Shown here piece after piece: positions 1-64,000 of a stretch of DNA of 64,000 nt; positions within the stretch are counted from its first letter, which is position 1, and each line of letters opens with the position of its first letter. The DNA is taken from assembly GCF_041435335.1 (NCBI RefSeq), contig NZ_CP108430.1, forward strand, positions 3,392,501 through 3,456,500, given 5' to 3'. A program made the translations under genes and the position numbers. The stretch is from Streptomyces sp. NBC_01283 (GTDB taxonomy: Bacteria; Actinomycetota; Actinomycetes; Streptomycetales; Streptomycetaceae). The notes beneath the pieces were generated by a model that did not search any database, was not told the DNA's origin, and worked only from the letters and a program-made list of their open reading frames with translations.

Positions 1-393
1 ACCCGCGTCCGCGCGCCGCTGTGCCGGTACGGGCGATGCGGAGACCCCGGGCCTGCTCGGCGCGGGCAGGCGTTCGCTCCAGCAGCCGGTGAGCATGGCC
101 CGGGTGAGGTCGTTCCCGCGGGCGGCGGCGATCGTCCACGCGCTCACGGCGGCGAGCCGGTCCACCGGTCCGCCCTCCACGGCCAACGCCCGCTCCACAC
201 CGTGCAGATACGCGTCGGTCTCGCGCCTGAGCAGGGCGCGCGCGAGGCCGTCCTTGCTGCCGAACTCGTTGTAGAGGGTCTGCCGGGACACCCCGGCGGT
301 GGCCGCGACATCGACCATGCGGACACCTGGCCATGGTCGGCGGGCGAGTGCCGTGCCGGCCGCGTCAAGTAAGGAATCCCGTGCCGCAGGCAT
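1..393 (-). CDS. TetR-family transcriptional regulator, C-terminus cut off by the window edge
   Basis: The reading frame is open from an ATG at 393 down to base 1, giving 131 residues before the edge. The N-terminal half shows the TetR DNA-binding fold: the segment VDVAATAGVSRQTLYNEFGS (about residues 28-47) is a helix-turn-helix with the family's T-x-Y-N-x-F recognition-helix signature. The ligand-binding C-terminal part is largely missing, so the effector cannot be guessed. It is divergent from hisN (start 557), and the 163-bp spacer probably carries both promoters. Target genes are unknown; such regulators often control themselves and a neighbour. Confidence 0.85.
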   Translation of the reverse strand, partial: MPAARDSLLDAAGTALARRPWPGVRMVDVAATAGVSRQTLYNEFGSKDGLARALLRRETDAYLHGVERALAVEGGPVDRLAAVSAWTIAAARGNDLTRAMLTGCWSERLPAPSRPGVSASPVPAQRRADAG

Positions 394-556
394 CGTCGCC
401 TCCCGGGGGCCGAAGCGGCTCTGCGGCCAGAGTTGACGTGCTCGGGAGCGGTGTCAATAGCCCCGGCGCGAGGTGGCACGGTATGCGTCATGTCCCGGAA
501 TGGCCCGGACATCGGGCGCTGTGGCTCAGGCACAACGAGATCGATACTGTTCACTC

Positions 557-1357
557 ATGCCCGACTACCACGATGATCTGCGTCTTGCCCATGTCCTCGC
601 GGACGCCGCCGACGCCGCGACGATGGACCGGTTCAAGGCCCTCGACCTCAAGGTCGAGACCAAGCCGGACATGACGCCGGTGAGCGAGGCGGACAAAACG
701 GCCGAGGAGCTCATCCGGTCGAACCTGAAGCGGGGCAGGCCGCGGGACGCGATCCTCGGCGAGGAGTTCGGCGTCGAGGGCACGGGCCCCCGCCGATGGG
801 TGATCGACCCGATCGACGGCACCAAGAACTACGTGCGCGGGGTGCCGGTCTGGGCCACGCTGATCTCGCTGATGGAGGCGGGCGAGGGCGGCTTCCAGCC
901 GGTGGTGGGCGTCGTGTCGGCGCCCGCGCTCGGCCGCCGCTGGTGGGCGGCGAAGGGTGCCGGTGCCTACACCGGGCGCAGCCTGACCTCCGCGACCCGG
1001 CTCAAGGCCTCCAAGGTCTCGCGGCTCCAGGACGCCTCCTTCGCGTACTCCTCGCTCACGGGCTGGGAGGAGCAGGGCCGCCTCGACGGGTTCATGGATC
1101 TCACGCGCGCGGTCTGGCGCACCCGTGGCTACGGCGACTTCTGGCCGTACATGATGGTCGCCGAGGGCTCCATCGACATCTGCGCGGAGCCCGAGCTCTC
1201 GCTCTGGGACATGGCGGCGACCGCGATCATCGTGACCGAGGCGGGCGGCACCTTCACCGGCCTCGACGGCGCTCCCGGCCCGCACAGCGGCAACGCGGCG
1301 GCGTCGAACGGTCTGCTCCACGACGAGCTCCTGGGATACCTCAACCAGCGCTACTGA
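557..1357 (+). CDS. hisN: Inositol-monophosphatase-family phosphatase, likely histidinol-phosphatase HisN
   Basis: The product is 266 aa when started at ATG 557, immediately before the conserved [16 protein letters not shown] segment. It carries the metal-dependent phosphatase signatures of the inositol monophosphatase superfamily: GEEFG with metal-ligand Glu69-Glu70, DPIDG at 84-88 and WDMAATA around 217-223 near the C-terminus. In actinobacteria this subgroup dephosphorylates L-histidinol phosphate in histidine synthesis; 3'(2'),5'-bisphosphate or inositol phosphate are other possible substrates. It stands alone, with no other his gene beside it, which is usual for hisN. Fold assignment is firm, substrate less so. 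Confidence 0.85.
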
Positions 1358-1503
1358 GGCGCACGTCCCACGCGTACACGCCCCGAACCGGAAGCACGCG
1401 CCCCCTTGTTGACTGCGGACATCGCTGCGACTCTGAGAGTTCCCCCACTTGTGAACTTGTGAATCGCTTCTCTTGCGGTCCACTCAGGAGGTGGCTCAAG
1501 CCC

Positions 1504-1905
1504 ATGCTCGTCCGCGACGCCATGAGCACGGTGGTCCTCACCATCGGTCCCGCCCACACACTGCGCCAGGCGGCCCGTCTGATGTCGGCGCGCCGCGTCG
1601 GCGCGGCCGTCGTCCTCGACTCCGACACCTGCGGCCTGGGAATACTGACCGAACGCGACGTCCTGATCTCACTGGGACTCGGCCAGAACCCGGACACCGA
1701 GACCGCCGGCACCCACACCACGACCGATGTCGTCTTCGCCACCCCGTCATGGACCCTGGAGGATGCGGCCGACGCCATGTCGCACGGCGGCTTCCGGCAC
1801 CTGATCGTGCTGGACGGGAACGAACCGACCGGCATCGTCTCGGTCCGCGACATCATCCGCTGCTGGGCCCCCAGCAGGCGCCACGCGACGGCTCTCACGG
1901 TCTGA
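1504..1905 (+). CDS. CBS-pair domain protein
   Basis: The protein is 133 aa and consists almost entirely of two CBS motifs (about residues 1-60 and 68-125). Each ends in the typical G-I-(L/V)-(T/S)-x-R-D signature, GILTERDVL and GIVSVRDII. CBS pairs bind adenosine nucleotides and act as energy or redox sensors; stand-alone forms usually modulate partner proteins. An AGGAGGT ribosome binding site lies at 1486-1492, 11 nt upstream of ATG 1504. The preceding gene ends at 1357, so it probably has its own promoter. The partner is unknown. Confidence 0.85.
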   Translation: MLVRDAMSTVVLTIGPAHTLRQAARLMSARRVGAAVVLDSDTCGLGILTERDVLISLGLGQNPDTETAGTHTTTDVVFATPSWTLEDAADAMSHGGFRHLIVLDGNEPTGIVSVRDIIRCWAPSRRHATALTV

Positions 1906-1939
1906 GCGCCGTCCGGCCCGAGCACCGTCCGGAACGGCG

Positions 1940-1973
1940 GGCGGGCCGGACCCCCGAAGGGATCCGGCCCGCC
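1940..1973 (+). terminator. Hairpin terminator between convergent CBS and catalase genes
   Basis: An 11-bp perfect G+C stem (GGCGGGCCGGA at 1940-1950 with its complement at 1963-1973) closes a 12-nt loop and is followed on the plus strand by TTTCC. It lies 35 nt after the CBS gene stop and 24 nt from the convergent catalase stop, so it may serve both directions. Confidence 0.75.
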
Positions 1974-1996
1974 TTTCCTCCCTGCGACAAGCGATC

Positions 1997-3466
1997 TCAG
2001 CCGCGAAGGGCCTGGACCGCGGCCTCGAGGCGCTTGCCGAAGTCACCGTCCGCCTGACGGAAGTTGTTGATCGCGCGCTCGGCGATGTCGTCGCGCGAGA
2101 CGCCCGCGATGTTGCCCGCGAGGTTCTCGATCAGACGGCTCTTCTCGTCCTCGGACATCTTGCGGTAGAGGTTGCCCGCCTGCACGAAGTCGTTGTCCTC
2201 GGCGTGCGACGGGGCCTCGTGGTTGCCGGTGCCACCGCTGACCGGGGTGGTCACCCAGAGCGGCCGGTCCGTCTGGAACGGGCCGCCGAAGGAGTTCGGC
2301 TCGTAGTTCTTCGCACCCTTGTGGCGGCCGTCGTACAGCGCGCCGTCACGGGAGTTGGTGCGCGCCTCGGTGGCGTGCGGGCGGTTCACCGGCAGGTGGT
2401 CGGCGTTGATGCCGACGCGGTAGCGGTGGGCGTCGCCGTACGCGAAGAGGCGGCCCTGGAGCATCTTGTCCGGGGAGGGACCGATGCCCGGCACGAAGTG
2501 GGCGGGGCTGAAGATGGACTGCTCGACCTCGGCGAAGATGTTCTCCGGGTTGCGGTTGAGCTCCAGCTTGCCGATCTCGATCGGCGGGTAGTCCTCGTGC
2601 GGCCACACCTTGGTGAGGTCGAAGGGGTTGAAGCGGTACGTCGACGCGTCGGCCGCGGGCATGATCTGCACCTGCACGGTCCAGGACGGGAACTCGCCGC
2701 GCTCGATGGCCTCGCGCAGGTCGCGCTGGTGGGAGTCCGGGTCCTCACCGGCGAGGACGGCCGCGTCGGCCGCCGTCAGGTTCTTGATCCCCTGGTCGGT
2801 CTTGAAGTGGTACTTGACCCAGAAGACCTCGCCGGCCTCGTTGTTCCACTGGTACGTGTGCGAGCCGTACCCGTTCATGTGGCGCAGCGTCGCCGGGATG
2901 CCGCGGTCACCGAAGAGCCAGGTGACCTGGTGCGTCGACTCGGGGCTCAGGCCCCAGAAGTCCCACACGTTGTCGGCTTCCTGCGAGCCCGTGTACGGGT
3001 CGCGCTTCTGCGTGTGGATGAAGTCGGGGAACTTGATGGCGTCCTTGATGAAGAAGACGGGGGTGTTGTTCCCGACCAGGTCGTAGTTCCCCTCCTCCGT
3101 GTAGAACTTCAGCGCGAAGCCACGGGGGTCGCGCACGGCGTCGGCGGAGCCGAGGTTGCCGGCCACGGTGGAGAAGCGGAGGAAGGTCTCCGTCTGCTTG
3201 CCGACCTCGGAGAGGAACTTCGCACGCGTCCACTGCGAGACGTCGCGGGTCAGCGTGAACGTGCCGTACGCACCGGCGCCACGCGCGTGGACGATGCGCT
3301 CCGGGATGCGCTCGCGGTTGAAGTGCGCGAGCTTCTCGAGCAGCGCCTGGTCCTGAACCAGGACCGGGCCGCCGACACCAGCGGTCTCACTGTTCTGGTT
3401 GTCGGCGACCGGCGCGCCGGCCTCCGTGGTGAGCGGTCCCTGCGTCACGTGCGCCTCCTGCGTCAT
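1997..3466 (-). CDS. katA: Monofunctional heme catalase (KatA/CatA type)
   Basis: This is a small-subunit clade catalase (489 aa from ATG 3466) that converts hydrogen peroxide to water and oxygen. Visible landmarks are the distal His in [12 protein letters not shown], the distal Asn in [12 protein letters not shown], and the proximal heme Tyr in [14 protein letters not shown]. Two starts compete: ATG 3466, and GTG 3448, which has a better ribosome binding site (AGGAGG at 3454-3459, 5 nt spacing) and gives 483 aa. It is divergent from a Fur-type regulator (start 3614) with a palindrome at 3530-3543 between them, matching the known catA-catR arrangement of Streptomyces. Expression is therefore probably peroxide-inducible. 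Confidence 0.95.
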
Positions 3467-3529
3467 TTCCTGCAAGTCCTGTCCCTGTGGCGTAGGCCGA
3501 TTCCCTTGGCGTCTGCCGAACTCGATCCT

Positions 3530-3543
3530 ACAATGGACATTGT
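3530..3543. promoter_or_regulatory. Palindromic operator candidate between catalase and Fur/CatR genes
   Basis: ACAATG-GA-CATTGT is a perfect 6+2+6 inverted repeat in an A+T-rich stretch of an otherwise G+C-rich spacer. It is 64 bp upstream of the catalase ATG and 71 bp upstream of the regulator ATG. Its position and low G+C fit a PerR/Fur/CatR operator controlling both genes. This is inferred from symmetry and context only. Confidence 0.6.
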
Positions 3544-3613
3544 CTAAGTCAAGCAAACATCCAAAGTCACACCTGTTCGGGACTTGGTCCCCTCGCCTGC
3601 TAGGCTGGTTCCC

Positions 3614-4030
3614 ATGAGTGACCTGTTGGAACGACTACGCGGACGCGGCTGGCGCATGACCGCGCAGCGCCGCGTCGTGGCCGAGGTGCTCGACGGCGAA
3701 CACGTCCACCTCACGGCGGACGAGGTGCACTGCCGCGCCGTGGACAAGCTCCCGGAGATCTCCCGCGCGACCGTCTACAACACCCTGGGTGAGCTGGTGA
3801 CCCTCGGCGAGGTCCTTGAGGTCTCCACGGACCGCAGGGCCAAGCGGTACGACCCGAACGCCCACCGCCCCCACCAGCACCTGGTGTGCGCGCAGTGCGG
3901 CGCGATCCGCGACGTCCACCCCACGGGCAACCCTCTGATGAGCCTCCCCGAATCAGAGCGCTTCGGCTTCAAGGTCGAGGGCGTCGAGGTCACGTACCGA
4001 GGCACCTGCCCGAACTGCGCGGCGGCGTAG
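3614..4030 (+). CDS. catR: Fur-family peroxide/metal-responsive repressor (CatR/PerR-like)
   Basis: The protein is 138 aa from ATG 3614. A winged-helix N-terminus contains the recognition helix [10 protein letters not shown] (49-58). The dimerisation domain has the metal-binding [11 protein letters not shown] segment and two CxxC pairs, Cys92/Cys95 and Cys132/Cys135, which form the structural zinc site of Fur proteins. Divergence from a catalase gene and a shared palindrome suggest the peroxide-sensing branch (CatR/FurA/PerR) rather than iron-sensing Fur or Zur. Oxidation of the regulatory-metal site would relieve repression of the catalase gene and probably of its own gene. The branch is inferred from neighbourhood. 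Confidence 0.88.
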
Positions 4031-4050
4031 CAACCCCTCTCACGTTCGCG

Positions 4051-4084
4051 AAGGCCCCCGGCGCCCCCAGGCGCCGGGGGCCTT
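4051..4084 (+). terminator. Strong hairpin terminator after the Fur-type gene
   Basis: A 15-bp perfect stem (4051-4065 with 4070-4084) closes a CCCA tetraloop, starting 21 nt after the stop codon. The arms end AAGG/CCTT. It separates the repressor gene from the ABC importer operon. Confidence 0.8.
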
Positions 4085-4192
4085 CGTGTGCCCTGCGCAT
4101 TTCAGCCACGGCGCACCCCCTTCCCCAATCTGACGGGTCGTCATATCGTCGGCGGCGCCCGAGCATCCACCAGCACTCCGCAAGGAGAGACC

Positions 4193-4987
4193 GTGGGAGA
4201 TCCGCACCCCAAACTCGAAGCCCACGCAGTGACAAGAACGTTCGGCCGCGGCGCCAAGGCCGTTCACGCCCTGGGTCCGGTGGACCTGGAGATCGCCCCA
4301 GGCGAATTCACCTGCATCGTCGGCCCCTCCGGCTGCGGAAAGTCGACCCTGCTCCGGATAGCCGCGGGCCTCCTGCGGCCGAGCAGGGGTGAGCTGCTCA
4401 TCCGCACCACCGCGCAGCGCCCGGCCGCGATGATCTTCCAGGACTACGGCATCTACGACTGGAAGAGCGTCCAGGCCAACGTCCGCTTCGGCCTGGACAT
4501 CCAGAAGGTCCCCCGCCGCGAGGCGAACGCCCGCGCGACCGCCTGGCTGACCCGCCTGGGCCTCGCCGACTTCGCCGACGCCTACCCCGCCGCCCTCTCC
4601 GGCGGCATGCGCCAGCGCGTGGCCATCGCCCGCGCCCTGGCCGTGGAGCCCGAGATCCTCCTGATGGACGAGCCGTTCGCGGCCCTGGACGCCCAGCTCC
4701 GCACGATCCTCCAGGACGAGCTCCTCGACCTCACCCAGACCACCCGTACCACCACCCTCTTCATCACCCACAGCCTCGAAGAGGCGATCGTCCTCGGCGA
4801 CCGCGTCCTGGTGATGTCCGCCCGGCCGGGCCGCATCATCGCCGAACACCGCCCGCCGTTCCCCAGGCCCCGCACCGCAGACGTCCGCACCGCGCCCGAA
4901 TTCACCGCACTCAAGGGCGAGTTGTGGGACCTCCTGCGCGGCGAGGTGGTCCGCGAGGACTCACAGGACGCGGCGGTCCCGGCATGA
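4193..4987 (+). CDS. ABC importer ATPase, nitrate/sulfonate/taurine family (SsuB/TauB-like)
   Basis: The product is 264 aa if it starts at GTG 4193, which follows AAGGAGA at good spacing; an upstream ATG in frame (4088) falls next to the terminator and is unlikely. Walker A is GPSGCGKST (44-52), the ABC signature LSGGMRQR starts at 135, and Walker B ILLMDEPF is near 155. The DYGIYDWKSV stretch after the Q-loop is typical of the SsuB/TauB/NrtD group. It powers import by the permease and lipoprotein encoded next. The stop overlaps the permease start (ATGA). Substrate class (sulfonates, nitrate, taurine, pyrimidine precursors) cannot be settled from sequence alone. Confidence 0.9.
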   Translation: MGDPHPKLEAHAVTRTFGRGAKAVHALGPVDLEIAPGEFTCIVGPSGCGKSTLLRIAAGLLRPSRGELLIRTTAQRPAAMIFQDYGIYDWKSVQANVRFGLDIQKVPRREANARATAWLTRLGLADFADAYPAALSGGMRQRVAIARALAVEPEILLMDEPFAALDAQLRTILQDELLDLTQTTRTTTLFITHSLEEAIVLGDRVLVMSARPGRIIAEHRPPFPRPRTADVRTAPEFTALKGELWDLLRGEVVREDSQDAAVPA

Positions 4988-5862
4988 CGACGGCCACCTC
5001 CCCCAAAGCCTCCGAGGAACCCCAGGAAGGCGTCATCGTCCGCAGGCCCGGCCCCCAGGAACTGCACCCCGCCCGCACCCACCGCAGGCGCCGCACCCTG
5101 GAGACCGGCCTCGCCGTCGCCGTCCCCCTCGCCCTGGTCCTCCTCTGGCAACTGGCCGCCACCCAGGGCTGGATCGACGACCGCGTCTACCCCGCTCCCC
5201 AGACCATCCTGGAGGACGGCTGGCAGCGCGCGGCGGACGGCGACCTGTGGCCCGACGTGTGGGCCACGCTCAAGCGCGTGCTCGCCGGCTACGCGATCGG
5301 CACGGTCACCGGCTACGCGCTCGGCCTCCTCATGGGCTCGCTCTCCCTGGTGCGCGCGGCGCTGGAACCACTTCTGGACGCGCTGTACGTCGTACCGAAG
5401 CTGGCCCTGCTGCCCGTCTTCCTGAACATGTTCGGCCTCGGGGAGGGCCCGCAGATCGCGCTCGTGGCGGCCACCGTCTTCTTCTTCGTCTGGATCTCGA
5501 CGATGGCCGCGGTGCTCGCCGTGCCGTCGGGGCACCGTGACGCGGGGCAGGTCTTCGGTGCGTCGCCGTGGCAGATGTTCCGCCACGTCCTGCTGCCCGC
5601 GTCGCTGCCCGCCGTGCTCGTGGGCGCGCGGATCGCGGCGGGCGTCGCGGTCCTGGTGATCGTGGCCTCCGAGCAGATCGCGGCGTCGAACGGCCTCGGC
5701 CACCTGATCTTCGACTCCCGGGCGCTCTTCCAGAACGACGTGATGTTCGTCGGCATCGTCTGCGTCGCCGTGCTCGGCGTCGTCTTCTCCGAACTGGTGC
5801 GGATCGCGGGACGGCTGCTCACCCCGTGGGCCCCGCGCGACCGCGGCAGAAGCCAGTCATGA
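4984..5862 (+). CDS. ABC importer permease (SsuC/TauC-like)
   Basis: The protein is 292 aa, and ATG 4984 overlaps the ATPase stop in an ATGA coupling. A hydrophilic N-terminal tail of about 35 aa precedes roughly six membrane helices, beginning with GLAVAVPLALVLLWQLAAT. The cytoplasmic coupling loop is visible as GHRDAGQVFGASPWQMFRHVLLPASLPA, the EAA motif of the binding-protein-dependent transport permease family. Together with the ATPase and the downstream lipoprotein it forms a standard three-component importer. Confidence 0.9.
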   Translation: MTTATSPKASEEPQEGVIVRRPGPQELHPARTHRRRRTLETGLAVAVPLALVLLWQLAATQGWIDDRVYPAPQTILEDGWQRAADGDLWPDVWATLKRVLAGYAIGTVTGYALGLLMGSLSLVRAALEPLLDALYVVPKLALLPVFLNMFGLGEGPQIALVAATVFFFVWISTMAAVLAVPSGHRDAGQVFGASPWQMFRHVLLPASLPAVLVGARIAAGVAVLVIVASEQIAASNGLGHLIFDSRALFQNDVMFVGIVCVAVLGVVFSELVRIAGRLLTPWAPRDRGRSQS

Positions 5863-5888
5863 ACCATTCGTACGCGTACGGAGGCTCC

Positions 5889-7034
5889 ATGCACACCCGC
5901 ACCCGGTTCTCCGCCCTGGCCCTGCTCGCGGCGGGCTCGCTGCTCGCCTCGGCGGGCTGCGCGAAGGAGGACGACACCACGGACCCGGCAGCGTCCGCGA
6001 AGCCCCGGACCGTCAAGGCGGTCCCCGGCTGCGGCAAGGGCAGCTGGACGGATCCGTCCGACCTCGCCAAGGACCGCGCGCCCGCCCGCTGCGACAAGGG
6101 CGCCCCCGCCCCGCGCCCGCTGGCCAAGGAACGCAGCCTCACCATCGCGACCGGCACGCTCAGCGCCGAGTACGTCGCGCCCCTTCAGATGGCCGTCGAG
6201 AAGGGCGAGTTCAAGAAGGAGGGCCTGAACGTCCACCTCAAGGTGCTCCCCACCCCCGACGCCCTGCCGCTCCTGGCCAAGGGAGACATCGACGCCCAGT
6301 GGGCCGCCCCCGAGGCCGCCGTCATGAACGGCATCACCGGCGGCTTCACCATCAAGTGGGCGGCCGGGAACTTCTCCCCCGACCCCAAGTCCAAGAGCGG
6401 CCTGTGGGTGAAGCTGAAGAAGGGCGAGAGCGCGGACCACGTCCCGATGGCGGGCCGCAAGCTCGGCACGATGATCGGCAAGGGCTCGGTCATCTCGTAC
6501 CCCATGGGCACGACCCTGAAGAAGCACGGCGGCGGCCTCGACAAGATCCAGTTCCAGCAGCTGGGTTCGGCGGACGTCCTGACGGCGCTCCAGAACGGCG
6601 GTACCGACTCCGCCTGGCTCCTCGACCCGGTCTGGCGCAAGGTCGACGGCGACAAGCAGTACGCCTTCCTCGGCGGCCAGCCGCAGGGCGAGCCGCTCGG
6701 CGGCCTCCTGTTCGGCCCCAACCTCCTGACCAAGGACCCGGACGCGGGCGTCGCGCTGCTGCGCGCGTACATCAGGACCGTGAACACGTACTTCGCCGGC
6801 GACTACAAGGCCGACAAGGCCTTCGTGTCCGATCTGGCGAAGCTCCTGAAGACCGACGAGGCGGTCCTGAGGTCGACTCCGTCACTGCGCATGGACTGGG
6901 AGATCCGGGCCGGCACGACGGACCGGCTGCAGGCGGCGTACGAGGCCGCGGGCGTCGCCGAGGGCGACAGGGTCCCTGAGGAGAAGGCGGTGGACCGCAA
7001 GCTGTACGAGGAGGCGGTGGGCCACAAGCCGTAG
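5889..7034 (+). CDS. Substrate-binding lipoprotein of the SsuA/NMT1-like ABC importer
   Basis: The product is 381 aa from ATG 5889, which has GGAGG 4 nt upstream. An alternative ATG at 5859 overlaps the permease stop and would add 10 residues. The N-terminus is a lipoprotein signal with lipobox LASAGC, lipidated Cys24. The mature part has the periplasmic-binding fold II of the NMT1/SsuA family: LTIATGTLSAEYVAPLQMAVEKGEFKKEGL begins domain I, and GDIDAQWAAPEA is the ligand-gate segment. Two cysteines near residues 45 and 65 precede the binding domain and could form a disulfide, which is unusual for the family. It ends just before a strong hairpin. Confidence 0.88.
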   Translation: MHTRTRFSALALLAAGSLLASAGCAKEDDTTDPAASAKPRTVKAVPGCGKGSWTDPSDLAKDRAPARCDKGAPAPRPLAKERSLTIATGTLSAEYVAPLQMAVEKGEFKKEGLNVHLKVLPTPDALPLLAKGDIDAQWAAPEAAVMNGITGGFTIKWAAGNFSPDPKSKSGLWVKLKKGESADHVPMAGRKLGTMIGKGSVISYPMGTTLKKHGGGLDKIQFQQLGSADVLTALQNGGTDSAWLLDPVWRKVDGDKQYAFLGGQPQGEPLGGLLFGPNLLTKDPDAGVALLRAYIRTVNTYFAGDYKADKAFVSDLAKLLKTDEAVLRSTPSLRMDWEIRAGTTDRLQAAYEAAGVAEGDRVPEEKAVDRKLYEEAVGHKP

Positions 7035-7052
7035 TGGCCACCCCTGGACACA

Positions 7053-7088
7053 CCAGAGGCCGGGAAGCTGATGCTTCCCGGCCTCTGG
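7053..7088. terminator. Bidirectional hairpin terminator
   Basis: A 16-bp perfect stem (7053-7068 with 7073-7088) closes a TGAT loop between the importer operon (plus strand, stop 7034) and the 3' end of the tRNA gene (minus strand, 7096). It can terminate both transcripts. Confidence 0.8.
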
Positions 7089-7095
7089 CCTTTAG

Positions 7096-7169
7096 TAGCG
7101 GGGACAGGATTTGAACCTGCGACCTCTGGGTTATGAGCCCAGCGAGCTACCGAGCTGCTCCACCCCGCG
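7096..7169 (-). tRNA. Initiator tRNA-fMet (CAT), copy 1
   Basis: The 74-nt cloverleaf has anticodon CAT, a D-stem starting GAGC and a T-loop TTCAAAT. It is the initiator, not elongator, tRNA: the first base C1 faces U72 and is unpaired, and the anticodon stem carries three consecutive G-C pairs (GGG...CCC). CCA is not encoded. A promoter with -10 TACGGT lies just upstream. An almost identical copy is at 9298-9371. Confidence 0.95.
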
Positions 7170-7182
7170 CCGTTGTGTTGTA

Positions 7183-7212
7183 ACCGTACGTCAATGCCGA
7201 CGACCAGCGCAA
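7183..7212 (-). promoter_or_regulatory. Predicted promoter of initiator tRNA copy 1
   Basis: Reading the minus strand, TTGCGC (7207-7212) and TACGGT (7183-7188) are separated by 18 nt, fitting the housekeeping sigma (HrdB) consensus. The predicted start is about 6-8 nt before the tRNA 5' end. The -10 is also conserved upstream of copy 2, but the -35 is not. Confidence 0.55.
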
Positions 7213-7272
7213 ATCCGTTCCGCGCCCCGCTGTGGGCAGGCGTTCCGCAGGGCGCCCGCCCACCGTCCGGGT

Positions 7273-9078
7273 CTACGCGGTCAGCTCCTGCTGAAGGGCT
7301 TCCCGCAGCCTCGCCGCCCGCTCGGAGACCTCGGCGGGTCCCAGCTCGGCGGCACGCGAAGCCCACCGCTGCCCCTCGACCAGCTGCCCGCGCCGGGCGT
7401 AGAGCAGCGCGAGCCGCAGCGCGGCCCGCCCGTGCCCCGCGTCGGCGGCCCGCGTCCACCAGAGCGCCGCCTCCGGCTCGCTGCCCTCGCGGGCAAGCAG
7501 CAGCCCGAGGTTGAACGCGCCGTTGCTGCTGCCCGCGTCCGCCGCGAGGCGGTACCAGTGAGCCGCCTCGACGACATCCCCGCGCCCGGCGGCCAGCATC
7601 CCGACCCGCACCTGCGCACGCCGGTGGCCCTGCTTGGCCGCCCGCTCGTACCACTCCTCGCACTCGGTCTTCTCGGCGGCGGGCTCCCCCAGCGCGGGCG
7701 GGCCCGCGGCGGACCGCCGCGCGTCGAGCACGGTACCCAGGCGGTACGCCGCCTCCGCGCTGCCACCGCCCGCCGCGCACCGCAGATGCCGCTCGGCGTC
7801 CTGCTCGTCGCCCTCCCGCAGCCGCGCGGTGCCGACCTGGAGCGCGGCCTCGGTGTGCCCGGCGGCCGCCGCACGCTCGTACCAGGGCAGGGCGGAGTCC
7901 TCGTCGTCCCGGGACGCGTACAGGATCCCGAGGTTGAAGGCCGCGTCCACGCTGCCCGCCTCGGCCGCCTTGGAGAACCACGGCTCGGCGCCCGCGGCGT
8001 CGCCGCCCTGGAGCAGCAGCACGGCAAGCGCGTTGGCGGCCTCGCGGTGACCGGCGTACGCGGCACGCCTGTACCACTGGTCGGCCTGCACGGTCCGCCC
8101 CTGCTCGGCACAGAGCAGACCGAGGTTGTACGCGCCGTTCACGTCGCCCGCGTCCATGGCGGCCCTGTACCACCGCTCGGCGGTCTGGGTCTCGCCCCGC
8201 TCGGCGTGCAGCGCGCCCAGGGCGTTCGCTGCGTTCCCGTCGCCGTCCTGGGCGGCTTTCAGCCACCAGACGGCGGCGCTCTCCTCGTCGCCCGCGTCAC
8301 GCAGCAGGAAGCCGAGGGCGCAGGCGGCCCGCGCCTCCCCGTCCTTCGCGGAGTTCAGGTACCAGCGCCCCGCCTCCTTCAGCTCGCCGCGCTGCTCCAG
8401 GATCGCACCGAGGTGCAGCGCGGCCCGCCGGTGACCGCGTGCGGCGGCCTGGCGGTACCACTGCTCGGCCTCGGCGGCAGCGGAACGTCCGCCTCCGTCG
8501 CGAGCGCTCTCGGTGCGGTCGGCGGTGGCCCGGCGGTCGAGCTGACGGGCGAGCCGGTACGCGGCCTCGCGGTGGCCGCGCTCGGCCGATGCCCGCATCC
8601 AGCGCTCGGCGCCGACGTCACCGCGGTGCTCCAGAAGATCGGCGAGGGCGTACGCGCCCAGGGCGTGGCCCTGCTCGGCGGACTGCCGCAGCCAGTACTC
8701 CGCGGCGGGCTCGTCGCCGCGCTCGCGGTGGTGGCGCCCGAGCGCGTGCGCGGCCGCGGCGGAACCGGCGACGGCGGCGACGCGCCACCAGCCGGCCGCC
8801 TCGTCGGCGTATCCGCGCTGGTGGAGGAGGACGCCGAGGTTGTTGGCCGCGGCGCGGTCGCCCTCGGCGGTCGCAGCGCGCAGCAGAGACTCGGCCCCGT
8901 CGAGATCACCGCGGCGCAGCAGAAGGCTCCCGAGGACGCTCATCGCGTCGACGTCTCCGGCCTCGGCGGCCAGTCGATGACGCAACTCCTCGGCGGCCGT
9001 CCCGGGATCCTCCCGGTCGGCCGGCTGCACAAACCGCCCTGTCTCCAACAGAGTTGCCTTGTCCCCCATAACGTCCAT
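7273..9078 (-). CDS. Sel1/TPR-repeat protein
   Basis: The protein is 601 aa and made almost wholly of about 15 Sel1-like repeats of about 36 residues. The consensus A-x-x-G-x-x-x-A-A-x-x-L-G-x-L runs across the chain, for example AEGDRAAANNLGVLLHQRG and AAEAGSVDAAFNLGILYASRG-like units. Such alpha-alpha solenoids are protein-interaction scaffolds. There is no signal peptide or membrane helix, so it is probably cytoplasmic. An internal ATG four codons in is an equally good start. It lies alone between two initiator tRNA genes on the same strand. Streptomyces genomes commonly carry a protein of this kind; its partner is not known to me. Confidence 0.88.
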   Translation of the reverse strand: MDVMGDKATLLETGRFVQPADREDPGTAAEELRHRLAAEAGDVDAMSVLGSLLLRRGDLDGAESLLRAATAEGDRAAANNLGVLLHQRGYADEAAGWWRVAAVAGSAAAAHALGRHHRERGDEPAAEYWLRQSAEQGHALGAYALADLLEHRGDVGAERWMRASAERGHREAAYRLARQLDRRATADRTESARDGGGRSAAAEAEQWYRQAAARGHRRAALHLGAILEQRGELKEAGRWYLNSAKDGEARAACALGFLLRDAGDEESAAVWWLKAAQDGDGNAANALGALHAERGETQTAERWYRAAMDAGDVNGAYNLGLLCAEQGRTVQADQWYRRAAYAGHREAANALAVLLLQGGDAAGAEPWFSKAAEAGSVDAAFNLGILYASRDDEDSALPWYERAAAAGHTEAALQVGTARLREGDEQDAERHLRCAAGGGSAEAAYRLGTVLDARRSAAGPPALGEPAAEKTECEEWYERAAKQGHRRAQVRVGMLAAGRGDVVEAAHWYRLAADAGSSNGAFNLGLLLAREGSEPEAALWWTRAADAGHGRAALRLALLYARRGQLVEGQRWASRAAELGPAEVSERAARLREALQQELTA

Positions 9079-9253
9079 CGTCGCACCACCTGCAACCTGG
9101 GTACACCTGGTATACCGCAGCCAGTGAGGTCACTTCAGCGTTTTGTCGACTTGCCCACAGAGAGATAAGTCAAACACGATTTTCCCAACTGCCCCCGGGC
9201 GGAGCACCGTTCGCACAGACCAGCGCACGACGCCACGGACCCCAGTCACACAC

Positions 9254-9292
9254 GAAGAAGGCCCGGATCCGATAAGGATCCGGGCCTTCTTC
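9254..9292. terminator. Hairpin terminator downstream of initiator tRNA copy 2
   Basis: A 17-bp perfect stem (9254-9270 with 9276-9292) closes the loop GATAA and sits 6 nt beyond the tRNA 3' end. It is bounded by TTTAG on the plus side. The same arrangement follows tRNA copy 1. Confidence 0.8.
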
Positions 9293-9297
9293 TTTAG

Positions 9298-9371
9298 TAG
9301 CGGGGACAGGATTTGAACCTGCGACCTCTGGGTTATGAGCCCAGCGAGCTACCGAGCTGCTCCACCCCGCG
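9298..9371 (-). tRNA. Initiator tRNA-fMet (CAT), copy 2
   Basis: The 74-nt gene matches copy 1 through the mature region: C1 opposite U72, three G-C pairs in the anticodon stem, CAT anticodon. The upstream -10-like TACGGT is preserved, but no -35 is recognisable. The gene begins 51 bp after the UPF0182 stop on the same strand, so read-through from that transcript could also supply it. Confidence 0.95.
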
Positions 9372-9421
9372 CCGTTGTGTTCAAACCGTACCACGGCGCG
9401 GAGGGGGTGTTTCGCAGCTGG

Positions 9422-12337
9422 TCAGCCGCCCTTCTTGTCGCCGTCCTTGTCGGCGTTCTTGTCACCGCTCTTGTCGGTCTTCTCGCCCGCCTTGTCCTGG
9501 GCGTCCTCGGCTCGCTGCAGGGCTTCCTCGAGCTTCTCCTGCGCTTCGCCGTAGGCCTTCCAGTCGCCGTCCTTCAGGGCCGTCTGCCCGTCCTCGAACG
9601 CCTTCTGGGCGTCGTCGAGGGCGGCCTGCACCGTCGGATCCTTCGACTTGGGCGGCTGGGTGGGCTCGTCCGTGTCGTCGGCCGGCGGCTTGGTGGTCCC
9701 GTCGGCCCCGAAGACCTGGTTGAGGCCGTCGCTCAGGGAGTCCGCGAAGGCGGTCTCCGTGCCGTACGACACAGCGACCTTCTTCAGGAGGGGATACGCC
9801 GACTTGCGCCCCTGTACGTAGACGGGCTCGACGTACAGGAACCCGTCGTCCAGTGGCACGGTCAGCAGATTGCCGTAGAGGACGTCGGAGTCGGCGCCCT
9901 TCATGTCCCGGACGAAGTTACCGACCTCGGTCATCGAGTTCAGCTTGTTCTGGACCTGTTCCGGGCCGTCCACGTCGCCCGTGACTCTCAGCAGCTTCAT
10001 CGTGCCGAAGTTCTCACTTCTGGCATCGGCGTCGACCGTCATGAAGGCGCGCAGATTCGGCCGCCCGCTGGGGGTGAAGGTCGTCGTCAGGGAGAACTGC
10101 TGCTGCGTCTGGCCCGGCGCCTTCATGGACAGGTAGTACGGCGGAACCGCGCTGTTGTCCTTCTTCGTCGGGTCGTTCGGCACCTGCCAGGCGTCACTCG
10201 CGTTGTAGAACTGGCCGGGGTCCGTGACGTGGTAGAGCGTCAGGAGCTCGCGCTGCACCTTGAACATGTCCTGCGGGTAGCGCAGGTGGTCCATCAGCGC
10301 CTTGGGGATGTCGCCCTTGTCCTTGACGGTGCCCGGGAACGCCTTCTTCCAGGTCTTCAGGACCGGGTCCTTGTCGTCCCAGGTGTAGAGCTTGACCTCA
10401 CCGGTGTACGCGTCGACGGTCGCCTTCACCGAGTTGCGGATGTAGTTGACCTGGTTCTGCTGGGCCACCACCGCGCGCGCGTCGTCGGACTCGGACAGCG
10501 AGTCGGCCGTGGTGTCGCCGAGTGTGGTCCGCGAGGCGTACGGATAGCCGTTGCTGGTCGTGTAGGCGTCGACGACCCACTGGATCCTGCCGTCGACCAC
10601 CGTCGGATACGTGTCGCCGTCGATGGTCAGCCAGGGAGCCACCGACTCGACGCGCTCCTTGGGAGTGCGGTTGTAGAGGATCCGCGACCCGTCGCCGATC
10701 GCGCCCGAGTACAGCATCTGCGGTTCACCGAAGGACACGGCGTACGCGGCACGGTTGATCGGGTTGGAGAGGTTGACCCCGCTGTCGCCCTTGTAGCTGT
10801 AGGTCTTCTGGCCGCCGCCGTCCTCTTCGTAGTCGAGCTCCTTCTGGGGCCCGCCCACGATCGAGTACTGGGTGGTCTTCTCGCCGTAGTAGATCCGCTG
10901 CTCGTACTCTCCGAGGTTGCCCTTGGTCGGCAGACCGGACTCCGTGAAGTCCGGGGCACCCTTGGAGCCCTTCTTCGTCTCCGTGCCCTTGGCCGTGACC
11001 ATGCCGTAGCCGTGGGTGTAGGCGAAGTGGTCGTTGATCCAGTTGCGCTTGTCGAGCTTGTCGAGGCTGAGCTCACGCAGACCGACGATGGTGTCCTGGC
11101 CGTTGTAACGGTCCACGTCCAGGGTCTTCGGGAAGCGGTAGTACTCGCGCTCCTGCTCCAGCTGCTGGAACGTCGGCGAGACGATGTTCGGGTCGTTCAG
11201 CCGGTAGTTGGCGGCCGAGTCCGCGTCGTCGCGTTTCTTCTTGGGGTCCTCGTCGGCCTTGCCTGCGCCCTTGTAGTCCTCGGGCTTCACGCCGCTGATG
11301 CCGTACGCGTTCCGCGTCGCCTCGATGTTCTTCTCGATGTACGGCGCTTCCTTGGCCTGCTCGTTCGGCTGGACCTGGAACTTCTGCACGATGGCCGGGT
11401 ACAGACCGCCGATGAGGATGGCGGAGAGGACCATCAGGCCGAAGCCGATGACCGGCAGCTGCCAGGTGCGGCGCCAGAGCGTCCCGAAGAAGAGCAGCGC
11501 GCAGATGACGGCGATGCAGAACAGGATGGTCTTCGCCGGGAGGTACGCGTTCGCGTCCACGTAGCGAAGGCCCGTCCAGTTGCCCGTCGCCTTGAAGTCA
11601 CTGGACTTCACCGCGAGGCCGTACCGGTCGAGCCAGTACGCCACTGCCTTGAGCGTCACGAAGACGCCGAGCAGCACCGACAGATGCCCGGTGGACGCGG
11701 CCGTGGCACGCGCGCCGGGGCTGGTGATGCGCAGCCCGCCGTACAGGTAGTGCGTGAGGGCGGCGGCGATCAGGGAGAGCACGGTGGCCGCGAAGCCGAA
11801 GCCGAGCAGGAAGCGGTACCAGGGCAGGTCGAACGCGAAGAACGACACGTCCAGGTGGAACTGCGGGTCCTTCTGGCCGAAGGAGACGCCGTTCACCCAC
11901 AGCAGCCAGGTGCGCCACTGTCCCGCCGCGGACGCGCCCGCGATCAGGCCGACGAGCGTGGCGATGCCGAGCAGCAGCCACTTCTTGTACGGCGCGATGC
12001 TCATGCGGTACCGGTCGAGGCTCTGCTGCTCCATCGACATGGCACTCAGCGGCGGGCGCAGCCGGTGCGCCAGCCAGATGTTCAGTCCGACCGCGGCCGC
12101 CATCAGCAGGCCGAAGACGAAGAACAGGCCGATCTTGGTCCACAGGGTCGTCGTGAAGACCGACGAATAGTTGACCGAGCGGTACCAGAGCCAGTCCGTC
12201 CAGAACCCCGCGAACATGACGAACACCATGGCGAGAACAGCCAGGATGCCCAATGTCATGAGCAGGGTCCGGACGCGACGGGACGGTCGGCCCACTCTGA
12301 TCCGTGGCCCCGTCGGGCCTCCGCCGCGGTCCGGCAT
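9422..12337 (-). CDS. UPF0182 family large membrane protein
   Basis: The protein is 971 aa from ATG 12337 ([12 protein letters not shown]); an in-frame ATG at 12415 would add 26 residues. About seven N-terminal membrane helices occupy the first third, starting with [24 protein letters not shown] large extracytoplasmic region follows, then a charged Asp/Glu/Lys-rich tail ([14 protein letters not shown]). This matches the length and layout of UPF0182 proteins such as M. tuberculosis Rv3193c. No enzymatic function is established. It is divergent from the PPA1309-like gene and just upstream of initiator tRNA copy 2. Confidence 0.9.
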
Positions 12338-12483
12338 CTGGAAAGCCAAGGTGCGCACCTCGAAGTTCGATGTTGATTCTGTTGATCCGTCAGGGTCCTG
12401 TGATCGTGGACCCACACCTATGCAACTTACTCACGCTTTACTCGGTTCCCGTTTCCGGGGACTAACGAGGCAGGATTGTGACC

Positions 12484-13026
12484 ATGTCCAACACTCCCAT
12501 GGCAGCGAGCCCCCTCACCCGTGCCGTACTCGAGATCGATGAGTACGCGTCCGGCCTCGGCTGGGACCGGCCCGCACGCCTCTTCGCGCTCGTCGACACG
12601 GCGCGACTGCGCTCCCAGGAACCCGGCCTCGCCAACCAGCTCGGCCTCGACAACTCCCCCGAGGAAACCGGCCTCACCCCCATCGAGCAGGAGGAGATCC
12701 CGGAGGGCAAGCCGCTGGACGAGTTCCTCGGCACCATCGCCTGGCCGGACGCCGTCGTGGGCTGCGCGCTCACGGTGGAGCGCCTGATGCTGCCGCCGTC
12801 GGCGGAGACGTCCGTCCCCGAGGGGCTCGGCGAGGCTCAGCTCGCGAAGTGGGTGGCCGAGCATCCCGACCGCCAGGAGGTCCGCATGACGGTCGCGGTG
12901 CTGCGTGACGGTGCGCGTGAATCGGCCCTGCGGCTGCGCGAGAAGGACTCGCCCACCGAGGTCCTCACCGGGTCCGACCTGGTTCCGGGGCTTGCCGAAG
13001 CGCTGGCGGCCACGTTCGCCGACTGA
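12484..13026 (+). CDS. PPA1309 family protein, function unknown
   Basis: The product is 180 aa from ATG 12484 (AGGA 8 nt upstream); a GTG at 12478 is an alternative. The protein is acidic and soluble, with the conserved actinobacterial start ASPLTRAVLEIDEYASGLGWDRPARLFALVDT and the segment MTVAVLRDGARESALRLR. I recognise it as the small PPA1309-type family that regularly lies beside the UPF0182 and PDZ-protease genes. No catalytic motif is visible and no function is assigned. Confidence 0.8.
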   Translation: MSNTPMAASPLTRAVLEIDEYASGLGWDRPARLFALVDTARLRSQEPGLANQLGLDNSPEETGLTPIEQEEIPEGKPLDEFLGTIAWPDAVVGCALTVERLMLPPSAETSVPEGLGEAQLAKWVAEHPDRQEVRMTVAVLRDGARESALRLREKDSPTEVLTGSDLVPGLAEALAATFAD

Positions 13027-13041
13027 CACCCACGCTGTTCC

Positions 13042-13075
13042 CGTACGCGGGTGGGGTCGCCCTCACCCGCGTACG
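13042..13075. terminator. Hairpin between convergent PPA1309 and PDZ-protease genes
   Basis: A 12-bp perfect stem (CGTACGCGGGTG at 13042-13053 with its complement at 13064-13075) lies 15 nt after one stop and 28 nt before the convergent stop. It is a probable shared terminator. Confidence 0.7.
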
Positions 13076-13102
13076 TCTGTCCGAGTGCTGCTGCTTCTTC
13101 GT

Positions 13103-14194
13103 CTACTTCTTGGCCGTGCACTGGGGCAGGTCCGCGGTGTCGCCCTTGCGGATGTCGTTGAGGGAGTCGACCGCGTCGTCGATCGTGTCCACCTTGACCA
13201 GCGTCAGGCCGTCCGGGACGTCCTTGGCCGCCGTGGCGCAGTTGTCCTTCGGCGTCAGGAAGTACTTGGCGCCCTTGGCGCGCGCGCCGACCGTCTTCAT
13301 GCCGATGCCGCCGATCGGGCCGACCTTGCCGTTGTCCTCGATCGTGCCGGTGCCGGCCACGAAATTGCCGCCGGTGAGGTCGTTCGGGGTCAGCTTGTCG
13401 ACGATGCCGAGCGCGAACATCAGTCCGGCGCTGGGGCCGCCGACGTCGGCGAGCTTGATGTCGATGGTGAACGGGAACGTGTGGTCGGTGCCCGCCTTGA
13501 TGCCGACGACCGCGCGGCCGTCGTCCTCGGCCTTCTGCGTGGTGATCTTGATCTCGTCGGTCCGGGTCGGCTCCTTGCCGGCCTTCTCGGCCGCGGCGGC
13601 CTCCTTGACGGGGACGACGCTGAAGACGACTTCCTGGCCCGCCTTGCGCTTGGTGACCAGCTTGGCGACGTCCGCCATCTCCTTGACGGGCGTGCCGTCC
13701 ACCTTCCGGATGACGTCGCCCGCGTGGAGCTTGCCCTCGGCGGGGCTGTCCTTGAAGACGGTGGAGACGACGACCTGGGACTTCACCGGGATGTCCAGCT
13801 CCTTGAGCGCCGCGACCTTGGCGCTCTCCTGGGACTGGCTGAACTCCTCGGCGTTCTCCTGGCTCGACTGCTGCTCGGTCTTGCCGTTCGGGTAGAGGGT
13901 GTCGTGCGGCACCACGATGTTGTCGTGGGCCAGCCAGCCGTACACGGCCTCCGCGATGTTCATGTTGTAGTCGGCACTCGTGACCCGGACCGTCGTCATG
14001 TTGAGGTGACCGGTCGTCGGGTACGTCTTGTGGCCGGAGATCTGCAGCACCGGCTCGCCGCCGTGGTCGCCGAGGGTGTTCACCGTCGGCCCCGGGGACA
14101 TCTCCGAGTACGGCACTTTGATGAGCACTCCGGCGCAGAGCAGCGCGATCAGCATCAGGGTGGAGGCGAGCATCGTCGCGGTGCGGCGTGGCAT
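13103..14194 (-). CDS. Membrane-anchored PDZ-domain Lon-type serine protease
   Basis: The protein is 363 aa from ATG 14194. One N-terminal membrane anchor (MLASTLMLIALLCAGVLI) is followed by an extracytoplasmic segment, a PDZ domain around 135-200 (VVVSTVFKDSPAEGKLHAGDVIRKVDGTPV), and a C-terminal Lon (S16) proteolytic domain without the ATPase. The Ser-Lys dyad is visible as Ser255 in DVGGPSAGLMFALGI and Lys300 in GGIGMKTVGARAKGA. This is the YlbL / Rv3194c class of secreted Lon-like proteases. Substrates are unknown; envelope quality control or processing is the usual inference. Stop is TAG at 13103. Confidence 0.92.
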   Translation of the reverse strand: MPRRTATMLASTLMLIALLCAGVLIKVPYSEMSPGPTVNTLGDHGGEPVLQISGHKTYPTTGHLNMTTVRVTSADYNMNIAEAVYGWLAHDNIVVPHDTLYPNGKTEQQSSQENAEEFSQSQESAKVAALKELDIPVKSQVVVSTVFKDSPAEGKLHAGDVIRKVDGTPVKEMADVAKLVTKRKAGQEVVFSVVPVKEAAAAEKAGKEPTRTDEIKITTQKAEDDGRAVVGIKAGTDHTFPFTIDIKLADVGGPSAGLMFALGIVDKLTPNDLTGGNFVAGTGTIEDNGKVGPIGGIGMKTVGARAKGAKYFLTPKDNCATAAKDVPDGLTLVKVDTIDDAVDSLNDIRKGDTADLPQCTAKK

Positions 14195-14288
14195 GGAACG
14201 ACAGTACGGGACCTGCCTGTCAGTGCACCGCTGGGGCCAGTCCGTACGGGGCTCACAGGGCCCCCAGAGGCCTTCGGAGCCCGTGACC

Positions 14289-14459
14289 TCAGGTTCCCGA
14301 GTGGGACTTGTCCATCGCCTCACGGAAGGCCGCGTAGCCGTTCAGCTCGCTGTGGTCGCCGGTCTTGCCGGACTTGCGGTTGCGCGCCGCCCAGCCGCCC
14401 CACAGCCCCGCACCGACAGCTGCCGCAAGCGGAATCAGCAACCAGGCAAGTGATGCCAT
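14289..14459 (-). CDS. Short single-span membrane peptide, function unknown
   Basis: The 56-aa frame begins at ATG 14459 behind a strong GGGAGGT site 4 nt away. Residues 4-22 (LAWLLIPLAAAVGAGLWGG) form one membrane segment, followed by a basic stretch (RNRKSGK) and a polar tail ending DKSHSGT. Third-position GC bias is maintained throughout. It precedes the PDZ protease gene on the same strand with a 94-nt gap. I have seen comparable small ORFs at this place in other Streptomyces. A regulatory or membrane-adaptor role is possible, but nothing shows it. Confidence 0.7.
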   Translation of the reverse strand: MASLAWLLIPLAAAVGAGLWGGWAARNRKSGKTGDHSELNGYAAFREAMDKSHSGT

Positions 14460-14619
14460 GTCGACCTCCCGACCCCTTGAGCGACCACAACTGACTGATC
14501 AGCAGATTAACCATCCGCTCCGACAACGCTCACGCCAGGGGTCGGGTTACGCAACTGGAAGCTCTTGGGGCCAACTGGCCGGATGGGACGGCACGAGGCC
14601 ATCGGCCCACCCGAAGGGC

Positions 14620-15084
14620 TCAGCAGGCGCCGACCCACTCCTCCTGGCCGTCGGAGAAGCGCTGGTGCTTCCAGATCGGCACCTCGTGCTTGAGGTCGTC
14701 GATCAGCTTGCGGCAGGCGGCGAAGGCCTCCGCGCGGTGCGGGCAGGAGACCGCCACGACGACCGCGAGGTCGCCCACCGCCAGGTCGCCGACGCGGTGG
14801 ACGGCGGCCAGCGCACGCACCGGGTACTCGGCGACGACCTTCTCGGCCACCCTGCGCATCTCTGCCTCGGCCGTCGGGTGGGTCGAGTAGCCGAGCTCGT
14901 CGACGTCCGCACCGCCGTCGTGATTGCGCACGGTGCCCACGAAGAGCGCCGTGCCGCCGGCGGCGTCGTCGCCGACGGCCCGGAAGACCTCGTCCAGCGA
15001 GAGCGGTGCGTCACGGATCGCGAGGAGCCTGACGGGGTCCTGTGCGGCCTGCTCGCCGGGGTGGTCATTCGTGGTGCGTGCCAT
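14620..15084 (-). CDS. moaE: Molybdopterin synthase catalytic subunit MoaE
   Basis: The product is 154 aa from ATG 15084. MoaE landmarks are the early APLSLDEVFRAV segment, GTALFVGTVRNHD, the conserved MRR stretch (AEMRRVAEKV), VHRVGDLAVGD, and the catalytic-lysine region CPHRAEAFAACRKLIDDLK ending EVPIWKHQ. MoaE transfers sulfur from MoaD thiocarboxylate to cyclic pyranopterin to form molybdopterin. No moaD lies next to it. MoeZ at 47.2-48.3 kb could charge the sulfur carrier. Confidence 0.93.
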   Translation of the reverse strand: MARTTNDHPGEQAAQDPVRLLAIRDAPLSLDEVFRAVGDDAAGGTALFVGTVRNHDGGADVDELGYSTHPTAEAEMRRVAEKVVAEYPVRALAAVHRVGDLAVGDLAVVVAVSCPHRAEAFAACRKLIDDLKHEVPIWKHQRFSDGQEEWVGAC

Positions 15085-15195
15085 GCGGCCATGGTGCCGC
15101 ACGGCACGGACATCACGGAATAGCGCTTTCACCCGGCACCCGCGCGTGCCGCGTTGGAGCTCTCTACAGGCCCGCGGACAGGACCCCGCCGCGTG

Positions 15196-16308
15196 TCAGA
15201 TCCGCCGCCGCGCCTTCCGCGCGCGTCGCACCACCGCGGCGGCGCCCAGCAGCGCGACCGTCGCACCCGCGGCGCCCGCGGCCGTCGCGTCCTTGCGGCC
15301 GAGCCTGCGGCCTGCCACGGTCCGGCGTCCCGCGACCTCCTCGAGCAGCTCCGCGAGGACCTCCTCGTTGGTCCACTGCGGCCGCCAGCCCGCGTCGTGC
15401 AGCCTGCTGACGCTGACCACCCACGGGTACATCGTGTACGCGAGGTCACCGGCCGGAGACGGGGTGAGACCGATCCGGTGCAGCCGCGCGGCGGCGCCCA
15501 GGGCGACCGTGGAGGGCAGCTCCATGCGCCGGATCTCGCTGAGCTCCTCGACCTCTTCCTGTTCGAGCCAGCCGTCGCAGCCGACGGCGAGCTCCCCGTC
15601 GACCTTCTCCAGGACGGCGTACTCGAGGGCGCTGCACAGGTCCTCGACGTGGCAGAACTGCCAGGCGGGCCGGGAGCCCGCCACCACGAGCAGCCGGGGC
15701 GACTCGAAGTACCGCGTGAGCGCGGTGTCCGTGCCGCCCACCAGGATCGCCGGCCGCACCACGGTGACGTTCAGACCGGGGTGGGCCCGGGGCGCGCGCC
15801 GGGCGAGGCGCTCCACCTCAAGGAGGTCACCGACGCCGGTCGCCTCCGCGGTGGCGCGCAATTCGGAGTCTTCGGAGAGGGGTAGTTCGTTGTCGGACAG
15901 TGCTCCGTAGACCATCGCCGACGTGCAGAGCACGACACGGTGGACACCGGCCGCGGCGGCGGCCGTCAGCACGGTCTGCGTGCCCCGCACGTTGTAGGCC
16001 GTACGGGCCGCGGCGTCCGTCTCCAGGTCGAGATCGAGCGCGAGGTGGACCACGACGTCCGCGCCCCGCAGCTTCTCGGCGATGGCCGGGTCCCTGACGT
16101 CCAGGATGTGCCACTGGGCCTGGGCGCACTCGCCCCGCCGCTCGTCGATGGCAACGACCTGCTTGATCTCCTCGGACGCGGCCAGGCGCTCGGTCAGGAG
16201 CGCGCCCACGCCGGAGGCGGCGCCGGTGACGGCGACCACGGGCCCTCGGACGGGGGCCGGAGTAGAAAGGTTTCGCGCTGCGCGAACCTGTGGATCTGGG
16301 GAACTCAC
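15196..16308 (-). CDS. NAD-dependent epimerase/dehydratase-like SDR protein
   Basis: The product is 370 aa from GTG 16308 (GGAGA 7-8 nt upstream). The extended-SDR Rossmann motif is VTGAASGVGALLTERL (about residues 26-41). The usual active-site Y-x3-K is not obvious; the region reads CTSAMVYGAL. The Arg/Lys-rich C-terminus with an Ala-rich stretch (ATAAGAAGATVALLGAAAVVRRARKARRRI) looks like a membrane-proximal tail. Related Streptomyces genes are annotated as SDR or nucleotide-sugar epimerase. It is divergent from the DUF2342 zincin. Substrate unknown, and catalytic competence is uncertain. Confidence 0.82.
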   Translation of the reverse strand: MSSPDPQVRAARNLSTPAPVRGPVVAVTGAASGVGALLTERLAASEEIKQVVAIDERRGECAQAQWHILDVRDPAIAEKLRGADVVVHLALDLDLETDAAARTAYNVRGTQTVLTAAAAAGVHRVVLCTSAMVYGALSDNELPLSEDSELRATAEATGVGDLLEVERLARRAPRAHPGLNVTVVRPAILVGGTDTALTRYFESPRLLVVAGSRPAWQFCHVEDLCSALEYAVLEKVDGELAVGCDGWLEQEEVEELSEIRRMELPSTVALGAAARLHRIGLTPSPAGDLAYTMYPWVVSVSRLHDAGWRPQWTNEEVLAELLEEVAGRRTVAGRRLGRKDATAAGAAGATVALLGAAAVVRRARKARRRI

Positions 16309-16499
16309 CAGGCGTCTCCAGCGGTTGTCTTCAGTAGATACGCGAATGACGCGTACGTACCAGGTGGCATCCATCCTGCCGCAGGCCATGAGTCGGCGGA
16401 GCACTGAGGCCCGATCCCGTCACGGTGTCTACGCTGGGTGGTGTTGTAAGGCAGCCGCCGCCGGAACCGTACCGGCGGCCTGACGAGCCGAGGAATCCC

Positions 16500-17975
16500 G
16501 TGAGTGACACCCCATTCGGATTCGGCCTTCCGCCGGAGGAGCCGGAGAACGGCGACGAGGGCAAGAAGAAGGACACCCCCGGAGGGGGCCAGGGCGGGGG
16601 ACAAGGTTCCGGCGGCCCTGCGAACCCCTTCGGCTTCGGCCTGCCCGGCGCGGGCGGCCCCGGCGGCTCCGGCGGTGACAATCCGTTCGCCGCGATGTTC
16701 GGTTCGATGAACCCGAACGACCTGGGCGCCGCGTTCCAGCAGCTCGGCCAGATGCTCTCGTACGAGGGCGGCCCGGTGAACTGGGACATGGCCAAGGACA
16801 TCGCCCGCCAGACCGTCTCCCAGGGGACGCCCGACGGCACCAAGGACGCGAGCGTCGGTCCCACGGAGCGCGGCGCGGTCGAGGAGGCCATCCGCCTCGC
16901 CGACCTGTGGCTGGACGACGCGACGTCGCTGCCCTCGGGCTCCGGCCTCGCCGTGGCCTGGAGCCGCGCGGAGTGGGTCGAGGCGACCCTCCCGGTGTGG
17001 AAGGAGCTGGTCGACCCGGTCGCCGAGCGCGTCGGCCTCGCCATGGGTGACGTGCTCCCCGGGGAGATGCAGGCCATGGCGGGCCCGCTGATCGGGATGA
17101 TGCGCTCCATGGGCGGCGCCATGTTCGGCCAGCAGATCGGCCAGGCCGTGGGCGTGCTCGCGGGCGAGGTCGTCGGCTCCACCGACATCGGCCTGCCGCT
17201 CGGCCCGGCCGGCAAGGCCGCCCTGCTTCCGGTGAACGTCGAGGCCTTCGGCAAGGACCTGGGCGTCCCACAGGAGGAGGTCCGGCTCTACCTGGCGCTG
17301 CGCGAGGCCGCCCACCAGCGGCTCTTCGCCCACGTGCCGTGGCTGCGCTCGCACCTGTTCGGCGCGGTCGAGGGGTACGCCCGCGGCATCAAGGTCGACA
17401 CGGCCAAGCTGGAGGACGTGGTCGGCCAGCTCGACCCGCAGAACCCCGAGCAGCTTCAGGAAGCACTCCAGCAGGGCATGTTCCAGCCGGAGGACACTCC
17501 CGCTCAGAAGGCCGCCCTGGCCCGCCTGGAGACGGCTCTCGCGCTCGTCGAGGGCTGGGTGGACGCGGTCTTGCACGCGGCGGCCAAGCCCCGCCTGTCG
17601 TCCGCCGACGCCCTCCGCGAGACGCTGCGCCGCCGCCGTGCGACGGGCGGCCCCGCGGAGCAGACCTTCGCCACGCTCATCGGTCTGGAGCTGCGCCCGC
17701 GCCGGCTGCGGGACGCCTCGCGCCTGTGGGCCTCGCTCACGGACGCGCGCGGCGTGGACGGCCGTGACGGCCTGTGGGCCCACCCGGACATGCTGCCGAC
17801 GGCCTCGGACCTGGACGACCCGGACGGCTTCGTGCACCACGAGCAGCTGGACTTCTCCGAGCTGGACAAGATGCTCGGCGAGGCCGCGGGCGGCTCCGCC
17901 AAGCCGGACCTCAAGAAGAACACCGAGGAAGACGGCGGCACCCGGGACGACTCCGAGGGCGACAGCGACAAGTGA
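16500..17975 (+). CDS. Zinc-dependent metalloprotease-like protein (DUF2342 family)
   Basis: The product is 491 aa from GTG 16500, which follows an AGGA site. The first ~70 residues are Gly/Pro-rich linker with two NPFGFGLP-type repeats. The rest is the all-helical DUF2342 domain (PVNWDMAKDIARQT, VAWSRAEWVEATLPVW, FGQQIGQAVGVLAGEVVGSTDIGLPL). The putative zincin site is in the helix LREAAHQRLFAHVPWLRSH. M. tuberculosis Rv3195 is of the same family. A charged tail (KKNTEEDGGTRDDSEGDSDK) closes the protein. The stop overlaps the Nudix start by GTGA, so the two are translationally coupled. Protease activity is predicted only. Confidence 0.85.
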   Translation: MSDTPFGFGLPPEEPENGDEGKKKDTPGGGQGGGQGSGGPANPFGFGLPGAGGPGGSGGDNPFAAMFGSMNPNDLGAAFQQLGQMLSYEGGPVNWDMAKDIARQTVSQGTPDGTKDASVGPTERGAVEEAIRLADLWLDDATSLPSGSGLAVAWSRAEWVEATLPVWKELVDPVAERVGLAMGDVLPGEMQAMAGPLIGMMRSMGGAMFGQQIGQAVGVLAGEVVGSTDIGLPLGPAGKAALLPVNVEAFGKDLGVPQEEVRLYLALREAAHQRLFAHVPWLRSHLFGAVEGYARGIKVDTAKLEDVVGQLDPQNPEQLQEALQQGMFQPEDTPAQKAALARLETALALVEGWVDAVLHAAAKPRLSSADALRETLRRRRATGGPAEQTFATLIGLELRPRRLRDASRLWASLTDARGVDGRDGLWAHPDMLPTASDLDDPDGFVHHEQLDFSELDKMLGEAAGGSAKPDLKKNTEEDGGTRDDSEGDSDK

Positions 17976-18502
17976 CCCTTCACGACGACGCGGTCCTCGT
18001 ACTGAAGGGCTACGAGGACCAGGAAGAGCTGCGCCAGTACTACCTGGACCATCTCGCCGCCCACCCCGAGGACGGCCTGTGGAAGGCCTGTACGGACGGC
18101 CATGTGACGGCCAGCGCCCTGGTGATCGACGCGGAGCGCGGGCGGGTGCTGCTGACCCTCCACAAGAAGCTGCGGATGTGGCTGCAGATGGGCGGCCACT
18201 GCGAGCCGGGTGACCCGACACTTGCCGCGGCGGCGCTGCGTGAGGCGACGGAGGAGTCCGGGGTGCCGGGCCTGACCCTTCTTCCGGGCGGCCCCGTCCG
18301 CCTGGACCGGCATCCGATTCCGGGCCCCTGCACGCAGCACCTGGACGTGCAGTACGCGGCGCTCGCCCCCGCCGATGCCGTCGAGGCGATCAGCGACGAG
18401 TCCCTGGACCTGCGCTGGTTCGCCTACGACGAGGTGGCGGAGGTCGCCGACGAGTCGGTCGTACGCCTGGTGGAGGCCACGAGGGCGCGCCTCCAGGGGT
18501 GA
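17972..18502 (+). CDS. Nudix hydrolase with a divergent Nudix box
   Basis: The product is 176 aa; GTG 17972 overlaps the preceding stop. The Nudix motif is GHCEPGDPTLAAAALREATEESGV (positions 75-98). The second half, REATEESGV, is intact, including the metal-binding glutamates, but the first-half Glu is Asp81 and one extra residue sits before the RE pair. This GGHCEPGD pattern recurs in actinobacterial paralogues, so it is probably a subfamily trait rather than damage. A nucleotide pyrophosphatase or housecleaning role is likely; substrate not predictable. It is followed by a bidirectional hairpin at 18516-18550. Confidence 0.88.
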   Translation: MTLHDDAVLVLKGYEDQEELRQYYLDHLAAHPEDGLWKACTDGHVTASALVIDAERGRVLLTLHKKLRMWLQMGGHCEPGDPTLAAAALREATEESGVPGLTLLPGGPVRLDRHPIPGPCTQHLDVQYAALAPADAVEAISDESLDLRWFAYDEVAEVADESVVRLVEATRARLQG

Positions 18503-18515
18503 CACCACGGCATGG

Positions 18516-18550
18516 GTAAGGGGCGGTCCTCATGGGCGACCGCCCCTTAC
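18516..18550. terminator. Bidirectional terminator between Nudix and AIM24 genes
   Basis: GTAAGGGGCGGTC (18516-18528) pairs perfectly with 18538-18550, a 13-bp stem with a 9-nt loop. It is 14 nt after the Nudix stop and 13 nt from the convergent AIM24 stop at 18563. Confidence 0.8.
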
Positions 18551-18562
18551 GCGCGCACCGCC

Positions 18563-19318
18563 TCAACTCCAGACGTTGCCCTGGTTCTGCCCACGGGCGC
18601 CCTGCTGGCCCATGCCGTACTGGGCACGGGCGCCCTGCCCGATGACGGCGTTCTGGGGCGGCAGCATCTCGCTCGGCTGGACGAGGGCGTAGCCCTGGCC
18701 CATGAAGCTGAGCTCCCAGCCCTCACCGGTGTTGCCGCGGCGCCGCCACACTCCGGAGGAGTGCGTCTGGGCCTGCATCTGCACCCGCAGACCGTTCGAC
18801 CAGGCGACGATCGCGTCGGCGTCGGCGTTCACGTACTGGTCCGGCGTGACCCGCAGCATCAGCGGCTGCCCCGAGGTCATCAGGGCGACCTTGCCGCGGC
18901 CCGTGATGTTGAGCTGGTACTTGCCGGAGCCGGAGATTCCGTACTGGCTGTCCACCGCGATGACCTGGTGGGTCAGCGACGAGTCGAGCGCGAGGACATA
19001 GCTGCTGTCCACGGTCAGGCCGTCCTGGTCCACATCCACCACGTGGATGTACTGGGCGAGGTTGGCGAGATAGACCGTGCCCTGGCCGTGGCAGCGCATG
19101 AGGTCGAGGCCCTCGCCGGTGTGCGCGCGGGCCCGCTGGTTGCCCTGGCTCTGGTACTCGGCGTCGAACTCGATCAGCCCCTGGTAGGCGACCATGGCGC
19201 CCTTGCGGGCCAGGACGTCGTCACGCCCCTCCAGGGCGACCCGCAGCAGCTGCGGGTTCTGGACGGTGTAGCGCTCCTGAGTCTGCTGCTCGGTGTGCGC
19301 GAAAAGTGGGCTCTGCAT
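18563..19318 (-). CDS. AIM24 family protein (third gene of the AIM24 operon)
   Basis: The product is 251 aa from ATG 19318 (GGGGAG upstream). It has the AIM24 beta-rich fold: RDDVLARKGAMVAYQGLIEF, the middle TGEGLDLMRCHGQGTVYLANLAQYIHV, SSYVLALDSSLTHQV and VDADAIVAWSNGLRV-like segments. The Gln/Gly-rich tail (YGMGQQGARGQNQGNVWS) is extra. AIM24 proteins are related to a yeast mitochondrial inner-membrane organiser; bacterial roles are unknown. It is the last of three consecutive same-strand genes that all carry this domain, separated by 16 and 11 nt, so a single operon. Confidence 0.88.
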   Translation of the reverse strand: MQSPLFAHTEQQTQERYTVQNPQLLRVALEGRDDVLARKGAMVAYQGLIEFDAEYQSQGNQRARAHTGEGLDLMRCHGQGTVYLANLAQYIHVVDVDQDGLTVDSSYVLALDSSLTHQVIAVDSQYGISGSGKYQLNITGRGKVALMTSGQPLMLRVTPDQYVNADADAIVAWSNGLRVQMQAQTHSSGVWRRRGNTGEGWELSFMGQGYALVQPSEMLPPQNAVIGQGARAQYGMGQQGARGQNQGNVWS

Positions 19319-19334
19319 GGTGTGTTGCTCCCCC

Positions 19335-20015
19335 TCAGCCCCGGGCTCGGAGACGGTCGGTGCTGTCCTCGCTGGGCTGTACGACGACGATGCCCTCGCC
19401 GGAGAAGCCCATCTGGTAGGCCTCGCCACTGCCGCGCCCGATGAGCGAACCGGCCTTGAAGCTGCGCTTGCCCTTCACCTTGAGGTTCGGGGACCAGGCG
19501 ATCAGGGCGTCCGGGTCGACGTACGTCTCGTCCTCGCCGCGTCCGCAGTCGACGACGATCGGGGTGCCGCGGGAGGTCAGCGCCACCCAGCCCTGGCCGG
19601 AGATCTTGATGTTCCACAGGCCCTGCCCGGCGAACTTGGCCATGCCCTTGACCCGCTCGACGCCCCACTGCAGGGACGTGTCGAAGGCGAGGAGGTTCGT
19701 GCCGTTCACCGAGAGCGAGTCGCCCGCCAGATTGATGACGACGACGTCGGCCCCGTAGTCGGCGAGATACAGCAGGCCGTCTCCGGAGCACTTCATCAGA
19801 GGTGCGCCCTCGCCGGTCATCCACTCCCGTGCGATCTGCCGCACGGCGGGCGGGTTGGGCTCGTACTGCACGAACCCTTCGTAGGCGACCATCGAGCCCA
19901 CGCGCGCGAGGAGGTCGTTTCCGGTCTGCATGGCCACCTTGAGCATGTGGTGGCCGTGGTTCTCCATACGGGCGGCGACAGGCGCCGGGGCAAAGCCCGC
20001 GAGTTGCTGATTCAT
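19335..20015 (-). CDS. AIM24 family protein (second gene of the AIM24 operon)
   Basis: The product is 226 aa from ATG 20015, 11 nt after the TerD-AIM24 fusion stop. The AIM24 domain spans nearly the whole chain: TGNDLLARVGSMVAYEGFV, GEGAPLMKCSGDGLLYLADYGADV, GTNLLAFDTSLQWGVERVKG and DPDALIAWSPNLKV. Residues such as the acidic DCGRGEDETYVDPD stretch differ from its two neighbours, so the three copies have diverged and may form a heteromeric assembly. Function unknown. Confidence 0.88.
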   Translation of the reverse strand: MNQQLAGFAPAPVAARMENHGHHMLKVAMQTGNDLLARVGSMVAYEGFVQYEPNPPAVRQIAREWMTGEGAPLMKCSGDGLLYLADYGADVVVINLAGDSLSVNGTNLLAFDTSLQWGVERVKGMAKFAGQGLWNIKISGQGWVALTSRGTPIVVDCGRGEDETYVDPDALIAWSPNLKVKGKRSFKAGSLIGRGSGEAYQMGFSGEGIVVVQPSEDSTDRLRARG

Positions 20016-20026
20016 GACGGGCTCCC

Positions 20027-21745
20027 TCAGACCTCGAACGGCTGGACGATGATGAAGTTCCCGGGCGCACCCCGGAACTGGAGGTTCACGCTCTCCCCCG
20101 TGGAGCCCGCGTACGCGTTGCTGCGCGCCCGGACCTGGCTGGAGACGATCGCCTGTGCCGCCGCCGACCAGGCGACCACGGCGTGGCAGTCGGCGAACGT
20201 CGTGGGCGTGACGGGCAGGACGACGGGCACGCCGTGCGTCTTGACGATGACCGTGCCGCTGCCCTGGAACTGCATGACGAACAGCGCGCCACCGGGGATG
20301 CCGTGGCCCTCGATCCTGCGCACCTCGTGCTGGAGCGACTCGTCGAACGCGAGGACGTTCTCCGCGGAGACGCAGATCGCGTCCCCCTGGAGCTCGATGG
20401 GGTGCAGGTGGGTGGCTTCCTCGGCGAGGAAGACCTGGCCGCGGCCGGAGCAGCGCATCAGCTGCATCTCCTGGCCGGTCGCGTTGCCCACGACGCGGCC
20501 CGCGAAGCCCGCGCCCTTGTAGCTGAACTCGACCTTGCCCTGGTAGAGCACCATGCTGCCCTGCCGGGCGAGCACGGCCTGCTCGCTGACGCCGAGGTCG
20601 ACGCGGACCAGCTTCTCGTTCTGCTGCGTCCAGCGCTGCCCGGTGGGGGCCTCGCGGTACGCGGCGAGAGCCGCTGCCACGCCGCCGGCCTGCGGAGCGC
20701 CCTGGGGGACGCCGGCTCCGTACGGGGAAGGGGCGGCGGGCTGACCGGGGAACTGGCCGGAGGGCTGCTGGCCGTAGCCGGGAGGCATCGGGGCGCTCGG
20801 CTGCTGGCCGTATCCGGGCGGCGGGGGCGCCGACTGGCCGGGGACCTGGCCGAACTGCGGCTGCTGCGGCTGCTGCGGCTGCTGCGGCTGCTGCGGCTGC
20901 TGGCCGGGCTGACCGTACGGCGCGGGGGCCGGCGGGGGCGGCACGGTGCCGCCCTGCGGCGGGGTCATCGGCGCGATGATCGTCTGCGCCGCGTGCACCG
21001 ACGGGTCGGGGGCCTGGGCGGGCGGCGGAGTGGAGCCCTGCGGCGGCGCGAAGTTCTGGGCGGGCGCGGGCGCGGGGGCAGGGGCTGGGGCGGGAGCCGG
21101 GGCCGGGGTCTGCGCGGGTGTCGCCGGAGCTCCGAACGCGGGCGGCGTGGTGGCCTGGGCGGGCGGCGCGAACGACGGGGCGCCGGTGGCCTGCGGTGCC
21201 TGCGGCGCGGGCTCCTCCTCGGCGACCTCGCCGCCGAAGTTCTTCAGGAGCGCGTCGAGACCGCCGTCGAAGCCCTGGCCGATCGCGGCGAACCGCCAGA
21301 CGTCCTTCATATAGAAGTCGCCCAGCATGACGGCACGTTCGGTCGAGAACTCGGCGCCGTTGAAGGAGTAGCGGGCCACTTCCTCGCCGCCGGCGACGAT
21401 CCGGATGTACCCGGGGGCGACCTGCGACATCTGTCCGGCGCCGTCGATCGTCGCGGTGAACGACAGCTTCTGGATCTGCGCCGGGATCCGGTCGAGCGTG
21501 ACCCGGAAGGACTCCGTGTCGCCCGCCTGCGCGCCGAGGAGCTGGATGGACTCCTCGGGCGACTTCGGCTGGTTGAAGAAGATGAAGTAACTGTCGTCCG
21601 ACAGGCGCTCGTCCGCGTCCAGGCCGAAGCAGCTGATGTCGAAGCTCAGCCCGGGGGCGGAGATCTGCACACCTACGTACAGATCGGTCCCTGCGGTGAG
21701 GTCACTGATCTTGGCCTTGTGGCCGCGTTGGAATTCCCTGGCCAT
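20027..21745 (-). CDS. TerD-AIM24 fusion protein with a Pro/Gln/Ala-rich linker
   Basis: The protein is 572 aa. Residues 1-175 form a TerD-type domain (tellurite-resistance/stress calcium-binding family): ISDLTAGTDLYVGVQISAPGLSFDISCFGLDADERLSDD carries the acidic calcium-site pattern, then VTLDRIPAQIQKLSFTATID and FYMKDVWRFAAIGQGFDGGLDALLKNFGG. A low-complexity linker of about 190 residues follows, with (AP)n and (QQP)n runs. The C-terminal 200 residues are an AIM24 domain (VLARQGSMVLYQGKVEFSYKGAG). TerD proteins are linked to membrane-stress complexes in actinobacteria. The fusion puts TerD and AIM24 in one pathway. First gene of the three-gene operon. Confidence 0.9.
   Translation of the reverse strand: MAREFQRGHKAKISDLTAGTDLYVGVQISAPGLSFDISCFGLDADERLSDDSYFIFFNQPKSPEESIQLLGAQAGDTESFRVTLDRIPAQIQKLSFTATIDGAGQMSQVAPGYIRIVAGGEEVARYSFNGAEFSTERAVMLGDFYMKDVWRFAAIGQGFDGGLDALLKNFGGEVAEEEPAPQAPQATGAPSFAPPAQATTPPAFGAPATPAQTPAPAPAPAPAPAPAPAQNFAPPQGSTPPPAQAPDPSVHAAQTIIAPMTPPQGGTVPPPPAPAPYGQPGQQPQQPQQPQQPQQPQFGQVPGQSAPPPPGYGQQPSAPMPPGYGQQPSGQFPGQPAAPSPYGAGVPQGAPQAGGVAAALAAYREAPTGQRWTQQNEKLVRVDLGVSEQAVLARQGSMVLYQGKVEFSYKGAGFAGRVVGNATGQEMQLMRCSGRGQVFLAEEATHLHPIELQGDAICVSAENVLAFDESLQHEVRRIEGHGIPGGALFVMQFQGSGTVIVKTHGVPVVLPVTPTTFADCHAVVAWSAAAQAIVSSQVRARSNAYAGSTGESVNLQFRGAPGNFIIVQPFEV
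20862..20905 (-). repeat. In-frame CTGCTGCGG microrepeat coding (QPQ)n in the TerD-AIM24 linker
   Basis: About four tandem copies of a 9-bp unit (GGCTGCTGC on the plus strand) encode QQPQQPQQPQQP in the linker. Length variation between strains would change linker length without a frameshift. Confidence 0.75.
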
Positions 21746-21862
21746 ACGTAACGACCGTCCCCCATCCCGAATGTAAATGCGTCGCGTCAGGCTAACCGCA
21801 ATCCCTGACAGCGGACCAAGCCGGTACAGACCCGGTACACAACCTCCGCGCCCGGCGGAAGT

Positions 21863-22459
21863 TCACTCGTCGCGGGCAGCGGGCAGATGGGGCAGCCGGT
21901 CGGCCGCGACCACACCTTCGAGGTACCCGCGAGCCCGCTCCGTACGGGGATAGGCCTCAAGGAGCTGCCAGAAGTCGGGGCCGTGACCGGGGACGAGGAG
22001 ATGCGCGAGCTCGTGGACGAGGACGTAGTCGACGACGTACTCGGGCATGCCCTGCAGCCGGTGCGAAAGACGGATGCTGCCCTCCGACGGGGTGCACGAG
22101 CCCCAGCGGGTGTTCTGGTTCGTGACCCAGCGAACGGACGTGGGCCTGGCCCGACCGCCGAAGTACTGCTCGGAAAGGCGCTCGGCGCGCTCGGCGAGCT
22201 CCGCGTCGCCCAGGACGCGTTTGCTCTCCTGGGCCGCGAGCTTGTCGAGCATGACGCTGACCCAGCGCTTCTCCTCGGCCTCGGACATCCGGGCGGGGAT
22301 GAGCACGACGGTGCGATCGCCCTCTCGGTACGCGGAGACCGTTCTGCGGCGGCGGGCGCTCCGCCTGACCTCGACCGCGCTCGTCCCCGAGCCGGGTGAC
22401 GGCGGGCTGGTCGTGCTGCGCTGTGGGTTTCCGGCGCGGTGCAGTGGGTCGGCGGGCAC
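21863..22459 (-). CDS. YgjP-like (DUF45) zinc metallopeptidase
   Basis: The product is 198 aa from GTG 22459. After a basic, Pro/Ser-rich N-terminus comes the YgjP/M48-like core: WVTNQNTRWGSCTPSEGSIRLSHRL, then the zinc-site helix HELAHLLVPGH with His149, Glu150 and His153, and a third-ligand region GPDFWQLLEAYPRTERARGYLEG. The family resembles the protease domain of SprT/wss-type proteins and neighbours restriction or DNA-repair genes in some genomes. Substrate unknown. It is divergent from the RRE/ThiF-like gene. Confidence 0.88.
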   Translation of the reverse strand: MPADPLHRAGNPQRSTTSPPSPGSGTSAVEVRRSARRRRTVSAYREGDRTVVLIPARMSEAEEKRWVSVMLDKLAAQESKRVLGDAELAERAERLSEQYFGGRARPTSVRWVTNQNTRWGSCTPSEGSIRLSHRLQGMPEYVVDYVLVHELAHLLVPGHGPDFWQLLEAYPRTERARGYLEGVVAADRLPHLPAARDE

Positions 22460-22664
22460 GCCCCGACGTTACCCGCTGGGTATGGGGGAAGTCCCGCCTC
22501 CGGGACGGTTCGGCGGGGTATCGCTCCCCGTGCGATCGATTAGTACGACGAATACCCCCTGCCTGTGGACAACGTTCCGCGACTGTTCGCCGGGGCGGGC
22601 ATTCTGGCTGATGACCGGTGATGCGGACGGGGACAGAGCCGGCGAGACACGGGGGACGAAGACC

Positions 22665-23813
22665 ATGCATCCGATCTTGAAACCGGCGCTGCGGCGCGGC
22701 TGGCGCGATCTGAACACGATCCAGTTCGGCGTGGCGCCCGCCCATGCCCTGACGCTCGGACCGGTGGACACGGCGACGAGCAGCTTTCTCCAGCTCCTGG
22801 ACGGGACGCGCGGATTGCCGCTCCTGCGTGCCGAGGGCAAGCGGATGGGCCTGCCCGGCGATCACGTGGACAAGCTGGTGCGGCGGCTGTCCAGAGCCGG
22901 GCTCCTCGATGACGCGACGGGCGGCGGTGCGGCGGCCGACGCCCTGCGCAGGAGGACATCGGCCATGGACCGGCTGCGCCCGGATCTGGCCACCCTGTCG
23001 GTCGTGACCCGCGAACCGGGTGACGGGATGCGGAGGCTGGCGGCGCGTCGCGCGATGCGGGTGCAGGTGCGGGGAGCGGGCCGGGTGGGGGCGGTGGTGG
23101 CCTCGGTCCTCTCCGGTGCCGGCGTGGGGCAGGTCGACGTGATGGAGGGAGGAGTCGTCGAGCCCTGGGACGTGGCGCCGGGCGGTCTGCCCGCCGAAGC
23201 GGTCGGCGACCGCAGGGACGCGGCAGCGCGGCGGCTCGTGCGGCAGTCGGCTCCGGACCGGCCGCCCCGCCGGGGCCGGAGGGAAGCGGGGGCGCCGGCC
23301 GAAGGGGAGCCGGGTCTCTCCCTCGTGATCATCGCCCCGCGGGACGGCCTCGCCGTTCACGCGCCCGACCCGCTCACCGCCGAGCCGCTCGTCGCATCGG
23401 GGACGCCTCATCTCTATGCGGGGGTGATCGAGGGAACCGGAGTGGTCGGGCCGCTCGTCTTGCCGGGGATGACAGCCTGCGCGAACTGTCTGGCACTGGA
23501 TCGCGCCGACCGGGATCCGACCTGGCCGCGCATGCTGGCGCAGTGGCGTTCGGGACGCGCGCGCCATGTTCACGCCTGTGATCTGGCGCTGTCGACCACG
23601 GTCGCCGGCCTCGCCGCGGCGCATGCCCTGGCCTTTCTGGACGGGGCGGCACCGGCGGGCGCGGGGGTTCGCTGGGAGGCGTCCGTGCCCGGATTCGACT
23701 GGCATGCACGGCCGGTGCCACCCCATCTCACGTGCCCATGTGGGGCGGGTGAGGTGGATAACGGGGAACACCCCGCCGGGGACGAGGAGCCGCACGACAC
23801 AATGGCCGGGTAA
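22665..23813 (+). CDS. RRE-like plus E1/ThiF-like fold protein, function unknown
   Basis: The product is 382 aa from ATG 22665 (ATG 22611 is an alternative). Residues 10-85 form a winged-helix-like segment (FGVAPAHALTLGPVDTATSSF and VDKLVRRLSRAGLLDD) that resembles the leader-peptide-binding (RRE/PqqD-like) part of ocin-ThiF proteins. Residues 131-160 hold a Rossmann GAGRVGAVVASVLSGAG turn as in E1/ThiF enzymes. The E1 catalytic Arg and Asp are not apparent, so ATP-dependent adenylation is doubtful. Four C-terminal cysteines (CANC, CPCG) could bind zinc. It is 41 nt upstream of the ABC1 kinase, and M. tuberculosis has a hypothetical gene (Rv3196) in the same place. No YcaO or precursor gene is nearby. 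Confidence 0.7.
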   Translation: MHPILKPALRRGWRDLNTIQFGVAPAHALTLGPVDTATSSFLQLLDGTRGLPLLRAEGKRMGLPGDHVDKLVRRLSRAGLLDDATGGGAAADALRRRTSAMDRLRPDLATLSVVTREPGDGMRRLAARRAMRVQVRGAGRVGAVVASVLSGAGVGQVDVMEGGVVEPWDVAPGGLPAEAVGDRRDAAARRLVRQSAPDRPPRRGRREAGAPAEGEPGLSLVIIAPRDGLAVHAPDPLTAEPLVASGTPHLYAGVIEGTGVVGPLVLPGMTACANCLALDRADRDPTWPRMLAQWRSGRARHVHACDLALSTTVAGLAAAHALAFLDGAAPAGAGVRWEASVPGFDWHARPVPPHLTCPCGAGEVDNGEHPAGDEEPHDTMAG

Positions 23814-23854
23814 CCGCCTGCGAGGGCGTGGCTGTCTGGGACTTGGAGGGGCGC

Positions 23855-25228
23855 ATGTCTGATCTTCCCCGGAAGGCGGTAACCCGTACCGCCAAACTGG
23901 CCGCGCTGCCACTCGGCTTCGCCGGGCGGGCGACCTGGGGGCTCGGCAAGCGGATCGGGGGCAAGTCGGCGGAGATCGTCGGCCGTGAGCTGCAACAGCG
24001 CACGGCGGATCAGCTGTTCAAGGTCCTCGGCGAGCTCAAGGGCGGGGCCATGAAGTTCGGCCAGGCGCTGTCGGTCTTCGAGTCGGCGCTGCCGGAGGAG
24101 GTCGCGGGGCCCTATCGCGCCGCGCTGACGAAGCTGCAGGAAGCGGCTCCGCCGATGCCTACGCGCACCGTGCACGCCGTGCTCGCGGAGCGGCTCGGCG
24201 AGGACTGGCGCGCGCTGTTCCTGGAGTTTGAGGACAAGCCGGCCGCGGCCGCCTCGATAGGACAGGTCCACCGGGCGGTGTGGGCGGACGGGCGCGAGGT
24301 CGCGGTCAAGGTGCAGTATCCGGGGGCGGGCGAAGCGCTGCTCTCCGACCTGAACCAGCTCAGCCGGTTCGCCCGACTTCTGGGGCCGCTGATTCCGGGC
24401 ATGGACATCAAGCCGCTCATCGCGGAGCTGCGCGACCGGGTCTCCGAGGAGCTCGACTACAGCCTGGAGGCCCAGGCGCAGCAGGCGCACGCCGAGGAGT
24501 TCGCGGACGATCCGGATGTCGCGGTGCCCGATGTGGTGCATCAGTGCGAGCAGGTCCTGGTGACCGAGTGGATGGACGGGATCCCCCTCTCGGACGTGAT
24601 CGCGGACGGCTCCCAGGAGCAGCGCGACCGGGCGGGACAGCTCCTCGCCCGCTTCCTCTTCTCGGGTCCGGCGCGCACGGGCCTGCTGCACGCCGACCCG
24701 CATCCGGGCAACTTCCGTCTGCTGCCCGACGAGAAGGACGGCTGGCGGCTCGGGGTTCTCGACTTCGGAACGGTGGACCGGCTGCCCGGCGGGCTCCCGC
24801 CGACCATCGGCCGTTCCCTGCGGATGACGCTCGACGGCGAGGCCGACGCGGTCTACGCGATGTTGCGCGAGGAGGACTTCGTCCAGGAGTCCGTGGAGCT
24901 CGAACCGGACGCGGTGCTCGACTATCTGCTGCCGATCATCGAACCGATGCTGGTGGAGGAGTTCACCTTCACCCGCGGCTGGATGCGCGGCCAGGCCGCG
25001 CGGGTGGCCGATCCCCGCTCCCCCGCCTACCAGTTGGGCAAGCGGCTGAATCTCCCGCCGTCGTACCTGCTGATCCATCGTGTGACGTTGAGCACGATAG
25101 GGGTGCTCTGTCAGCTCGGGGCGACGGTGCGGATGCGGGACGAGCTCGAGGAGTGGCTGCCGGGCTTCCTGGAGGAGGAGTCGGAGGAGCAGGAGCCTCA
25201 GGAGGAAGACCCGGCGGCCGAGGCCTGA
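23855..25228 (+). CDS. AarF/ABC1/UbiB-family atypical kinase
   Basis: The product is 457 aa from ATG 23855 (GGAGG 6 nt upstream). Family-defining motifs are KFGQALS (the KxGQ motif), AAASIGQVHRA (the A-rich nucleotide loop), VAVKVQYPGA (VAIK Lys), EELDYSLEAQAQQ (ExD), LLHADPHPGNF (catalytic loop) and DFGTVDRL (DFG). In bacteria and mitochondria these proteins are ATPases affecting isoprenoid-quinone metabolism and membrane stress. Here menaquinone is the likely context. M. tuberculosis Rv3197 is the positional counterpart, beside whiB7. The C-terminus is an acidic E/Q-rich tail. Confidence 0.9.
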   Translation: MSDLPRKAVTRTAKLAALPLGFAGRATWGLGKRIGGKSAEIVGRELQQRTADQLFKVLGELKGGAMKFGQALSVFESALPEEVAGPYRAALTKLQEAAPPMPTRTVHAVLAERLGEDWRALFLEFEDKPAAAASIGQVHRAVWADGREVAVKVQYPGAGEALLSDLNQLSRFARLLGPLIPGMDIKPLIAELRDRVSEELDYSLEAQAQQAHAEEFADDPDVAVPDVVHQCEQVLVTEWMDGIPLSDVIADGSQEQRDRAGQLLARFLFSGPARTGLLHADPHPGNFRLLPDEKDGWRLGVLDFGTVDRLPGGLPPTIGRSLRMTLDGEADAVYAMLREEDFVQESVELEPDAVLDYLLPIIEPMLVEEFTFTRGWMRGQAARVADPRSPAYQLGKRLNLPPSYLLIHRVTLSTIGVLCQLGATVRMRDELEEWLPGFLEEESEEQEPQEEDPAAEA

Positions 25229-25262
25229 GGTCTGGGGGCCGGCCCTCACCACCCGGTGGACG

Positions 25263-25463
25263 TCACCACCAGGAGGAGTCGAGCCGGCTCTCGATTGCTC
25301 TGAGGTTCTCGCGGGCGCAGGAGTCGCAGAAGTAGTGACGGGCGCCGTTCTCCACGGAGCAGGTCCAGGTGGGCGGCGCGCCTTCGGCGACGGTGCCGCA
25401 GCGGGAGCACACGAGATTCTCGGCATTCTCGCTGCCCGCGGGCTGAGGAGTCTGCTGGTCCAC
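25263..25463 (-). CDS. Small zinc-ribbon protein
   Basis: The frame is 66 aa from GTG 25463; start codon choice is uncertain because the ribosome binding site is weak, and an upstream ATG at 25505 would give 80 aa. The sequence has four cysteines in two pairs, CSRCGTV and CDSCARENLRAIESRLDSSWW, plus a single Cys in TWTC, consistent with a zinc ribbon. It is a conserved hypothetical type in Streptomyces. Function unknown. It is convergent with the ABC1 kinase gene. Confidence 0.7.
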   Translation of the reverse strand: MDQQTPQPAGSENAENLVCSRCGTVAEGAPPTWTCSVENGARHYFCDSCARENLRAIESRLDSSWW

Positions 25464-25510
25464 CCGGCGACCATATCGTCGCTCCCGGAGGTTCGCCCGG
25501 CACAACGCAC

Positions 25511-25544
25511 CGCGGGGGCCGGTCCGTTCGGACCGGCCCCCGCG
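25511..25544. terminator. Hairpin terminator below the wblC operon
   Basis: A near-perfect 16-bp palindrome (25511-25526 with 25529-25544, TT at the centre) lies 49 nt beyond the stop of the last wblC-operon gene (25594). It separates that operon from the zinc-ribbon gene. Confidence 0.75.
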
Positions 25545-25593
25545 GGCATCTTGGTGAAGCTATGTCAGCTACGCGGTTGCGCCTGACGACTCG

Positions 25594-25917
25594 TCACTGC
25601 ATGACGGCCATGGCGAGCGCGCGCCTGGCGCGCAGCGACGCGCGCTCGGCGCGGCGCTGCATCCGGCGGGCCGCCATCACACGGGCGGCGGGGCGTTGGG
25701 CCTCGGCCTCACGCATGCGTTCGTGCATATGCGCACGAGCCAAGGCTTCTGGGATGAGTTGCATCTCGCGGGTCCTGTTCTGACGCGAGTCGTTCGCGCC
25801 GGTGGTGGTGAAGTCCGGGGTGGCGGAGCCTGCGGGCTCGGCGGTGGCTGCCTTCATCGGGGCCTGCTTCTTGGGGTCGTGCGTCAGGGGGCGATCGATT
25901 GTTCCGGCGGTGTTCAT
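25594..25917 (-). CDS. Hypothetical basic protein translationally coupled to wblC
   Basis: The product is 107 aa from ATG 25917; the start overlaps the wblC stop as ATGA. The N-terminus is polar (MNTAGTIDRPLTHDPKKQ) and the C-terminal half is strongly basic and helical (RARRALAMAVMQ preceded by ARVMAARRMQRRAERASLR). It may bind nucleic acid or the ribosome. The tight coupling suggests it is made with WblC under antibiotic stress. No family recognised beyond small Streptomyces hypotheticals. Confidence 0.7.
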   Translation of the reverse strand: MNTAGTIDRPLTHDPKKQAPMKAATAEPAGSATPDFTTTGANDSRQNRTREMQLIPEALARAHMHERMREAEAQRPAARVMAARRMQRRAERASLRARRALAMAVMQ

Positions 25918-26282
25918 GCGGCGACCGGGTTCTTGCGCGGACGGCCACGCGGACGCTTGCGGGCAACGACCACACCCTGGACGAAGAGCTCGCCGCCCCA
26001 GACGCCCCACGGCTCACGCCGCTCCTTGGCGCCGGCCAGGCAGGCCTCCATCAGCGGGCAGGTACGGCAGAGGGACTTGGCGTACTCGACGTCGGCGGGC
26101 GACTCGGCGAAGAAGACCTCCGGGTCGTAGGCACGGCACGGGACGGGTACGCCGAGGTTCTCGATGGCGTCGTCGAGCGCGGTGAGCGCAGTGAGGGGAG
26201 TCAAGGTCGGGTCCTCCGTGGGAGCGGGCGGGGGGAGAGTCTCTGAAGGCGGTACGGACGGGGCGTGCGCTTCGAGTTGCAC
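25914..26282 (-). CDS. wblC: WhiB-family Fe-S regulator WblC (WhiB7), antibiotic-stress activator
   Basis: The product is 122 aa from GTG 26282 (GAGGAAAA upstream). Four cysteines that bind the [4Fe-4S] cluster are C49, C72, C75 and C81. The GVWGGELF turn (93-100), which contacts sigma-A region 4, follows. The AT-hook KRPRGRPRKNP (109-119) is specific to WhiB7/WblC and binds A+T-rich DNA upstream of the -35. WblC with the housekeeping sigma factor turns on many intrinsic-resistance genes. It has a very long leader (about 650 nt) with an A-tract promoter and a terminator. It is co-transcribed with the downstream basic peptide gene. Confidence 0.95.
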   Translation of the reverse strand: MQLEAHAPSVPPSETLPPPAPTEDPTLTPLTALTALDDAIENLGVPVPCRAYDPEVFFAESPADVEYAKSLCRTCPLMEACLAGAKERREPWGVWGGELFVQGVVVARKRPRGRPRKNPVAA

Positions 26283-26391
26283 GGTGGTGTTTTCCTCGTC
26301 TGGTCGTGCCGGCCTGGGTCGGCCGGTTGGCGGCTGGTACCGGGTCTTGCTCGGCCCCTTCGCTCCGTCATCCCGTTTTGGGGAAAACAGA

Positions 26392-26426
26392 AGGGCCGCG
26401 GATCCCGGGTGGGGTTCCGCGGCCCT
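26392..26426 (-). terminator. Intrinsic terminator in the wblC leader (attenuator)
   Basis: On the minus strand an 11-bp G+C-rich stem (26416-26426 with 26392-26402, 13-nt loop) is followed at once by TCTGTTTTCCCC, the clearest U-tract-like tail in the window. It lies 110 nt before the wblC GTG and 24 nt after the stop codon of the upstream 126-codon ORF. That is where conditional termination is known for whiB7 leaders in mycobacteria. Confidence 0.8.
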
Positions 26427-26436
26427 GAAGGCGCCG

Positions 26437-26455
26437 GTCTGATCGAGGATCAGAC
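26437..26455 (-). promoter_or_regulatory. Hairpin overlapping the leader-ORF stop codon
   Basis: GTCTGATC and GATCAGAC (8-bp stem, 3-nt loop) form a hairpin whose first arm includes the stop of the leader ORF. A ribosome at the end of that ORF would open it and could shift the fold of the adjacent terminator. Confidence 0.6.
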
Positions 26456-26830
26456 TGGATCACTCCAGGGTTCGAGCCCACGGAAGGCCCACATCGTGTG
26501 GTTCTGGTGCTGCTTCGTCTGCTTCTTGGATCCGGCACCGGCTGCGGCAAAGGCATAGGCCTGCGCCTGTGCCGTCACTACTGCTTCCGGTGCCTTGGTC
26601 GCTCGTCCGCTGCCTTCATTGACCTCACGCATCGGCTGCACGTTGAGAGCGGTGCGAGCGTTCCGCGGGAGGGACAGAGGCAGGACGGAGGACTCCGGAC
26701 GGATGGCGGCGGCAGCGATGCCACCGGACAGACCGGTGCCCAGGTTCGAGAAGCCGAGCAGGCAGGAAGCGACGACCGAGCGATCGGTCATTTTCACGGT
26801 GCTGATGAAGCTCTCGTTGATGCTGATCAC
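26450..26830 (-). CDS. 126-codon leader ORF upstream of wblC
   Basis: The frame begins at GTG 26830 with an excellent site (AGGAGG, 8 nt spacing) and runs to a stop at 26450, inside a hairpin and just before the wblC-leader terminator. The translation starts VISINESFISTVKMTDRSVVASCLLGF and ends GSKKQTKQHQNHTMWAFRG and SDPV. It resembles no family I know. The C-terminus has several hydrophobic and Gln/His/Lys-rich stretches. Third-position GC is lower than for normal genes in parts. It may be an ordinary small gene or the translated leader that lets ribosome stalling control termination upstream of wblC. Confidence 0.6.
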   Translation of the reverse strand: MISINESFISTVKMTDRSVVASCLLGFSNLGTGLSGGIAAAAIRPESSVLPLSLPRNARTALNVQPMREVNEGSGRATKAPEAVVTAQAQAYAFAAAGAGSKKQTKQHQNHTMWAFRGLEPWSDPV

Positions 26831-26895
26831 TGGAATCGCCTCCTCTCGGCGTCTATGGGATCGGCCGGAACCGATCCTGCGGGCTATTAAGTACA

Positions 26896-26935
26896 GCACG
26901 GGGCGAGGGCTTCGGAGAAGCCGCCGTTCCCGTGC
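26896..26935 (-). promoter_or_regulatory. Hairpin at the 5' end of the wblC transcript
   Basis: GCACGGG/CCCGTGC (26896-26902 with 26929-26935) encloses an inner GGCTTC-GGA-GAAGCC hairpin (26908-26922). It begins at about the predicted transcription start and could stabilise or regulate the leader. Confidence 0.5.
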
Positions 26936-26940
26936 TTAAG

Positions 26941-26981
26941 AACCTATGGGTCTTCCTTGCGCATGCGCAAACTATTTTTTC
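26941..26981 (-). promoter_or_regulatory. Predicted WblC-autoregulated promoter with A-tract
   Basis: On the minus strand A-tract GAAAAAATAG (26972-26981) lies directly before -35 TTGCGC (26965-26970), then 18 nt, then -10 TAGGTT (26941-26946). An A/T tract next to the -35 is the known requirement of WhiB7/WblC-dependent promoters, where the AT-hook binds. The -35 overlaps a 14-bp perfect palindrome, TTGCGCATGCGCAA (26957-26970). Confidence 0.65.
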
Positions 26982-26993
26982 GACGAGTTTGAA

Positions 26994-29201
26994 TCAGTTG
27001 CCATCGGCGCCCCTTACACGCTCCTCACCTGCACAGATGGCGAGGACATCAGATCCGAATCGGTTGAGCTTGCGCACGCCGACGCCCGGGATCCGGGCCA
27101 GCTCGCCCTCCTCGTCGGGCGAGGCCTCCGCGATGGCGATCAAGGTCTTGTCCGTGAACACGCAGTACGCGGGCTGTCCGAGGAGCTCCGCCTGGCCCGA
27201 ACGCCACTCCCGAAGCCGTTCGTAGAGCCCTTCGTCCATGTCGGACGGGCAGTCCTCGCACCGCATCAGCTTCATCTCGCCCGCGTCGGTCAGGGACCGC
27301 CCGCAGACCCGGCACCGGGCCGGTGACCTGCCCGTCCTTCGGCGGCTCCGGCTGCCGCCGCTCTCCTCGCCGCCGGTGCCGCGCTCGACACCGCCGGGTC
27401 CGCCGCCCGCGGCACGCGCTCCGGTGCCCGCCCCCGAGCCCGGGCGCAGCCCGTCCAGGAAGCGGCTGGGCCGGCGTCCGGCGCGACCGCCCGGCGAGCG
27501 GGACAGTGCCCAGGAGAGGGAGAGGTGGAGACGGGCCCGGGTGACGCCCACGTACAGGAGGCGGCGCTCCTCCTCCACCTGCTCGTCGGTCTTGGCGTAC
27601 GTGATCGGCATCATGCCCTCGGCGAGACCGACCAGGAAGACGGCGTCCCACTCCAGGCCCTTGGCGGCGTGCAGCGAGGCGAGGGTGACGCCCTCGACGG
27701 TCGGCGCGTGCTGGGCGTTGGCGCGCTCGTCGAGCTCCCCCACGAGGTCGGAGAGCGTCGCGTCGGGCTTGGCCCGCGCGAAGTCCTCGGCGAGGCGCAC
27801 CAGGGCCGCCAGGGACTCCCAGCGGTCGCGGGCCGCGCCGGAGCCCGCCGGGGGCTGGGTCGTCCAGCCCTTCGTGGAGAGCACGGCCCGCACCTGCGAG
27901 GGCAGGTCGACGACGTCGTCGAGCAGGGAGTCGTTGCCCCCGAAGCGGGCCGCGCCGCGCAGGGCCGCGCCCGCCTCCCGGACCTCGGTGCGCTCGAAGA
28001 AGCGCTCGGCGCCGCGCAGCTGGTAGGCCACACCGGCGTCGGCGAGCGCCTGCTCGTAGATCTCGGACTGGGAGTTCGTGCGGAACAGGACGGCGATCTC
28101 GCTCGCCGGGGTGCCGTCGGCGATGAGGGCGCGGATGCGGCGGGCGGCACCTTCGGCCTCGGCGGGCTCGTCCGCGTACTCCGTGTAGAACGGTTCGGCT
28201 CCGGCGTCGCGCTGGGAGATCAGTTCGAGGCGGTGGTCCGCGGCGCGACCGCGGGCCTGGGAGAGCAGGCCGTTGGCGAGGTGGACGACCTGGGGCGTGG
28301 AGCGGTAGTCCCGGACGAGCTTGACGACCGTCGCCCCGGGGTGGCGGGTGCGGAAGTTCAGCAGGTGGTCGGGGGTCGCGCCGGTGAAGGAGTAGATCGT
28401 CTGGCTGGCGTCGCCGACGACGCAGAGGCTGTCGCGGTCACCGAGCCACAGCTCAAGGAGACGCTGCTGGAGCGGGCTGACGTCCTGGTACTCGTCGACC
28501 ACGAAGTGCTGGTACTGGGCGCGGACCTGGTCGGCGATGTCGTGGCGGTCCTGGAGGATGCCGACGGCCAGGAGCAGGACGTCCTCGAAGTCGATGACGG
28601 AGCGGTCGCGCTTGAGATCTTCGTACGCCCCGTAGATCTGGGCGATCTCCGCCGAGTCCCGGGGGATCAGGCGGCCGGACTTCGCGGCGGCGGCCGCATA
28701 GTCCGCGGGGACGGTCTGGGTGACCTTGGACCACTCGATCTCGCTCGTCACGTCGCGCAGTTCATTGCGGTCGAGGCGGATGCGGGAGGCGGCCGCGGCG
28801 TCCGCGACGAGCTTGATCTTGCGGTCGACGATCCGCGGCAGCTGGCCGCCGACTGCTTTCGGCCAGAAGAACTGGAGCTGGCGCAGGGCGGCGGAGTGGA
28901 ACGTACGCGCCTGGACCCCGGAGGCGCCGAGCTGGCGGAGGCGGCCGCGCATCTCGCCCGCCGCGCGGTTGGTGAACGTGACGGCGAGCACGCTGGCGGG
29001 CTGGAGGATTCCGGCGCGCACGCCATAGGCGATCCGGTGCGTGATCGCCCGGGTCTTGCCCGTGCCGGCGCCTGCCAGGACACACACCGGCCCGTGCAGG
29101 GCGGTGGCCACCTCGCGCTGCTCGGGGTCGAGCCCGGCGAGCACCGCGTCGGCAGAGTCCGGGACCTGCGGGAAGAGGGTGGAGTGCGTTGCTGCTGTCA
29201 C
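26994..29201 (-). CDS. uvrD2: UvrD2-type ATP-dependent DNA helicase
   Basis: The product is 735 aa from GTG 29201; a further-upstream GTG at 29249 is possible. Superfamily 1A motifs are present: Walker A AGAGTGKTR (43-51), VDEYQDVSPLQQRLLELW (motif II), GDASQTIYSFTGA (III), VKLVRDYRSTP (IV) and YVGVTRARLHLSLSW (VI). A four-Cys zinc site (CRVCGRSL ... MRCEDCP) and an HRDC domain (GELARIPGVGVRKLNRFGSDVL) close the chain, the same layout as mycobacterial UvrD2. It unwinds DNA during repair. It is divergent from the mycoredoxin gene. Confidence 0.92.
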   Translation of the reverse strand: MTAATHSTLFPQVPDSADAVLAGLDPEQREVATALHGPVCVLAGAGTGKTRAITHRIAYGVRAGILQPASVLAVTFTNRAAGEMRGRLRQLGASGVQARTFHSAALRQLQFFWPKAVGGQLPRIVDRKIKLVADAAAASRIRLDRNELRDVTSEIEWSKVTQTVPADYAAAAAKSGRLIPRDSAEIAQIYGAYEDLKRDRSVIDFEDVLLLAVGILQDRHDIADQVRAQYQHFVVDEYQDVSPLQQRLLELWLGDRDSLCVVGDASQTIYSFTGATPDHLLNFRTRHPGATVVKLVRDYRSTPQVVHLANGLLSQARGRAADHRLELISQRDAGAEPFYTEYADEPAEAEGAARRIRALIADGTPASEIAVLFRTNSQSEIYEQALADAGVAYQLRGAERFFERTEVREAGAALRGAARFGGNDSLLDDVVDLPSQVRAVLSTKGWTTQPPAGSGAARDRWESLAALVRLAEDFARAKPDATLSDLVGELDERANAQHAPTVEGVTLASLHAAKGLEWDAVFLVGLAEGMMPITYAKTDEQVEEERRLLYVGVTRARLHLSLSWALSRSPGGRAGRRPSRFLDGLRPGSGAGTGARAAGGGPGGVERGTGGEESGGSRSRRRTGRSPARCRVCGRSLTDAGEMKLMRCEDCPSDMDEGLYERLREWRSGQAELLGQPAYCVFTDKTLIAIAEASPDEEGELARIPGVGVRKLNRFGSDVLAICAGEERVRGADGN

Positions 29202-29352
29202 CCCGCCATGCTGCCAGGTCGCCGGAGGCGCGTGAGCCCGGTTGTCCACAGGGGGGCCGGTGCGGTCGTACTAATGCGGGAATGGTGGCCGGGTCACGTA
29301 CGTTCAGGTCATTGCGATGACGCACCCCGAGCAACAAAGGAGCGCGAGACAC

Positions 29353-29595
29353 ATGCCGGGCACTGTGACGATGTACAGCACCACGTGGTGCGGCTACTGC
29401 CGCCGGCTCAAGGGCCAGATGGACCGCGAGGGCATCACGTACAACGAGATCAACATTGAGCACGACCCGGATTCCGCGACCTTCGTCGAGAAGGCGAACG
29501 GCGGAAACCAGACGGTTCCCACCGTTCTCTTCCCGGACGGCTCGACGCTGACGAATCCGTCGCTGGCCCAGGTGAAGCAGAAGCTGGCCGCCTGA
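29353..29595 (+). CDS. mrx1: Mycoredoxin / glutaredoxin-like thiol oxidoreductase
   Basis: The product is 80 aa from ATG 29353 (AAGGAG, 10 nt spacing); an ATG at 29317 is less likely. The redox motif is CGYC (13-16), the cis-Pro segment is TVPTVLFPDG and GNQ-TVP is typical of the mycoredoxin clade. Mycoredoxin-1 reduces mycothiol mixed disulfides and mycothiolated proteins. It lies beside uvrD2 and whiB7 in M. tuberculosis also. Confidence 0.92.
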   Translation: MPGTVTMYSTTWCGYCRRLKGQMDREGITYNEINIEHDPDSATFVEKANGGNQTVPTVLFPDGSTLTNPSLAQVKQKLAA

Positions 29596-29624
29596 GCGGC
29601 GGGGCCCGATCTCCGGACGGGCCC

Positions 29625-30572
29625 CTAGCCGACGGTGCCCGGCTTCGGCAGGGGCTTGCCGTACCAGAGCTCGATCAGCCGGGCCGCAATCGAGATCCCG
29701 TAGGGAGGCAGGACCTCCCCGGACTCGAATGCGGCCCGCAGGTCTTCCCGGGAGAACCAGCGGGCCTCGGAGATCTCCTCGCCGTCCACGTTGATCTCGT
29801 ACGTCGTGGCGCTGGCCATGAAGCCCAGCATGAGGCTGGAGGGGAACGGCCAGGGCTGGCTCGCGACGTACTCGACGTCGCCGACCGTGACACCGGCCTC
29901 CTCCCAGACCTCGCGCCGCACCGACGTCTCGATGGACTCGCCCGGCTCCACGAAGCCCGCGAGCGTCGAGAAGCGGCCCTCGGGCCAGTGCACCTGGCGG
30001 CCGAGGAGCGCACGGTCCTGGTCGTCCGTCACGAGCATGATCACGGCCGGGTCCGTACGCGGGTAGTGCTCGGCGCCGCACGCCTGGCAGCGACGGATGT
30101 GGCCGGCCGCCGCGATGACGGTGCGCTCGCCGCAGCGCGAGCAGAAGCGGTGCAGGCGCTGCCAGTTCTCCAGGGCCACGGCGTGCACCATCAGGCCCGC
30201 ATCACGGGGCGACAGGAGGAGTCCCGCCTCGCGCAGACCCGCGGGGCGCGCCTGCTGGTCCATGCGGCCCGGCAGGGAGTCCTTCTGCAGGGCGAAGTAG
30301 CTGACGCCGTCGTCGTCCGTGCCCAGGAAGTAGCGGTGCGCCTCGGTGAGGGGCGCCTCGAAGGACGGGGTCATCACCAGTTCAGTGCTGCCGTCCGGCG
30401 TCTCGTCGATCAGTACCTGGCCGCCGGAGACGACGAAGACCCGTGTCGTGGGGTGGCTCCAGGCGGCGGCGAGCCAGGCCTCGTCGAGGCGGTGGTGGGC
30501 TGCGCGATCGATGCCGCTCGGTGCGGTGAGCGAGACGGGACGGTCAGCGGTGCGGTCGGTCCAGGTGGTCAC
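29625..30572 (-). CDS. nudC: NADH pyrophosphatase NudC (Nudix)
   Basis: The product is 315 aa from GTG 30572 (TTG 30584 also in frame, but its ribosome site is fused to the codon). An N-terminal domain is followed by a zinc finger with Cys144, Cys147, Cys162 and Cys165 (CSRC, CQAC). The Nudix box GFVEPGESIETSVRREVWEEAGV (206-228) is complete. The NudC-specific SQPWPFPSS (238-246) is present, which marks NAD(H)-hydrolysing enzymes that also remove NAD caps from RNA. It lies tail-to-tail with mrx1, 29 nt apart. Confidence 0.93.
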   Translation of the reverse strand: MTTWTDRTADRPVSLTAPSGIDRAAHHRLDEAWLAAAWSHPTTRVFVVSGGQVLIDETPDGSTELVMTPSFEAPLTEAHRYFLGTDDDGVSYFALQKDSLPGRMDQQARPAGLREAGLLLSPRDAGLMVHAVALENWQRLHRFCSRCGERTVIAAAGHIRRCQACGAEHYPRTDPAVIMLVTDDQDRALLGRQVHWPEGRFSTLAGFVEPGESIETSVRREVWEEAGVTVGDVEYVASQPWPFPSSLMLGFMASATTYEINVDGEEISEARWFSREDLRAAFESGEVLPPYGISIAARLIELWYGKPLPKPGTVG

Positions 30573-30630
30573 AGGTGCTTCCAACTCCCCCGATGGAATG
30601 GGTGGTTCTGCAAGGTCGACAAGGCGGGGC

Positions 30631-32052
30631 TCAGTGTGCGTCGTGCCAGTTCTCGGCGAGATCGCCCCACAGGTAGGCCGTCGTCTCGACTCCCTTGAGG
30701 AGCAGATCGATTTCGACCTTCTCGTTCGGCGCGTGCCAGCCGTCGGACGGCACGGAGATGCCCAGGAAGAGCACGGGGGCGTCGAGCACGTCCTGGAGGT
30801 CGGCCGCCGGTCCCGAACCGCCCTCTCGGGTGAAGCGGATCGGCTGCTCGAAGGCCTGTCCCATCGCCCGTACGACGGACTGCAGGGCGGGGTGGTCGAG
30901 CGGCGTCAGGCACGGGCGCGTGGCGGCGCCGAAGGTGATCGTGTGGCTGATTCCGGCCGGCAACTGATCGCCGACCCAGGTCCGCACGGCCTCTTCGACG
31001 CGGTCCGCGTCCTGGCCCGCGACGAGCCGGAAGGAGAGCTTCAGGAAGGCGGACAACGGAACGATCGTCTTGCCGCCGGGCCCTTGGTAGCCGCCGCCGA
31101 TGCCGTTGACCTCGGCGGTGGGGCGGGCCCAGATGCGCTCCAGGGTGGTGTGGCCCGCTTCTCCGTGGGTCGCGTGGGACTTGGCCGTACGCAGCCAGCG
31201 CTCCTCGTCGAAGGGCAGCTCGGCGAAGAGTTCGCGCTCGCGGTCGGTGAGTTCGGTGATGCCTTCGTAGAAGCCGGGGACGGCCACGCGCGCGTGCTCG
31301 TCGTGCAGCGCGGCGACGAGGCGGGCGGCGGCGGTCGCCGGGTTCGGGACGGCGCCACCGAAGGAGCCCGAGTGGATGTCCTGGTCGGGGCCGCGCAGCT
31401 CGATCTCGCAGTCGGCGAGGCCGCGCATGCCGGTGCAGACCGTGGGGGTGTCCTCCGCCCACATGCCGGTGTCCGAGACGATCACCGCGTCGGCCGCGAT
31501 GCGCTCCTTCTGCTCCTCGATCAGCGCGCGGAAGTGCGGGGAGCCCGACTCCTCCTCGCCCTCGATCAGGAGCTTCAGGTTCACCGCGGGGGCGGTGCGG
31601 CCGGTGGCGGCGAGGTGGGCGCGGACGCCGAGTGTGTGGAAGAACACCTGGCCCTTGTCGTCGGCTGCCCCGCGCGCGTAGAGGCGGTTTCCCTGGACGA
31701 CGGGCTCGAAGGGGTCCGTGTGCCAGCCGTCCTCGCGGGCCGCGGGCTGCACGTCGTGGTGGCCGTAGACGAGGACCGTGGGGGCCTGCGGGTCGCCCGA
31801 GGGCCACTCGGCGAAGACGGCGGGAGCCCCGGCCGTCTGCCAGACCTCGACGGTCGGGAAGCCGGTCTCCTTGAGCTGCGCGGCGAGCCAGTCCGCGCTG
31901 CGCCACACGTCCTGTGCATGGTCGGGCTGTGCCGACACGGACGGGATGCGCAGCCACTCGGCGAGATCGTCGAGGAAGGCGGCACGGTGGGTCTGGATGT
32001 ACGTACGAACGGCGCTGACGCCACTGACGTCACTGTCAACGGACTGGCTCAT
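30631..32052 (-). CDS. M20-family metallodipeptidase
   Basis: The product is 473 aa from ATG 32052. Metal-site motifs: YGHHDVQPA (His-x-Asp), GAADDKGQ (Asp bridging ligand), EGEEESGSP (catalytic Glu-Glu), DTGMWAED and the C-terminal FTREGGSGPA with the last His in PNEKVEIDL context. Length and sequence match ArgE/DapE-type dipeptidases of the M20 family. The 26-bp gap to NudC suggests common transcription on the minus strand. Natural substrate unknown; beta-Ala-His or cytosolic dipeptides are typical. Confidence 0.92.
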   Translation of the reverse strand: MSQSVDSDVSGVSAVRTYIQTHRAAFLDDLAEWLRIPSVSAQPDHAQDVWRSADWLAAQLKETGFPTVEVWQTAGAPAVFAEWPSGDPQAPTVLVYGHHDVQPAAREDGWHTDPFEPVVQGNRLYARGAADDKGQVFFHTLGVRAHLAATGRTAPAVNLKLLIEGEEESGSPHFRALIEEQKERIAADAVIVSDTGMWAEDTPTVCTGMRGLADCEIELRGPDQDIHSGSFGGAVPNPATAAARLVAALHDEHARVAVPGFYEGITELTDRERELFAELPFDEERWLRTAKSHATHGEAGHTTLERIWARPTAEVNGIGGGYQGPGGKTIVPLSAFLKLSFRLVAGQDADRVEEAVRTWVGDQLPAGISHTITFGAATRPCLTPLDHPALQSVVRAMGQAFEQPIRFTREGGSGPAADLQDVLDAPVLFLGISVPSDGWHAPNEKVEIDLLLKGVETTAYLWGDLAENWHDAH

Positions 32053-32062
32053 GGTCACGAGC

Positions 32063-35000
32063 CTAGCCGCCCCCGGGAGCCGAATCGTCCGGTGGTTCGT
32101 CACCCGGTTGCCCGCCCGGTTCCTCCAGCAGGATCCGCTCGAGCTCGGCCCGGCCCGGCAGGTGCGCGGGGCGTGCGGTCTCGCCGCTGCGCACGTACAG
32201 GAACGACGCCTTCACGGACTCCGGGGGCAGATCGTGCAGCTCGGCCCAGGCCAGGCGGTAGACGGCGAGCTGGAGAGGGTCGGCGGTGCGGGTGCGGCTG
32301 GTCTTCCAGTCGACGATCTCGTACGTCACGTCGTCGCCGTCGACCTCCTTGTAGACCGCGTCGATGCGGCCGCGGACGACGCGGCCCGCGAGCGTCAGCT
32401 GGAAGGGCACCTCGACGCGGTGCGGGGAGCGGTGGGCGTACTCGGTGCGCTCGAAGGCTTCCTTGAGTGCGTCCAGGTCGCGTTCGTCGGCGATCTCGGC
32501 CTCGCCGGGGCCGCCGCCCGGCAGGTCGTCCGGGGCGAGCAGCGGGAGGCGCAGTTCCTCGAAGCGGGTCTCCACCCAGGCGTGGAAGCGGGTGCCGCGC
32601 CGGGCCGCGGGCTGCGGCGGGCGTGGCATGGGGCGCGCGAGCTCCTGCGCGAAGCCCTCCGGGTCGGCGGCGAGCCGCAGCACCTCGGACGCGGTGAGCG
32701 ATGCCGGTACGGGGATGTCCCTGATCGCCTCCCGGGCGCGCAGGAGTTCGCCGGTGAGGGCGTCCAGGTCACGGTCCCAGGACGCGAGGGTGCGGGCTTC
32801 CTCCGGGGTGAGGCGGGGGTGCTCCGGGGCGGCCTCGCGCTCGTGCGGCGGGGTGACCTCCGGCGGGTGCGGACGGGCGTCGGGTGCGGGGGCCTGATGG
32901 GGCACGCGCGCGTGCCCCACGTCGCCCGGCGGACGCTCCGGGCGTTCCTGGGGCAGGGCGTCCCAGTCGTCCGGGGTGACGTCGGGGAAGTCGCCCTCTC
33001 CGTAAGGCGGCTCCTCGTCCTCCGGAGGGGGCGGCCAGTCCGGGTCCTCGGCCGGGGGCACGTCGTCGTACGCGGACGGGTGGGCCTCTTCGTGCGAGCG
33101 GGCTTCGTCCGGGTCGCCCTCCCCCGTCTCGCCCGCCGGCTCCCCCGTCAGCCGGTCCAGATGCGTGAGGACCGTCTGGGCGGCGGCCCTGCGGCGGGCC
33201 AGGGACGTGTCGTCCAGCGGGAGCGGCCACGCGTGCTCGGCGGCGCCCTCCACCAGGGCGGGGTTCTCCTCGTCCTCCTCCGGTTCGTCCGCCCAGGCCT
33301 CGATCTCCCCGTGACCCACCGCACAGTGGTCGTACAGCGCCCGGAGGAAGTCCGAGGGGCCGCGCGGCTTCTTCTGCGAAGGGCCCCACCAGTGGCCGGA
33401 GCCCAGGAGCAGCGAGCGGGGGCGGGTGAACGTGACGTAGCCGAGGCGGAGTTCCTCGGTGCGCTGGTGCTCCTTCATGTCCTCGTGGAACGCCTTCATG
33501 GACCGGGAGTCCCACGCCTCGATGTCGGGCAGGGTCGCCGCGTCCCCGCGCAGCGCGTGCGGGATGACCTTCCCCTGGGCCGTCCACTTCTCGCGGCCCT
33601 GGGTGCTGGGGAACGTCCCGGTGACCAGGCCGGGGACGGCCACGACGTCCCACTCCAGGCCCTTCGACTTGTGGGCGGTGAGCACCTTGACCGTGTTCTC
33701 GCCGCCGGGCAGGGCGTTGTCCAGGCCCTTCTCGTACTGCGCGGCCGTCCGCAGGAAGGCGAGGAAGGCCAGCAGGCTCGCCCCGCTGTCGTTCGCGGCG
33801 AAGGACGCGGCGACGTCCAGGAAGTTCGAGAGCGTCTCGCGGCGGCGGGCCGCGAGGGCGTGCGGTGACGCGGAGAGTTCGACCTCGAGGCCCGTGACGG
33901 CGAGCACCCGGTGCAGCACGTCCATCAGCGGGTCGGCCAGCGAGCGGCGCAGGTCGCGGAGTTCGGCCGCGAGGCGGGCGAAGCGCACCCTCGCCTCCGG
34001 CGAGAAGGGCAGCCCGTCGTCCGCCGTGTCCTCCTCCAGCGGCGTCTCCAGGAAGGTGTCGAGCGCGTCCGCGAGCGATATCACCTCGGAGGGGTCGACC
34101 CCCTCGACCGCTTCGGCCAGACGCCGGTCCGGGTCGTCGTCCGGGGCCGCGTGCCCATGCCGTACGAGGAGGCGTGCGCGGCGCCCCAGGAGGGCGAGGT
34201 CGCGCGGGCCGACGCGCCAGCGCGGGCCGGTCAGGAGACGCACCAGGGAAGCGTTCGCGCCCGGGTCCTGGAGCACCTCGCAGACGGCGACCAGGTCGGC
34301 GACCTCCGGGAGGTGCAGCAGTCCGGAGAGGCCGACGACCTCCACGGGGACGTCGCGGGCGACCAGCGCCCCCTGGATCTGTGCGAAGTCCGTCGCCGTG
34401 CGGCACAGGACCGCGATCTCCCCGGGGGCCTTGCCGGTGCGCACGAGGTGCGCGATCGAGTCGGCGAGCCAGTCGATCTCCTCGGCGTGCGTGCGCAGCA
34501 GGGCGCAGCGCACCATGCCGTCGCGCTCGGCACCGGGCGCGGGACGCAGGGCCTCCACGCCCGCGTGCATCGCGCGCAGCGGCTCCGCGAGGCCGTTCGC
34601 GAGGTCGAGGAGGCGGCCGCCGCTGCGGCGGTTCTCGCTGAGCGCGTGGCGGGCCGCGGGGCGTCCGTCGGCGTGCGCGAAGTGCTCGGGGAAGTCGTCC
34701 AGGTTCGCCACGGACGCGCCGCGCCAGCCGTAGATCGCCTGGCAGGGGTCGCCGACCGCCGTCACGGGGTGGCCCGTGCCGCCTCCGAAGAGGCCCGCCA
34801 GGAGGATGCGCTGGGCGACCGACGTGTCCTGGTACTCGTCGAGCAGGACGACGCGGAACTCCTCGCGCAGGATCTCGCCGACCTCCGCGCGGGCGTCGGC
34901 CAGCGTCGCGGAGAGGGCGATCTGGTCGCCGAAGTCGAGGAGGTCGCGGGAGCGCTTCGCCTCCCTGTAGCGGCCGACGAGCTCGGCCAGTTCGAGCCGG

Positions 35001-35650
35001 GCCGCCGCCGTCTCCGGCACCTTGCGCAGATCGGCGTTGGAGAGCTTGGCGCCCTCCAGGGCGTGCAGCAGCTCGGTGTCGTACGCGCGGAGCCTGTCGG
35101 GCCGTACGAGGTGTTCCGCGAGCTCGCTGTCGAGCGCGAGGAGGTCGCTGACGAGGTCGGGAAAGGAGCGCGTCAGCGCGGGATACGGGCCCGGTGCCTC
35201 GCGCAGCACGCGCGCGGCGAGCTGGAAGCGGGTGGCGTCGGCGAGCAGCCGGGAGGTGGGTTCGAGCCCTATGCGCAGCCCGTGGTCGGTCAGGAGGCGG
35301 CCCGCGAAGGCGTGGTACGTGGAGATGACCGGCTCGCCCGGAGGGTGGTCCGGGTCCAGCGCCTCGGGGTCGGTCACCCCGGCCTTGACGAGCGCCTGGC
35401 GCACCCGCTCGGCGAGTTCGCCCGCCGCCTTGTTCGTGAACGTCAGGCCCAGGACCTGCTCGGGGGCGACCTGACCGGTGCCGACCAGCCAGACCACGCG
35501 GGCCGCCATCACCGTCGTCTTGCCCGACCCGGCTCCGGCCACGATCACCTGCGGGGCGGGCGGCGCGGTGATGCAGGCCGTCTGCTCCGGGGTGAACGGG
35601 ATGCCGAGGAGCTCTTTGAGCTGCTCGGGGTCGGTGATACGAGGTGGCAC
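32063..35650 (-). CDS. adnB: AdnB-like helicase-nuclease (UvrD motor plus RecB-type nuclease)
   Basis: The product is 1195 aa from GTG 35650 (GTG 35689 would give 1208). The N-terminal SF1A motor has Walker A AGAGSGKTT (38-46), LLDEYQDTSVAQRILL (motif II), GDPCQAIYGWRGA (III), VLTAHKSKGLEWDVV (V) and LGYVTFTRPRSLLL (VI). An acidic/Pro-rich insert (HPSAYDDVPPAEDPDWPPPPEDEE) precedes the RecB-like nuclease, seen as VEVPFQLTLAGRVVRGRIDAV and YEIVDWKTSRTRTADPLQLAVYRLA. It partners the AdnA-like protein encoded just upstream to process double-strand breaks in actinobacteria, which use AdnAB in place of RecBCD. Confidence 0.9.
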   Translation of the reverse strand: MPPRITDPEQLKELLGIPFTPEQTACITAPPAPQVIVAGAGSGKTTVMAARVVWLVGTGQVAPEQVLGLTFTNKAAGELAERVRQALVKAGVTDPEALDPDHPPGEPVISTYHAFAGRLLTDHGLRIGLEPTSRLLADATRFQLAARVLREAPGPYPALTRSFPDLVSDLLALDSELAEHLVRPDRLRAYDTELLHALEGAKLSNADLRKVPETAAARLELAELVGRYREAKRSRDLLDFGDQIALSATLADARAEVGEILREEFRVVLLDEYQDTSVAQRILLAGLFGGGTGHPVTAVGDPCQAIYGWRGASVANLDDFPEHFAHADGRPAARHALSENRRSGGRLLDLANGLAEPLRAMHAGVEALRPAPGAERDGMVRCALLRTHAEEIDWLADSIAHLVRTGKAPGEIAVLCRTATDFAQIQGALVARDVPVEVVGLSGLLHLPEVADLVAVCEVLQDPGANASLVRLLTGPRWRVGPRDLALLGRRARLLVRHGHAAPDDDPDRRLAEAVEGVDPSEVISLADALDTFLETPLEEDTADDGLPFSPEARVRFARLAAELRDLRRSLADPLMDVLHRVLAVTGLEVELSASPHALAARRRETLSNFLDVAASFAANDSGASLLAFLAFLRTAAQYEKGLDNALPGGENTVKVLTAHKSKGLEWDVVAVPGLVTGTFPSTQGREKWTAQGKVIPHALRGDAATLPDIEAWDSRSMKAFHEDMKEHQRTEELRLGYVTFTRPRSLLLGSGHWWGPSQKKPRGPSDFLRALYDHCAVGHGEIEAWADEPEEDEENPALVEGAAEHAWPLPLDDTSLARRRAAAQTVLTHLDRLTGEPAGETGEGDPDEARSHEEAHPSAYDDVPPAEDPDWPPPPEDEEPPYGEGDFPDVTPDDWDALPQERPERPPGDVGHARVPHQAPAPDARPHPPEVTPPHEREAAPEHPRLTPEEARTLASWDRDLDALTGELLRAREAIRDIPVPASLTASEVLRLAADPEGFAQELARPMPRPPQPAARRGTRFHAWVETRFEELRLPLLAPDDLPGGGPGEAEIADERDLDALKEAFERTEYAHRSPHRVEVPFQLTLAGRVVRGRIDAVYKEVDGDDVTYEIVDWKTSRTRTADPLQLAVYRLAWAELHDLPPESVKASFLYVRSGETARPAHLPGRAELERILLEEPGGQPGDEPPDDSAPGGG

Positions 35651-35726
35651 GTCAGAGAGGCTAGCGGCGGCCACTGACAAACGGGGCACGCCCGGTCGTC
35701 AGTGGCCGCTGTCACTCGTGGCGCCC

Positions 35727-35800
35727 CAGGGCCTTCGGGGCTCAGGGCCTTCGGGCTCAGGGCCTTCGGGCATCAGGGCTTTTCGGGGTCAGGGCTTCAT
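35727..35800. repeat. Tandem 15-16 bp repeat at the end of the lipoprotein gene
   Basis: Four near-identical units of CAGGGCCTTCGGGCT (starts at 35727, 35743, 35758, 35774) and a fifth partial unit at 35790 run into the lipoprotein stop codon (35789-35791) and C-terminus. They lie in the 3' region of the lipoprotein gene, 77 nt upstream of the helicase start. The hairpin potential of GGCC is modest; the array looks like replication slippage. Confidence 0.85.
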
Positions 35801-36484
35801 GAGCTCTTCCATGTCCGCGACGTCACCCGGCGCCGGCGCCTTGACGGTGACCGACTTGCCGTAGTCGCTGAAGTTCATCGTGCCCGGGTCTTCCGAGCCC
35901 GAGGTGACGACCCTCAGGAAGTACGGCTTGCCCTCGGCGGCGACGTAGAAGGTGGTCTTCTTGCCGGACTCCTTCTTCGTGAGGACTGCCGCCTTCTTGC
36001 CGTCGACCTCGGAGTCCTTCTCGCGCTCGAGCTTCTTGAGCTCCTTCGACTGGAACATGCTGTCCGGGTCGCAGACGCCTTCCTTCTTGGCGTTCGGCGA
36101 CTTGACCCACTTGCCCTTGAGGGCCGCGGCCTTGCCGCTGCCCCCCATGGCCTTCTTCCAGAACGCCTCGTCGCCCTTCATGTACTGGGCGTCGCCGGAC
36201 ACGAGCAGCTCGGCGGTACCGTCCGCGCCGCCGCCGATCTTGCCCGTGCAGTCACCGGACTTGCCGACCGAGAAGTCGACGTTGACCGCCTTGCCGCCCT
36301 GCTTCCCCTCGCCGGTCACGCGGAAGGAGCCCGCGCCCTTGGACGCGTCCGACGCCTTCTTGGCGATCTTGTCGGCACTCATGCCGTCGAAGGGGTCTTT
36401 CTCCTCGCTGGAGCAGCCCGTGATGCCGACGAACACGGCGGCACAGGCGACTGCCGCGGTCAGGAGCTTCCGGTTGGCTGCCAT
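35789..36484 (-). CDS. Secreted lipoprotein, LppX/LolA-like, function unknown
   Basis: The product is 231 aa from ATG 36484 (GAGGAG site). The signal peptide ends in lipobox VGITGC, lipidated Cys24, then SSEEKDPFDGMSADKIAKKASDASKGAGSFRV. The mature part has a lipid-carrier-like beta-rich look (LolA/LppX clade) with many Lys and Asp. Two cysteines (DCTGK and VCDPDS) may form a disulfide. It sits between the AdnA- and AdnB-like genes on the same strand, which is unexpected for a lipoprotein. Confidence 0.85.
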   Translation of the reverse strand: MAANRKLLTAAVACAAVFVGITGCSSEEKDPFDGMSADKIAKKASDASKGAGSFRVTGEGKQGGKAVNVDFSVGKSGDCTGKIGGGADGTAELLVSGDAQYMKGDEAFWKKAMGGSGKAAALKGKWVKSPNAKKEGVCDPDSMFQSKELKKLEREKDSEVDGKKAAVLTKKESGKKTTFYVAAEGKPYFLRVVTSGSEDPGTMNFSDYGKSVTVKAPAPGDVADMEELMKP

Positions 36485-36599
36485 GTGTGTTTCTCCTCGA
36501 GAGACGTTGAGCTTTGCCGCGACTTTAGATGGCCTGTGAGGCTGCTATGAGCGTGGGGCGCACAGAGGTGACGTTGACCACTGGCGCTTTTGGGACGGG

Positions 36600-39500
36600 T
36601 CAGTCCACGACCTGCCGGCCCTCCGGCCGTGCGCTGCACGAGGCGCGGAAGGCGCAGTGCGTGCAGTGCTGGCCCGTGGTGGGCGAGAAGCGTTCGTCGA
36701 GGACCTTGCCGGCCGCGGTGGCGAGGAGGTCGCCGACCCACTCCCCCGAAAGCGGCTCCTGGGCCTGCACCTTGGGGAGGGTCTCGCCGCCGTCCTTCTT
36801 GGCGGCGCCCTGGCGCAGCTGCACCAGTTCCGCGCCGCCCGCCTCCGGACGCACGCCGTCGAAGGCGTCGTCGACCGCGCCCTCCCGGAGAGCGAGCTGG
36901 TAGACGGCGAGCTGCGGGTGGCGGGCCACTTCGGCGGCGGTGGGGGTCTGTTTGCCCGTCTTGAAGTCGACTACGTAGGCACGCCCCTGCGCGTCCTGCT
37001 CGACGCGGTCCATGGAGCCGCGCACCCGCACTTCGTAGGGCCCCGCTTCGAGGGTCACGTCGAAGTCGTGCTCGCTGCTGACGGGGGTGCGGGTCGCGCG
37101 GTCCATCACATGCCACTGGAGGAAGCGTTCGAGCGCCACGCGCGCGTGCTCCTTCTCCTGCGCCGACTTCCAGGGGGCGTCGAAGGCCAGCGCGTCCCAG
37201 ACCGAGTCGAGGCGTTCCATGAGGACGGCGAGGTCGGCGGGTGTCCTGCCGGACGCGACCTCGTCGGCCAGGACGTGCACGACGTTGCCGAAGCCCTGGG
37301 CGGCGGTCGCCGGGGCGTCGGCCTTCACCTCGCGGCCCAGGAACCATTGCAGGGAACAGGTGTTGGCGAGCTGGTCCAGGGCGCTTCCGGAGAGCACGAC
37401 GGGCTTGTCGCGGTCCCGCAGGGGGACCTCGCTCGCCGTCGGCTCGTACATGCCCCACCAGCGGTACGGGTGCGCGGACGGCACCAGGGGGCGCCCGTCG
37501 GCGTCGCTGAGCGCGGCGAGCCGGGCCAGGCGGTGGGCGGCGGCCTCGCGCAGGGGCTCCGAGACGCGGGGGTCGACGGTGGTGGAGCGCAGCTCCGCGA
37601 CGAGCGCGGAGACGGACAGCGGGCGGCGTGGACGGCCCGTTATGTCCTTGGGCTCGACCCCGAGTTCCGTGAGGAAGCGGGACGGCTGGTCGCCGTCGTC
37701 CGCGGGTGCCTTGACGGCGGTGACGACGAGGCGCTCACGCGCGCGCGTGGCGGCCACGTAGAACAACCGGCGCTCTTCGGAGAGGAGCGCTCCGGGGGTG
37801 AGGGGCTCGGCGAGGCCGTCGCTCCCGATGCGGTCGGCCTCCAGGAGGGAGCCGCGGCGGCGCAGGTCGGGCCAAAGGCCCTCCTGGACACCGGCGACCA
37901 CCACGAGCCGCCACTCCAGGCCCTTGGAACGGTGCGCCGTCATCAGGCGTACGGCGTCGGGGCGTACCGCCCTGCGCATGAGGGTGTCCGCGGCGATGTC
38001 CTGCGCCTCGGTCTCCTCCAGGAAGTTGAGGGCGCCGCGCCCTCCGGAGCGTTCCTCGGCGCGGGACGCGTACGCGAACAGGGCACAGACGGCGTCGAGA
38101 TCGCGGTCCGCGTTGCGCCCGGCGGCACCGCCCCGGCGCGCGGTCCGCTCCAGGCGGCGCGGCCACGGCGTGCCGTCCCACAGCTCCCAGAGCGCCTCCT
38201 CGGCGGTGCCGCCGCCCGCGAGCCGCTCCCGGGCCTTGCGGAGCAGCGCACCGAGCCGCTGGGCGCCTCGGGCGTACGCGGGGTCATGCGCGACGAGCCG
38301 CTCCGGTTCGGCCAGAGCACGGGCCAGCAGCTCGTCGGAGGGCGCGGGGAGATGGTTCCCCGCGGCGCGCTCCTCCGCGCGAAGGGCCCGCCCGAGACGG
38401 CGGAGGTCGGCGGCGTCCATGCCGGCGAGGGGGGAGGTGAGGAGGGTCAGCGCGGTCTCGGTGTCGAGCCAGGCGGGGGCCGTGGCTTCGGGGGCGGCTT
38501 CACCATTCCCCTCGGCTTCACCATTCCCCTCGGCTTCACCATCCCCCTCGGTTTCACCATCCCCCTCGGCCTCACCCTCGGGCCCGGGAGCACGCTCGCC
38601 CTCCCCCTCAGGCTCACCCCCAGGAGACGCCCCCTCCGACACCACCGCCGTGGCCACCGCCCGCAGCGCCGTCAGCAGAGGCGTGACCGCCGGCTCGTGG
38701 CGGAGGGCGATGTCGTCGCCGTCGACGTCCAGGGGGACGCCGGAGGCCGTGAGGCTGCGGCGGACCGCCGGGATCGTGTGGGCGCCCGCGCGGACCAGGA
38801 CCGCCATCTCGCCCCAGGGGACACCGTCCTCCAGGTGCGCGCGGCGCAGGATGTCCGCGATGTTGTCGAGTTCGGCGCCCGGCGTCGGATAGGTGTAGGT
38901 CTCCACGCGGCCGCCCTCCCTGACCGCGGCCAGCTCCCGGTGGGCCCGCACCTTCTCCGCGGGCAGCCTGGTCAGCGGCATGCGCCGGGTGAGCAGGCGG
39001 GTGGCGGCGAGGAGGCCGGACCCTGCCCTGCGGGACGTCGTCAGGACCTCGACCGGCGCCGGAGTGCCGTCCGCGCGCGGGAAGTCGGAGGGGAACTCCA
39101 GGATGCCGTTCACGTCGGCGCCCCGGAAGGTGTAGATCGACTGGTCCGGGTCGCCGAACGCGACGAGGGAGCGCCCGCCGCCGGCCAGCGCGTGCAGCAG
39201 CCGTACCTGCGCCGGATCCGTGTCCTGGTACTCGTCGACGAAGACCGCGTCGTACTGCGCTCCGAGCGCCCGTGCGACCTCGGGGCGCCGCGCGAGCAGC
39301 ACCGCGCGGTGCACCAGTTCCGCGTAGTCGAGCACTCCCTGCATGTCGAGGACGTCCAGGTACTCCGCGAGGAACGCCGCCGCAGCACCCCAGTCCGGGC
39401 GCCCGGCGCGGCGGGCGAAGGCATCCAGGGCATCGGGGCCGAGGCCCAGTTCACGGCTCCGGGCGAGCACCGCGCGCACCTCGTCGGCGAAGCCCCGCGT

Positions 39501-40043
39501 CGTCAGGCAGGCGCGCAGCTCGTCCGGCCAGCGCACGTGGGAGCGCCCCTCGCCCGCCAGGTCGATCTGGCCCGCGAGGAGCTCCCGTACGGCCACGTCC
39601 TGCTCGGGACCCGAGAGCAGCCGGAGCGGTTCCATGAACAGGTCGGCGTCCTGGTGGGCGCGGATGAGGGCGTAACAGAAGGAGTGGAAGGTCGTCGCCT
39701 GCGGGGCGTTGGCCGCTCCTATGCGCAGCGCCATGCGGTCGCGCAGTTCCACCGCGGCCTTGCGGCTGAAGGTGAGGACCAGGACCCGCTCCGGCTCCGT
39801 GCCCTTGGCGATCCGCGCGGCGACGGACTCCACCAGCGTCGTCGTCTTGCCCGTGCCGGGCCCCGCCAGGACGAGCAGCGGCCCGCCGGGGTGGTCAACC
39901 ACCGCACGCTGCCGTGCGTCAAGACGAGGGGGGTCCACGCGAACCGGCGGGGTACGCACCAGCCGATAGGCGCCCTGGGCCCCCTGTCGCACCTGGGGGT
40001 ACGACGGGTGCCGAGTGTGCCGGGCGGAAGAAGTGGAGCTCAC
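36600..40043 (-). CDS. adnA: AdnA-like helicase-nuclease (UvrD-like motor plus Fe-S RecB-type nuclease)
   Basis: The product is 1147 aa from GTG 40043. SF1A motor: LAGPGTGKTTTL (59-70), VFVDEYQDTDPAQVRLLHAL (motif II), GDPDQSIYTFRGA (III), LMTAHRSKGLEWRLVVVAG (V) and FYVAATRARERLVV (VI). The C-terminal nuclease has the active-site VDFKTGKQTPTAAE stretch and QLAVYQLAL. An iron-sulfur cluster is indicated by Cys in NTCSLQWFLGREVK and by HCTHCAFRASC near the end, as in AddB-type nucleases. A low-complexity EGDGE/EGNGEA repeat sits mid-protein. It forms the end-resection complex with the downstream AdnB-like protein. Confidence 0.9.
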   Translation of the reverse strand: MSSTSSARHTRHPSYPQVRQGAQGAYRLVRTPPVRVDPPRLDARQRAVVDHPGGPLLVLAGPGTGKTTTLVESVAARIAKGTEPERVLVLTFSRKAAVELRDRMALRIGAANAPQATTFHSFCYALIRAHQDADLFMEPLRLLSGPEQDVAVRELLAGQIDLAGEGRSHVRWPDELRACLTTRGFADEVRAVLARSRELGLGPDALDAFARRAGRPDWGAAAAFLAEYLDVLDMQGVLDYAELVHRAVLLARRPEVARALGAQYDAVFVDEYQDTDPAQVRLLHALAGGGRSLVAFGDPDQSIYTFRGADVNGILEFPSDFPRADGTPAPVEVLTTSRRAGSGLLAATRLLTRRMPLTRLPAEKVRAHRELAAVREGGRVETYTYPTPGAELDNIADILRRAHLEDGVPWGEMAVLVRAGAHTIPAVRRSLTASGVPLDVDGDDIALRHEPAVTPLLTALRAVATAVVSEGASPGGEPEGEGERAPGPEGEAEGDGETEGDGEAEGNGEAEGNGEAAPEATAPAWLDTETALTLLTSPLAGMDAADLRRLGRALRAEERAAGNHLPAPSDELLARALAEPERLVAHDPAYARGAQRLGALLRKARERLAGGGTAEEALWELWDGTPWPRRLERTARRGGAAGRNADRDLDAVCALFAYASRAEERSGGRGALNFLEETEAQDIAADTLMRRAVRPDAVRLMTAHRSKGLEWRLVVVAGVQEGLWPDLRRRGSLLEADRIGSDGLAEPLTPGALLSEERRLFYVAATRARERLVVTAVKAPADDGDQPSRFLTELGVEPKDITGRPRRPLSVSALVAELRSTTVDPRVSEPLREAAAHRLARLAALSDADGRPLVPSAHPYRWWGMYEPTASEVPLRDRDKPVVLSGSALDQLANTCSLQWFLGREVKADAPATAAQGFGNVVHVLADEVASGRTPADLAVLMERLDSVWDALAFDAPWKSAQEKEHARVALERFLQWHVMDRATRTPVSSEHDFDVTLEAGPYEVRVRGSMDRVEQDAQGRAYVVDFKTGKQTPTAAEVARHPQLAVYQLALREGAVDDAFDGVRPEAGGAELVQLRQGAAKKDGGETLPKVQAQEPLSGEWVGDLLATAAGKVLDERFSPTTGQHCTHCAFRASCSARPEGRQVVD
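38496..38579 (-). repeat. 18-bp in-frame tandem repeat within the adnA-like gene
   Basis: Four full units and one partial copy of GGCTTCACCATTCCCCTC (38496, 38514, 38532, 38550, partial 38568) encode EGNGEA/EGDGEA hexapeptides in a linker of the helicase-nuclease. Units differ by single bases. The length is a multiple of three, so copy-number change would keep the frame. Confidence 0.9.
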
Positions 40044-40219
40044 GTGGGTCGCCGGTCCTGGTGGGTGTACGGGGTGAAAAGCGGCTGCGCGACGGCTGCG
40101 GGGTCTGCGGGGTGAGAGAAATGCGTGCTGTCGACGCTACGCCAGCGGGCGTGCGGGACGCGTGGCTTCCCCCGTACGGGCCACCGGTCCTCCGCGACGC
40201 CGCGGGATGGCCGAAGCTG

Positions 40220-40639
40220 TCAGGTGTGAGCCTCCGGAGCCCGCGGCGGGGCGGCCTCGCCGCTTCCCGCCGCGTCGTCGACAGCCGCTGCCCCGTCCCA
40301 GCGCGCCCGCCGCATGTCGAGGCGCGGCACATGGCCCTCGGACGCGCGGCCCGCCTCACGCAGCGGTGTGGCCTCCGCGCGGTAGTGGCCGAGCGCCCGC
40401 AGCTCGTGCCCCGGCAGCAGCCGGCCGTCGGCGCGCACCACACGCCACCACGGAACCGCGTCCCCGTAGAGGGCCATCACCCGGCCGACCTGCCGGGGGC
40501 CGCCCTCCTCAAGCCACTCCGCGACGTCCCCGTACGTCATCACCCGGCCCGGAGGGATCAGCTCCGCCACCTCGAAGACCCGCTCGGCGTACTCCGGATA
40601 CGCCGACAGCTCCTGCTCCGGTCCGCTCTCCTCGCTCAT
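40220..40639 (-). CDS. Alkyltransferase-like (ATL) DNA repair protein
   Basis: The product is 139 aa from ATG 40639. It has the O6-alkylguanine-DNA alkyltransferase C-terminal fold: RVFEVAELIPPGRVMTYGDVA (helix-turn-helix and the Asn-hinge neighbour), GPRQVGRVMALYG. The active-site sequence is PWWRVVRADGRLLPG, with Trp64 where the methyl-accepting Cys of MGMT (PCHRV) stands. ATL proteins lack transferase activity, bind O6-alkylguanine and recruit nucleotide-excision repair. The basic C-terminus (RRARWDGAAAVDDA) is variable. M. tuberculosis has an ATL gene (Rv3204) in the matching neighbourhood. Confidence 0.92.
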   Translation of the reverse strand: MSEESGPEQELSAYPEYAERVFEVAELIPPGRVMTYGDVAEWLEEGGPRQVGRVMALYGDAVPWWRVVRADGRLLPGHELRALGHYRAEATPLREAGRASEGHVPRLDMRRARWDGAAAVDDAAGSGEAAPPRAPEAHT

Positions 40640-40800
40640 CCGAACCATCCTGCCGTACCGCACCGACACCGTGAGCGGCCCGCGACAGAGTGTGCGGTAC
40701 GAGACAAACTGGAGCTCGGTGAACACTTTGCGCCCCCGCATTGCACCCTGATGCCCCCCTCTGTCGGCGGGACATGCCACCATCGTGCGGGCGGTGACTG

Positions 40801-43680
40801 GTGATACGAGATCAAGAAGAGGCGACGGAGCAGCAGGATGTGCACCCCGATGAGACGGCGGGCACCCCTGCGGCCGAGGCGCACCCGGACACCGGTGGGC
40901 ACTCCCTGAAGAAGCACGAGAAGAAGCACGAGAACGCCGAGAAGGCCGGCAGGGACGAGGACGCCTTCGTACCCCTGTCCGGGCAGGACGTCCACGACGC
41001 CTTCGTGCCCGGTGACCTCCCCGATGACGGCGCCGATGACTGCGCCGACGGCGAGGAGGCGCACAGCGACCGCGTCGCAGGCGACGAACCGCTGCTCGCC
41101 GCGCGCGTGCACCGTCCGTCGGACCTGATGCGGCTGCTGGTCGGCGTCCTCGGGATCGTCATCGTCCTCGCCATCGCCGCGTTCGCCCACGGCACGACGT
41201 CGGGCCTCGCCCAGGACATCGACAAGGGAACGGACCAGGCGCCCGACCTCCTGATCAAGTTCGCGGGCCTCACCGCGAGCATCGGCGTCCTGCTCGTGCC
41301 CGTCGCCTTCGCGATCGAACGCCTGGTCAAACGGGACGGGCTGCGCATCGCCGACGGCGTCCTCGCGGCAGTCCTCGCGCACGGCGTGACGCTGGCCACC
41401 GACCTCTGGGTCGCCAAGGCCGCGCCCGGCTCCATCCAGGAGGCGCTGACCCGGCCGTCCCCCGGCGATCTGCACGCGCTCACCGACCCCGTGCACGGCT
41501 ATCTCGCACCCGTCATCGCGTATATGACAGCCGTGGGGATGTCCCGCAGACCGCGCTGGCGCGTGGTGCTGTGGGTGGTGCTGCTGCTCGACGCCTTCAC
41601 CATGCTGGTGACGGGCTACACGACACCGTTCTCGATCATCCTGACGGTGCTCCTCGGCTGGAGCGTCGCCTACGGGACGTTGTACGCGGTCGGCTCGCCG
41701 AACGTCCGGCCCACCGGCCAGACGCTGCTCGCCGGTCTGCGGCACGTCGGCTTCCACCCGGTGAGCGCGGCACGCGAGGACTCCCCGGACAGCGAGCACG
41801 GCGACCGGGGCCGCCGCTACTTCGTCACCCTTGAGGACGGCCCGCCCCTCGACGTCACGGTCATCGACCGCGAACAGCAGGCGCAGGGCTTCTTCTACCG
41901 CGTGTGGCGCAGGCTCACCCTGCGCGGCATCACCCAGCGCCGCAGCCTGCAGTCGCTGCGCCAGGCCCTGGAGCAGGAGGCGCTCCTGGCGTACGCGGCG
42001 ATCGCGGCCGGGGCCAACGCCCCCAAGCTGATCGCCACCTCCGAGCTCGGCCCCGACGCGGTGATACTCGTCTACGAGCACACCGGCGGCCGCACCCTGG
42101 ACTCCCTGCCGGACGACGTCATCACCGATGAGCTGCTGTGCGACACCTGGCGGCAGGTGCAGGCGCTCCAGTCGCGACGGATCGCGCACCGCAGGCTCGC
42201 GGGCGACGCGGTTCTGGTGGATCGTTCCGGCACGGTGATCCTGACCGACCTGCGGGGCGGTGAGATCGCCGCGGGCGACCTGGTCCTGCGGATGGACATC
42301 GCCCAGCTCCTGACCGCCTTCGGGCTGCGCGTGGGCGCCGAACGCGCGGTCGCCACGGCGGTCGACGTGCTCGGCCCCGACTCGGTCGCCGACTGTCTGC
42401 CGCTGCTCCAGCCCATCGCGCTGACCCGCTCGACCAGGGCGACCCTGCGCAAGCTGGCCAGGGAGCGGTCGCAGCGCGAGCGCGAGGCGGTCCTTGAGGC
42501 GTCCCGCAAGGACAAGCTGGCCCGCGCGGCGGAGGCGGACGCCGAGGCAGCCGCGGAAGCGGTGGAGGCCGCCGAGGGGGGCGCCAAGGGGCCCGACCGC
42601 AAGGCCGTGCGCGCGGAGAGGCTGGCCGAGAAGCAGGCCATAGACGTCGCGCTCGACCAGGCCCGCGAGGAGGATCTGCTCACTCAGATCCGCCACCAGG
42701 TGCTGCTCATCCGGCCGCAGGCGCCCGTCGAGCCGGCCCAGCTGGAGCGGATCAGGCCGCGCACGCTCATCAGCTTCATCGCCGGTGCCATCGGCGCGTA
42801 CTTCCTGCTCTCGCAGCTCACGCACGTCGACTTCAACACGATCGTCGGCGAGGCCGAGTGGGGCTGGGTCGCCGTGGCGGTGGCCTGTTCGGCGCTGAGC
42901 TACTTCGCGGCGGCGATGAGCCTGCTCGGCTTCGTGCCGGAGCGGGTGCCGTTCCTGCGGGCCGTGCAGGCGCAGGTCGCGGGCTCGTTCGTGAAGATCG
43001 TGGCGCCCGCCGCGGTGGGCGGCGTGGCGCTGAACACGCGCTTCCTGCAGCGCTCCGGGGTGCGCTCCGGCCTCGCGGTGGCGAGCGTCGGCGCCTCGCA
43101 GCTGTTCGGGCTCGGCTCGCACATCATGCTGCTGATGATCTTCGGTTATGTGACCGGCACGGAGAAGACACCGTCCCTGTCGCCGTCCCGGACCGTCATC
43201 GCCGGTCTCCTGTCGGTCGCGGTGCTCGTGCTCGTGGTGACCGCCGTCCCGTTCCTGCGGAAGTTCGTCGTCACGCGCGTGCGCTCGCTGTTCGCGGGCG
43301 TCGTGCCGCGCATGCTCGACGTGCTGCAGCGCCCCCAGAAGCTGCTCACCGGCATCGGCGGCATGCTGCTCCTGACGCTCACCTTCGTGCTCTGTCTCGA
43401 CGCTTCGGTACGGGCCTTCAGCACCACGGAGATGAAGCCGCTGACCCTGGCCAGCGTCGCTGTGGTCTTCCTCGCCGGCAACGCGCTCGGCTCGGCGGCG
43501 CCCACGCCCGGCGGTGTCGGCGCGGTCGAGGCGACGCTCACCTTCGGTCTGATCGCGGTGGGAGTGCCCAAGGACGTGGCGGCCCCGGCGGTCCTGCTGT
43601 TCCGGCTCCTCACGCTGTGGCTGCCGGTGCTCCCGGGGTGGCTGTTCTTCAACCACCTGACAAGGAAGGGCCTTCTCTGA
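40801..43680 (+). CDS. Membrane fusion of a degenerate kinase-like domain and a flippase-type (LPG-synthase-like) domain
   Basis: The product is 959 aa from GTG 40801. Residues 1-105 are acidic and disordered, with KKHEKKHENAEKAGRDEDA. Membrane helices follow from 111-129, then a set of hydrophobic segments to about 280. Residues 330-600 form a pseudokinase-like domain: the catalytic loop reads AHRRLAGDAVLVD (His463) where an active kinase has HRDxxxxN, and the DFG position is LTDLRGG, so catalysis is unlikely. The C-terminal part from about 648 is the multi-span fold of the lysylphosphatidylglycerol-synthase/glycosyltransferase-2 flippase (SYFAAAMSLLGFVPERVPF, GGVGAVEATLTFGLI). It may sense or move a lipid-linked substrate. 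Its stop falls in a local repeat. Confidence 0.82.
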   Translation: MIRDQEEATEQQDVHPDETAGTPAAEAHPDTGGHSLKKHEKKHENAEKAGRDEDAFVPLSGQDVHDAFVPGDLPDDGADDCADGEEAHSDRVAGDEPLLAARVHRPSDLMRLLVGVLGIVIVLAIAAFAHGTTSGLAQDIDKGTDQAPDLLIKFAGLTASIGVLLVPVAFAIERLVKRDGLRIADGVLAAVLAHGVTLATDLWVAKAAPGSIQEALTRPSPGDLHALTDPVHGYLAPVIAYMTAVGMSRRPRWRVVLWVVLLLDAFTMLVTGYTTPFSIILTVLLGWSVAYGTLYAVGSPNVRPTGQTLLAGLRHVGFHPVSAAREDSPDSEHGDRGRRYFVTLEDGPPLDVTVIDREQQAQGFFYRVWRRLTLRGITQRRSLQSLRQALEQEALLAYAAIAAGANAPKLIATSELGPDAVILVYEHTGGRTLDSLPDDVITDELLCDTWRQVQALQSRRIAHRRLAGDAVLVDRSGTVILTDLRGGEIAAGDLVLRMDIAQLLTAFGLRVGAERAVATAVDVLGPDSVADCLPLLQPIALTRSTRATLRKLARERSQREREAVLEASRKDKLARAAEADAEAAAEAVEAAEGGAKGPDRKAVRAERLAEKQAIDVALDQAREEDLLTQIRHQVLLIRPQAPVEPAQLERIRPRTLISFIAGAIGAYFLLSQLTHVDFNTIVGEAEWGWVAVAVACSALSYFAAAMSLLGFVPERVPFLRAVQAQVAGSFVKIVAPAAVGGVALNTRFLQRSGVRSGLAVASVGASQLFGLGSHIMLLMIFGYVTGTEKTPSLSPSRTVIAGLLSVAVLVLVVTAVPFLRKFVVTRVRSLFAGVVPRMLDVLQRPQKLLTGIGGMLLLTLTFVLCLDASVRAFSTTEMKPLTLASVAVVFLAGNALGSAAPTPGGVGAVEATLTFGLIAVGVPKDVAAPAVLLFRLLTLWLPVLPGWLFFNHLTRKGLL

Positions 43681-43730
43681 GGGAAGGACCCTCTCTGAGG
43701 GAAGGGCCCTCTTCTGTAGAAGGACGCCGG
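43665..43730 (+). repeat. Three-unit tandem repeat across the membrane-fusion stop codon
   Basis: AAGGGCCTTCTCTGAGG is followed by GAAGGACCCTCTCTGAGG and GAAGGGCCCTCTTCTGTAG. The three ~18-bp units begin in the last codons (GLL) and include two out-of-frame TGA copies. The run ends 59 nt before the lipoprotein-peptidase ATG. It looks like slippage around the stop codon. Confidence 0.8.
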
Positions 43731-43788
43731 TCCACGGAAGGGCGAGCCAGCCGTGCGCCCCGTCTGCGCCCCCCGCAGGATGGGAAGC

Positions 43789-45327
43789 ATGCCCAACCTC
43801 AAGGCGCGTGCCGCCGCCACCGTCGTCCTGCTGTCTGCGACCCTCGCGGCCTGTGGCGGTGACGACTCCAAGGACTCCGAGGACCTGTCGGCCCAGGAGC
43901 TCAGCTGGAAGGACTGCCCCGCACCCGCCGCCTCCGAAGGAGGAGGCGATGCCCCGTCCCCGCTGCCCGGCGGCGCCGCATGGCAGTGCGCCACCATGAA
44001 GGCCCCGGTCGACTGGGACAAGCCCAAGGGGGACACCCTCGACATCGCCCTGATCCGCGCCGGGACGAGCGGCGACAAGGACAAGAGGATCGGCTCGCTC
44101 GTCTTCAACTTCGGTGGCCCCGGCGGCTCGGGCATCACCACGCTGCCCGCCTTCGGCGAGGACTACGCCAAGCTGCGCACCCGCTACGACCTGGTGAGCT
44201 TCGACCCGCGCGGCGTCGGCCGCAGCGCGGGTGTGCGGTGCGAGGACGACGAACAGCTCGACACGTACTTCCAGCAGGACGCCACACCCGACGACGACGC
44301 CGAGCGGAAGAAGCTCGTCGAGAACGTGCAGAGCTTCAACGGAGCCTGCGAGAAGAACTCCGGCAAGGTGCTCCCCCACGTCCGCACCACCGACGCGGCC
44401 CGCGACATGGACCTGATGCGCCAGGTGCTCGGCGACGACAAGCTGCACTACTTCGGCATCTCGTACGGCACCGAACTCGGCGGCGTCTACGCCCACTTGT
44501 TCCCCAAGAAGGTGGGCCGTGCGGTCTTCGACGCGGTCGTCGACCCCACCGAGACGGCGGAGCAGGGCTCACTCGGCCAGGCCGAGGGCTTCCAGCTCGC
44601 GCTCGACAACTACGCCAAGGACTGCACGTCCAAGGCCGAGGACTGCCCCGTCGGCGACACCGAGCAGGACGTCAAGGACAAGATCGCGAAGCTTCTCAAG
44701 GATCTGGATGCCAAGCCGCTGCCCGGTATCGCCGCCCGCGAACTGACCCAGACCGCCGCCACGAACGGCATCGCGCAGGCGCTGTACTCCAAGGACTTCT
44801 GGCCGTATCTCACCGAGGGCCTCGACGAGGCGTACGACGGCGAAGGCAAGATCCTGATGGCGCTCTCCGACTCGATGAACGGCCGCAACCAGGACGGCTC
44901 GTACAGCAACATCCAGGCGGCCAACATCTCCATCAACTGCGCGGACGACAAGGCGCGCTACACACCGGACTACGTCGAGAGGAAGCTCCCCGGGTTCCGT
45001 GCGGCGTCGCCGCTGTTCGGCGACTATCTGGCGTGGGGCATGGTCGGCTGCACCGACTGGGCCGTGGACGGCGCCGCCGACCACCCGGACGTCAGCGCAC
45101 CGGGAGCGCCGCCCGTCGTCGTCATCGGCAACACGGGCGACCCGGCCACGCCGTACGAGGGCGCGAAGAAGATGGCGGACTCGCTCGGCAAGGGCGTCGG
45201 CGTCGAGCTGACGTACAAGGGCCAGGGACACGGGGCGTACGACAGCAAGAACAAGTGCGTGCGCAACGCGGTGAACGGCTATCTGCTGGACGGCACGGTG
45301 CCGAAGGAGGGCACGGTCTGCTCCTGA
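43789..45327 (+). CDS. Secreted lipoprotein serine peptidase, Tap/S33 alpha-beta hydrolase (SlpD/SlpE-like), first copy
   Basis: The product is 512 aa from ATG 43789 (ATG 43780 also possible). A lipoprotein signal precedes lipobox LAAC (Cys22) and a Gly/Asp/Ser linker. The alpha/beta-hydrolase core has the oxyanion turn FNFGGPGGSGIT, the nucleophile elbow GISYGTELGG with Ser225, the Asp in IGNTGDPATPYEGA, and His in YKGQGHGAYDSK. Conserved Cys pairs (ISINCADD, VGCTDW) probably form disulfides. It resembles Streptomyces tripeptidyl aminopeptidases and the mycelium-associated SlpD/SlpE. It likely releases peptides outside the cell. The adjacent paralogue is about 45-50% identical by eye. Confidence 0.88.
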   Translation: MPNLKARAAATVVLLSATLAACGGDDSKDSEDLSAQELSWKDCPAPAASEGGGDAPSPLPGGAAWQCATMKAPVDWDKPKGDTLDIALIRAGTSGDKDKRIGSLVFNFGGPGGSGITTLPAFGEDYAKLRTRYDLVSFDPRGVGRSAGVRCEDDEQLDTYFQQDATPDDDAERKKLVENVQSFNGACEKNSGKVLPHVRTTDAARDMDLMRQVLGDDKLHYFGISYGTELGGVYAHLFPKKVGRAVFDAVVDPTETAEQGSLGQAEGFQLALDNYAKDCTSKAEDCPVGDTEQDVKDKIAKLLKDLDAKPLPGIAARELTQTAATNGIAQALYSKDFWPYLTEGLDEAYDGEGKILMALSDSMNGRNQDGSYSNIQAANISINCADDKARYTPDYVERKLPGFRAASPLFGDYLAWGMVGCTDWAVDGAADHPDVSAPGAPPVVVIGNTGDPATPYEGAKKMADSLGKGVGVELTYKGQGHGAYDSKNKCVRNAVNGYLLDGTVPKEGTVCS

Positions 45328-45368
45328 GGCGAGAGCGGCCCGGCGGGCGGCCGGGCCCGCTCGGCCTC
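45326..45368 (+). terminator. Hairpin after the first peptidase gene
   Basis: GGCCCGGC (45337-45344) pairs with 45350-45357 over a 5-nt loop. The stem is extended through GAGC/GCTC and GAGGC/GCCTC by small bulges. It starts at the stop codon and ends before the second peptidase gene. Confidence 0.6.
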
Positions 45369-45451
45369 TTCGGCTTCGGCGGCCCGCCAAGGCCGTTGTC
45401 CGAGGTCCCGCCTACTATGGCTTGACTGTCTTCCGAGGGGGGAAGCGCTCC

Positions 45452-47011
45452 ATGCCGCGTTTCGTACGGTCAGCAGCTCTGGCCGCCGCAGGAGTTCTGG
45501 TGGCGGGGCTCGCCGTCGGCTGCGGTGGTTCCGACGGGGGCGAGGACGACGCGAAGCCCGCGCCGACCGGCCCCGAGCAGTCACCGAAGCCCGACCCCTC
45601 CTCCACTCTGCCCGCCTCGCTCACCTCGCAGAAGCTCCACTGGGGCGCCTGCAAGGCGACCGGCAGCGACCCCGCGCCCGGCTCCGAGTGGCAGTGCTCG
45701 ACGCTCAAGGTCCCCTTGGACTACGCGAAGCCGGACGGCGAGACCATCGGCCTCGCGCTGATCCGCGCCCGGTCCACCGGCGAGGGCAAGCGCATCGGCT
45801 CGCTCCTGTTCAACTTCGGCGGACCCGGCGGCTCCGGCGTCTCCATGCTGCCGTCGTTCTCGGACATGTACGACAAGCCGCGCGAGCGGTACGACCTGGT
45901 GAGCTTCGACCCGCGCGGGGTGGCCGGCAGCGAGGGCGTGCACTGCCGCAGCGACAAGGAGACGCAGGCCGCGGAGTCCGTCGACCTCACCCCGGACACC
46001 CCGGCCGAGGAAGCGGCGTACTTCAAGGACGCGGCCGACTTCGGCGCGGGCTGCGCCCGGGAATCGGGCAAGCTTCTGGGCCATGTCTCGACGGTCGAGG
46101 CCGCCCAGGACATGGACGTGATGCGCCAAGTGCTCGGCGACGACAAGCTGCACTACATGGGTATCTCGTACGGCACCGAACTCGGCGGCACGTACGCCCA
46201 CTTGTTCCCCGAGAAGGTGGGACGCCTCACCCTGGACGCGGTGGTCGACCCGAGCGCGGACTCGGTGGGTCACGCCAAGAACCAGGCACGCGGCTTCCAG
46301 CGCGCCCTGGAGAACTACCTGAAGTCCTCGGGCCAGGACCCCAAGGCGGGCTCGCAGAAGATAGTGCGCCTCCTGAAGCGCCTCGACGCCAAGCCCCTGC
46401 CCGGAACGGGCGACCGGAAGCTCACTCAGTCCCTGGCGCTCACCGGCATCACGGTCACCCTGTACAGCAGGGACAGCTGGCCCTCCCTGACCCGCGGCCT
46501 GGAACAGGCCGAGAAGGGCGACGGCGCGGCGCTGCTGCAGCTGGCCGACCTCTACAACGAACGGGACGCGTCCGGGCGTTACAGCACGCAGAGCCACTCG
46601 CAGCGCGCGATCGGCTGCCGTGACGGCAAGGCGCGGACGACGCCCGCGGAGGCGAAGGCACAGCTGGCCGACTTCCGTGCGATATCACCCGTCTTCGGCG
46701 ATTTCATGGGCTGGGACACGGCGGGCTGGTGCCACAAATGGCCGGTGGCCGGGCTGCACGACTCCCCCGACGTGAGCGCTCCGGGCGCACCGCCGGTCCT
46801 GGTCGTCGGCAACACCGGAGACCCGGCGACGCCCTACGAAGGCGCCCGCAAGATGGCGGACGAGCTGGGCAAGGGTGTCGGCGTCGAGCTGACCTGGAAG
46901 GGCGAGGGCCACGGTGCGTACGGCAGCGGCAGCAACTGCGTGGACGACACGGTCAACGACTACTTGCTGAACGGAAAGACCCCGAAGGACGGCAAGGTCT
47001 GCGAGACCTGA
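45452..47011 (+). CDS. Secreted lipoprotein serine peptidase, Tap/S33 alpha-beta hydrolase, second copy
   Basis: The product is 519 aa from ATG 45452. Its signal peptide ends in lipobox AVGC, then a Pro/Lys linker (APTGPEQSPKPDPSSTLPAS). The catalytic architecture matches the upstream copy: FNFGGPGGSGVS, GISYGTELGG with Ser239, GNTGDPATPYEGA, and WKGEGHGAYGSG. The region between the nucleophile and the lid differs most, which suggests distinct peptide preference. A tight terminator follows at 47108-47141. Gene duplication is obvious; it may have its own promoter, as 124 nt separate the genes. Confidence 0.88.
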   Translation: MPRFVRSAALAAAGVLVAGLAVGCGGSDGGEDDAKPAPTGPEQSPKPDPSSTLPASLTSQKLHWGACKATGSDPAPGSEWQCSTLKVPLDYAKPDGETIGLALIRARSTGEGKRIGSLLFNFGGPGGSGVSMLPSFSDMYDKPRERYDLVSFDPRGVAGSEGVHCRSDKETQAAESVDLTPDTPAEEAAYFKDAADFGAGCARESGKLLGHVSTVEAAQDMDVMRQVLGDDKLHYMGISYGTELGGTYAHLFPEKVGRLTLDAVVDPSADSVGHAKNQARGFQRALENYLKSSGQDPKAGSQKIVRLLKRLDAKPLPGTGDRKLTQSLALTGITVTLYSRDSWPSLTRGLEQAEKGDGAALLQLADLYNERDASGRYSTQSHSQRAIGCRDGKARTTPAEAKAQLADFRAISPVFGDFMGWDTAGWCHKWPVAGLHDSPDVSAPGAPPVLVVGNTGDPATPYEGARKMADELGKGVGVELTWKGEGHGAYGSGSNCVDDTVNDYLLNGKTPKDGKVCET

Positions 47012-47107
47012 GGGGTTCGCCCGACAGGTGGCATTTCAGCCCGTCCGGCGTTCAAGGACGAGCCGTCAAGGCGATGCGGTGCGGCCGGCCCGGAACGACC
47101 GCAAGCA

Positions 47108-47141
47108 AGATGGGCCCGCACCAAGAGGTGCGGGCCCATCT
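47108..47141. terminator. Strong terminator between peptidase and MoeZ genes
   Basis: AGATGGGCCCGCACC (47108-47122) pairs perfectly with 47127-47141, a 15-bp stem with loop AAGA. It lies 97 nt after the peptidase stop and 18 nt from the convergent MoeZ stop at 47159. Confidence 0.8.
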
Positions 47142-47158
47142 CCGTTCAGGCGCTACGC

Positions 47159-48337
47159 CTAGTAGATCGGCTTCTCGGGCTCGATCTGGTTGACCCAGCC
47201 GATCACGCCGCCACCCACGTGCACCGCGTCGCTGAAGCCCGCGGACTTCAGTACGGCGAGGACCTCCGCGGACCGGACACCCGTCTTGCAGTGCAAGACG
47301 ATCTTCTTGTCCTGCGGAAGGTTCTCCAGGGCGGTGCCCATGAGGAACTCGTTCTTCGGGATCAGCTTGGCGCCGGGGATCGAGACGATCTCGTACTCGT
47401 TCTGCTCGCGTACGTCGATGATCTCGATCTTCTCGTCCCCGTCGATCCACTCCTTGAGCTGCTTGGGAGTGATCGTCGAGCCGAGCGCCGCCTCCTGGGC
47501 CTCGTCCGACACGACGCCGCAGAAGGCCTCGTAGTCGATGAGCTCGGTGACGGTGGCGTTCGGGCCGCAGACCGCGCAGTCCGGGTCCTTGCGGACCTTG
47601 ACCTGGCGGTACTGCATCTCCAGGGCGTCGTAGATCATCAGGCGGCCGACCAGCGGGTCTCCCACGCCAGCCAGGACCTTGATCGCCTCGGTGACCTGGA
47701 TGGAGCCGATCGACGCGCAGAGCACGCCGAGCACGCCGCCCTCGGCGCAGGACGGGACCATGCCGGGGGGCGGGGGCTCCGGGTAGAGGCAGCGGTAGCA
47801 CGGGCCGTGCTCGCTCCAGAAGACGGAGGCCTGGCCGTCGAAACGGTAGATCGAACCCCACACGTACGGCTTGTTGAGCAGCACGCAGGCGTCGTTGACC
47901 AGGTAGCGCGTGGCGAAGTTGTCCGTGCCGTCGACGATCAGGTCGTACTGGCTGAAGATGTCCATCACGTTCTCGGCCTCGAGCCGCTCTTCGTGGAGGA
48001 TCACATTCACGTACGGGTTGATGCCGAGGACCGAGTCCTTCGCCGACGCCGCCTTGGAGCGGCCGATGTCGGCCTGACTGTGGATGATCTGGCGCTGCAG
48101 GTTCGACTCGTCGACCTCGTCGAACTCCACGATGCCGAGCGTGCCGACACCGGCCGCGGCGAGGTACATCAGCGCCGGTGACCCGAGGCCGCCGGCGCCG
48201 ACACACAGCACCTTGGCGTTCTTCAGCCGCTTCTGCCCGTCCATCCCGACGTCGGGGATGATCAGGTGGCGGGAGTACCTGCGAACCTCGTCGACGGTGA
48301 GCTCAGATGCTGGCTCGACCAGGGGTGGCAGCGACAC
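47159..48337 (-). CDS. moeZ: Adenylyltransferase/sulfurtransferase MoeZ (ThiF-rhodanese fusion)
   Basis: The product is 392 aa from GTG 48337. The E1-like domain has GAGGLGSPALM (48-58), the ATP-site Arg82/Asp137 region (NLQRQIIH, DGTDNFATRY), zinc cysteines Cys180/Cys183 (CYRC) and Cys254/Cys257 (CAVC), and a Cys197 candidate for thioester transfer. A rhodanese domain from about 290 has the sulfur-loop Cys350 in LHCKTGVRS. MoeZ adenylates sulfur-carrier proteins and makes their thiocarboxylates for molybdopterin, thiamin, thioamide or cysteine routes. Downstream same-strand genes are not sulfur genes. MoaE elsewhere in this window uses its product. Confidence 0.95.
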   Translation of the reverse strand: MSLPPLVEPASELTVDEVRRYSRHLIIPDVGMDGQKRLKNAKVLCVGAGGLGSPALMYLAAAGVGTLGIVEFDEVDESNLQRQIIHSQADIGRSKAASAKDSVLGINPYVNVILHEERLEAENVMDIFSQYDLIVDGTDNFATRYLVNDACVLLNKPYVWGSIYRFDGQASVFWSEHGPCYRCLYPEPPPPGMVPSCAEGGVLGVLCASIGSIQVTEAIKVLAGVGDPLVGRLMIYDALEMQYRQVKVRKDPDCAVCGPNATVTELIDYEAFCGVVSDEAQEAALGSTITPKQLKEWIDGDEKIEIIDVREQNEYEIVSIPGAKLIPKNEFLMGTALENLPQDKKIVLHCKTGVRSAEVLAVLKSAGFSDAVHVGGGVIGWVNQIEPEKPIY

Positions 48338-48400
48338 GGGGACTCCGTTGGTCGGTATTTTCGGAACGGTGTTCTGCCTGTAACACTGCCACGCCCTTCT

Positions 48401-49150
48401 TCATTCCGAGACACCTGTTCCGATGCGCGAGACGATTTCGTCCCAGTACCCGGGCATGGACTCCCACGGGTCGTCCGCCCCCCGGCCGTCGATGCGGTCG
48501 GTGAAGTAGATCGTAGACGCGCCCTGCCAGCGTGCGATGCGCAGCGCCTCGTCGAGATGGCCGCGCGGCATGCCGTGCACGAAGTGGCAGAAGCGCTCGG
48601 GCGGATAGTCGGCGGTCCACTCGGCCACCTGTGACCAGCGGTAGTCGCTCCAGGGGCCGGAGAAGGTCACCAACTGGTCGGCGGATTCGGCGTATCCGGG
48701 GTACGGATGGGTGCCGTGCCCCAGGACGATGTGCGCGTCGTCGCAGAGCGCGCGCAGCGTCGTGACCGTCCTGCGCACCTCCGGGAGCGCCGCGCGCTCC
48801 GAAGGGCACCGGTCCAGCGAGAAGCCGTCGACCTGGTACCAGTCGAGGTAGCGGTGGGCGTCGGAGATGAGCTCCCCGAAGCTGCGGGCGCCGTACGTCA
48901 CGTCGAGGTGACCGAGAACACGCACGCCCGCGTTCCGCAGCCGTCCTGCCGCCTCCAGGCAGTGCGGGTCGGGCCGGTCCCCCGGTCCCCTGCTCACATT
49001 CAGGACGACCCAGTGCAAAGGGGTACTGGGTCGGGTGAGTTCGGACCATTCGGCGGGCGCGACGAGAGGGTGCGCGAAGCCGGGGATGCCGAAGCCGAGT
49101 CGTACGTCGGTGTGTGCGGTGCCCGTGGCTGTGCTGGTCAGATGCGGCAT
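48401..49150 (-). CDS. Spherulin-4/GH135-type glycoside hydrolase-like protein
   Basis: The product is 249 aa from ATG 49150. There is no clear signal peptide, so it is cytoplasmic or exported by another route. The sequence follows the spherulation-4 (GH135) barrel: FGIPGFAHPLVAPAEWSEL, LHWVVLNVSRGPGDRPDP, RVLGHLDVTYGARS with Asp83, YQVDGFSLDRCPSE with Asp108 and Asp113, and IVLGHGTHPYPGYAE. The GH135 member Sph3 of Aspergillus cleaves galactosaminogalactan. The 13-nt overlap with the epimerase gene and the PelF-like glycosyltransferase upstream make a polysaccharide role likely. Catalytic acidic residues are assigned by alignment from memory. Confidence 0.8.
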   Translation of the reverse strand: MPHLTSTATGTAHTDVRLGFGIPGFAHPLVAPAEWSELTRPSTPLHWVVLNVSRGPGDRPDPHCLEAAGRLRNAGVRVLGHLDVTYGARSFGELISDAHRYLDWYQVDGFSLDRCPSERAALPEVRRTVTTLRALCDDAHIVLGHGTHPYPGYAESADQLVTFSGPWSDYRWSQVAEWTADYPPERFCHFVHGMPRGHLDEALRIARWQGASTIYFTDRIDGRGADDPWESMPGYWDEIVSRIGTGVSE

Positions 49151-50091
49151 GCCGCCTCCATCCAGATGTCGGCGAGTGATTCTTCGAGGTTGATCCGGGG
49201 GCGCCAGCCGAGCCGGTCGCGCGCGGTGCGCACATCGGCCTGCTGCCAGCTGCCGCACCCGTCGGGATAGGGATAGGCGGCCGGGCTCCCGTGGTCGGAT
49301 TCGGTGCGGGGGTGCCCGATGGATTGCCGCAGGGCGCCTTGGTCGAGCTCGTGCAGGGCTCCGCCGTACCCGGCGACGCGCGCCAGGACGGCCGCCGCGT
49401 CCCGCAGCCGCACGGCACGGCCCGCGCCGATGTTCACGACCCCCTGCGCGGCGGAGAGCGAGGCGGCGTGCACGGCGCGCGCCACGTCGCGTACGTCGAT
49501 GAAGTCCCGCTGGACGCCGAGCCCCCCGAGCTTAAGCTCGCCGTCCCCGGCCTGCATGGCGCGCCGCATGGCCTCGGCCAGCCGCCCGAGCGGCGAGCCG
49601 GCCGGGGTGCCGGGCCCCGCGGGCGAGAACACCCGCAGGACGACGGCATCGAGGCCCGAGCCGAGGACCAGTTCGGTGGCCGCGAGCTTGCTGACGCCGT
49701 ACGGTCCGCCGGGCCTGGGCACGGCGTCCTCGGCGGTCGAGGACCCGGGCTGGCTCGGCCCGTACTCGGCGGCGCAGCCGAGCTGCACGAGCCGCGCCCC
49801 GCATCCGCTGCGGCGCAGGGCCTCGCAGATCGTGGCGACGGCGACGGTGTTGTGCCGGGTCAGCTCGCGGGCACCGCCGCGGGTGGCGCCCGCGCAGTTG
49901 ATGACGACGCCCGGGTGCACGGCGTCCAGGAAGCGGGTGAGCGCGCCGGGGCTGCCGCTCGCGAGGTCGAACCGTACGTCCGAGTCGTCGCCGCGGCCGA
50001 GCGCGGTGAGCTGCACCGCCGGGTCGGCGAGCAGCCGGTCGGCGACGAACCGGCCGAGGTATCCGTTGGCTCCGATCAGCAGCACCCTCAT
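49138..50091 (-). CDS. NAD-dependent nucleotide-sugar epimerase/dehydratase
   Basis: The product is 317 aa from ATG 50091. Extended SDR: GANGYLGRFVADRLL (8-22), the Asp-x-R-Asp segment, YGVSKLAATELV with the catalytic Tyr and Lys, and a substrate-loop RDFIDVRDVARAV. This is a UDP-sugar-4-epimerase/reductase-like subgroup. The start overlaps the mini-ORF stop (ATGA), and the stop overlaps the GH135 start. In a PelF-type operon it would make UDP-GalNAc or an equivalent sugar. Substrate is inferred from neighbours only. Confidence 0.88.
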   Translation of the reverse strand: MRVLLIGANGYLGRFVADRLLADPAVQLTALGRGDDSDVRFDLASGSPGALTRFLDAVHPGVVINCAGATRGGARELTRHNTVAVATICEALRRSGCGARLVQLGCAAEYGPSQPGSSTAEDAVPRPGGPYGVSKLAATELVLGSGLDAVVLRVFSPAGPGTPAGSPLGRLAEAMRRAMQAGDGELKLGGLGVQRDFIDVRDVARAVHAASLSAAQGVVNIGAGRAVRLRDAAAVLARVAGYGGALHELDQGALRQSIGHPRTESDHGSPAAYPYPDGCGSWQQADVRTARDRLGWRPRINLEESLADIWMEAACRI

Positions 50092-50135
50092 CGGGCGGCT
50101 CCCGGGTCGGACTCTCGGATGCTGGGGGTGCTCAT
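50088..50135 (-). CDS. 15-codon mini-ORF coupled to the epimerase
   Basis: ATG 50135 has an AAGGAG site 9 nt upstream, and the peptide MSTPSIRESDPGAAR ends at a stop that overlaps the epimerase start (ATGA). The strong ribosome site makes translation likely. It may couple epimerase translation to the upstream membrane-protein gene across the 110-nt gap, rather than encode a functional peptide. Confidence 0.5.
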   Translation of the reverse strand: MSTPSIRESDPGAAR

Positions 50136-50245
50136 CTGGCGTTCTCCTTCAGGGGGTTGCCGTGATTCACGGGGTAAGGCCCGCGGTGTCGGCCCCGCGG
50201 GAGAGAGAGTTTTCGCATGGGGCCGGGAGGGACCGGCGCGCATCC

Positions 50246-51487
50246 TCAGGGCGCCCCGTCGCCATGCGCGGAGGCCCGGCTGAGCACCCGCAGCGAGTGG
50301 AGCAGGAGCACGCCCGCGGTCGCGCCGCACGCGACGAAGGGCACGGCACCGGGCCCCCAGGCCCGGACCACCCCCTCGACGGGCGCCGCGAGCCATGCAC
50401 ACCCGGGCAGGCGCCCCGCGAACACGGAGGCGAGCGAGGCCGCCTCCACCGCGCCCGCGGCGCCCAGCATCAGCAGGGGCGCCCGCATGAAGCCGTACGA
50501 GGAGAGCAGGCGGGCGAGGAGCAGCAGCGCGCCCAGCGCCCCTGCCCCGGCGGATGCCGGTACGCCATAGGCGGCCCCGGCCCCCACGAGGAGGACCCCG
50601 ACGGCGCACAGGTACAGCGCGACGCTGCCCAGCAGCAAGGGCCGGACGGCGGAGGTGAATTCGGCGAGCCCCCGGCTGAACGCGAGCCTTCGCCGTGCTC
50701 CCACGGCGAACAGCCGCACGCACCACACGGCGGGCGCGACGGCGAGCGAGAGCCCCAGCGCCGCGGCGGTCGACGGCGCCCAGGGGCCGTCGGGCCCGCC
50801 CGAGACGGCGGCCCGCATCAGGCCGTCGCCGAAGAGGGCGTACGCGACGAGGAAGCACACCCACGCGCGCGTGGCCGGCACGACACGGTGCGCGCAGCGC
50901 AGCGGTCCGCGCCGAAGGGCGAGCCGGAGCGCGACGGCCACGGCGAGGGCTCCGCCGAGCCCCACCGCGTACCGCGCGTGTCCCTCGCTCAGCTCGATCC
51001 CCACGGCGGCGAGTGCGCAGGCCACGCCCGGGAGGAGGGCGAACAGCGCCCACCCGGCGGGCACTTCGGGGGCTCCGCGCGACGAAGTGGCAGCGGGGGC
51101 TCCGCGCTCTTCCCCGTCGCGGGGCACGCGCGCGTACATCTCCTCGGCGAGCGCGAACACGTCCCGGTGCCGGAACCGCGCGGCGGTCCGGTCGGTCACT
51201 CCGTGCGCCTCAAGGCCCGCGGCGATCTCCAGCGGGTCGACGGCGCGCTCGCACAGCTCGCGGTGCCGGTGCATCAGTGCCTTCACGGGGTCGACGGCAC
51301 CGCGCCGCGCGGACTTGGCGGGGACGGCCCCGCTTCCACTGCCCGCAGCCGCACCTGTACCCGCACTCCGCCAGGCCGTGGGTTCGCGCACCAGTGCCGC
51401 GTCGGCCACCAGTTCCTCGGACCGCTCGTCCCAGCCGCCGGGGCTCCCCGGCGCCCGTGGGGCGTCCACCTGCCGCTCCTTGCTCAT
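50246..51487 (-). CDS. Polytopic membrane protein of the exopolysaccharide operon
   Basis: The product is 413 aa from ATG 51487, which overlaps the glycosyltransferase stop (ATGA). The first 130 residues are soluble and include DPVKALMHRHRELCERAVDPLEIAAGLEAHGVTDRTAARF and HRDVFALAEEMYARV. Eight hydrophobic segments follow (first GWALFALLPGVACALAAVGIEL, last GPGAVPFVACGATAGVLLLHSLRVL). No transporter signature is firm. A flippase or export role, like PelG, is suggested by its position with a PelF-like enzyme. The cytosolic domain is unrecognised. Confidence 0.7.
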   Translation of the reverse strand: MSKERQVDAPRAPGSPGGWDERSEELVADAALVREPTAWRSAGTGAAAGSGSGAVPAKSARRGAVDPVKALMHRHRELCERAVDPLEIAAGLEAHGVTDRTAARFRHRDVFALAEEMYARVPRDGEERGAPAATSSRGAPEVPAGWALFALLPGVACALAAVGIELSEGHARYAVGLGGALAVAVALRLALRRGPLRCAHRVVPATRAWVCFLVAYALFGDGLMRAAVSGGPDGPWAPSTAAALGLSLAVAPAVWCVRLFAVGARRRLAFSRGLAEFTSAVRPLLLGSVALYLCAVGVLLVGAGAAYGVPASAGAGALGALLLLARLLSSYGFMRAPLLMLGAAGAVEAASLASVFAGRLPGCAWLAAPVEGVVRAWGPGAVPFVACGATAGVLLLHSLRVLSRASAHGDGAP

Positions 51488-53214
51488 ACCCCCGCCCCCT
51501 TCAACCGCTCCGGTCCGTCCGCCTCTTGCGCCCAGCTGGGCGCGCCGCCCGAGCCCGCGTCCGCGCCGCCCGCGGCGACCGCCCACCGGCCCGGCATGCA
51601 GGCCTCCGCCGGATTGCCGAACGGCACGGGCTCGCCCGCGTCGTCGAGCGCTTCCCTGCGCACGGGGCAGTGCGAGACGATCTCCAGGTAGATGCCGCGG
51701 AAGGCTTCGGTGTTCTGCTCCACGGTGAACAGTTCGAGCGCTCGCGCACGCGCCGCGGCGCCGAGCCGGTCGCGTCGCCCGGCGTCGCGCAGCAGCGCCA
51801 CGCACGCCTCGGCGAGCGCCCTCGGATTGCGGGGCGGCACCACGAGGCCGGTGCCGCCGATGACCTCGACGACCGCTCCCACATCCGTGGAGACCGTCGC
51901 GCGTCCGCAGAACATCGCCTCGACCAGGCTGATCGGGAAGCCCTCGACGACGCTCGACAGGACGACGACGCTGCCCGCGGCGTACGCGTCCGCGAGTTCG
52001 GGCACGTCGGGTGCGCCGATCTCCTCGAAGGACACGGGGTTGTCGCCGACGGCGTGCGCGCCCTCCGCCTCGTCGGGGAAGAGCTGCGCGGCGAGCGCTC
52101 TGCAGTGCGCGAGGTACGCCGCCGCCTCCGGGCCTTCCGCGGGCGCCCCGACGATGCGCAGCCGCGCCTTCGGCTCCTCCTTGCGGACCTCCGCGAAGGC
52201 GTGGAGCAGGGAGATCAGGTCCTTGGCCGGTTCGATGCGCCCGACCCAGAGGAGGGTGTCGGGGTCGCCCGGGTCCTCCCGCTCGCCGACCTCCGCGAAG
52301 CGGGACGCCTCCATGCCGGGGTAGACCGTGCGCAGCTTCGCCCGCTCGGCGCCGCACCGCTCCTGCCAGCGGCGGGCGTGCGTGTTGCCGGGGGTGATGA
52401 TCGTGGCCTTGCCGTACACCTCGGCGGCGAGCCTGCCGTGGAAGGAGGTGAGCAGCGCGCGCGCCGGGGCGCTCAGTGCCTCGTCGCCGGTCGCGAGGTA
52501 GTGCGCCCGCAGCTGCACGCCGTACTCGGTGACCAGGAGCGGCACTCCGGAGAAGTGCTGGGCGAGGAGGCCGGGGACCGCCGCCGGGCCGCCGGACGTG
52601 GCGTGGCACAGGTCGACCGCGCCGAGGGCGTCGTCGCCGTACCAGTCGAGGGAGAGCGGTCGCAGGGCGCGCTCCAGGAGTCCCGCCACGACGAGCAGGT
52701 CGGACACCCGTGCGGTGCGCGCGGCGCGGAGTGCGCCCGGCGCGCGGCACGCGCCCTCCAGAGCGCGCACGGCCGCTTCGGAGCGCAGTGCGGCGACGAG
52801 GCCGCCCTGGTCCCTGGCGAGTTCGGCGAGGCCGTAAAGCGCACTGCCGAAACGGTCCGCCAACGCGTCGGAGTCGCCGGAGTCCCTCGCGGCGCCCGCC
52901 GCTCCGGAGTCGCACACCACCGCGGCCAGTTCGCCGAAGCACTCCGCGAAGCGCCGCCGCGCCCGCCGTCCGTACCCGGCCCCGAAGGCCACGCCGTCGT
53001 CGTCGACCGTCCACAGGGGCGCCGTCCGCACGCGGTTCACCTGGGGCGGCAGCTCGATCCAGCCCTGCGCCTCCTGCCGTGCGCTGCGGCTGAGGGCGTA
53101 GATGTCGAATTCGTGCTGCCCGAGCCCGCGTACGAGCCGGTCGCACCAGAGCCTGGCGTCACCGCTCACATACGGATAGCCACCCTCCGTAAGCAGTCCG
53201 ATGCGCACGCGCAC
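51484..53214 (-). CDS. PelF-like GT4 glycosyltransferase
   Basis: The product is 576 aa from GTG 53214 (GGGAG 9 nt upstream). The N-terminus RIGLLTEGGYPYVSGDARLWCDRLVRGL and LGQHEFDIYAL is the PelF-type (DUF3492) entry, seen with Y-P-Y-V-x-G. A GT4 C-terminal half has LLWVGRIEPAKDLISLLHAFAE, the E-x7-E motif in SSVVEGFPISLVEAMFCGRATVSTDVGAV, and GTGLVVPPRNPRALAEAC. PelF polymerises the Pel exopolysaccharide from UDP-GalNAc/UDP-GlcNAc. It begins the operon with the membrane protein, epimerase and GH135 protein. No exported signal. Function is by homology. Confidence 0.85.
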   Translation of the reverse strand: MRVRIGLLTEGGYPYVSGDARLWCDRLVRGLGQHEFDIYALSRSARQEAQGWIELPPQVNRVRTAPLWTVDDDGVAFGAGYGRRARRRFAECFGELAAVVCDSGAAGAARDSGDSDALADRFGSALYGLAELARDQGGLVAALRSEAAVRALEGACRAPGALRAARTARVSDLLVVAGLLERALRPLSLDWYGDDALGAVDLCHATSGGPAAVPGLLAQHFSGVPLLVTEYGVQLRAHYLATGDEALSAPARALLTSFHGRLAAEVYGKATIITPGNTHARRWQERCGAERAKLRTVYPGMEASRFAEVGEREDPGDPDTLLWVGRIEPAKDLISLLHAFAEVRKEEPKARLRIVGAPAEGPEAAAYLAHCRALAAQLFPDEAEGAHAVGDNPVSFEEIGAPDVPELADAYAAGSVVVLSSVVEGFPISLVEAMFCGRATVSTDVGAVVEVIGGTGLVVPPRNPRALAEACVALLRDAGRRDRLGAAARARALELFTVEQNTEAFRGIYLEIVSHCPVRREALDDAGEPVPFGNPAEACMPGRWAVAAGGADAGSGGAPSWAQEADGPERLKGAGV

Positions 53215-53288
53215 ACCCCCGATCTCCCATGTGGAGAGCCGCCGTTGGACCGGCGGCTCGCAGCGGGACGAACGTATGCGGACATGCC

Positions 53289-53322
53289 GGTGGCGTGATG
53301 GACGGTTGTCCATCACGCCACC
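53289..53322. terminator. 15-bp inverted repeat in the spacer before the PelF-like operon
   Basis: GGTGGCGTGATGGAC (53289-53303) pairs perfectly with 53308-53322, loop GGTT. It is 88 nt beyond the stop of the ABC-transporter ATPase gene (53410) and 75 nt upstream of the glycosyltransferase GTG. It can end the upstream operon; no U-tract follows, so an operator role is possible too. Confidence 0.55.
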
Positions 53323-53409
53323 AAAAGGGGTGAACGGCAGTAACTTTCCCGCGCCGGTAGCGTTCTGTCGCGCTATGGCGGCGAGAGAGCGCTCTTCCGC
53401 TACGGAACG

Positions 53410-55095
53410 TTAAGCTGCGGCCAGCTCCCTGCGGGCCGTACGGCGTCGCGCCGCGGCCTCCGGGTCGAGCGCGGGCACGGCCGCCAACAGCTGCCGGGTG
53501 TACGCCTGTTGCGGCGCCCCGTACACCTCGTCGACGGTTCCGTGCTCGACGATCCGCCCCTGCCGCATCACCGCGATCCGGTCGCTGACCTGGCGTACCA
53601 CCGCGAGGTCGTGGGCGATGAAGACGAGGGCGAGCCCGTGCTCCCGCTGGAGTTCGGCCAGCAGCGCGGTCACCTGCGCCTGCGTCGTCACGTCGAGCGC
53701 CGAGACCGGCTCGTCGCACACGATGACCCGGGGCTCGGCGGCGAGAGCACGCGCGATCCCGACGCGCTGCCGCTGGCCGCCGCTGAACTCGTGCGGATAG
53801 CGCCCGTAGTACGCCGGATCGAGCCCGACGCGCTCCATGAGGTCCCGCACGCGTGCGCGCACGACGGAATCGTCCCTCCCCCATTCCCGGCTTCGCTCGA
53901 GCGGGGGGACCCCCATGCCCCGCGCGCGCAGCGGATCGGCGATGGACTCCCCGATGCTGCGGCGCGGGTTGAGCGAGGAGACGGGGTCCTGGAACACCAT
54001 CTGCACGCCGGCCCGTACACCGCCGCCCGACGTCCTCTCGCCCCCGTGCCGGATCTCCCCCGCCGAAGGGTCGAGCAGCCCCACGAGCATCCGGCCGAGG
54101 GTCGTCTTGCCGCTGCCGCTCTCCCCCACGACCCCGAGCGTCTCGCCCCGGCGGACCGTGAGCGAGACGCCGTCCACCGCGGCGAAGGCGCGCTTGCCGC
54201 GGCCGAACTCCTTGCGCAGGTCCACCGCTTCGAGGACGACGTCCCCCTCTGCGGGCGGCGCCGACACCTCCCGCGGCGAGTCCACCCGGGGCACCGCCCC
54301 GAGCAGCTCCCGCGTGTACGTGTCCGCGGGCGCCCCGAGCACCTCCCGCACCGGCCCTCGTTCGACGGCCCGCCCGTACCGCATGACCAGGACGTCGTCG
54401 ACGCTCTCCGCCGCGACACCCACGTCATGGGTGACCAGGAGCAGCCCCATCCCCGTCTCGGCACGCAGCACGTGCAGCAGGTCGAGGATCTGGGCCTGCA
54501 CGGTGACGTCCAGGGCGGTCGTCGGCTCGTCGGCGATCAGGAGCTCGGGTTCGCAGGCGAGGGCCATGGCGATGAGCGCGCGCTGCCGCATGCCGCCGCT
54601 GAACTCGTGCGGCCGTGACCGCGCCCTGCGTGCGGCGTCCGGGATGCCCACCCGGTCGAGTACGTCGGCGGCACGCGCGCGTGCCGCCCTGCGCGAGGCG
54701 CCGGTGTGCACGCGGTACACCTCGGCGATCTGATCGCCCACCGCGTAGTACGGGTCGAGGGACGACAGCGGGTCCTGGAAGACCATCGCCGCCTTCCCGC
54801 CCCGCAGCCGCCGCAACTCGTCACCGGACGCCTTCTGTACGTCGATGCCGCCGACGAGGACCTCACCGCCGACGCCCGCGCCGGTGCCCCGGTGGAGTCC
54901 GAGCAGCGCGGACGCCACCGTGCTCTTGCCGGACCCCGACTCGCCGACGATGCCGAGCGCGGCGCCCTTCTCCAGCGTGAAGGAAAGCCGGTCGACGGCG
55001 CGCGTGTCCCCGAAGTCGACCACCAGGTCGGTCACTTGGACGAGACTCGCGGCAGTACGACTCATGGCAGGACTGCTCCCTACCGGACCGCTCAT
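53410..55095 (-). CDS. Dipeptide/oligopeptide ABC transporter, fused double ATPase (DppD-DppF)
   Basis: The product is 561 aa from ATG 55095, overlapping the permease stop as ATGA. Two complete ATPase modules are fused: Walker A GESGSGKST and GESGSGKTT, signatures EFSGGMRQR and EFSGGQRQR, and Walker B LLIADEP and VIVCDEP. In most importers of this type, DppD and DppF are separate. The peptide-type hallmarks HEFSGG and RARGMGV are visible. It ends in a basic Arg/Ala tail. It powers the downstream-named permeases and lipoprotein of this operon. Confidence 0.92.
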   Translation of the reverse strand: MSGPVGSSPAMSRTAASLVQVTDLVVDFGDTRAVDRLSFTLEKGAALGIVGESGSGKSTVASALLGLHRGTGAGVGGEVLVGGIDVQKASGDELRRLRGGKAAMVFQDPLSSLDPYYAVGDQIAEVYRVHTGASRRAARARAADVLDRVGIPDAARRARSRPHEFSGGMRQRALIAMALACEPELLIADEPTTALDVTVQAQILDLLHVLRAETGMGLLLVTHDVGVAAESVDDVLVMRYGRAVERGPVREVLGAPADTYTRELLGAVPRVDSPREVSAPPAEGDVVLEAVDLRKEFGRGKRAFAAVDGVSLTVRRGETLGVVGESGSGKTTLGRMLVGLLDPSAGEIRHGGERTSGGGVRAGVQMVFQDPVSSLNPRRSIGESIADPLRARGMGVPPLERSREWGRDDSVVRARVRDLMERVGLDPAYYGRYPHEFSGGQRQRVGIARALAAEPRVIVCDEPVSALDVTTQAQVTALLAELQREHGLALVFIAHDLAVVRQVSDRIAVMRQGRIVEHGTVDEVYGAPQQAYTRQLLAAVPALDPEAAARRRTARRELAAA

Positions 55096-56090
55096 GACAG
55101 GACCACCCTTCGGTCGGCCACCGCGTACAGCACGTCCGCGACGGCATTGGCGAGCACCACGAAGAAGCCGGTCACCAGGACCATGCCGACCACGACCGGC
55201 AGGTCGACGACCTTGACCGCGTGCACGAGTTCGCGCCCCATGCCGGGCAGCCCGAAGAGCGTCTCGCTGAGCACCGCGCCGCCGAACATCGACCCGAAGT
55301 CGTTGGCGCTGAGCGCGATGACCGGCGCGACCGCGCCCCGCAGGGCGTGCTTGCCGATGATCGAGCGCTCCCCGACGCCGTACGCGCGAAACGTGCGTAC
55401 GTGGTCGTCGGCGAGGGTCTCCAGCATCGAGGAGCGGGTGAGGCGCGCGTACTTGGCGGCCTCGATCAGCGCGAGCGACAGCCAGGGCAGCAGCAGGTTC
55501 CACGCCCACTGCTGCGGGTCGTCGGTGAACGGCACGTACTGCGGGAAGGGCAGCCATTCGAGCTGGCCGCAGACCACGATCATCAGCAGCAGGCCGATGA
55601 CGAAGACGGGCGTGGCCGTGCCCGCGAGCGTGACGGCGGTCAGGACCCGCTCGGTGACGCGTCCGCGCCGCCAGGCGGAGAGCACCCCGGTGCCGACCCC
55701 GAGGATCAGCCACATCACCATGGCGCCGAGCGCGAGCGACCCGGTGACCGGCAGCTTCGTCAGGATCAGCTGGGTGACCTGCTGGTCGCTCTGGTAGGAG
55801 AGCCCGAGGCAGGGGGCGTCGCAGTGCTCGACGCCGGTGCCCGTCGAGTAGTCCTGGCCGACGAAGATGCCCTGCAGGAAGTCCCAGTAGCGGACGTACA
55901 CCGGGTCGTCGAGCCGCAACTGCTCGCTCACCTGAGCCACTTGAGCCGGTGAGCAGCGCGGCCCGCAGGTGATCTGGGCGACGTCGCCGGGAGCCACGTA
56001 GAAGACCGCGTAGATGATCACGGAGATGGCGAGCAGCGTGACGAGGGTGCCCACGGAGCGCCTCAGGAAGAATCCCGGGAAACCGGTCAT
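55092..56090 (-). CDS. Dipeptide ABC transporter permease (DppB-like)
   Basis: The product is 332 aa from ATG 56090, overlapping the DppC-like stop. About six helices start with FFLRRSVGTLVTLLAISVIIYAV. A large periplasmic loop carries CGPRCSPAQ, a cysteine-rich insert (C42, C46, and C90/C94 in EHCDAPC). The EAA loop is EAAKYARLTRSSMLETLADDHVRTFRAYGV with the expected VGERSIIGKHALRGA. The paired cysteines suggest extracytoplasmic disulfides, unusual in DppB. Confidence 0.92.
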   Translation of the reverse strand: MTGFPGFFLRRSVGTLVTLLAISVIIYAVFYVAPGDVAQITCGPRCSPAQVAQVSEQLRLDDPVYVRYWDFLQGIFVGQDYSTGTGVEHCDAPCLGLSYQSDQQVTQLILTKLPVTGSLALGAMVMWLILGVGTGVLSAWRRGRVTERVLTAVTLAGTATPVFVIGLLLMIVVCGQLEWLPFPQYVPFTDDPQQWAWNLLLPWLSLALIEAAKYARLTRSSMLETLADDHVRTFRAYGVGERSIIGKHALRGAVAPVIALSANDFGSMFGGAVLSETLFGLPGMGRELVHAVKVVDLPVVVGMVLVTGFFVVLANAVADVLYAVADRRVVLS

Positions 56091-57079
56091 GCCTTGCCCT
56101 CCCGCTTGCGCCCCGTCCCGATGCTCAGCCGCGACGCGGCCCGTGGATCGAGCGCGGTCCGCACGCCGTCACCGAGGACGGTCAGCGCGAGGACGGTCAC
56201 GAACAGAGCCCCGGCGGGCAGCAGTAGGTACTGCGGCGCGGCCTGGTACCAGATGTCGGCCGAGGTGAGCATCTGGCCCCAGGACGCGGTCGGCGGTTTG
56301 ACGCCGACGCCGAGGAAGGAGAGCGCGGCCTCCACCGTGATGTTCACGGGGACGAGCAGCGCCGCGTAGGTGATGACGGGGGCGGCGAGTCCCGGCAGGA
56401 GTTCGCGGCGCGCGATGCGCCAGGTGCTCCAGCCGCTCAGCCGGGCGGCGGCCACGTAATCGAGCTCCTTGAGGGTGATGGTCTGCGCGCGCACGATCTT
56501 GGCCGTGCTGCCCCAGGCGATGAGCCCGATGACCAGGGCGACCAGGACGGGGCGCGGGAAGCCGCTGGGCACGATCGCCATCAGGGCGAGCGAGAGGACC
56601 ATCAGCGGCATGGCGACGATGACGTCGGTGGCGCGGCTGAGCACCTGGTCCACCAGGCGGTTGCCGAGCCCGGCCGCGATGCCGACGCCGACGCCGAGCA
56701 CCACCTGGACGACCGTCGCGGCGAGCGCGACACCGAGGGAGACCCGCGCGCCGTACACGAGCCGGGCGAACAAATCCCGCCCGGTCTGCGGTTCGACGCC
56801 GAGCCAGTGCTCGGCGCTGATCCCGCCGAACGAGCCGATGGGCACGCCGCCACGGCCGGAGTCGATGAGGTCGGGGTGGTACGTGCTGGGGTCCTGGCCC
56901 TCGATGGCGGTGAGCAGCGGCGCGGCGAGCGCGACCAGGACGAGAAGCGCGACGACGGCCGCCGCGACGAGGGCGGCGCGCTGCGTGCGCAGCCGCCGCC
57001 AGAACTGACGGGCACCGGAAGCCGGGGCGGGCGCCGTGACGCCCGTCCCCGCTCCCGAGGCCAACAGGGCCTCGCTCAT
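56087..57079 (-). CDS. Dipeptide ABC transporter permease (DppC-like)
   Basis: The product is 330 aa from ATG 57079, overlapping the DppB-like start. Hydrophobic segments begin AAAVVALLVLVALAAPLLTAI; the DppC motif EHWLGVEPQTGRDLFARLVYGARVSL is intact. The EAA loop is ELDYVAAARLSGWSTWRIARRELLPGLAAP. It ends in a basic tail. The protein pairs with the DppB-like permease in the peptide importer. Confidence 0.92.
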   Translation of the reverse strand: MSEALLASGAGTGVTAPAPASGARQFWRRLRTQRAALVAAAVVALLVLVALAAPLLTAIEGQDPSTYHPDLIDSGRGGVPIGSFGGISAEHWLGVEPQTGRDLFARLVYGARVSLGVALAATVVQVVLGVGVGIAAGLGNRLVDQVLSRATDVIVAMPLMVLSLALMAIVPSGFPRPVLVALVIGLIAWGSTAKIVRAQTITLKELDYVAAARLSGWSTWRIARRELLPGLAAPVITYAALLVPVNITVEAALSFLGVGVKPPTASWGQMLTSADIWYQAAPQYLLLPAGALFVTVLALTVLGDGVRTALDPRAASRLSIGTGRKREGKA

Positions 57080-57099
57080 GATGATGTGACCGGTAGCCC

Positions 57100-58827
57100 C
57101 TACTTGACCGCGACCTGCGAGACGTCGAGGACGCCCGTCCAGTCGCTGATCACGATGTTCTTGACGTCCTTGCCGTACAGCCGCTTGTAGACCGGGTGGA
57201 AGAGCGGCACGGTCAGGGCCTGCTCGCCGATCTTCTTGTCGAGGGCGCCCCAGCGCTTGGCCGCCGCGTCGAGGTCGGTGAGCTTGTTGATCTCGTCGAT
57301 CTCGTCGTTGACGGCCTTGTCGTCCAGGAAGCCGGTGTTGAAGTTGGCGCCGTCCTTCACGATCTGCCGTCCGTCGAAGATCGGGGCGAGGAAGGGGCCG
57401 CCGGAGGGCCAGTCGGCACCCCAGTGGGCGAGGAAGAGACCCGGCTCGGACTTGGCGCTGTGCACCTTGTCCTTGTAGTCGTTGTCCTCCAGGCCCTCCA
57501 GCTTGACCTTGATCCCGGCCTTCTTCAGGGCGTCCTGGATCGCGGTGGCGATCTCCGGGCTCGTCTCGAAGTCCTTGGCGTTGGAGTGGGTCAGCGTGAT
57601 GGTGAGCCCGTCCTTGTGACCGGCCTCCTTCAGGAGCTCCCTGGCCTTCTTCGCGTTGCCGGACTTGCCTGCCGGGAAGTGGTCGTACTTCGTGTATCCG
57701 AAGGACTTCTGGTTCGGCAGGTACGTCGTGGCGGGCTCGGCGAGCGACGAGCCGCCTGCCGCGTTGACCACGGAGGAGCGGTCGACGGCGTACGAGATGG
57801 CCTGGCGCACCTTCGGGTCGTCGAAGGGCTTCACCTTCGGGTTGAAGGCGAGGTAATTCGTGTATCCGAAGTGCCCGGTGCCGACGCGCGAGGCCAGTGC
57901 CTTGTCGCCGGTGACCTTGGCGAGTTCGGCGGGGCCGAGGTTGGTGTCGGTGGTCACGGCGGCGGCGTCCGCGCCCTGACCGGCCGAGAGCCGCTGGTTG
58001 ATGACGGAGGAGTTGAGGCCGGACCGCACGTCGATCTTGTCCGGGTAGGCCTTGCGCTCCGGGTCGGTCTTCGCCGACCAGTGCGGGTTGCGCTCCAGGG
58101 TCAGGCGCTCGCCGTCGTTCTCGTTCTTCACGACCTTGTACGGGCCCGAGGAGACCGGGTGCTCCTCGTACTTCGTGCCCTTGTCCTTGCTCTTGGGGAC
58201 AGGCGTGAACTGCGTCTGCGTCGCCAGATAGGGGAATTCACCCTCGGGCTTGTTCAGCCGGAAGACGATGGTCCGCTCGTCGGGCGTCTCGATCGACTTC
58301 AGCCCCTTGCCGCTCTTGTCCTTGTAGGGCCCGGCGTACTTGTCGCCGCCGATCAGCCAGTCCCTCAAATAGGGCGCGCCACCGGAGAGTTCGCCGGCGA
58401 AGGAGCGCTCGATGCCGTACTTGATGTCGGCGGAGGTGATCGGCGAACCGTCCTCGTACTTGAGCCCCTTCTTCAGGGTGTACGTCCACACCGTGGCGTT
58501 CTTGCTCGACTTGCCGAGGTCCGTGGCGAGGTCCGGCACGACCTCCGAGCCCTTGGCGCCGTCCTCGCGGTTGCGGGTGGTCAGGGTGCGGAAGACGAGC
58601 GAGGGGACGTTCCCGCCGCCGGAGGTGTAGAGCCGCGCCGGGTCGAAGTCGACCTGCGGGTCGCTGTTGAGGACGGTGAGCGTGCCGCCCTTGGCGGGCT
58701 TGCCGTCGGCGCCGCCGCCCCCGGCGTCGTTGTCCTCGGGGCCCGCGCAGGCGGCGGCGCCCGCTGCCAGGACGAGGCTGACGGATGCCGCTGCCACGCG
58801 GCGGGCTATGACGGACGGTTGGCGCAT
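57100..58827 (-). CDS. Substrate-binding lipoprotein of the peptide importer (DppA/OppA family)
   Basis: The product is 575 aa from ATG 58827. Lipoprotein signal MRQPSVIARRVAAASVSLVLAAGAAACAGP with lipidated Cys27. The family-5 (peptide/nickel) binding-protein core is clear: TLTVLNSDPQVDFDPARLYTSGG, the KKGLKYEDGSPITSADIKYGIERSF region, AISYAVDRSSVVNAAGGS and WGADWPSGGPFL. It is the first gene of the four-gene operon. Peptide specificity is not predictable. Confidence 0.92.
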   Translation of the reverse strand: MRQPSVIARRVAAASVSLVLAAGAAACAGPEDNDAGGGGADGKPAKGGTLTVLNSDPQVDFDPARLYTSGGGNVPSLVFRTLTTRNREDGAKGSEVVPDLATDLGKSSKNATVWTYTLKKGLKYEDGSPITSADIKYGIERSFAGELSGGAPYLRDWLIGGDKYAGPYKDKSGKGLKSIETPDERTIVFRLNKPEGEFPYLATQTQFTPVPKSKDKGTKYEEHPVSSGPYKVVKNENDGERLTLERNPHWSAKTDPERKAYPDKIDVRSGLNSSVINQRLSAGQGADAAAVTTDTNLGPAELAKVTGDKALASRVGTGHFGYTNYLAFNPKVKPFDDPKVRQAISYAVDRSSVVNAAGGSSLAEPATTYLPNQKSFGYTKYDHFPAGKSGNAKKARELLKEAGHKDGLTITLTHSNAKDFETSPEIATAIQDALKKAGIKVKLEGLEDNDYKDKVHSAKSEPGLFLAHWGADWPSGGPFLAPIFDGRQIVKDGANFNTGFLDDKAVNDEIDEINKLTDLDAAAKRWGALDKKIGEQALTVPLFHPVYKRLYGKDVKNIVISDWTGVLDVSQVAVK

Positions 58828-59128
58828 GGGAAAGGGACCTCTCGGGGAATCAAGCAGGGGACAGCAGGAAATGAGCAGAGCTCGCCCCGGGGTCGCCGAA
58901 AGAGGTCAGGACCACAGAAAGGTCATGCGAAAGCGACGCACGCGCCAGGGGCGGGCGTCAGCAACAGTGAATGTCGGACACGCAGAGCGCGGTCACGCCA
59001 AAGAGCGCCAGCTCAAGGGCGGCGCGCGAGGAGGCGTGACGAGGCGACATGCGGAGAAATATGAACGAACTTTCGGCAGATGTCAAAGCTGCCGACCCAT
59101 AAAAAACCACATGCCGAGCAGATCCGTC
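58828..59128. other. 301-bp spacer between dpp-like operon and DUF3152 gene
   Basis: Apart from the promoter at 59058-59086 and the ~220-nt leader, no gene is supportable here. The A+T-rich island at 59050-59110 holds an ATG-led 17-codon plus-strand frame (59050-59103), which I do not call. Confidence 0.6.
59058..59086 (-). promoter_or_regulatory. Strong promoter of the dpp-like operon
   Basis: On the minus strand TTGACA (59081-59086), 17 nt, CATATT (59058-59063) matches the housekeeping consensus. The predicted start near 59050 leaves an untranslated leader of about 220 nt before ATG 58827. Confidence 0.65.
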
Positions 59129-60580
59129 TCAACTCTTGGGAAAAGCCCAGGGGTTGGCCTTGCACTTGATTCCGTCGTGGTCGAGGAACTTCGTCTGCTG
59201 CTGCATGACGGGCGCGAGCTCGCCGTCCTTCGTGCAGTCCGTGTGGTTGAAGCCGAGCCGGTGCCCGACCTCGTGATTGATCAGCATCTGCCGGTACGGG
59301 TGGATGCGGTCGCCGTAGGTCTTGGCGCCCTGCGCCCAGCGATAGGCGTTGATCATCACGCGGTCCGTGGCGGCGGAGTCACAGGAGACGTTCTGCGCCA
59401 TGGTGTCGAGCCCGGACTTCGCGCACCACTTCGCGGTCGTCCCCGGGCTCGCGAGCGTGATCACGAAATCGGGCTTCCCCGAAGAGATCCGCTCGAAGGT
59501 CCGGCCGCCCTTGTGCGCCCAGCTCCGGTCGTCGTTCAGGGTCTTCTGCACGGCCGACGCGAACAGTTCGCCGTCCAGGCCCATGCCCTTCTCGACGTCG
59601 ACGCGGTAGCGGAACAACTGCCCCTTGCCCGGCGCCTTTTCGAACCCGGCCATCGCGTCGAAGTCGCCGGACGCCGTGAGCTTGGCGTCGAGCGGATACT
59701 TCTTCGCCATCTTCGTCTCGTACGTCGCCGGGGCGGACTCGGGGGGCGTGGGCCGGTCGTCCGAGCGGGACGCGTCCTCGCCCGCGGCGCGGCCGTCCTG
59801 GCCCTCCGCGGCCTGTGTCCTGGGAGCGGCGGAGTCCTTCGGCCCGCCGGTCACCTGGCCGGCCACCACGACCGCGAGGACGGTGGTGACAGCGGCGGCG
59901 GCGATCCCGGTGAAGGTGCGGCCCTTGCCGCCGCCCTTGCCTTCCTTGGCGTCGCCGTCCGCGGGGGCTCCGGGGCCGCCATCGGCTCCATCCGCTCCGT
60001 CGGCCGCGTCGGCCCAGAGCTCTCCCTGTGCTTCCTCTTCCTCGTCGACCGAGCGGTCCCAGTCGGTGACGGAGGCGTACGGGTCACGGGGCGGGGGTGT
60101 CCGCAGGGGCGGGCCCCCGGCCGCCATGGGCGCCGGACCGGTCACCGTGGGCGTGGCACCGGTCGCGCCGCCCCCGAAGAGGTCCTCCTCCGCGAACTCG
60201 TCGCCGAACGCGTCCACGTACTCGCGGCGCGGCCCCGGCAAGCGGGGCGGCGCGGTCCGCGCTCCCGGCGCCCCGTAGGCGGCACCCAGCCGCGGCCCGG
60301 CTCCCCACGCCCCGCCCGGCTCACGCTGCTCGGGGTGGCCACCACGGACATGCGGCGAGCCGTGCGGCGGGGTGGCCTGGGGCATGCCGCGCGGCGGGGT
60401 CGCCTGCGGGAAGCCGTGCGCGGGCGTGCCGGGGTCCCCGGGAGCGCGTCTGCGGCGTCCCGTGCCGGGAGCCGGCGGACGTGTGCCCTGCGGTGCCGGT
60501 ACGTCGCCGGTGTCTGTGTTGCCCGCGCTGCCCGTGTTGTCTGCGAGGTCGGCCGAACCTCGGCGGCTATGACGTCCCAC
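59129..60580 (-). CDS. DUF3152 secreted zinc-metallopeptidase-like protein
   Basis: The product is 483 aa from GTG 60580. A long Gly/Pro-rich cytoplasmic region with repeated PQATPP units is followed by one membrane segment, FTGIAAAAVTTVLAVVVAGQV, near residue 230. The extracytoplasmic C-terminal domain carries HEVGHRLGFNH (436-446), a metzincin-type zinc site. Two Cys near the end (KWCAKS, VSCDSA) and two more (TDCTKD, IKCKAN) may form disulfides. M. tuberculosis Rv3207c is of this family. It lies 8 nt after the alpha/beta hydrolase stop, on the same strand. Confidence 0.87.
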   Translation of the reverse strand: MGRHSRRGSADLADNTGSAGNTDTGDVPAPQGTRPPAPGTGRRRRAPGDPGTPAHGFPQATPPRGMPQATPPHGSPHVRGGHPEQREPGGAWGAGPRLGAAYGAPGARTAPPRLPGPRREYVDAFGDEFAEEDLFGGGATGATPTVTGPAPMAAGGPPLRTPPPRDPYASVTDWDRSVDEEEEAQGELWADAADGADGADGGPGAPADGDAKEGKGGGKGRTFTGIAAAAVTTVLAVVVAGQVTGGPKDSAAPRTQAAEGQDGRAAGEDASRSDDRPTPPESAPATYETKMAKKYPLDAKLTASGDFDAMAGFEKAPGKGQLFRYRVDVEKGMGLDGELFASAVQKTLNDDRSWAHKGGRTFERISSGKPDFVITLASPGTTAKWCAKSGLDTMAQNVSCDSAATDRVMINAYRWAQGAKTYGDRIHPYRQMLINHEVGHRLGFNHTDCTKDGELAPVMQQQTKFLDHDGIKCKANPWAFPKS

Positions 60581-60588
60581 TCGCCGCC

Positions 60589-61578
60589 TCAGCTCCCCGC
60601 GCCCGAATGACCGGATGCACTCAACTCGCCCGTGTCCGCGAGCAGTTCGCGGAATGCCGTGGCCACCGTATCCGGATACTCCATCATCGCCACATGCCCT
60701 GCGTCCGGCAGGGTGAGCAGGCGTGAGTCACGGAACGCGGCGGCGGCCTTCTGAGCCATTCGGTACGAGACGAGCAGGTCCTTTCCTCCATAGATGAGCA
60801 GGGTCGGCGCGAGCACCCGCTCCGCCTGACGCCACAGCCCGTGCTGCCCGCCCAGCGTGTACGCGTTCACGATGCCGCGCGCCGAGCGTGCCATCGCGTC
60901 CCACATGTACGGAAGGGCGAGCCTGCGCTCCATCTCCCGCACCGCGGCGCTGTAGCCCTCCGGCGAGACCCTGCCCGGGTCCCCGTAACAGAGTGCCATG
61001 ACGCCACTGACCCGCTGCTCCGCGGTCCAGTCCTTGGTGAGCCTGGTGAACAGGCTCGCGACGCCGGGCACCGCGAGGAGCCCGGTCGGCAGCGCCGTGC
61101 GCTGCACCCGGAGCTCCGGGAGGGCGGGCGAGATCAGCGTGAGGCTGCGGACCAGGTCGGGGCGGACGGCGGCGACGCGGGTGGTCACCGCACCGCCGAG
61201 CGAGTTCGCGACCAGATGCACGGGCCCGTGTTCGCGCGTGTCCAGATAACGGATGACGGCGCGCGCATGCCCGGTGACCGAATAATCACCGTCGTCCGGC
61301 GGCGGCGAGTCGCCGAAGCCCGGCAGATCCACGGCCGCGCAGTCCACGACGTCCTCGAGCAGCGGCATCAGGCCCGACCAGTTCTGCGAGGATCCGCCGA
61401 GCCCGTGCACGTACAGAGCGGGCGGCAGCCCCTCACGCACCGACGGCCTGGAACGCACCGAAAGCGTGAGCCCGGGAAGGGTGACCGAGTCGAGCCGCTC
61501 GCCCGCCGCGACCCCGACGGCACCCGGCTTGGGCGCTACGGAGGCAGCGATCACGTTCGGCAGCTCGGTCGAAGACAT
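60589..61578 (-). CDS. Alpha/beta-hydrolase
   Basis: The product is 329 aa from ATG 61578. Oxyanion-hole HGLGGSSQNW (59-68), nucleophile Ser126 in VANSLGGAVTTRV, acid Asp in YGGKDLLVSY, and His in DAGHVAMMEYP. The family includes esterases and lipases such as LipV of M. tuberculosis. Its first 30 residues are outside the fold and unexplained. It is the first gene of a two-gene operon with DUF3152. The 168-bp spacer to the divergent acidic-peptide gene carries both promoters. Substrate unknown. Confidence 0.88.
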   Translation of the reverse strand: MSSTELPNVIAASVAPKPGAVGVAAGERLDSVTLPGLTLSVRSRPSVREGLPPALYVHGLGGSSQNWSGLMPLLEDVVDCAAVDLPGFGDSPPPDDGDYSVTGHARAVIRYLDTREHGPVHLVANSLGGAVTTRVAAVRPDLVRSLTLISPALPELRVQRTALPTGLLAVPGVASLFTRLTKDWTAEQRVSGVMALCYGDPGRVSPEGYSAAVREMERRLALPYMWDAMARSARGIVNAYTLGGQHGLWRQAERVLAPTLLIYGGKDLLVSYRMAQKAAAAFRDSRLLTLPDAGHVAMMEYPDTVATAFRELLADTGELSASGHSGAGS

Positions 61579-61746
61579 GCGGGCAATGTTACGAGACGAT
61601 CACGCGGTGGTTCATGTGTTCGCCGTCACAGATCCGGCCGATGTCACCCGGAGATCGCGTAGCGCCCGGATCGGCAAGCTCCTAGGCTCATAAGTGAGGG
61701 CGAACAGGGCACTCGCACCACTAGTCCTCCAAGGAAGAGAGCCACG

Positions 61747-61962
61747 ATGACCGTCGACCCGTCCGACCCCGAGACCTTCGAGGCCGAGGAAACCGCCGAC
61801 ACCAGCACCGAAGCGCCCGAGGCCGATGCCGCGGAGCAGCAGACCGAACTCACGCCTCGCGAGGACGACTCCTTGCAGGACCTGAACACGGACGCGGCGA
61901 GCGAGGCGGACCTGGCCGAACAGGCCCGCGTCGTCAGTCTCGACGAAGACGACTATCGCTGA
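61747..61962 (+). CDS. Small highly acidic protein
   Basis: The product is 71 aa from ATG 61747 (AGGAAGAGA site). It is almost entirely Asp/Glu/Thr/Ala with no predicted fold (MTVDPSDPETFEAEETADTS and ends VVSLDEDDYR). Codon use and good ribosome site support a real gene. It is a recurrent small protein of Streptomyces in this place. Function unknown. Confidence 0.75.
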   Translation: MTVDPSDPETFEAEETADTSTEAPEADAAEQQTELTPREDDSLQDLNTDAASEADLAEQARVVSLDEDDYR

Positions 61963-61993
61963 GCTGCCCGTGTTTGCCCTGCTACGCACGGCT

Positions 61994-62016
61994 TTCACGG
62001 TCATCCAGTCCGTGAA
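61994..62016. promoter_or_regulatory. Inverted repeat upstream of the TetR gene
   Basis: TTCACGG (61994-62000) and CCGTGAA (62010-62016) form a 7-bp inverted repeat with 9-nt spacer, 91 nt before the TetR GTG. Size and position suit a TetR operator. Confidence 0.5.
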
Positions 62017-62106
62017 ATTCTCCGCTCGTACCGCGCACATCACAGTTACCGAAAAGTACGATGGCCGCGCGGCGCACACCGCACATTCACGATCATGGGA
62101 GGCGGC

Positions 62107-62748
62107 GTGACAGCCATCGAGCAGACAGAGGCAGCGCGCCCTCGGGGCACACGCCTGCCGCGTCGTGCCCGACGCAATCAGTTGCTGGGCGCGGCGCAGG
62201 AGGTCTTCGTCGCGCAGGGGTATCACGCGGCGGCGATGGACGACATCGCCGAGCGGGCCGGAGTCAGCAAGCCGGTGCTCTACCAGCACTTCCCCGGCAA
62301 GCTCGACCTGTATCTCGCGCTGCTCGACCAGCACTGCGAATCACTGCTGCAGTCCGTCCGTACGGCGCTCGCGTCCACCTCGGACAACAAACTGCGCGTC
62401 GCGGCCACGATGGACGCGTACTTCGCGTACGTGGAGGACGAGGGCGGCGCGTTCCGCCTCGTCTTCGAGTCGGACCTGACGAACGAGGCCGCGGTCCGTG
62501 AGCGTGTGGACCGGGTCACCCTCCAGTGCGCGGAAGCGATCTGCGAGGTCATCGCCGAGGACACGGGTCTGCCCCGTGACGAGGCGATGCTGCTGGCGGT
62601 GGGCCTCGGCGGCTACTCCCAGGTGGTCGCCCGGTACTGGCTCGCCAGCGGCAGCACGGTCCCGCGCGACAAGGCCGTGGAGCTGCTGACGTCGCTGGCC
62701 TGGCGCGGTATCGCGGGCTTCCCGCTGCATGGCCTGGAAGGCCACTGA
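62107..62748 (+). CDS. TetR-family transcriptional regulator
   Basis: The product is 213 aa from GTG 62107 (GGGAGG 4-5 nt upstream). HTH: MDDIAERAGVSKPVLYQHFPGK (44-65), with the TetR Y-x-H-F signature. The C-terminal all-helical domain (RVAATMDAYFAYVEDEGGAF and RLVFESDLTNEA) belongs to the group represented by M. tuberculosis Rv3208. It sits next to DUF3107 in both. Ligand unknown; autoregulation is likely. Confidence 0.9.
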   Translation: MTAIEQTEAARPRGTRLPRRARRNQLLGAAQEVFVAQGYHAAAMDDIAERAGVSKPVLYQHFPGKLDLYLALLDQHCESLLQSVRTALASTSDNKLRVAATMDAYFAYVEDEGGAFRLVFESDLTNEAAVRERVDRVTLQCAEAICEVIAEDTGLPRDEAMLLAVGLGGYSQVVARYWLASGSTVPRDKAVELLTSLAWRGIAGFPLHGLEGH

Positions 62749-62911
62749 CACCGATCGGGAACGCCGGTTTCCCGTTCCCGCATTCTGTTCCCGATCTCTG
62801 TTCGCTACTGGCGTGCAGCGGCGGAAGCATGCGCATCGCCTCACCGGGCTAATGTGTGCTGAGTACGGCGCGGACACCGCGCACATCACTGACCGTCGGA
62901 GGGACAAAGCC

Positions 62912-63139
62912 GTGGAGGTCAAGATCGGCGTGCAGTACGCGCCCCGCGAGATCGTGCTGGAGAGCGGCCAGAGTGCCGAGGAAGTCGAGCACGCGGTGTC
63001 CGAGGCGCTGACCGGCAAGTCGCCGCTGCTGAGCCTCGTGGACGACCACGGCCGCAAGGTCCTGGTTCCGGCCGACCGCCTCGCGTACGTCGAGCTCGGC
63101 GAGCCGACCGCACGCAAGGTGGGCTTCAGCGCCCTGTAG
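62912..63139 (+). CDS. DUF3107 small protein (Rv3208A/TB9.4-like)
   Basis: The product is 75 aa from GTG 62912 (GGAGGG upstream). The sequence MEVKIGVQYAPREIVLESGQ and VLVPADRLAYVELGEPTARKVGFSAL has the short beta-rich DUF3107 layout. Function unknown; it always seems to accompany the TetR gene upstream, and it is followed by a strong terminator. Confidence 0.85.
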   Translation: MEVKIGVQYAPREIVLESGQSAEEVEHAVSEALTGKSPLLSLVDDHGRKVLVPADRLAYVELGEPTARKVGFSAL

Positions 63140-63171
63140 TTCAGGGGCGCCGCACGCAGGACGAAGAACGG

Positions 63172-63205
63172 GAACGGCCCGGTGGTCACAACCACCGGGC
63201 CGTTC
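63172..63205 (+). terminator. Terminator after DUF3107
   Basis: GAACGGCCCGGTGGT (63172-63186) pairs perfectly with 63191-63205, loop CACA. It is 32 nt after the DUF3107 stop. Confidence 0.8.
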
Positions 63206-63331
63206 GCGTGCGTTGGCTCTTACGCGTCGACGCGCCGCTTGCGGGAAGGCTCTGGAGGATTGCATTCCGGCCGCCAGGGGTAAGACCGGCTACGACCGTT
63301 TTGCACCTGGCCGCGAGGGAGGGAACACCCT

Positions 63332-63604
63332 GTGATTCTGGAAGCACTCGGCTCCGCACTGCTCGGTTTCGCCCTGGCATGGGCGGCGGCCCACCGACTG
63401 CCCCACCGGCTGCCCGCACGCAACCTGGTCCTGTCGACCGGGGCCGCGGGCGCCGTGATCGGGTCGTTCGTCACGCACATGGCCCTGGGAGCCGGCCACG
63501 CCCCCGGCACACTCGTGGGCGCGGTGGCCGTGGCAGCAGCACTGCTCTCACTCCTGCTCCGCCCCAGCAGGGGTCACCTACGCCGTCGCTCAGCGACGGC
63601 GTAG
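63332..63604 (+). CDS. Small two- or three-span membrane protein
   Basis: The product is 90 aa from GTG 63332 (GGAGGG, 8 nt). Hydrophobic segments ALGSALLGFALAWAAA, LVLSTGAAGAVIGSFVTHMAL and GTLVGAVAVAAALLSLLL are separated by basic loops. The stop lies in a 13-bp palindromic hairpin (63578-63604), which probably acts as the terminator. Function unknown. Confidence 0.75.
   Translation: MILEALGSALLGFALAWAAAHRLPHRLPARNLVLSTGAAGAVIGSFVTHMALGAGHAPGTLVGAVAVAAALLSLLLRPSRGHLRRRSATA
63578..63604 (+). terminator. Palindromic terminator including the stop codon
   Basis: CTACGCCGTCGCT and its complement (63592-63604) flank one C. The stop TAG (63602-63604) is inside the stem, so translation must clear the hairpin. 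Confidence 0.6.
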
Positions 63605-63644
63605 CGGGCGGGTCCGCGCCGTCCCAAAGGGACACGGACCGCAT

Positions 63645-64000
63645 AGGGGCACGGGTACCGACGCACCAAGCCACAGCGCCTCTGGGGCGCGCGGAGACCG
63701 ACGCACAAGCCACAGCGCCGCTTAGGGGCGCGAGGAACTGCGCGCCAAGTCACAGCGCCCCTTGGGAGCGCGAGGAACTGCGCGCCAAGCCACGACGCAC
63801 CCGCAAGGGAACCGGCCACACCAGCCCTTCCCAGGGGCGCGGGGAACTGCGCGCTCAACCCCCACCCACCCGCAGGAGAACCCAGCACACCAGCCCCTCC
63901 AAGGGGCGCGGGGAACTGCGCGCTCAACCCCCACCCACCCGCAGCAGAACCCAGCACACCAGCCCCCCCAGGGGCGCGGGGAACGGCGCGACAAGCCCCA
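63645..64000. repeat. Tandem array of a degenerate GGGGCGCGGGGAACTGCGCG repeat
   Basis: Seven copies begin near 63645, 63683, 63724, 63764, 63833, 63902 and 63970. The first four are about 40 bp apart with tails (C)AAGCCACAGCGCC; the last four are about 69 bp apart with a longer tail (ACCCACCCGCAG and CAGCACACCAGCCCC). The array continues past the edge. It contains no supportable gene; the open frames are repeats. This motif is dispersed widely in Streptomyces intergenic regions. Confidence 0.9.

Follow-up and report, generated by a model that had tools for sequence, protein, structure and literature searches.

A core Streptomyces operon related to galactosaminogalactan-type synthase loci encodes a GH135-like protein without the acid/base glutamate

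Introduction

Streptomyces development depends on surface glycans, of which few have been assigned to genes. A compact operon in Streptomyces sp. NBC_01283 raises the question of what such a glycan system may look like: does it make a polymer of the Pel or galactosaminogalactan (GAG) kind, and does its spherulin-4/GH135-like protein still cut that polymer? An earlier note, drawn from the sequence of the window (the whole stretch of DNA that was analysed, 64,000 nucleotides), had predicted a reduced Pel/GAG-like system with a chain-trimming hydrolase. In the open literature that we searched, we found no paper on the function of the locus; the genes of its presumed S. coelicolor counterpart appear there in a transcriptome table and in a mutagenesis screen.

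Results

Profile searches show that a quartet of four minus-strand genes is present and that the protein families match those named from the sequence. The features are:

53216 to 53345, minus strand: conserved operon leader with predicted structure
51484 to 53208, minus strand: PelF-like GT4 glycosyltransferase (GT; DUF3492 + GT4), 574 aa; GR..K and E-x7-E motifs intact
50246 to 51487, minus strand: membrane partner of 413 aa; 8 transmembrane (TM) helices predicted, and an N-terminal domain made of helices (67-120); MOP-like model
50088 to 50135, minus strand: ORF of 15 codons that lies between the genes for the membrane protein and the SDR; ATGA overlap with the SDR start
49138 to 50091, minus strand: epimerase-like NAD-dependent SDR of 317 aa; keeps Tyr-x3-Lys and has Cys where the catalytic Ser would be
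48401 to 49150, minus strand: spherulin-4/GH135-like protein, 249 aa; Ser164 = Sph3 Glu222, Arg114 = Glu167, Asp113 = Asp166
47159 to 48337, minus strand: moeZ (adenylyltransferase/sulfurtransferase), the constant neighbour on the downstream side, separated from the GH135 gene by 63 bp

The genes are as tightly packed as the earlier note had described, with starts and stops that overlap or are bridged by the 15-codon ORF. The membrane-protein gene starts within the GT stop as ATGA, and the GH135 gene overlaps the SDR gene by 13 bp. The ATGA overlap of the small ORF with the SDR start is found in 79 of 79 relatives that have enough DNA; in 54 of these 79, an ATG lies upstream at a distance of exactly 15 codons. 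Many versions of the peptide start with MxT and finish with PGAAR. The small ORF probably serves translational coupling. moeZ probably lies outside the glycan system. For the GT gene, a comparison of upstream sequences replaced a start at 53214 by the GTG at 53208 (of 64 distinct upstream sequences, 63 have GTG and one has ATG).

All 16 same-genus genomes in one sample carry the locus, 15 of them with the GH135 gene, and five other genera of the family have it complete. The quartet is conserved past the genus, in agreement with the earlier reading. Altogether 341 loci were found, and 80 named loci were analysed. Some gene lengths in the relatives compared are approximate, because the gene caller trims some starts. 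The order GT-TM-SDR-GH135-MoeZ occurs in 69 of the 80, and in the other 11 the available DNA stops 2.6 kb or less upstream of the GH135 gene. We call the window operon type C and its sister operons types A and B. Type C forms a separate clade adjoining moeZ. By locus numbering, the presumed S. coelicolor counterpart is SCO5174-5177. A literature search with SCO5179-5182 as the orthologues was without result, and the numbering was then taken as SCO5174-5178. According to published data, three of the presumed S. coelicolor operon genes are induced in the second mycelium.

The GT turned out to be PelF-like, as proposed. It scores 105.6 bits against the NCBIfam PelF model NF038011 (curated cut-off 100) and 94.8 bits against DUF3492 (PF11997), and it has GT4 domains; models for mycothiol, glycogen and trehalose enzymes score lower, far under their cut-offs. 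With NF038011 the type C relative L088 reaches 77.7 bits, and four relatives of type A, B or other reach 160-173 bits. The active-site motifs G-R..K and E-x7-E are both found in 15 of 16 type C loci, the window included; L079 is without the Arg. A link to fungal Gtb3 was sought through a fusion search, where 0 of 57 matches had a fungal name; most were nameless, and the absence is uninformative.

The membrane protein matches no Pfam or NCBIfam family in the members tested. Its AlphaFold2 model (mean pLDDT 80.7) shows a helical domain at the N-terminus (residues 67-120) and 8 membrane helices, compared with 9 to 11 hydropathy peaks in the four type A/B proteins counted. The family is naturally fused to PelF-like GTs in many other proteins; alignment A2 holds 49 of the 120 listed homologues and 10 fusions, and the family profile was built without L058. 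An apparent triple fusion GT-TM-GH135 (P0289) was set aside, as its membrane-to-GH135 stretch reads like a frameshift. The 13 best VIA alignments of the model are all with MOP-superfamily flippases (MurJ, WzxE, NorM and other MATE proteins), while plain Foldseek returned nothing significant. The likeness of the model to MOP flippases is suggestive only; unlike them, the window protein has only 8 predicted helices and an extra N-terminal domain. A PelG profile made from two sequences only does not match the family, and in the genome no PelG scores above the cut-off of 29 bits, the nearest being one 23.4-bit partial match elsewhere. That this protein could stand in for PelG is plausible because its family is fused to such GTs and its model ranks closest to MOP flippases by VIA, even though the PelG profile and Foldseek do not point that way. 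The family is a candidate exporter.

The SDR was only partly what had been expected of an NDP-sugar epimerase. Family (PF01370, 127.1 bits), NAD motif (GANGYLG) and Tyr-x3-Lys (YGVSK) are in place, and the GalE model gives only 34.6 bits (cut-off 262.3). Four residues ahead of the Tyr in the YG motif lies the position that we take for the catalytic Ser/Thr, as in GalE; here all 16 type C loci and all 80 named loci have Cys, compared with Ser in 7 of 7 type A loci. Its role in making a precursor is uncertain because of this replacement.

The GH135-like protein belongs to the family (PF12138 Spherulin4, 81.8 bits, cut-off 30.2), and a profile of 10 relatives matches the Sph3 structure 5c5g at 8.9e-30. 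The AlphaFold2 model is poor (pLDDT 39, 29 close sequences), so the active site was assigned from the sequence alignment with Sph3, in which Glu222 (the acid/base), Glu167 and Asp166 are active-site residues (PMC10485009 and PMC12054363, in the excerpts used here). Ser164 takes the place of Glu222. None of the 120 listed homologues (out of 1264) has Glu there, nor does any of the 80 named loci, whereas all 13 relatives that belong to other operon types (A, B or other) keep it; none of these 13 has Glu at 167. The Glu167 position is Arg (Arg114), as in 119 of the 120 listed homologues. Asp166 corresponds to Asp113 and is kept in 102 of 120 listed homologues and 71 of 80 loci. Many other residues are invariant among the 120, of which alignment A3 holds 28. 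The loss of Glu222 accompanies the Ser-to-Cys change in the SDR. A working, chain-trimming GH135 enzyme had been predicted, and here the prediction fails: the acidic pair is missing. The absence of a visible signal peptide, read by eye, agrees with the earlier reading. As the protein is conserved, has no visible signal peptide and has lost the acid/base Glu222, its sequence is best read as that of a cytosolic pseudo-hydrolase.

Two hairpins are predicted in the leader, a long one at 53289-53322 and a second at 53236-53259, and a predicted stem pairs CACCCC with GGGGUG just ahead of the GT start. The leader may be an RNA that covers the ribosome-binding site (RBS) and controls the operon. Nothing in Rfam matches it above the gathering score. 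Alignment A4 contains 35 of the 62 listed leaders and the window, L116 (which contains N) having been dropped before; A5 leaves out the window and L079 (a weak leader, 30.9 bits). A promoter scan found none, and the one terminator-like site, on the plus strand within moeZ, is no more than expected by chance.

An Agd3/CE18-like deacetylase is encoded in 6 of 7 type A, 5 of 5 type B and 0 of 15 type C loci. The query that found it in genomes G073, G101 and G133 found none in G000, G018 and G191. The claimed kinship with GAG/Pel-type loci is upheld, since the sister operons carry this deacetylase. The window operon is a diverged paralogue of accessory operons, most of which have it, as does the fungal galactosaminogalactan cluster.

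Discussion

How does the operon compare with known systems? As far as the excerpts of the cited papers go, the bacterial agd3-containing exopolysaccharide operons (Bamford et al. 2020, PMC7229062) share with it a cytoplasmic GT and a multispan membrane protein, and in some Actinobacteria a spherulin-4 gene. Types A and B are of this kind. The window operon differs in having no CE18 deacetylase, no GH135 acid/base Glu and no SDR catalytic Ser, and in forming its separate clade beside moeZ. The fungal cluster, given as uge3, gtb3, agd3, sph3 and ega3 in the excerpt of PMC4817252, likewise groups epimerase, GT and GH135 genes. Part of PMC12054363 describes Sph3 as bound to the membrane, where it cuts the polymer close to the synthase on the outer face; the window protein, in contrast, lacks a visible signal peptide and Glu222, and its operon lacks the deacetylase. 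Unlike in the fungal cluster, two GH114 genes are found outside the operon, about 4.9 Mb from it. The Gram-positive Pel operon, pelDEA(DA)FG in the excerpt of PMC7112168, also combines a PelF-type GT and a membrane partner with GalE-like genes nearby, but the window genome has no PelG above cut-off and its membrane family is not matched by the two-sequence PelG profile.

A compact yet complete Pel/GAG-like system, making an alpha-1,4-GalNAc polymer trimmed by an active GH135 enzyme, would explain why a PelF-like GT, an epimerase-like SDR and a GH135 family member share one operon, and why the sister operons are of GAG type. It is very unlikely, with the acid/base Glu gone from the 120 listed homologues (of 1264) and all 80 named loci, Cys at the SDR catalytic position in the same 80, and neither a CE18 deacetylase nor PelG above cut-off in the genome. 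The GalNAc-polymer prediction fits the sister A/B operons better. One could also argue that the GH135-like protein has remained an enzyme, in which the usually kept Asp113 is the nucleophile and the acid/base comes from elsewhere, or that it is a transglycosylase or lyase. The conservation of that Asp and of many other residues speaks for such a mechanism; we consider it quite improbable given the almost constant Arg at the Glu167 position and the replacement of the Asp by G, H, E, N, S or Y in 18 of 120 listed homologues (9 of 80 loci).

It is also conceivable, if unlikely, that no polymer is exported at all and that a short glycan is placed on a lipid, a wall polymer or a metabolite, with the membrane protein as an anchor only. 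The lower helix count, the non-significant Foldseek result and the loss of polymer-processing residues would all suit this. Against it stand the MOP-like VIA ranking and the membrane family itself, whose members lie next to PelF-type GTs, or are fused to them, in loci of which most contain a polymer-modifying deacetylase.

Our best explanation, to which we give about an even chance, is that the locus is a core Streptomyces operon that makes and exports a cell-surface glycan and that diverged from a Pel/galactosaminogalactan-type synthase operon. The GT, its motifs intact, would polymerise or transfer sugars from a nucleotide sugar in the cytosol. The membrane protein would anchor it through the cytosolic domain, as the fusions suggest, and could export the product in the manner of MOP proteins or PelG. 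The SDR, strongly conserved with its altered active site, would make or modify the sugar nucleotide. The pseudo-GH135 probably binds the nascent chain or the synthase and sets length or release; since its catalytic residue is lost and the rest conserved, it may sense or shape the chain with no cutting. The operon would be switched on in development, and its leader RNA may control it. Because no CE18 deacetylase was found, the glycan is unlikely to be the cationic adhesive polymer that A/B operons are expected to make.

A more specific version is tentative, and we rather doubt it as a whole: in an ancestor shared by Streptomyces and related genera, a GAG/Pel-kind synthase operon would have been recast into a core developmental glycan system. 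The SDR Ser-to-Cys change and the hydrolase Glu loss would have come jointly, after which the cytosolic pseudo-GH135 would serve the GT-membrane complex as a subunit that senses the chain or sets its length, and a new family of RBS-covering leader RNA would control the system. With its presence in every same-genus genome sampled and the rise of three presumed S. coelicolor genes in the second mycelium, the locus matters for the study of surface glycans. It also offers a natural example in which a glycan hydrolase has lost its acid/base and is still conserved inside a synthase operon. Two relatives from other genera, L182 and L186, still have the Glu, so that the change can be tested step by step.

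A conserved operon related to Pel and GAG systems

Our results show that four genes lying head to tail on the reverse strand, from 53208 down to 48401, form a genuine, widely conserved glycan operon. The region contains:

59129-60217 (-), DUF3152 gene
53410-58827 (-), ABC transporter operon of oligopeptide type, four genes
53216-53345 (-), conserved leader (stems predicted) preceding the glycosyltransferase (GT) gene
51484-53208 (-), GT gene
50246-51487 (-), membrane protein gene
49138-50091 (-), SDR gene
48401-49150 (-), GH135-like gene

The moeZ gene lies 63 bp downstream of the GH135-like gene. The gene names in the earlier note hold up: Pfam and NCBIfam assign the GT to DUF3492/GT4 and PelF, the SDR to an epimerase family and the last gene to Spherulin4; the membrane protein matches no family in either. 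Models for mycothiol, glycogen and trehalose enzymes give the GT lower scores, far under their own cut-offs. The closest homologues, among the matches listed, are from Streptomyces.

We sampled 197 genomes of the class, 16 of them from the window's genus. All 16 have a DUF3492 match, which each time turned out to be a window-type locus (type C: GT-membrane-SDR-GH135-moeZ, except L085, without GH135). All 16 type C loci have DUF3152 upstream of the GT, and in 7 of them the ABC operon separates the two. The window GT scores barely above the PelF cut-off in NCBIfam (105.6 against 100), and since a second type C GT, the only further one scored, stays under it (77.7), PelF membership is marginal by this score.

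Several genomes of the genus also carry one or two much stronger DUF3492 matches near a spherulin-4 gene. In type A (7 loci) a GT and a membrane protein of the same family occur with an epimerase-like gene, a nucleotidyltransferase and an SDR, and with GH135 in 6 of 7; type B (5 loci) combines GT, membrane protein and GH135. Type C is a single well-supported clade with a long stem in the trees of both the GT and the GH135-like protein.

One family of deacetylase-like proteins accompanies 6/7 type A loci, 5/5 type B loci and three of four other loci, the fourth being a short contig. It was found in none of 15 type C loci and none of nine moeZ-linked loci of other genera. It is present in the whole genomes G073, G101 and G133 and absent from the whole genomes G000 (the window's), G018 and G191. 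The one type A member scanned just reaches the Pfam cut-off for Agd3_CE (27.7 against 27.6 bits), a type B member matches nothing in Pfam, and a member in G095 clearly matches CBM87 and Agd3_CE. The sister operons that bear it match the agd3 operons of Bamford et al. (PMC7229062). Hence the Pel/GAG-like system predicted in the earlier note stands as a relationship; the operon is not a plain member, because the deacetylase is absent and the active sites of hydrolase and SDR are changed.

Five PelF-like GTs (P0241-P0245) carry FHA domains (PF00498) in the precomputed Pfam list, a hint of phospho-dependent control of such synthases.

Linked changes in the hydrolase and the SDR

For the GH135-like protein, a profile built from ten relatives matches the structure of Sph3, the fungal GH135 enzyme (5c5g, E 8.9e-30). 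The putative catalytic residues of Sph3 are Asp166, Glu167 and Glu222 (PMC10485009); PMC12054363 prints Asp196/Glu222, and we take Asp196 as a slip. By alignment, the window equivalents are Asp113, Arg114 and Ser164. Among the best 120 of 1264 homologues found, the position of Glu222, the acid/base, holds Ser (91), Ala (17), Thr (10) or Arg (2), that of Glu167 is Arg in 119, and the Asp is retained in 102. The 80 named loci, kept from 341 found, have Ser (58), Ala (16), Thr (5) or Cys (1) for Glu222. Glu222 is retained in all 13 proteins of type A, type B and the other loci, none of which has Glu at the 167 position.

Since Glu222 is lost while the sequence is otherwise highly conserved and dN/dS is like that of the GT (0.33 and 0.35, a crude estimate from 15 sequences), the protein is kept without its acid/base. 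L085 (genome G153) lacks the gene, and none was found in G279. Proteins of types A and B begin directly at the barrel; about 20 residues precede it in the window protein, with no hydrophobic stretch as read from the sequence. At L065 (G006, contig C118) a GH135 without a signal peptide lies inside a GT-membrane operon; another on the same contig starts with a signal-like stretch and lies close to a deacetylase-family protein, which carries FN3 repeats and matches CBM87 weakly, below cut-off. The window's genome also has two matches to GH114, the endo-galactosaminidase family (G000:C1:8317466-8318119 and 8325185-8325793), about 4.9 Mb from the operon.

The SDR has an intact NAD motif and Tyr-x3-Lys. 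Its catalytic Ser position is Cys in 16/16 type C and 80/80 named loci, and Ser in 7/7 type A loci. The best solved relative is a GDP-6-deoxy-hexulose reductase (72.9 bits), with GalE-like enzymes lower; the enzyme looks epimerase-like, with a sugar nucleotide as its putative substrate.

The two changes co-occur across 126 loci, a figure that is not a number of events, because some genomes are present in both collections and the joint change is probably one inherited change. Cys comes with loss of Glu in 101 loci and without GH135 in one; Ser comes with Glu in 11, with Asp in one and without an aligned GH135 in three. This SDR is absent in nine, eight of which have Glu. Among other genera of the family, seven moeZ-linked operons (genomes g96, g97, g102, g106) have the changed residues. 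Three operons are intermediate and helpful for following the change: L182 (g98, another genus of the family) and L186 (g104) retain both Ser and Glu, and L185 (g99) has Ser with Asp. SDR, GH135 and moeZ are present in the L185 stretch; a GT or membrane gene was not found within it.

A leader with predicted structure

In the leader, a hairpin of 15 to 16 bp is accompanied by a second one and, directly ahead of the start codon, by a predicted stem, CACCCC/GGGGUG, which on this model would mask the ribosome-binding site. Of 63 cases, 34 have the ABC operon upstream, 28 have DUF3152 and one is not clear; the leader belongs with the operon either way. A covariance model finds it in 15/15 type C loci (weakly in L079); of 14 loci from other genera, eight have it, each of them moeZ-linked. 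No significant score was obtained in 16 other loci. It occurs at one place only in the genome, and Rfam gives no match at gathering score.

The frequent G-U pairs make a structured RNA likelier than a DNA palindrome. The folding z is -6.8. In 36 leaders 98.2% of cells pair, and double-sided changes affect 10 cells against 3.1 in shuffles; two of five measures are not above shuffles, namely pairs with both sides changed (3 against 2.0; 147/500) and pair types (18 against 18.7; 444/500). In 22 more diverse leaders, in an alignment fitted to the structure, all five measures exceed every shuffle: 94.9% are paired, and double-sided changes affect 10 pairs and 17 cells. Eight of these 22 rows are blank at the second hairpin.

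Published data from S. coelicolor

Because SCO5178 is moeB (PMC4340878), the quartet should by gene order be SCO5174-5177. SCO5174 ('transferase'), SCO5175 and SCO5177 rise in mycelium II, at 24, 48 and 72 h, by log2 values between 2.2 and 3.8, in a table from which SCO5176 is missing (PMC3610822). PMC6585502 reports reduced actinorhodin in an SCO5174 mutant and lists the gene as a putative glycosyltransferase with a possible role in cell wall synthesis.
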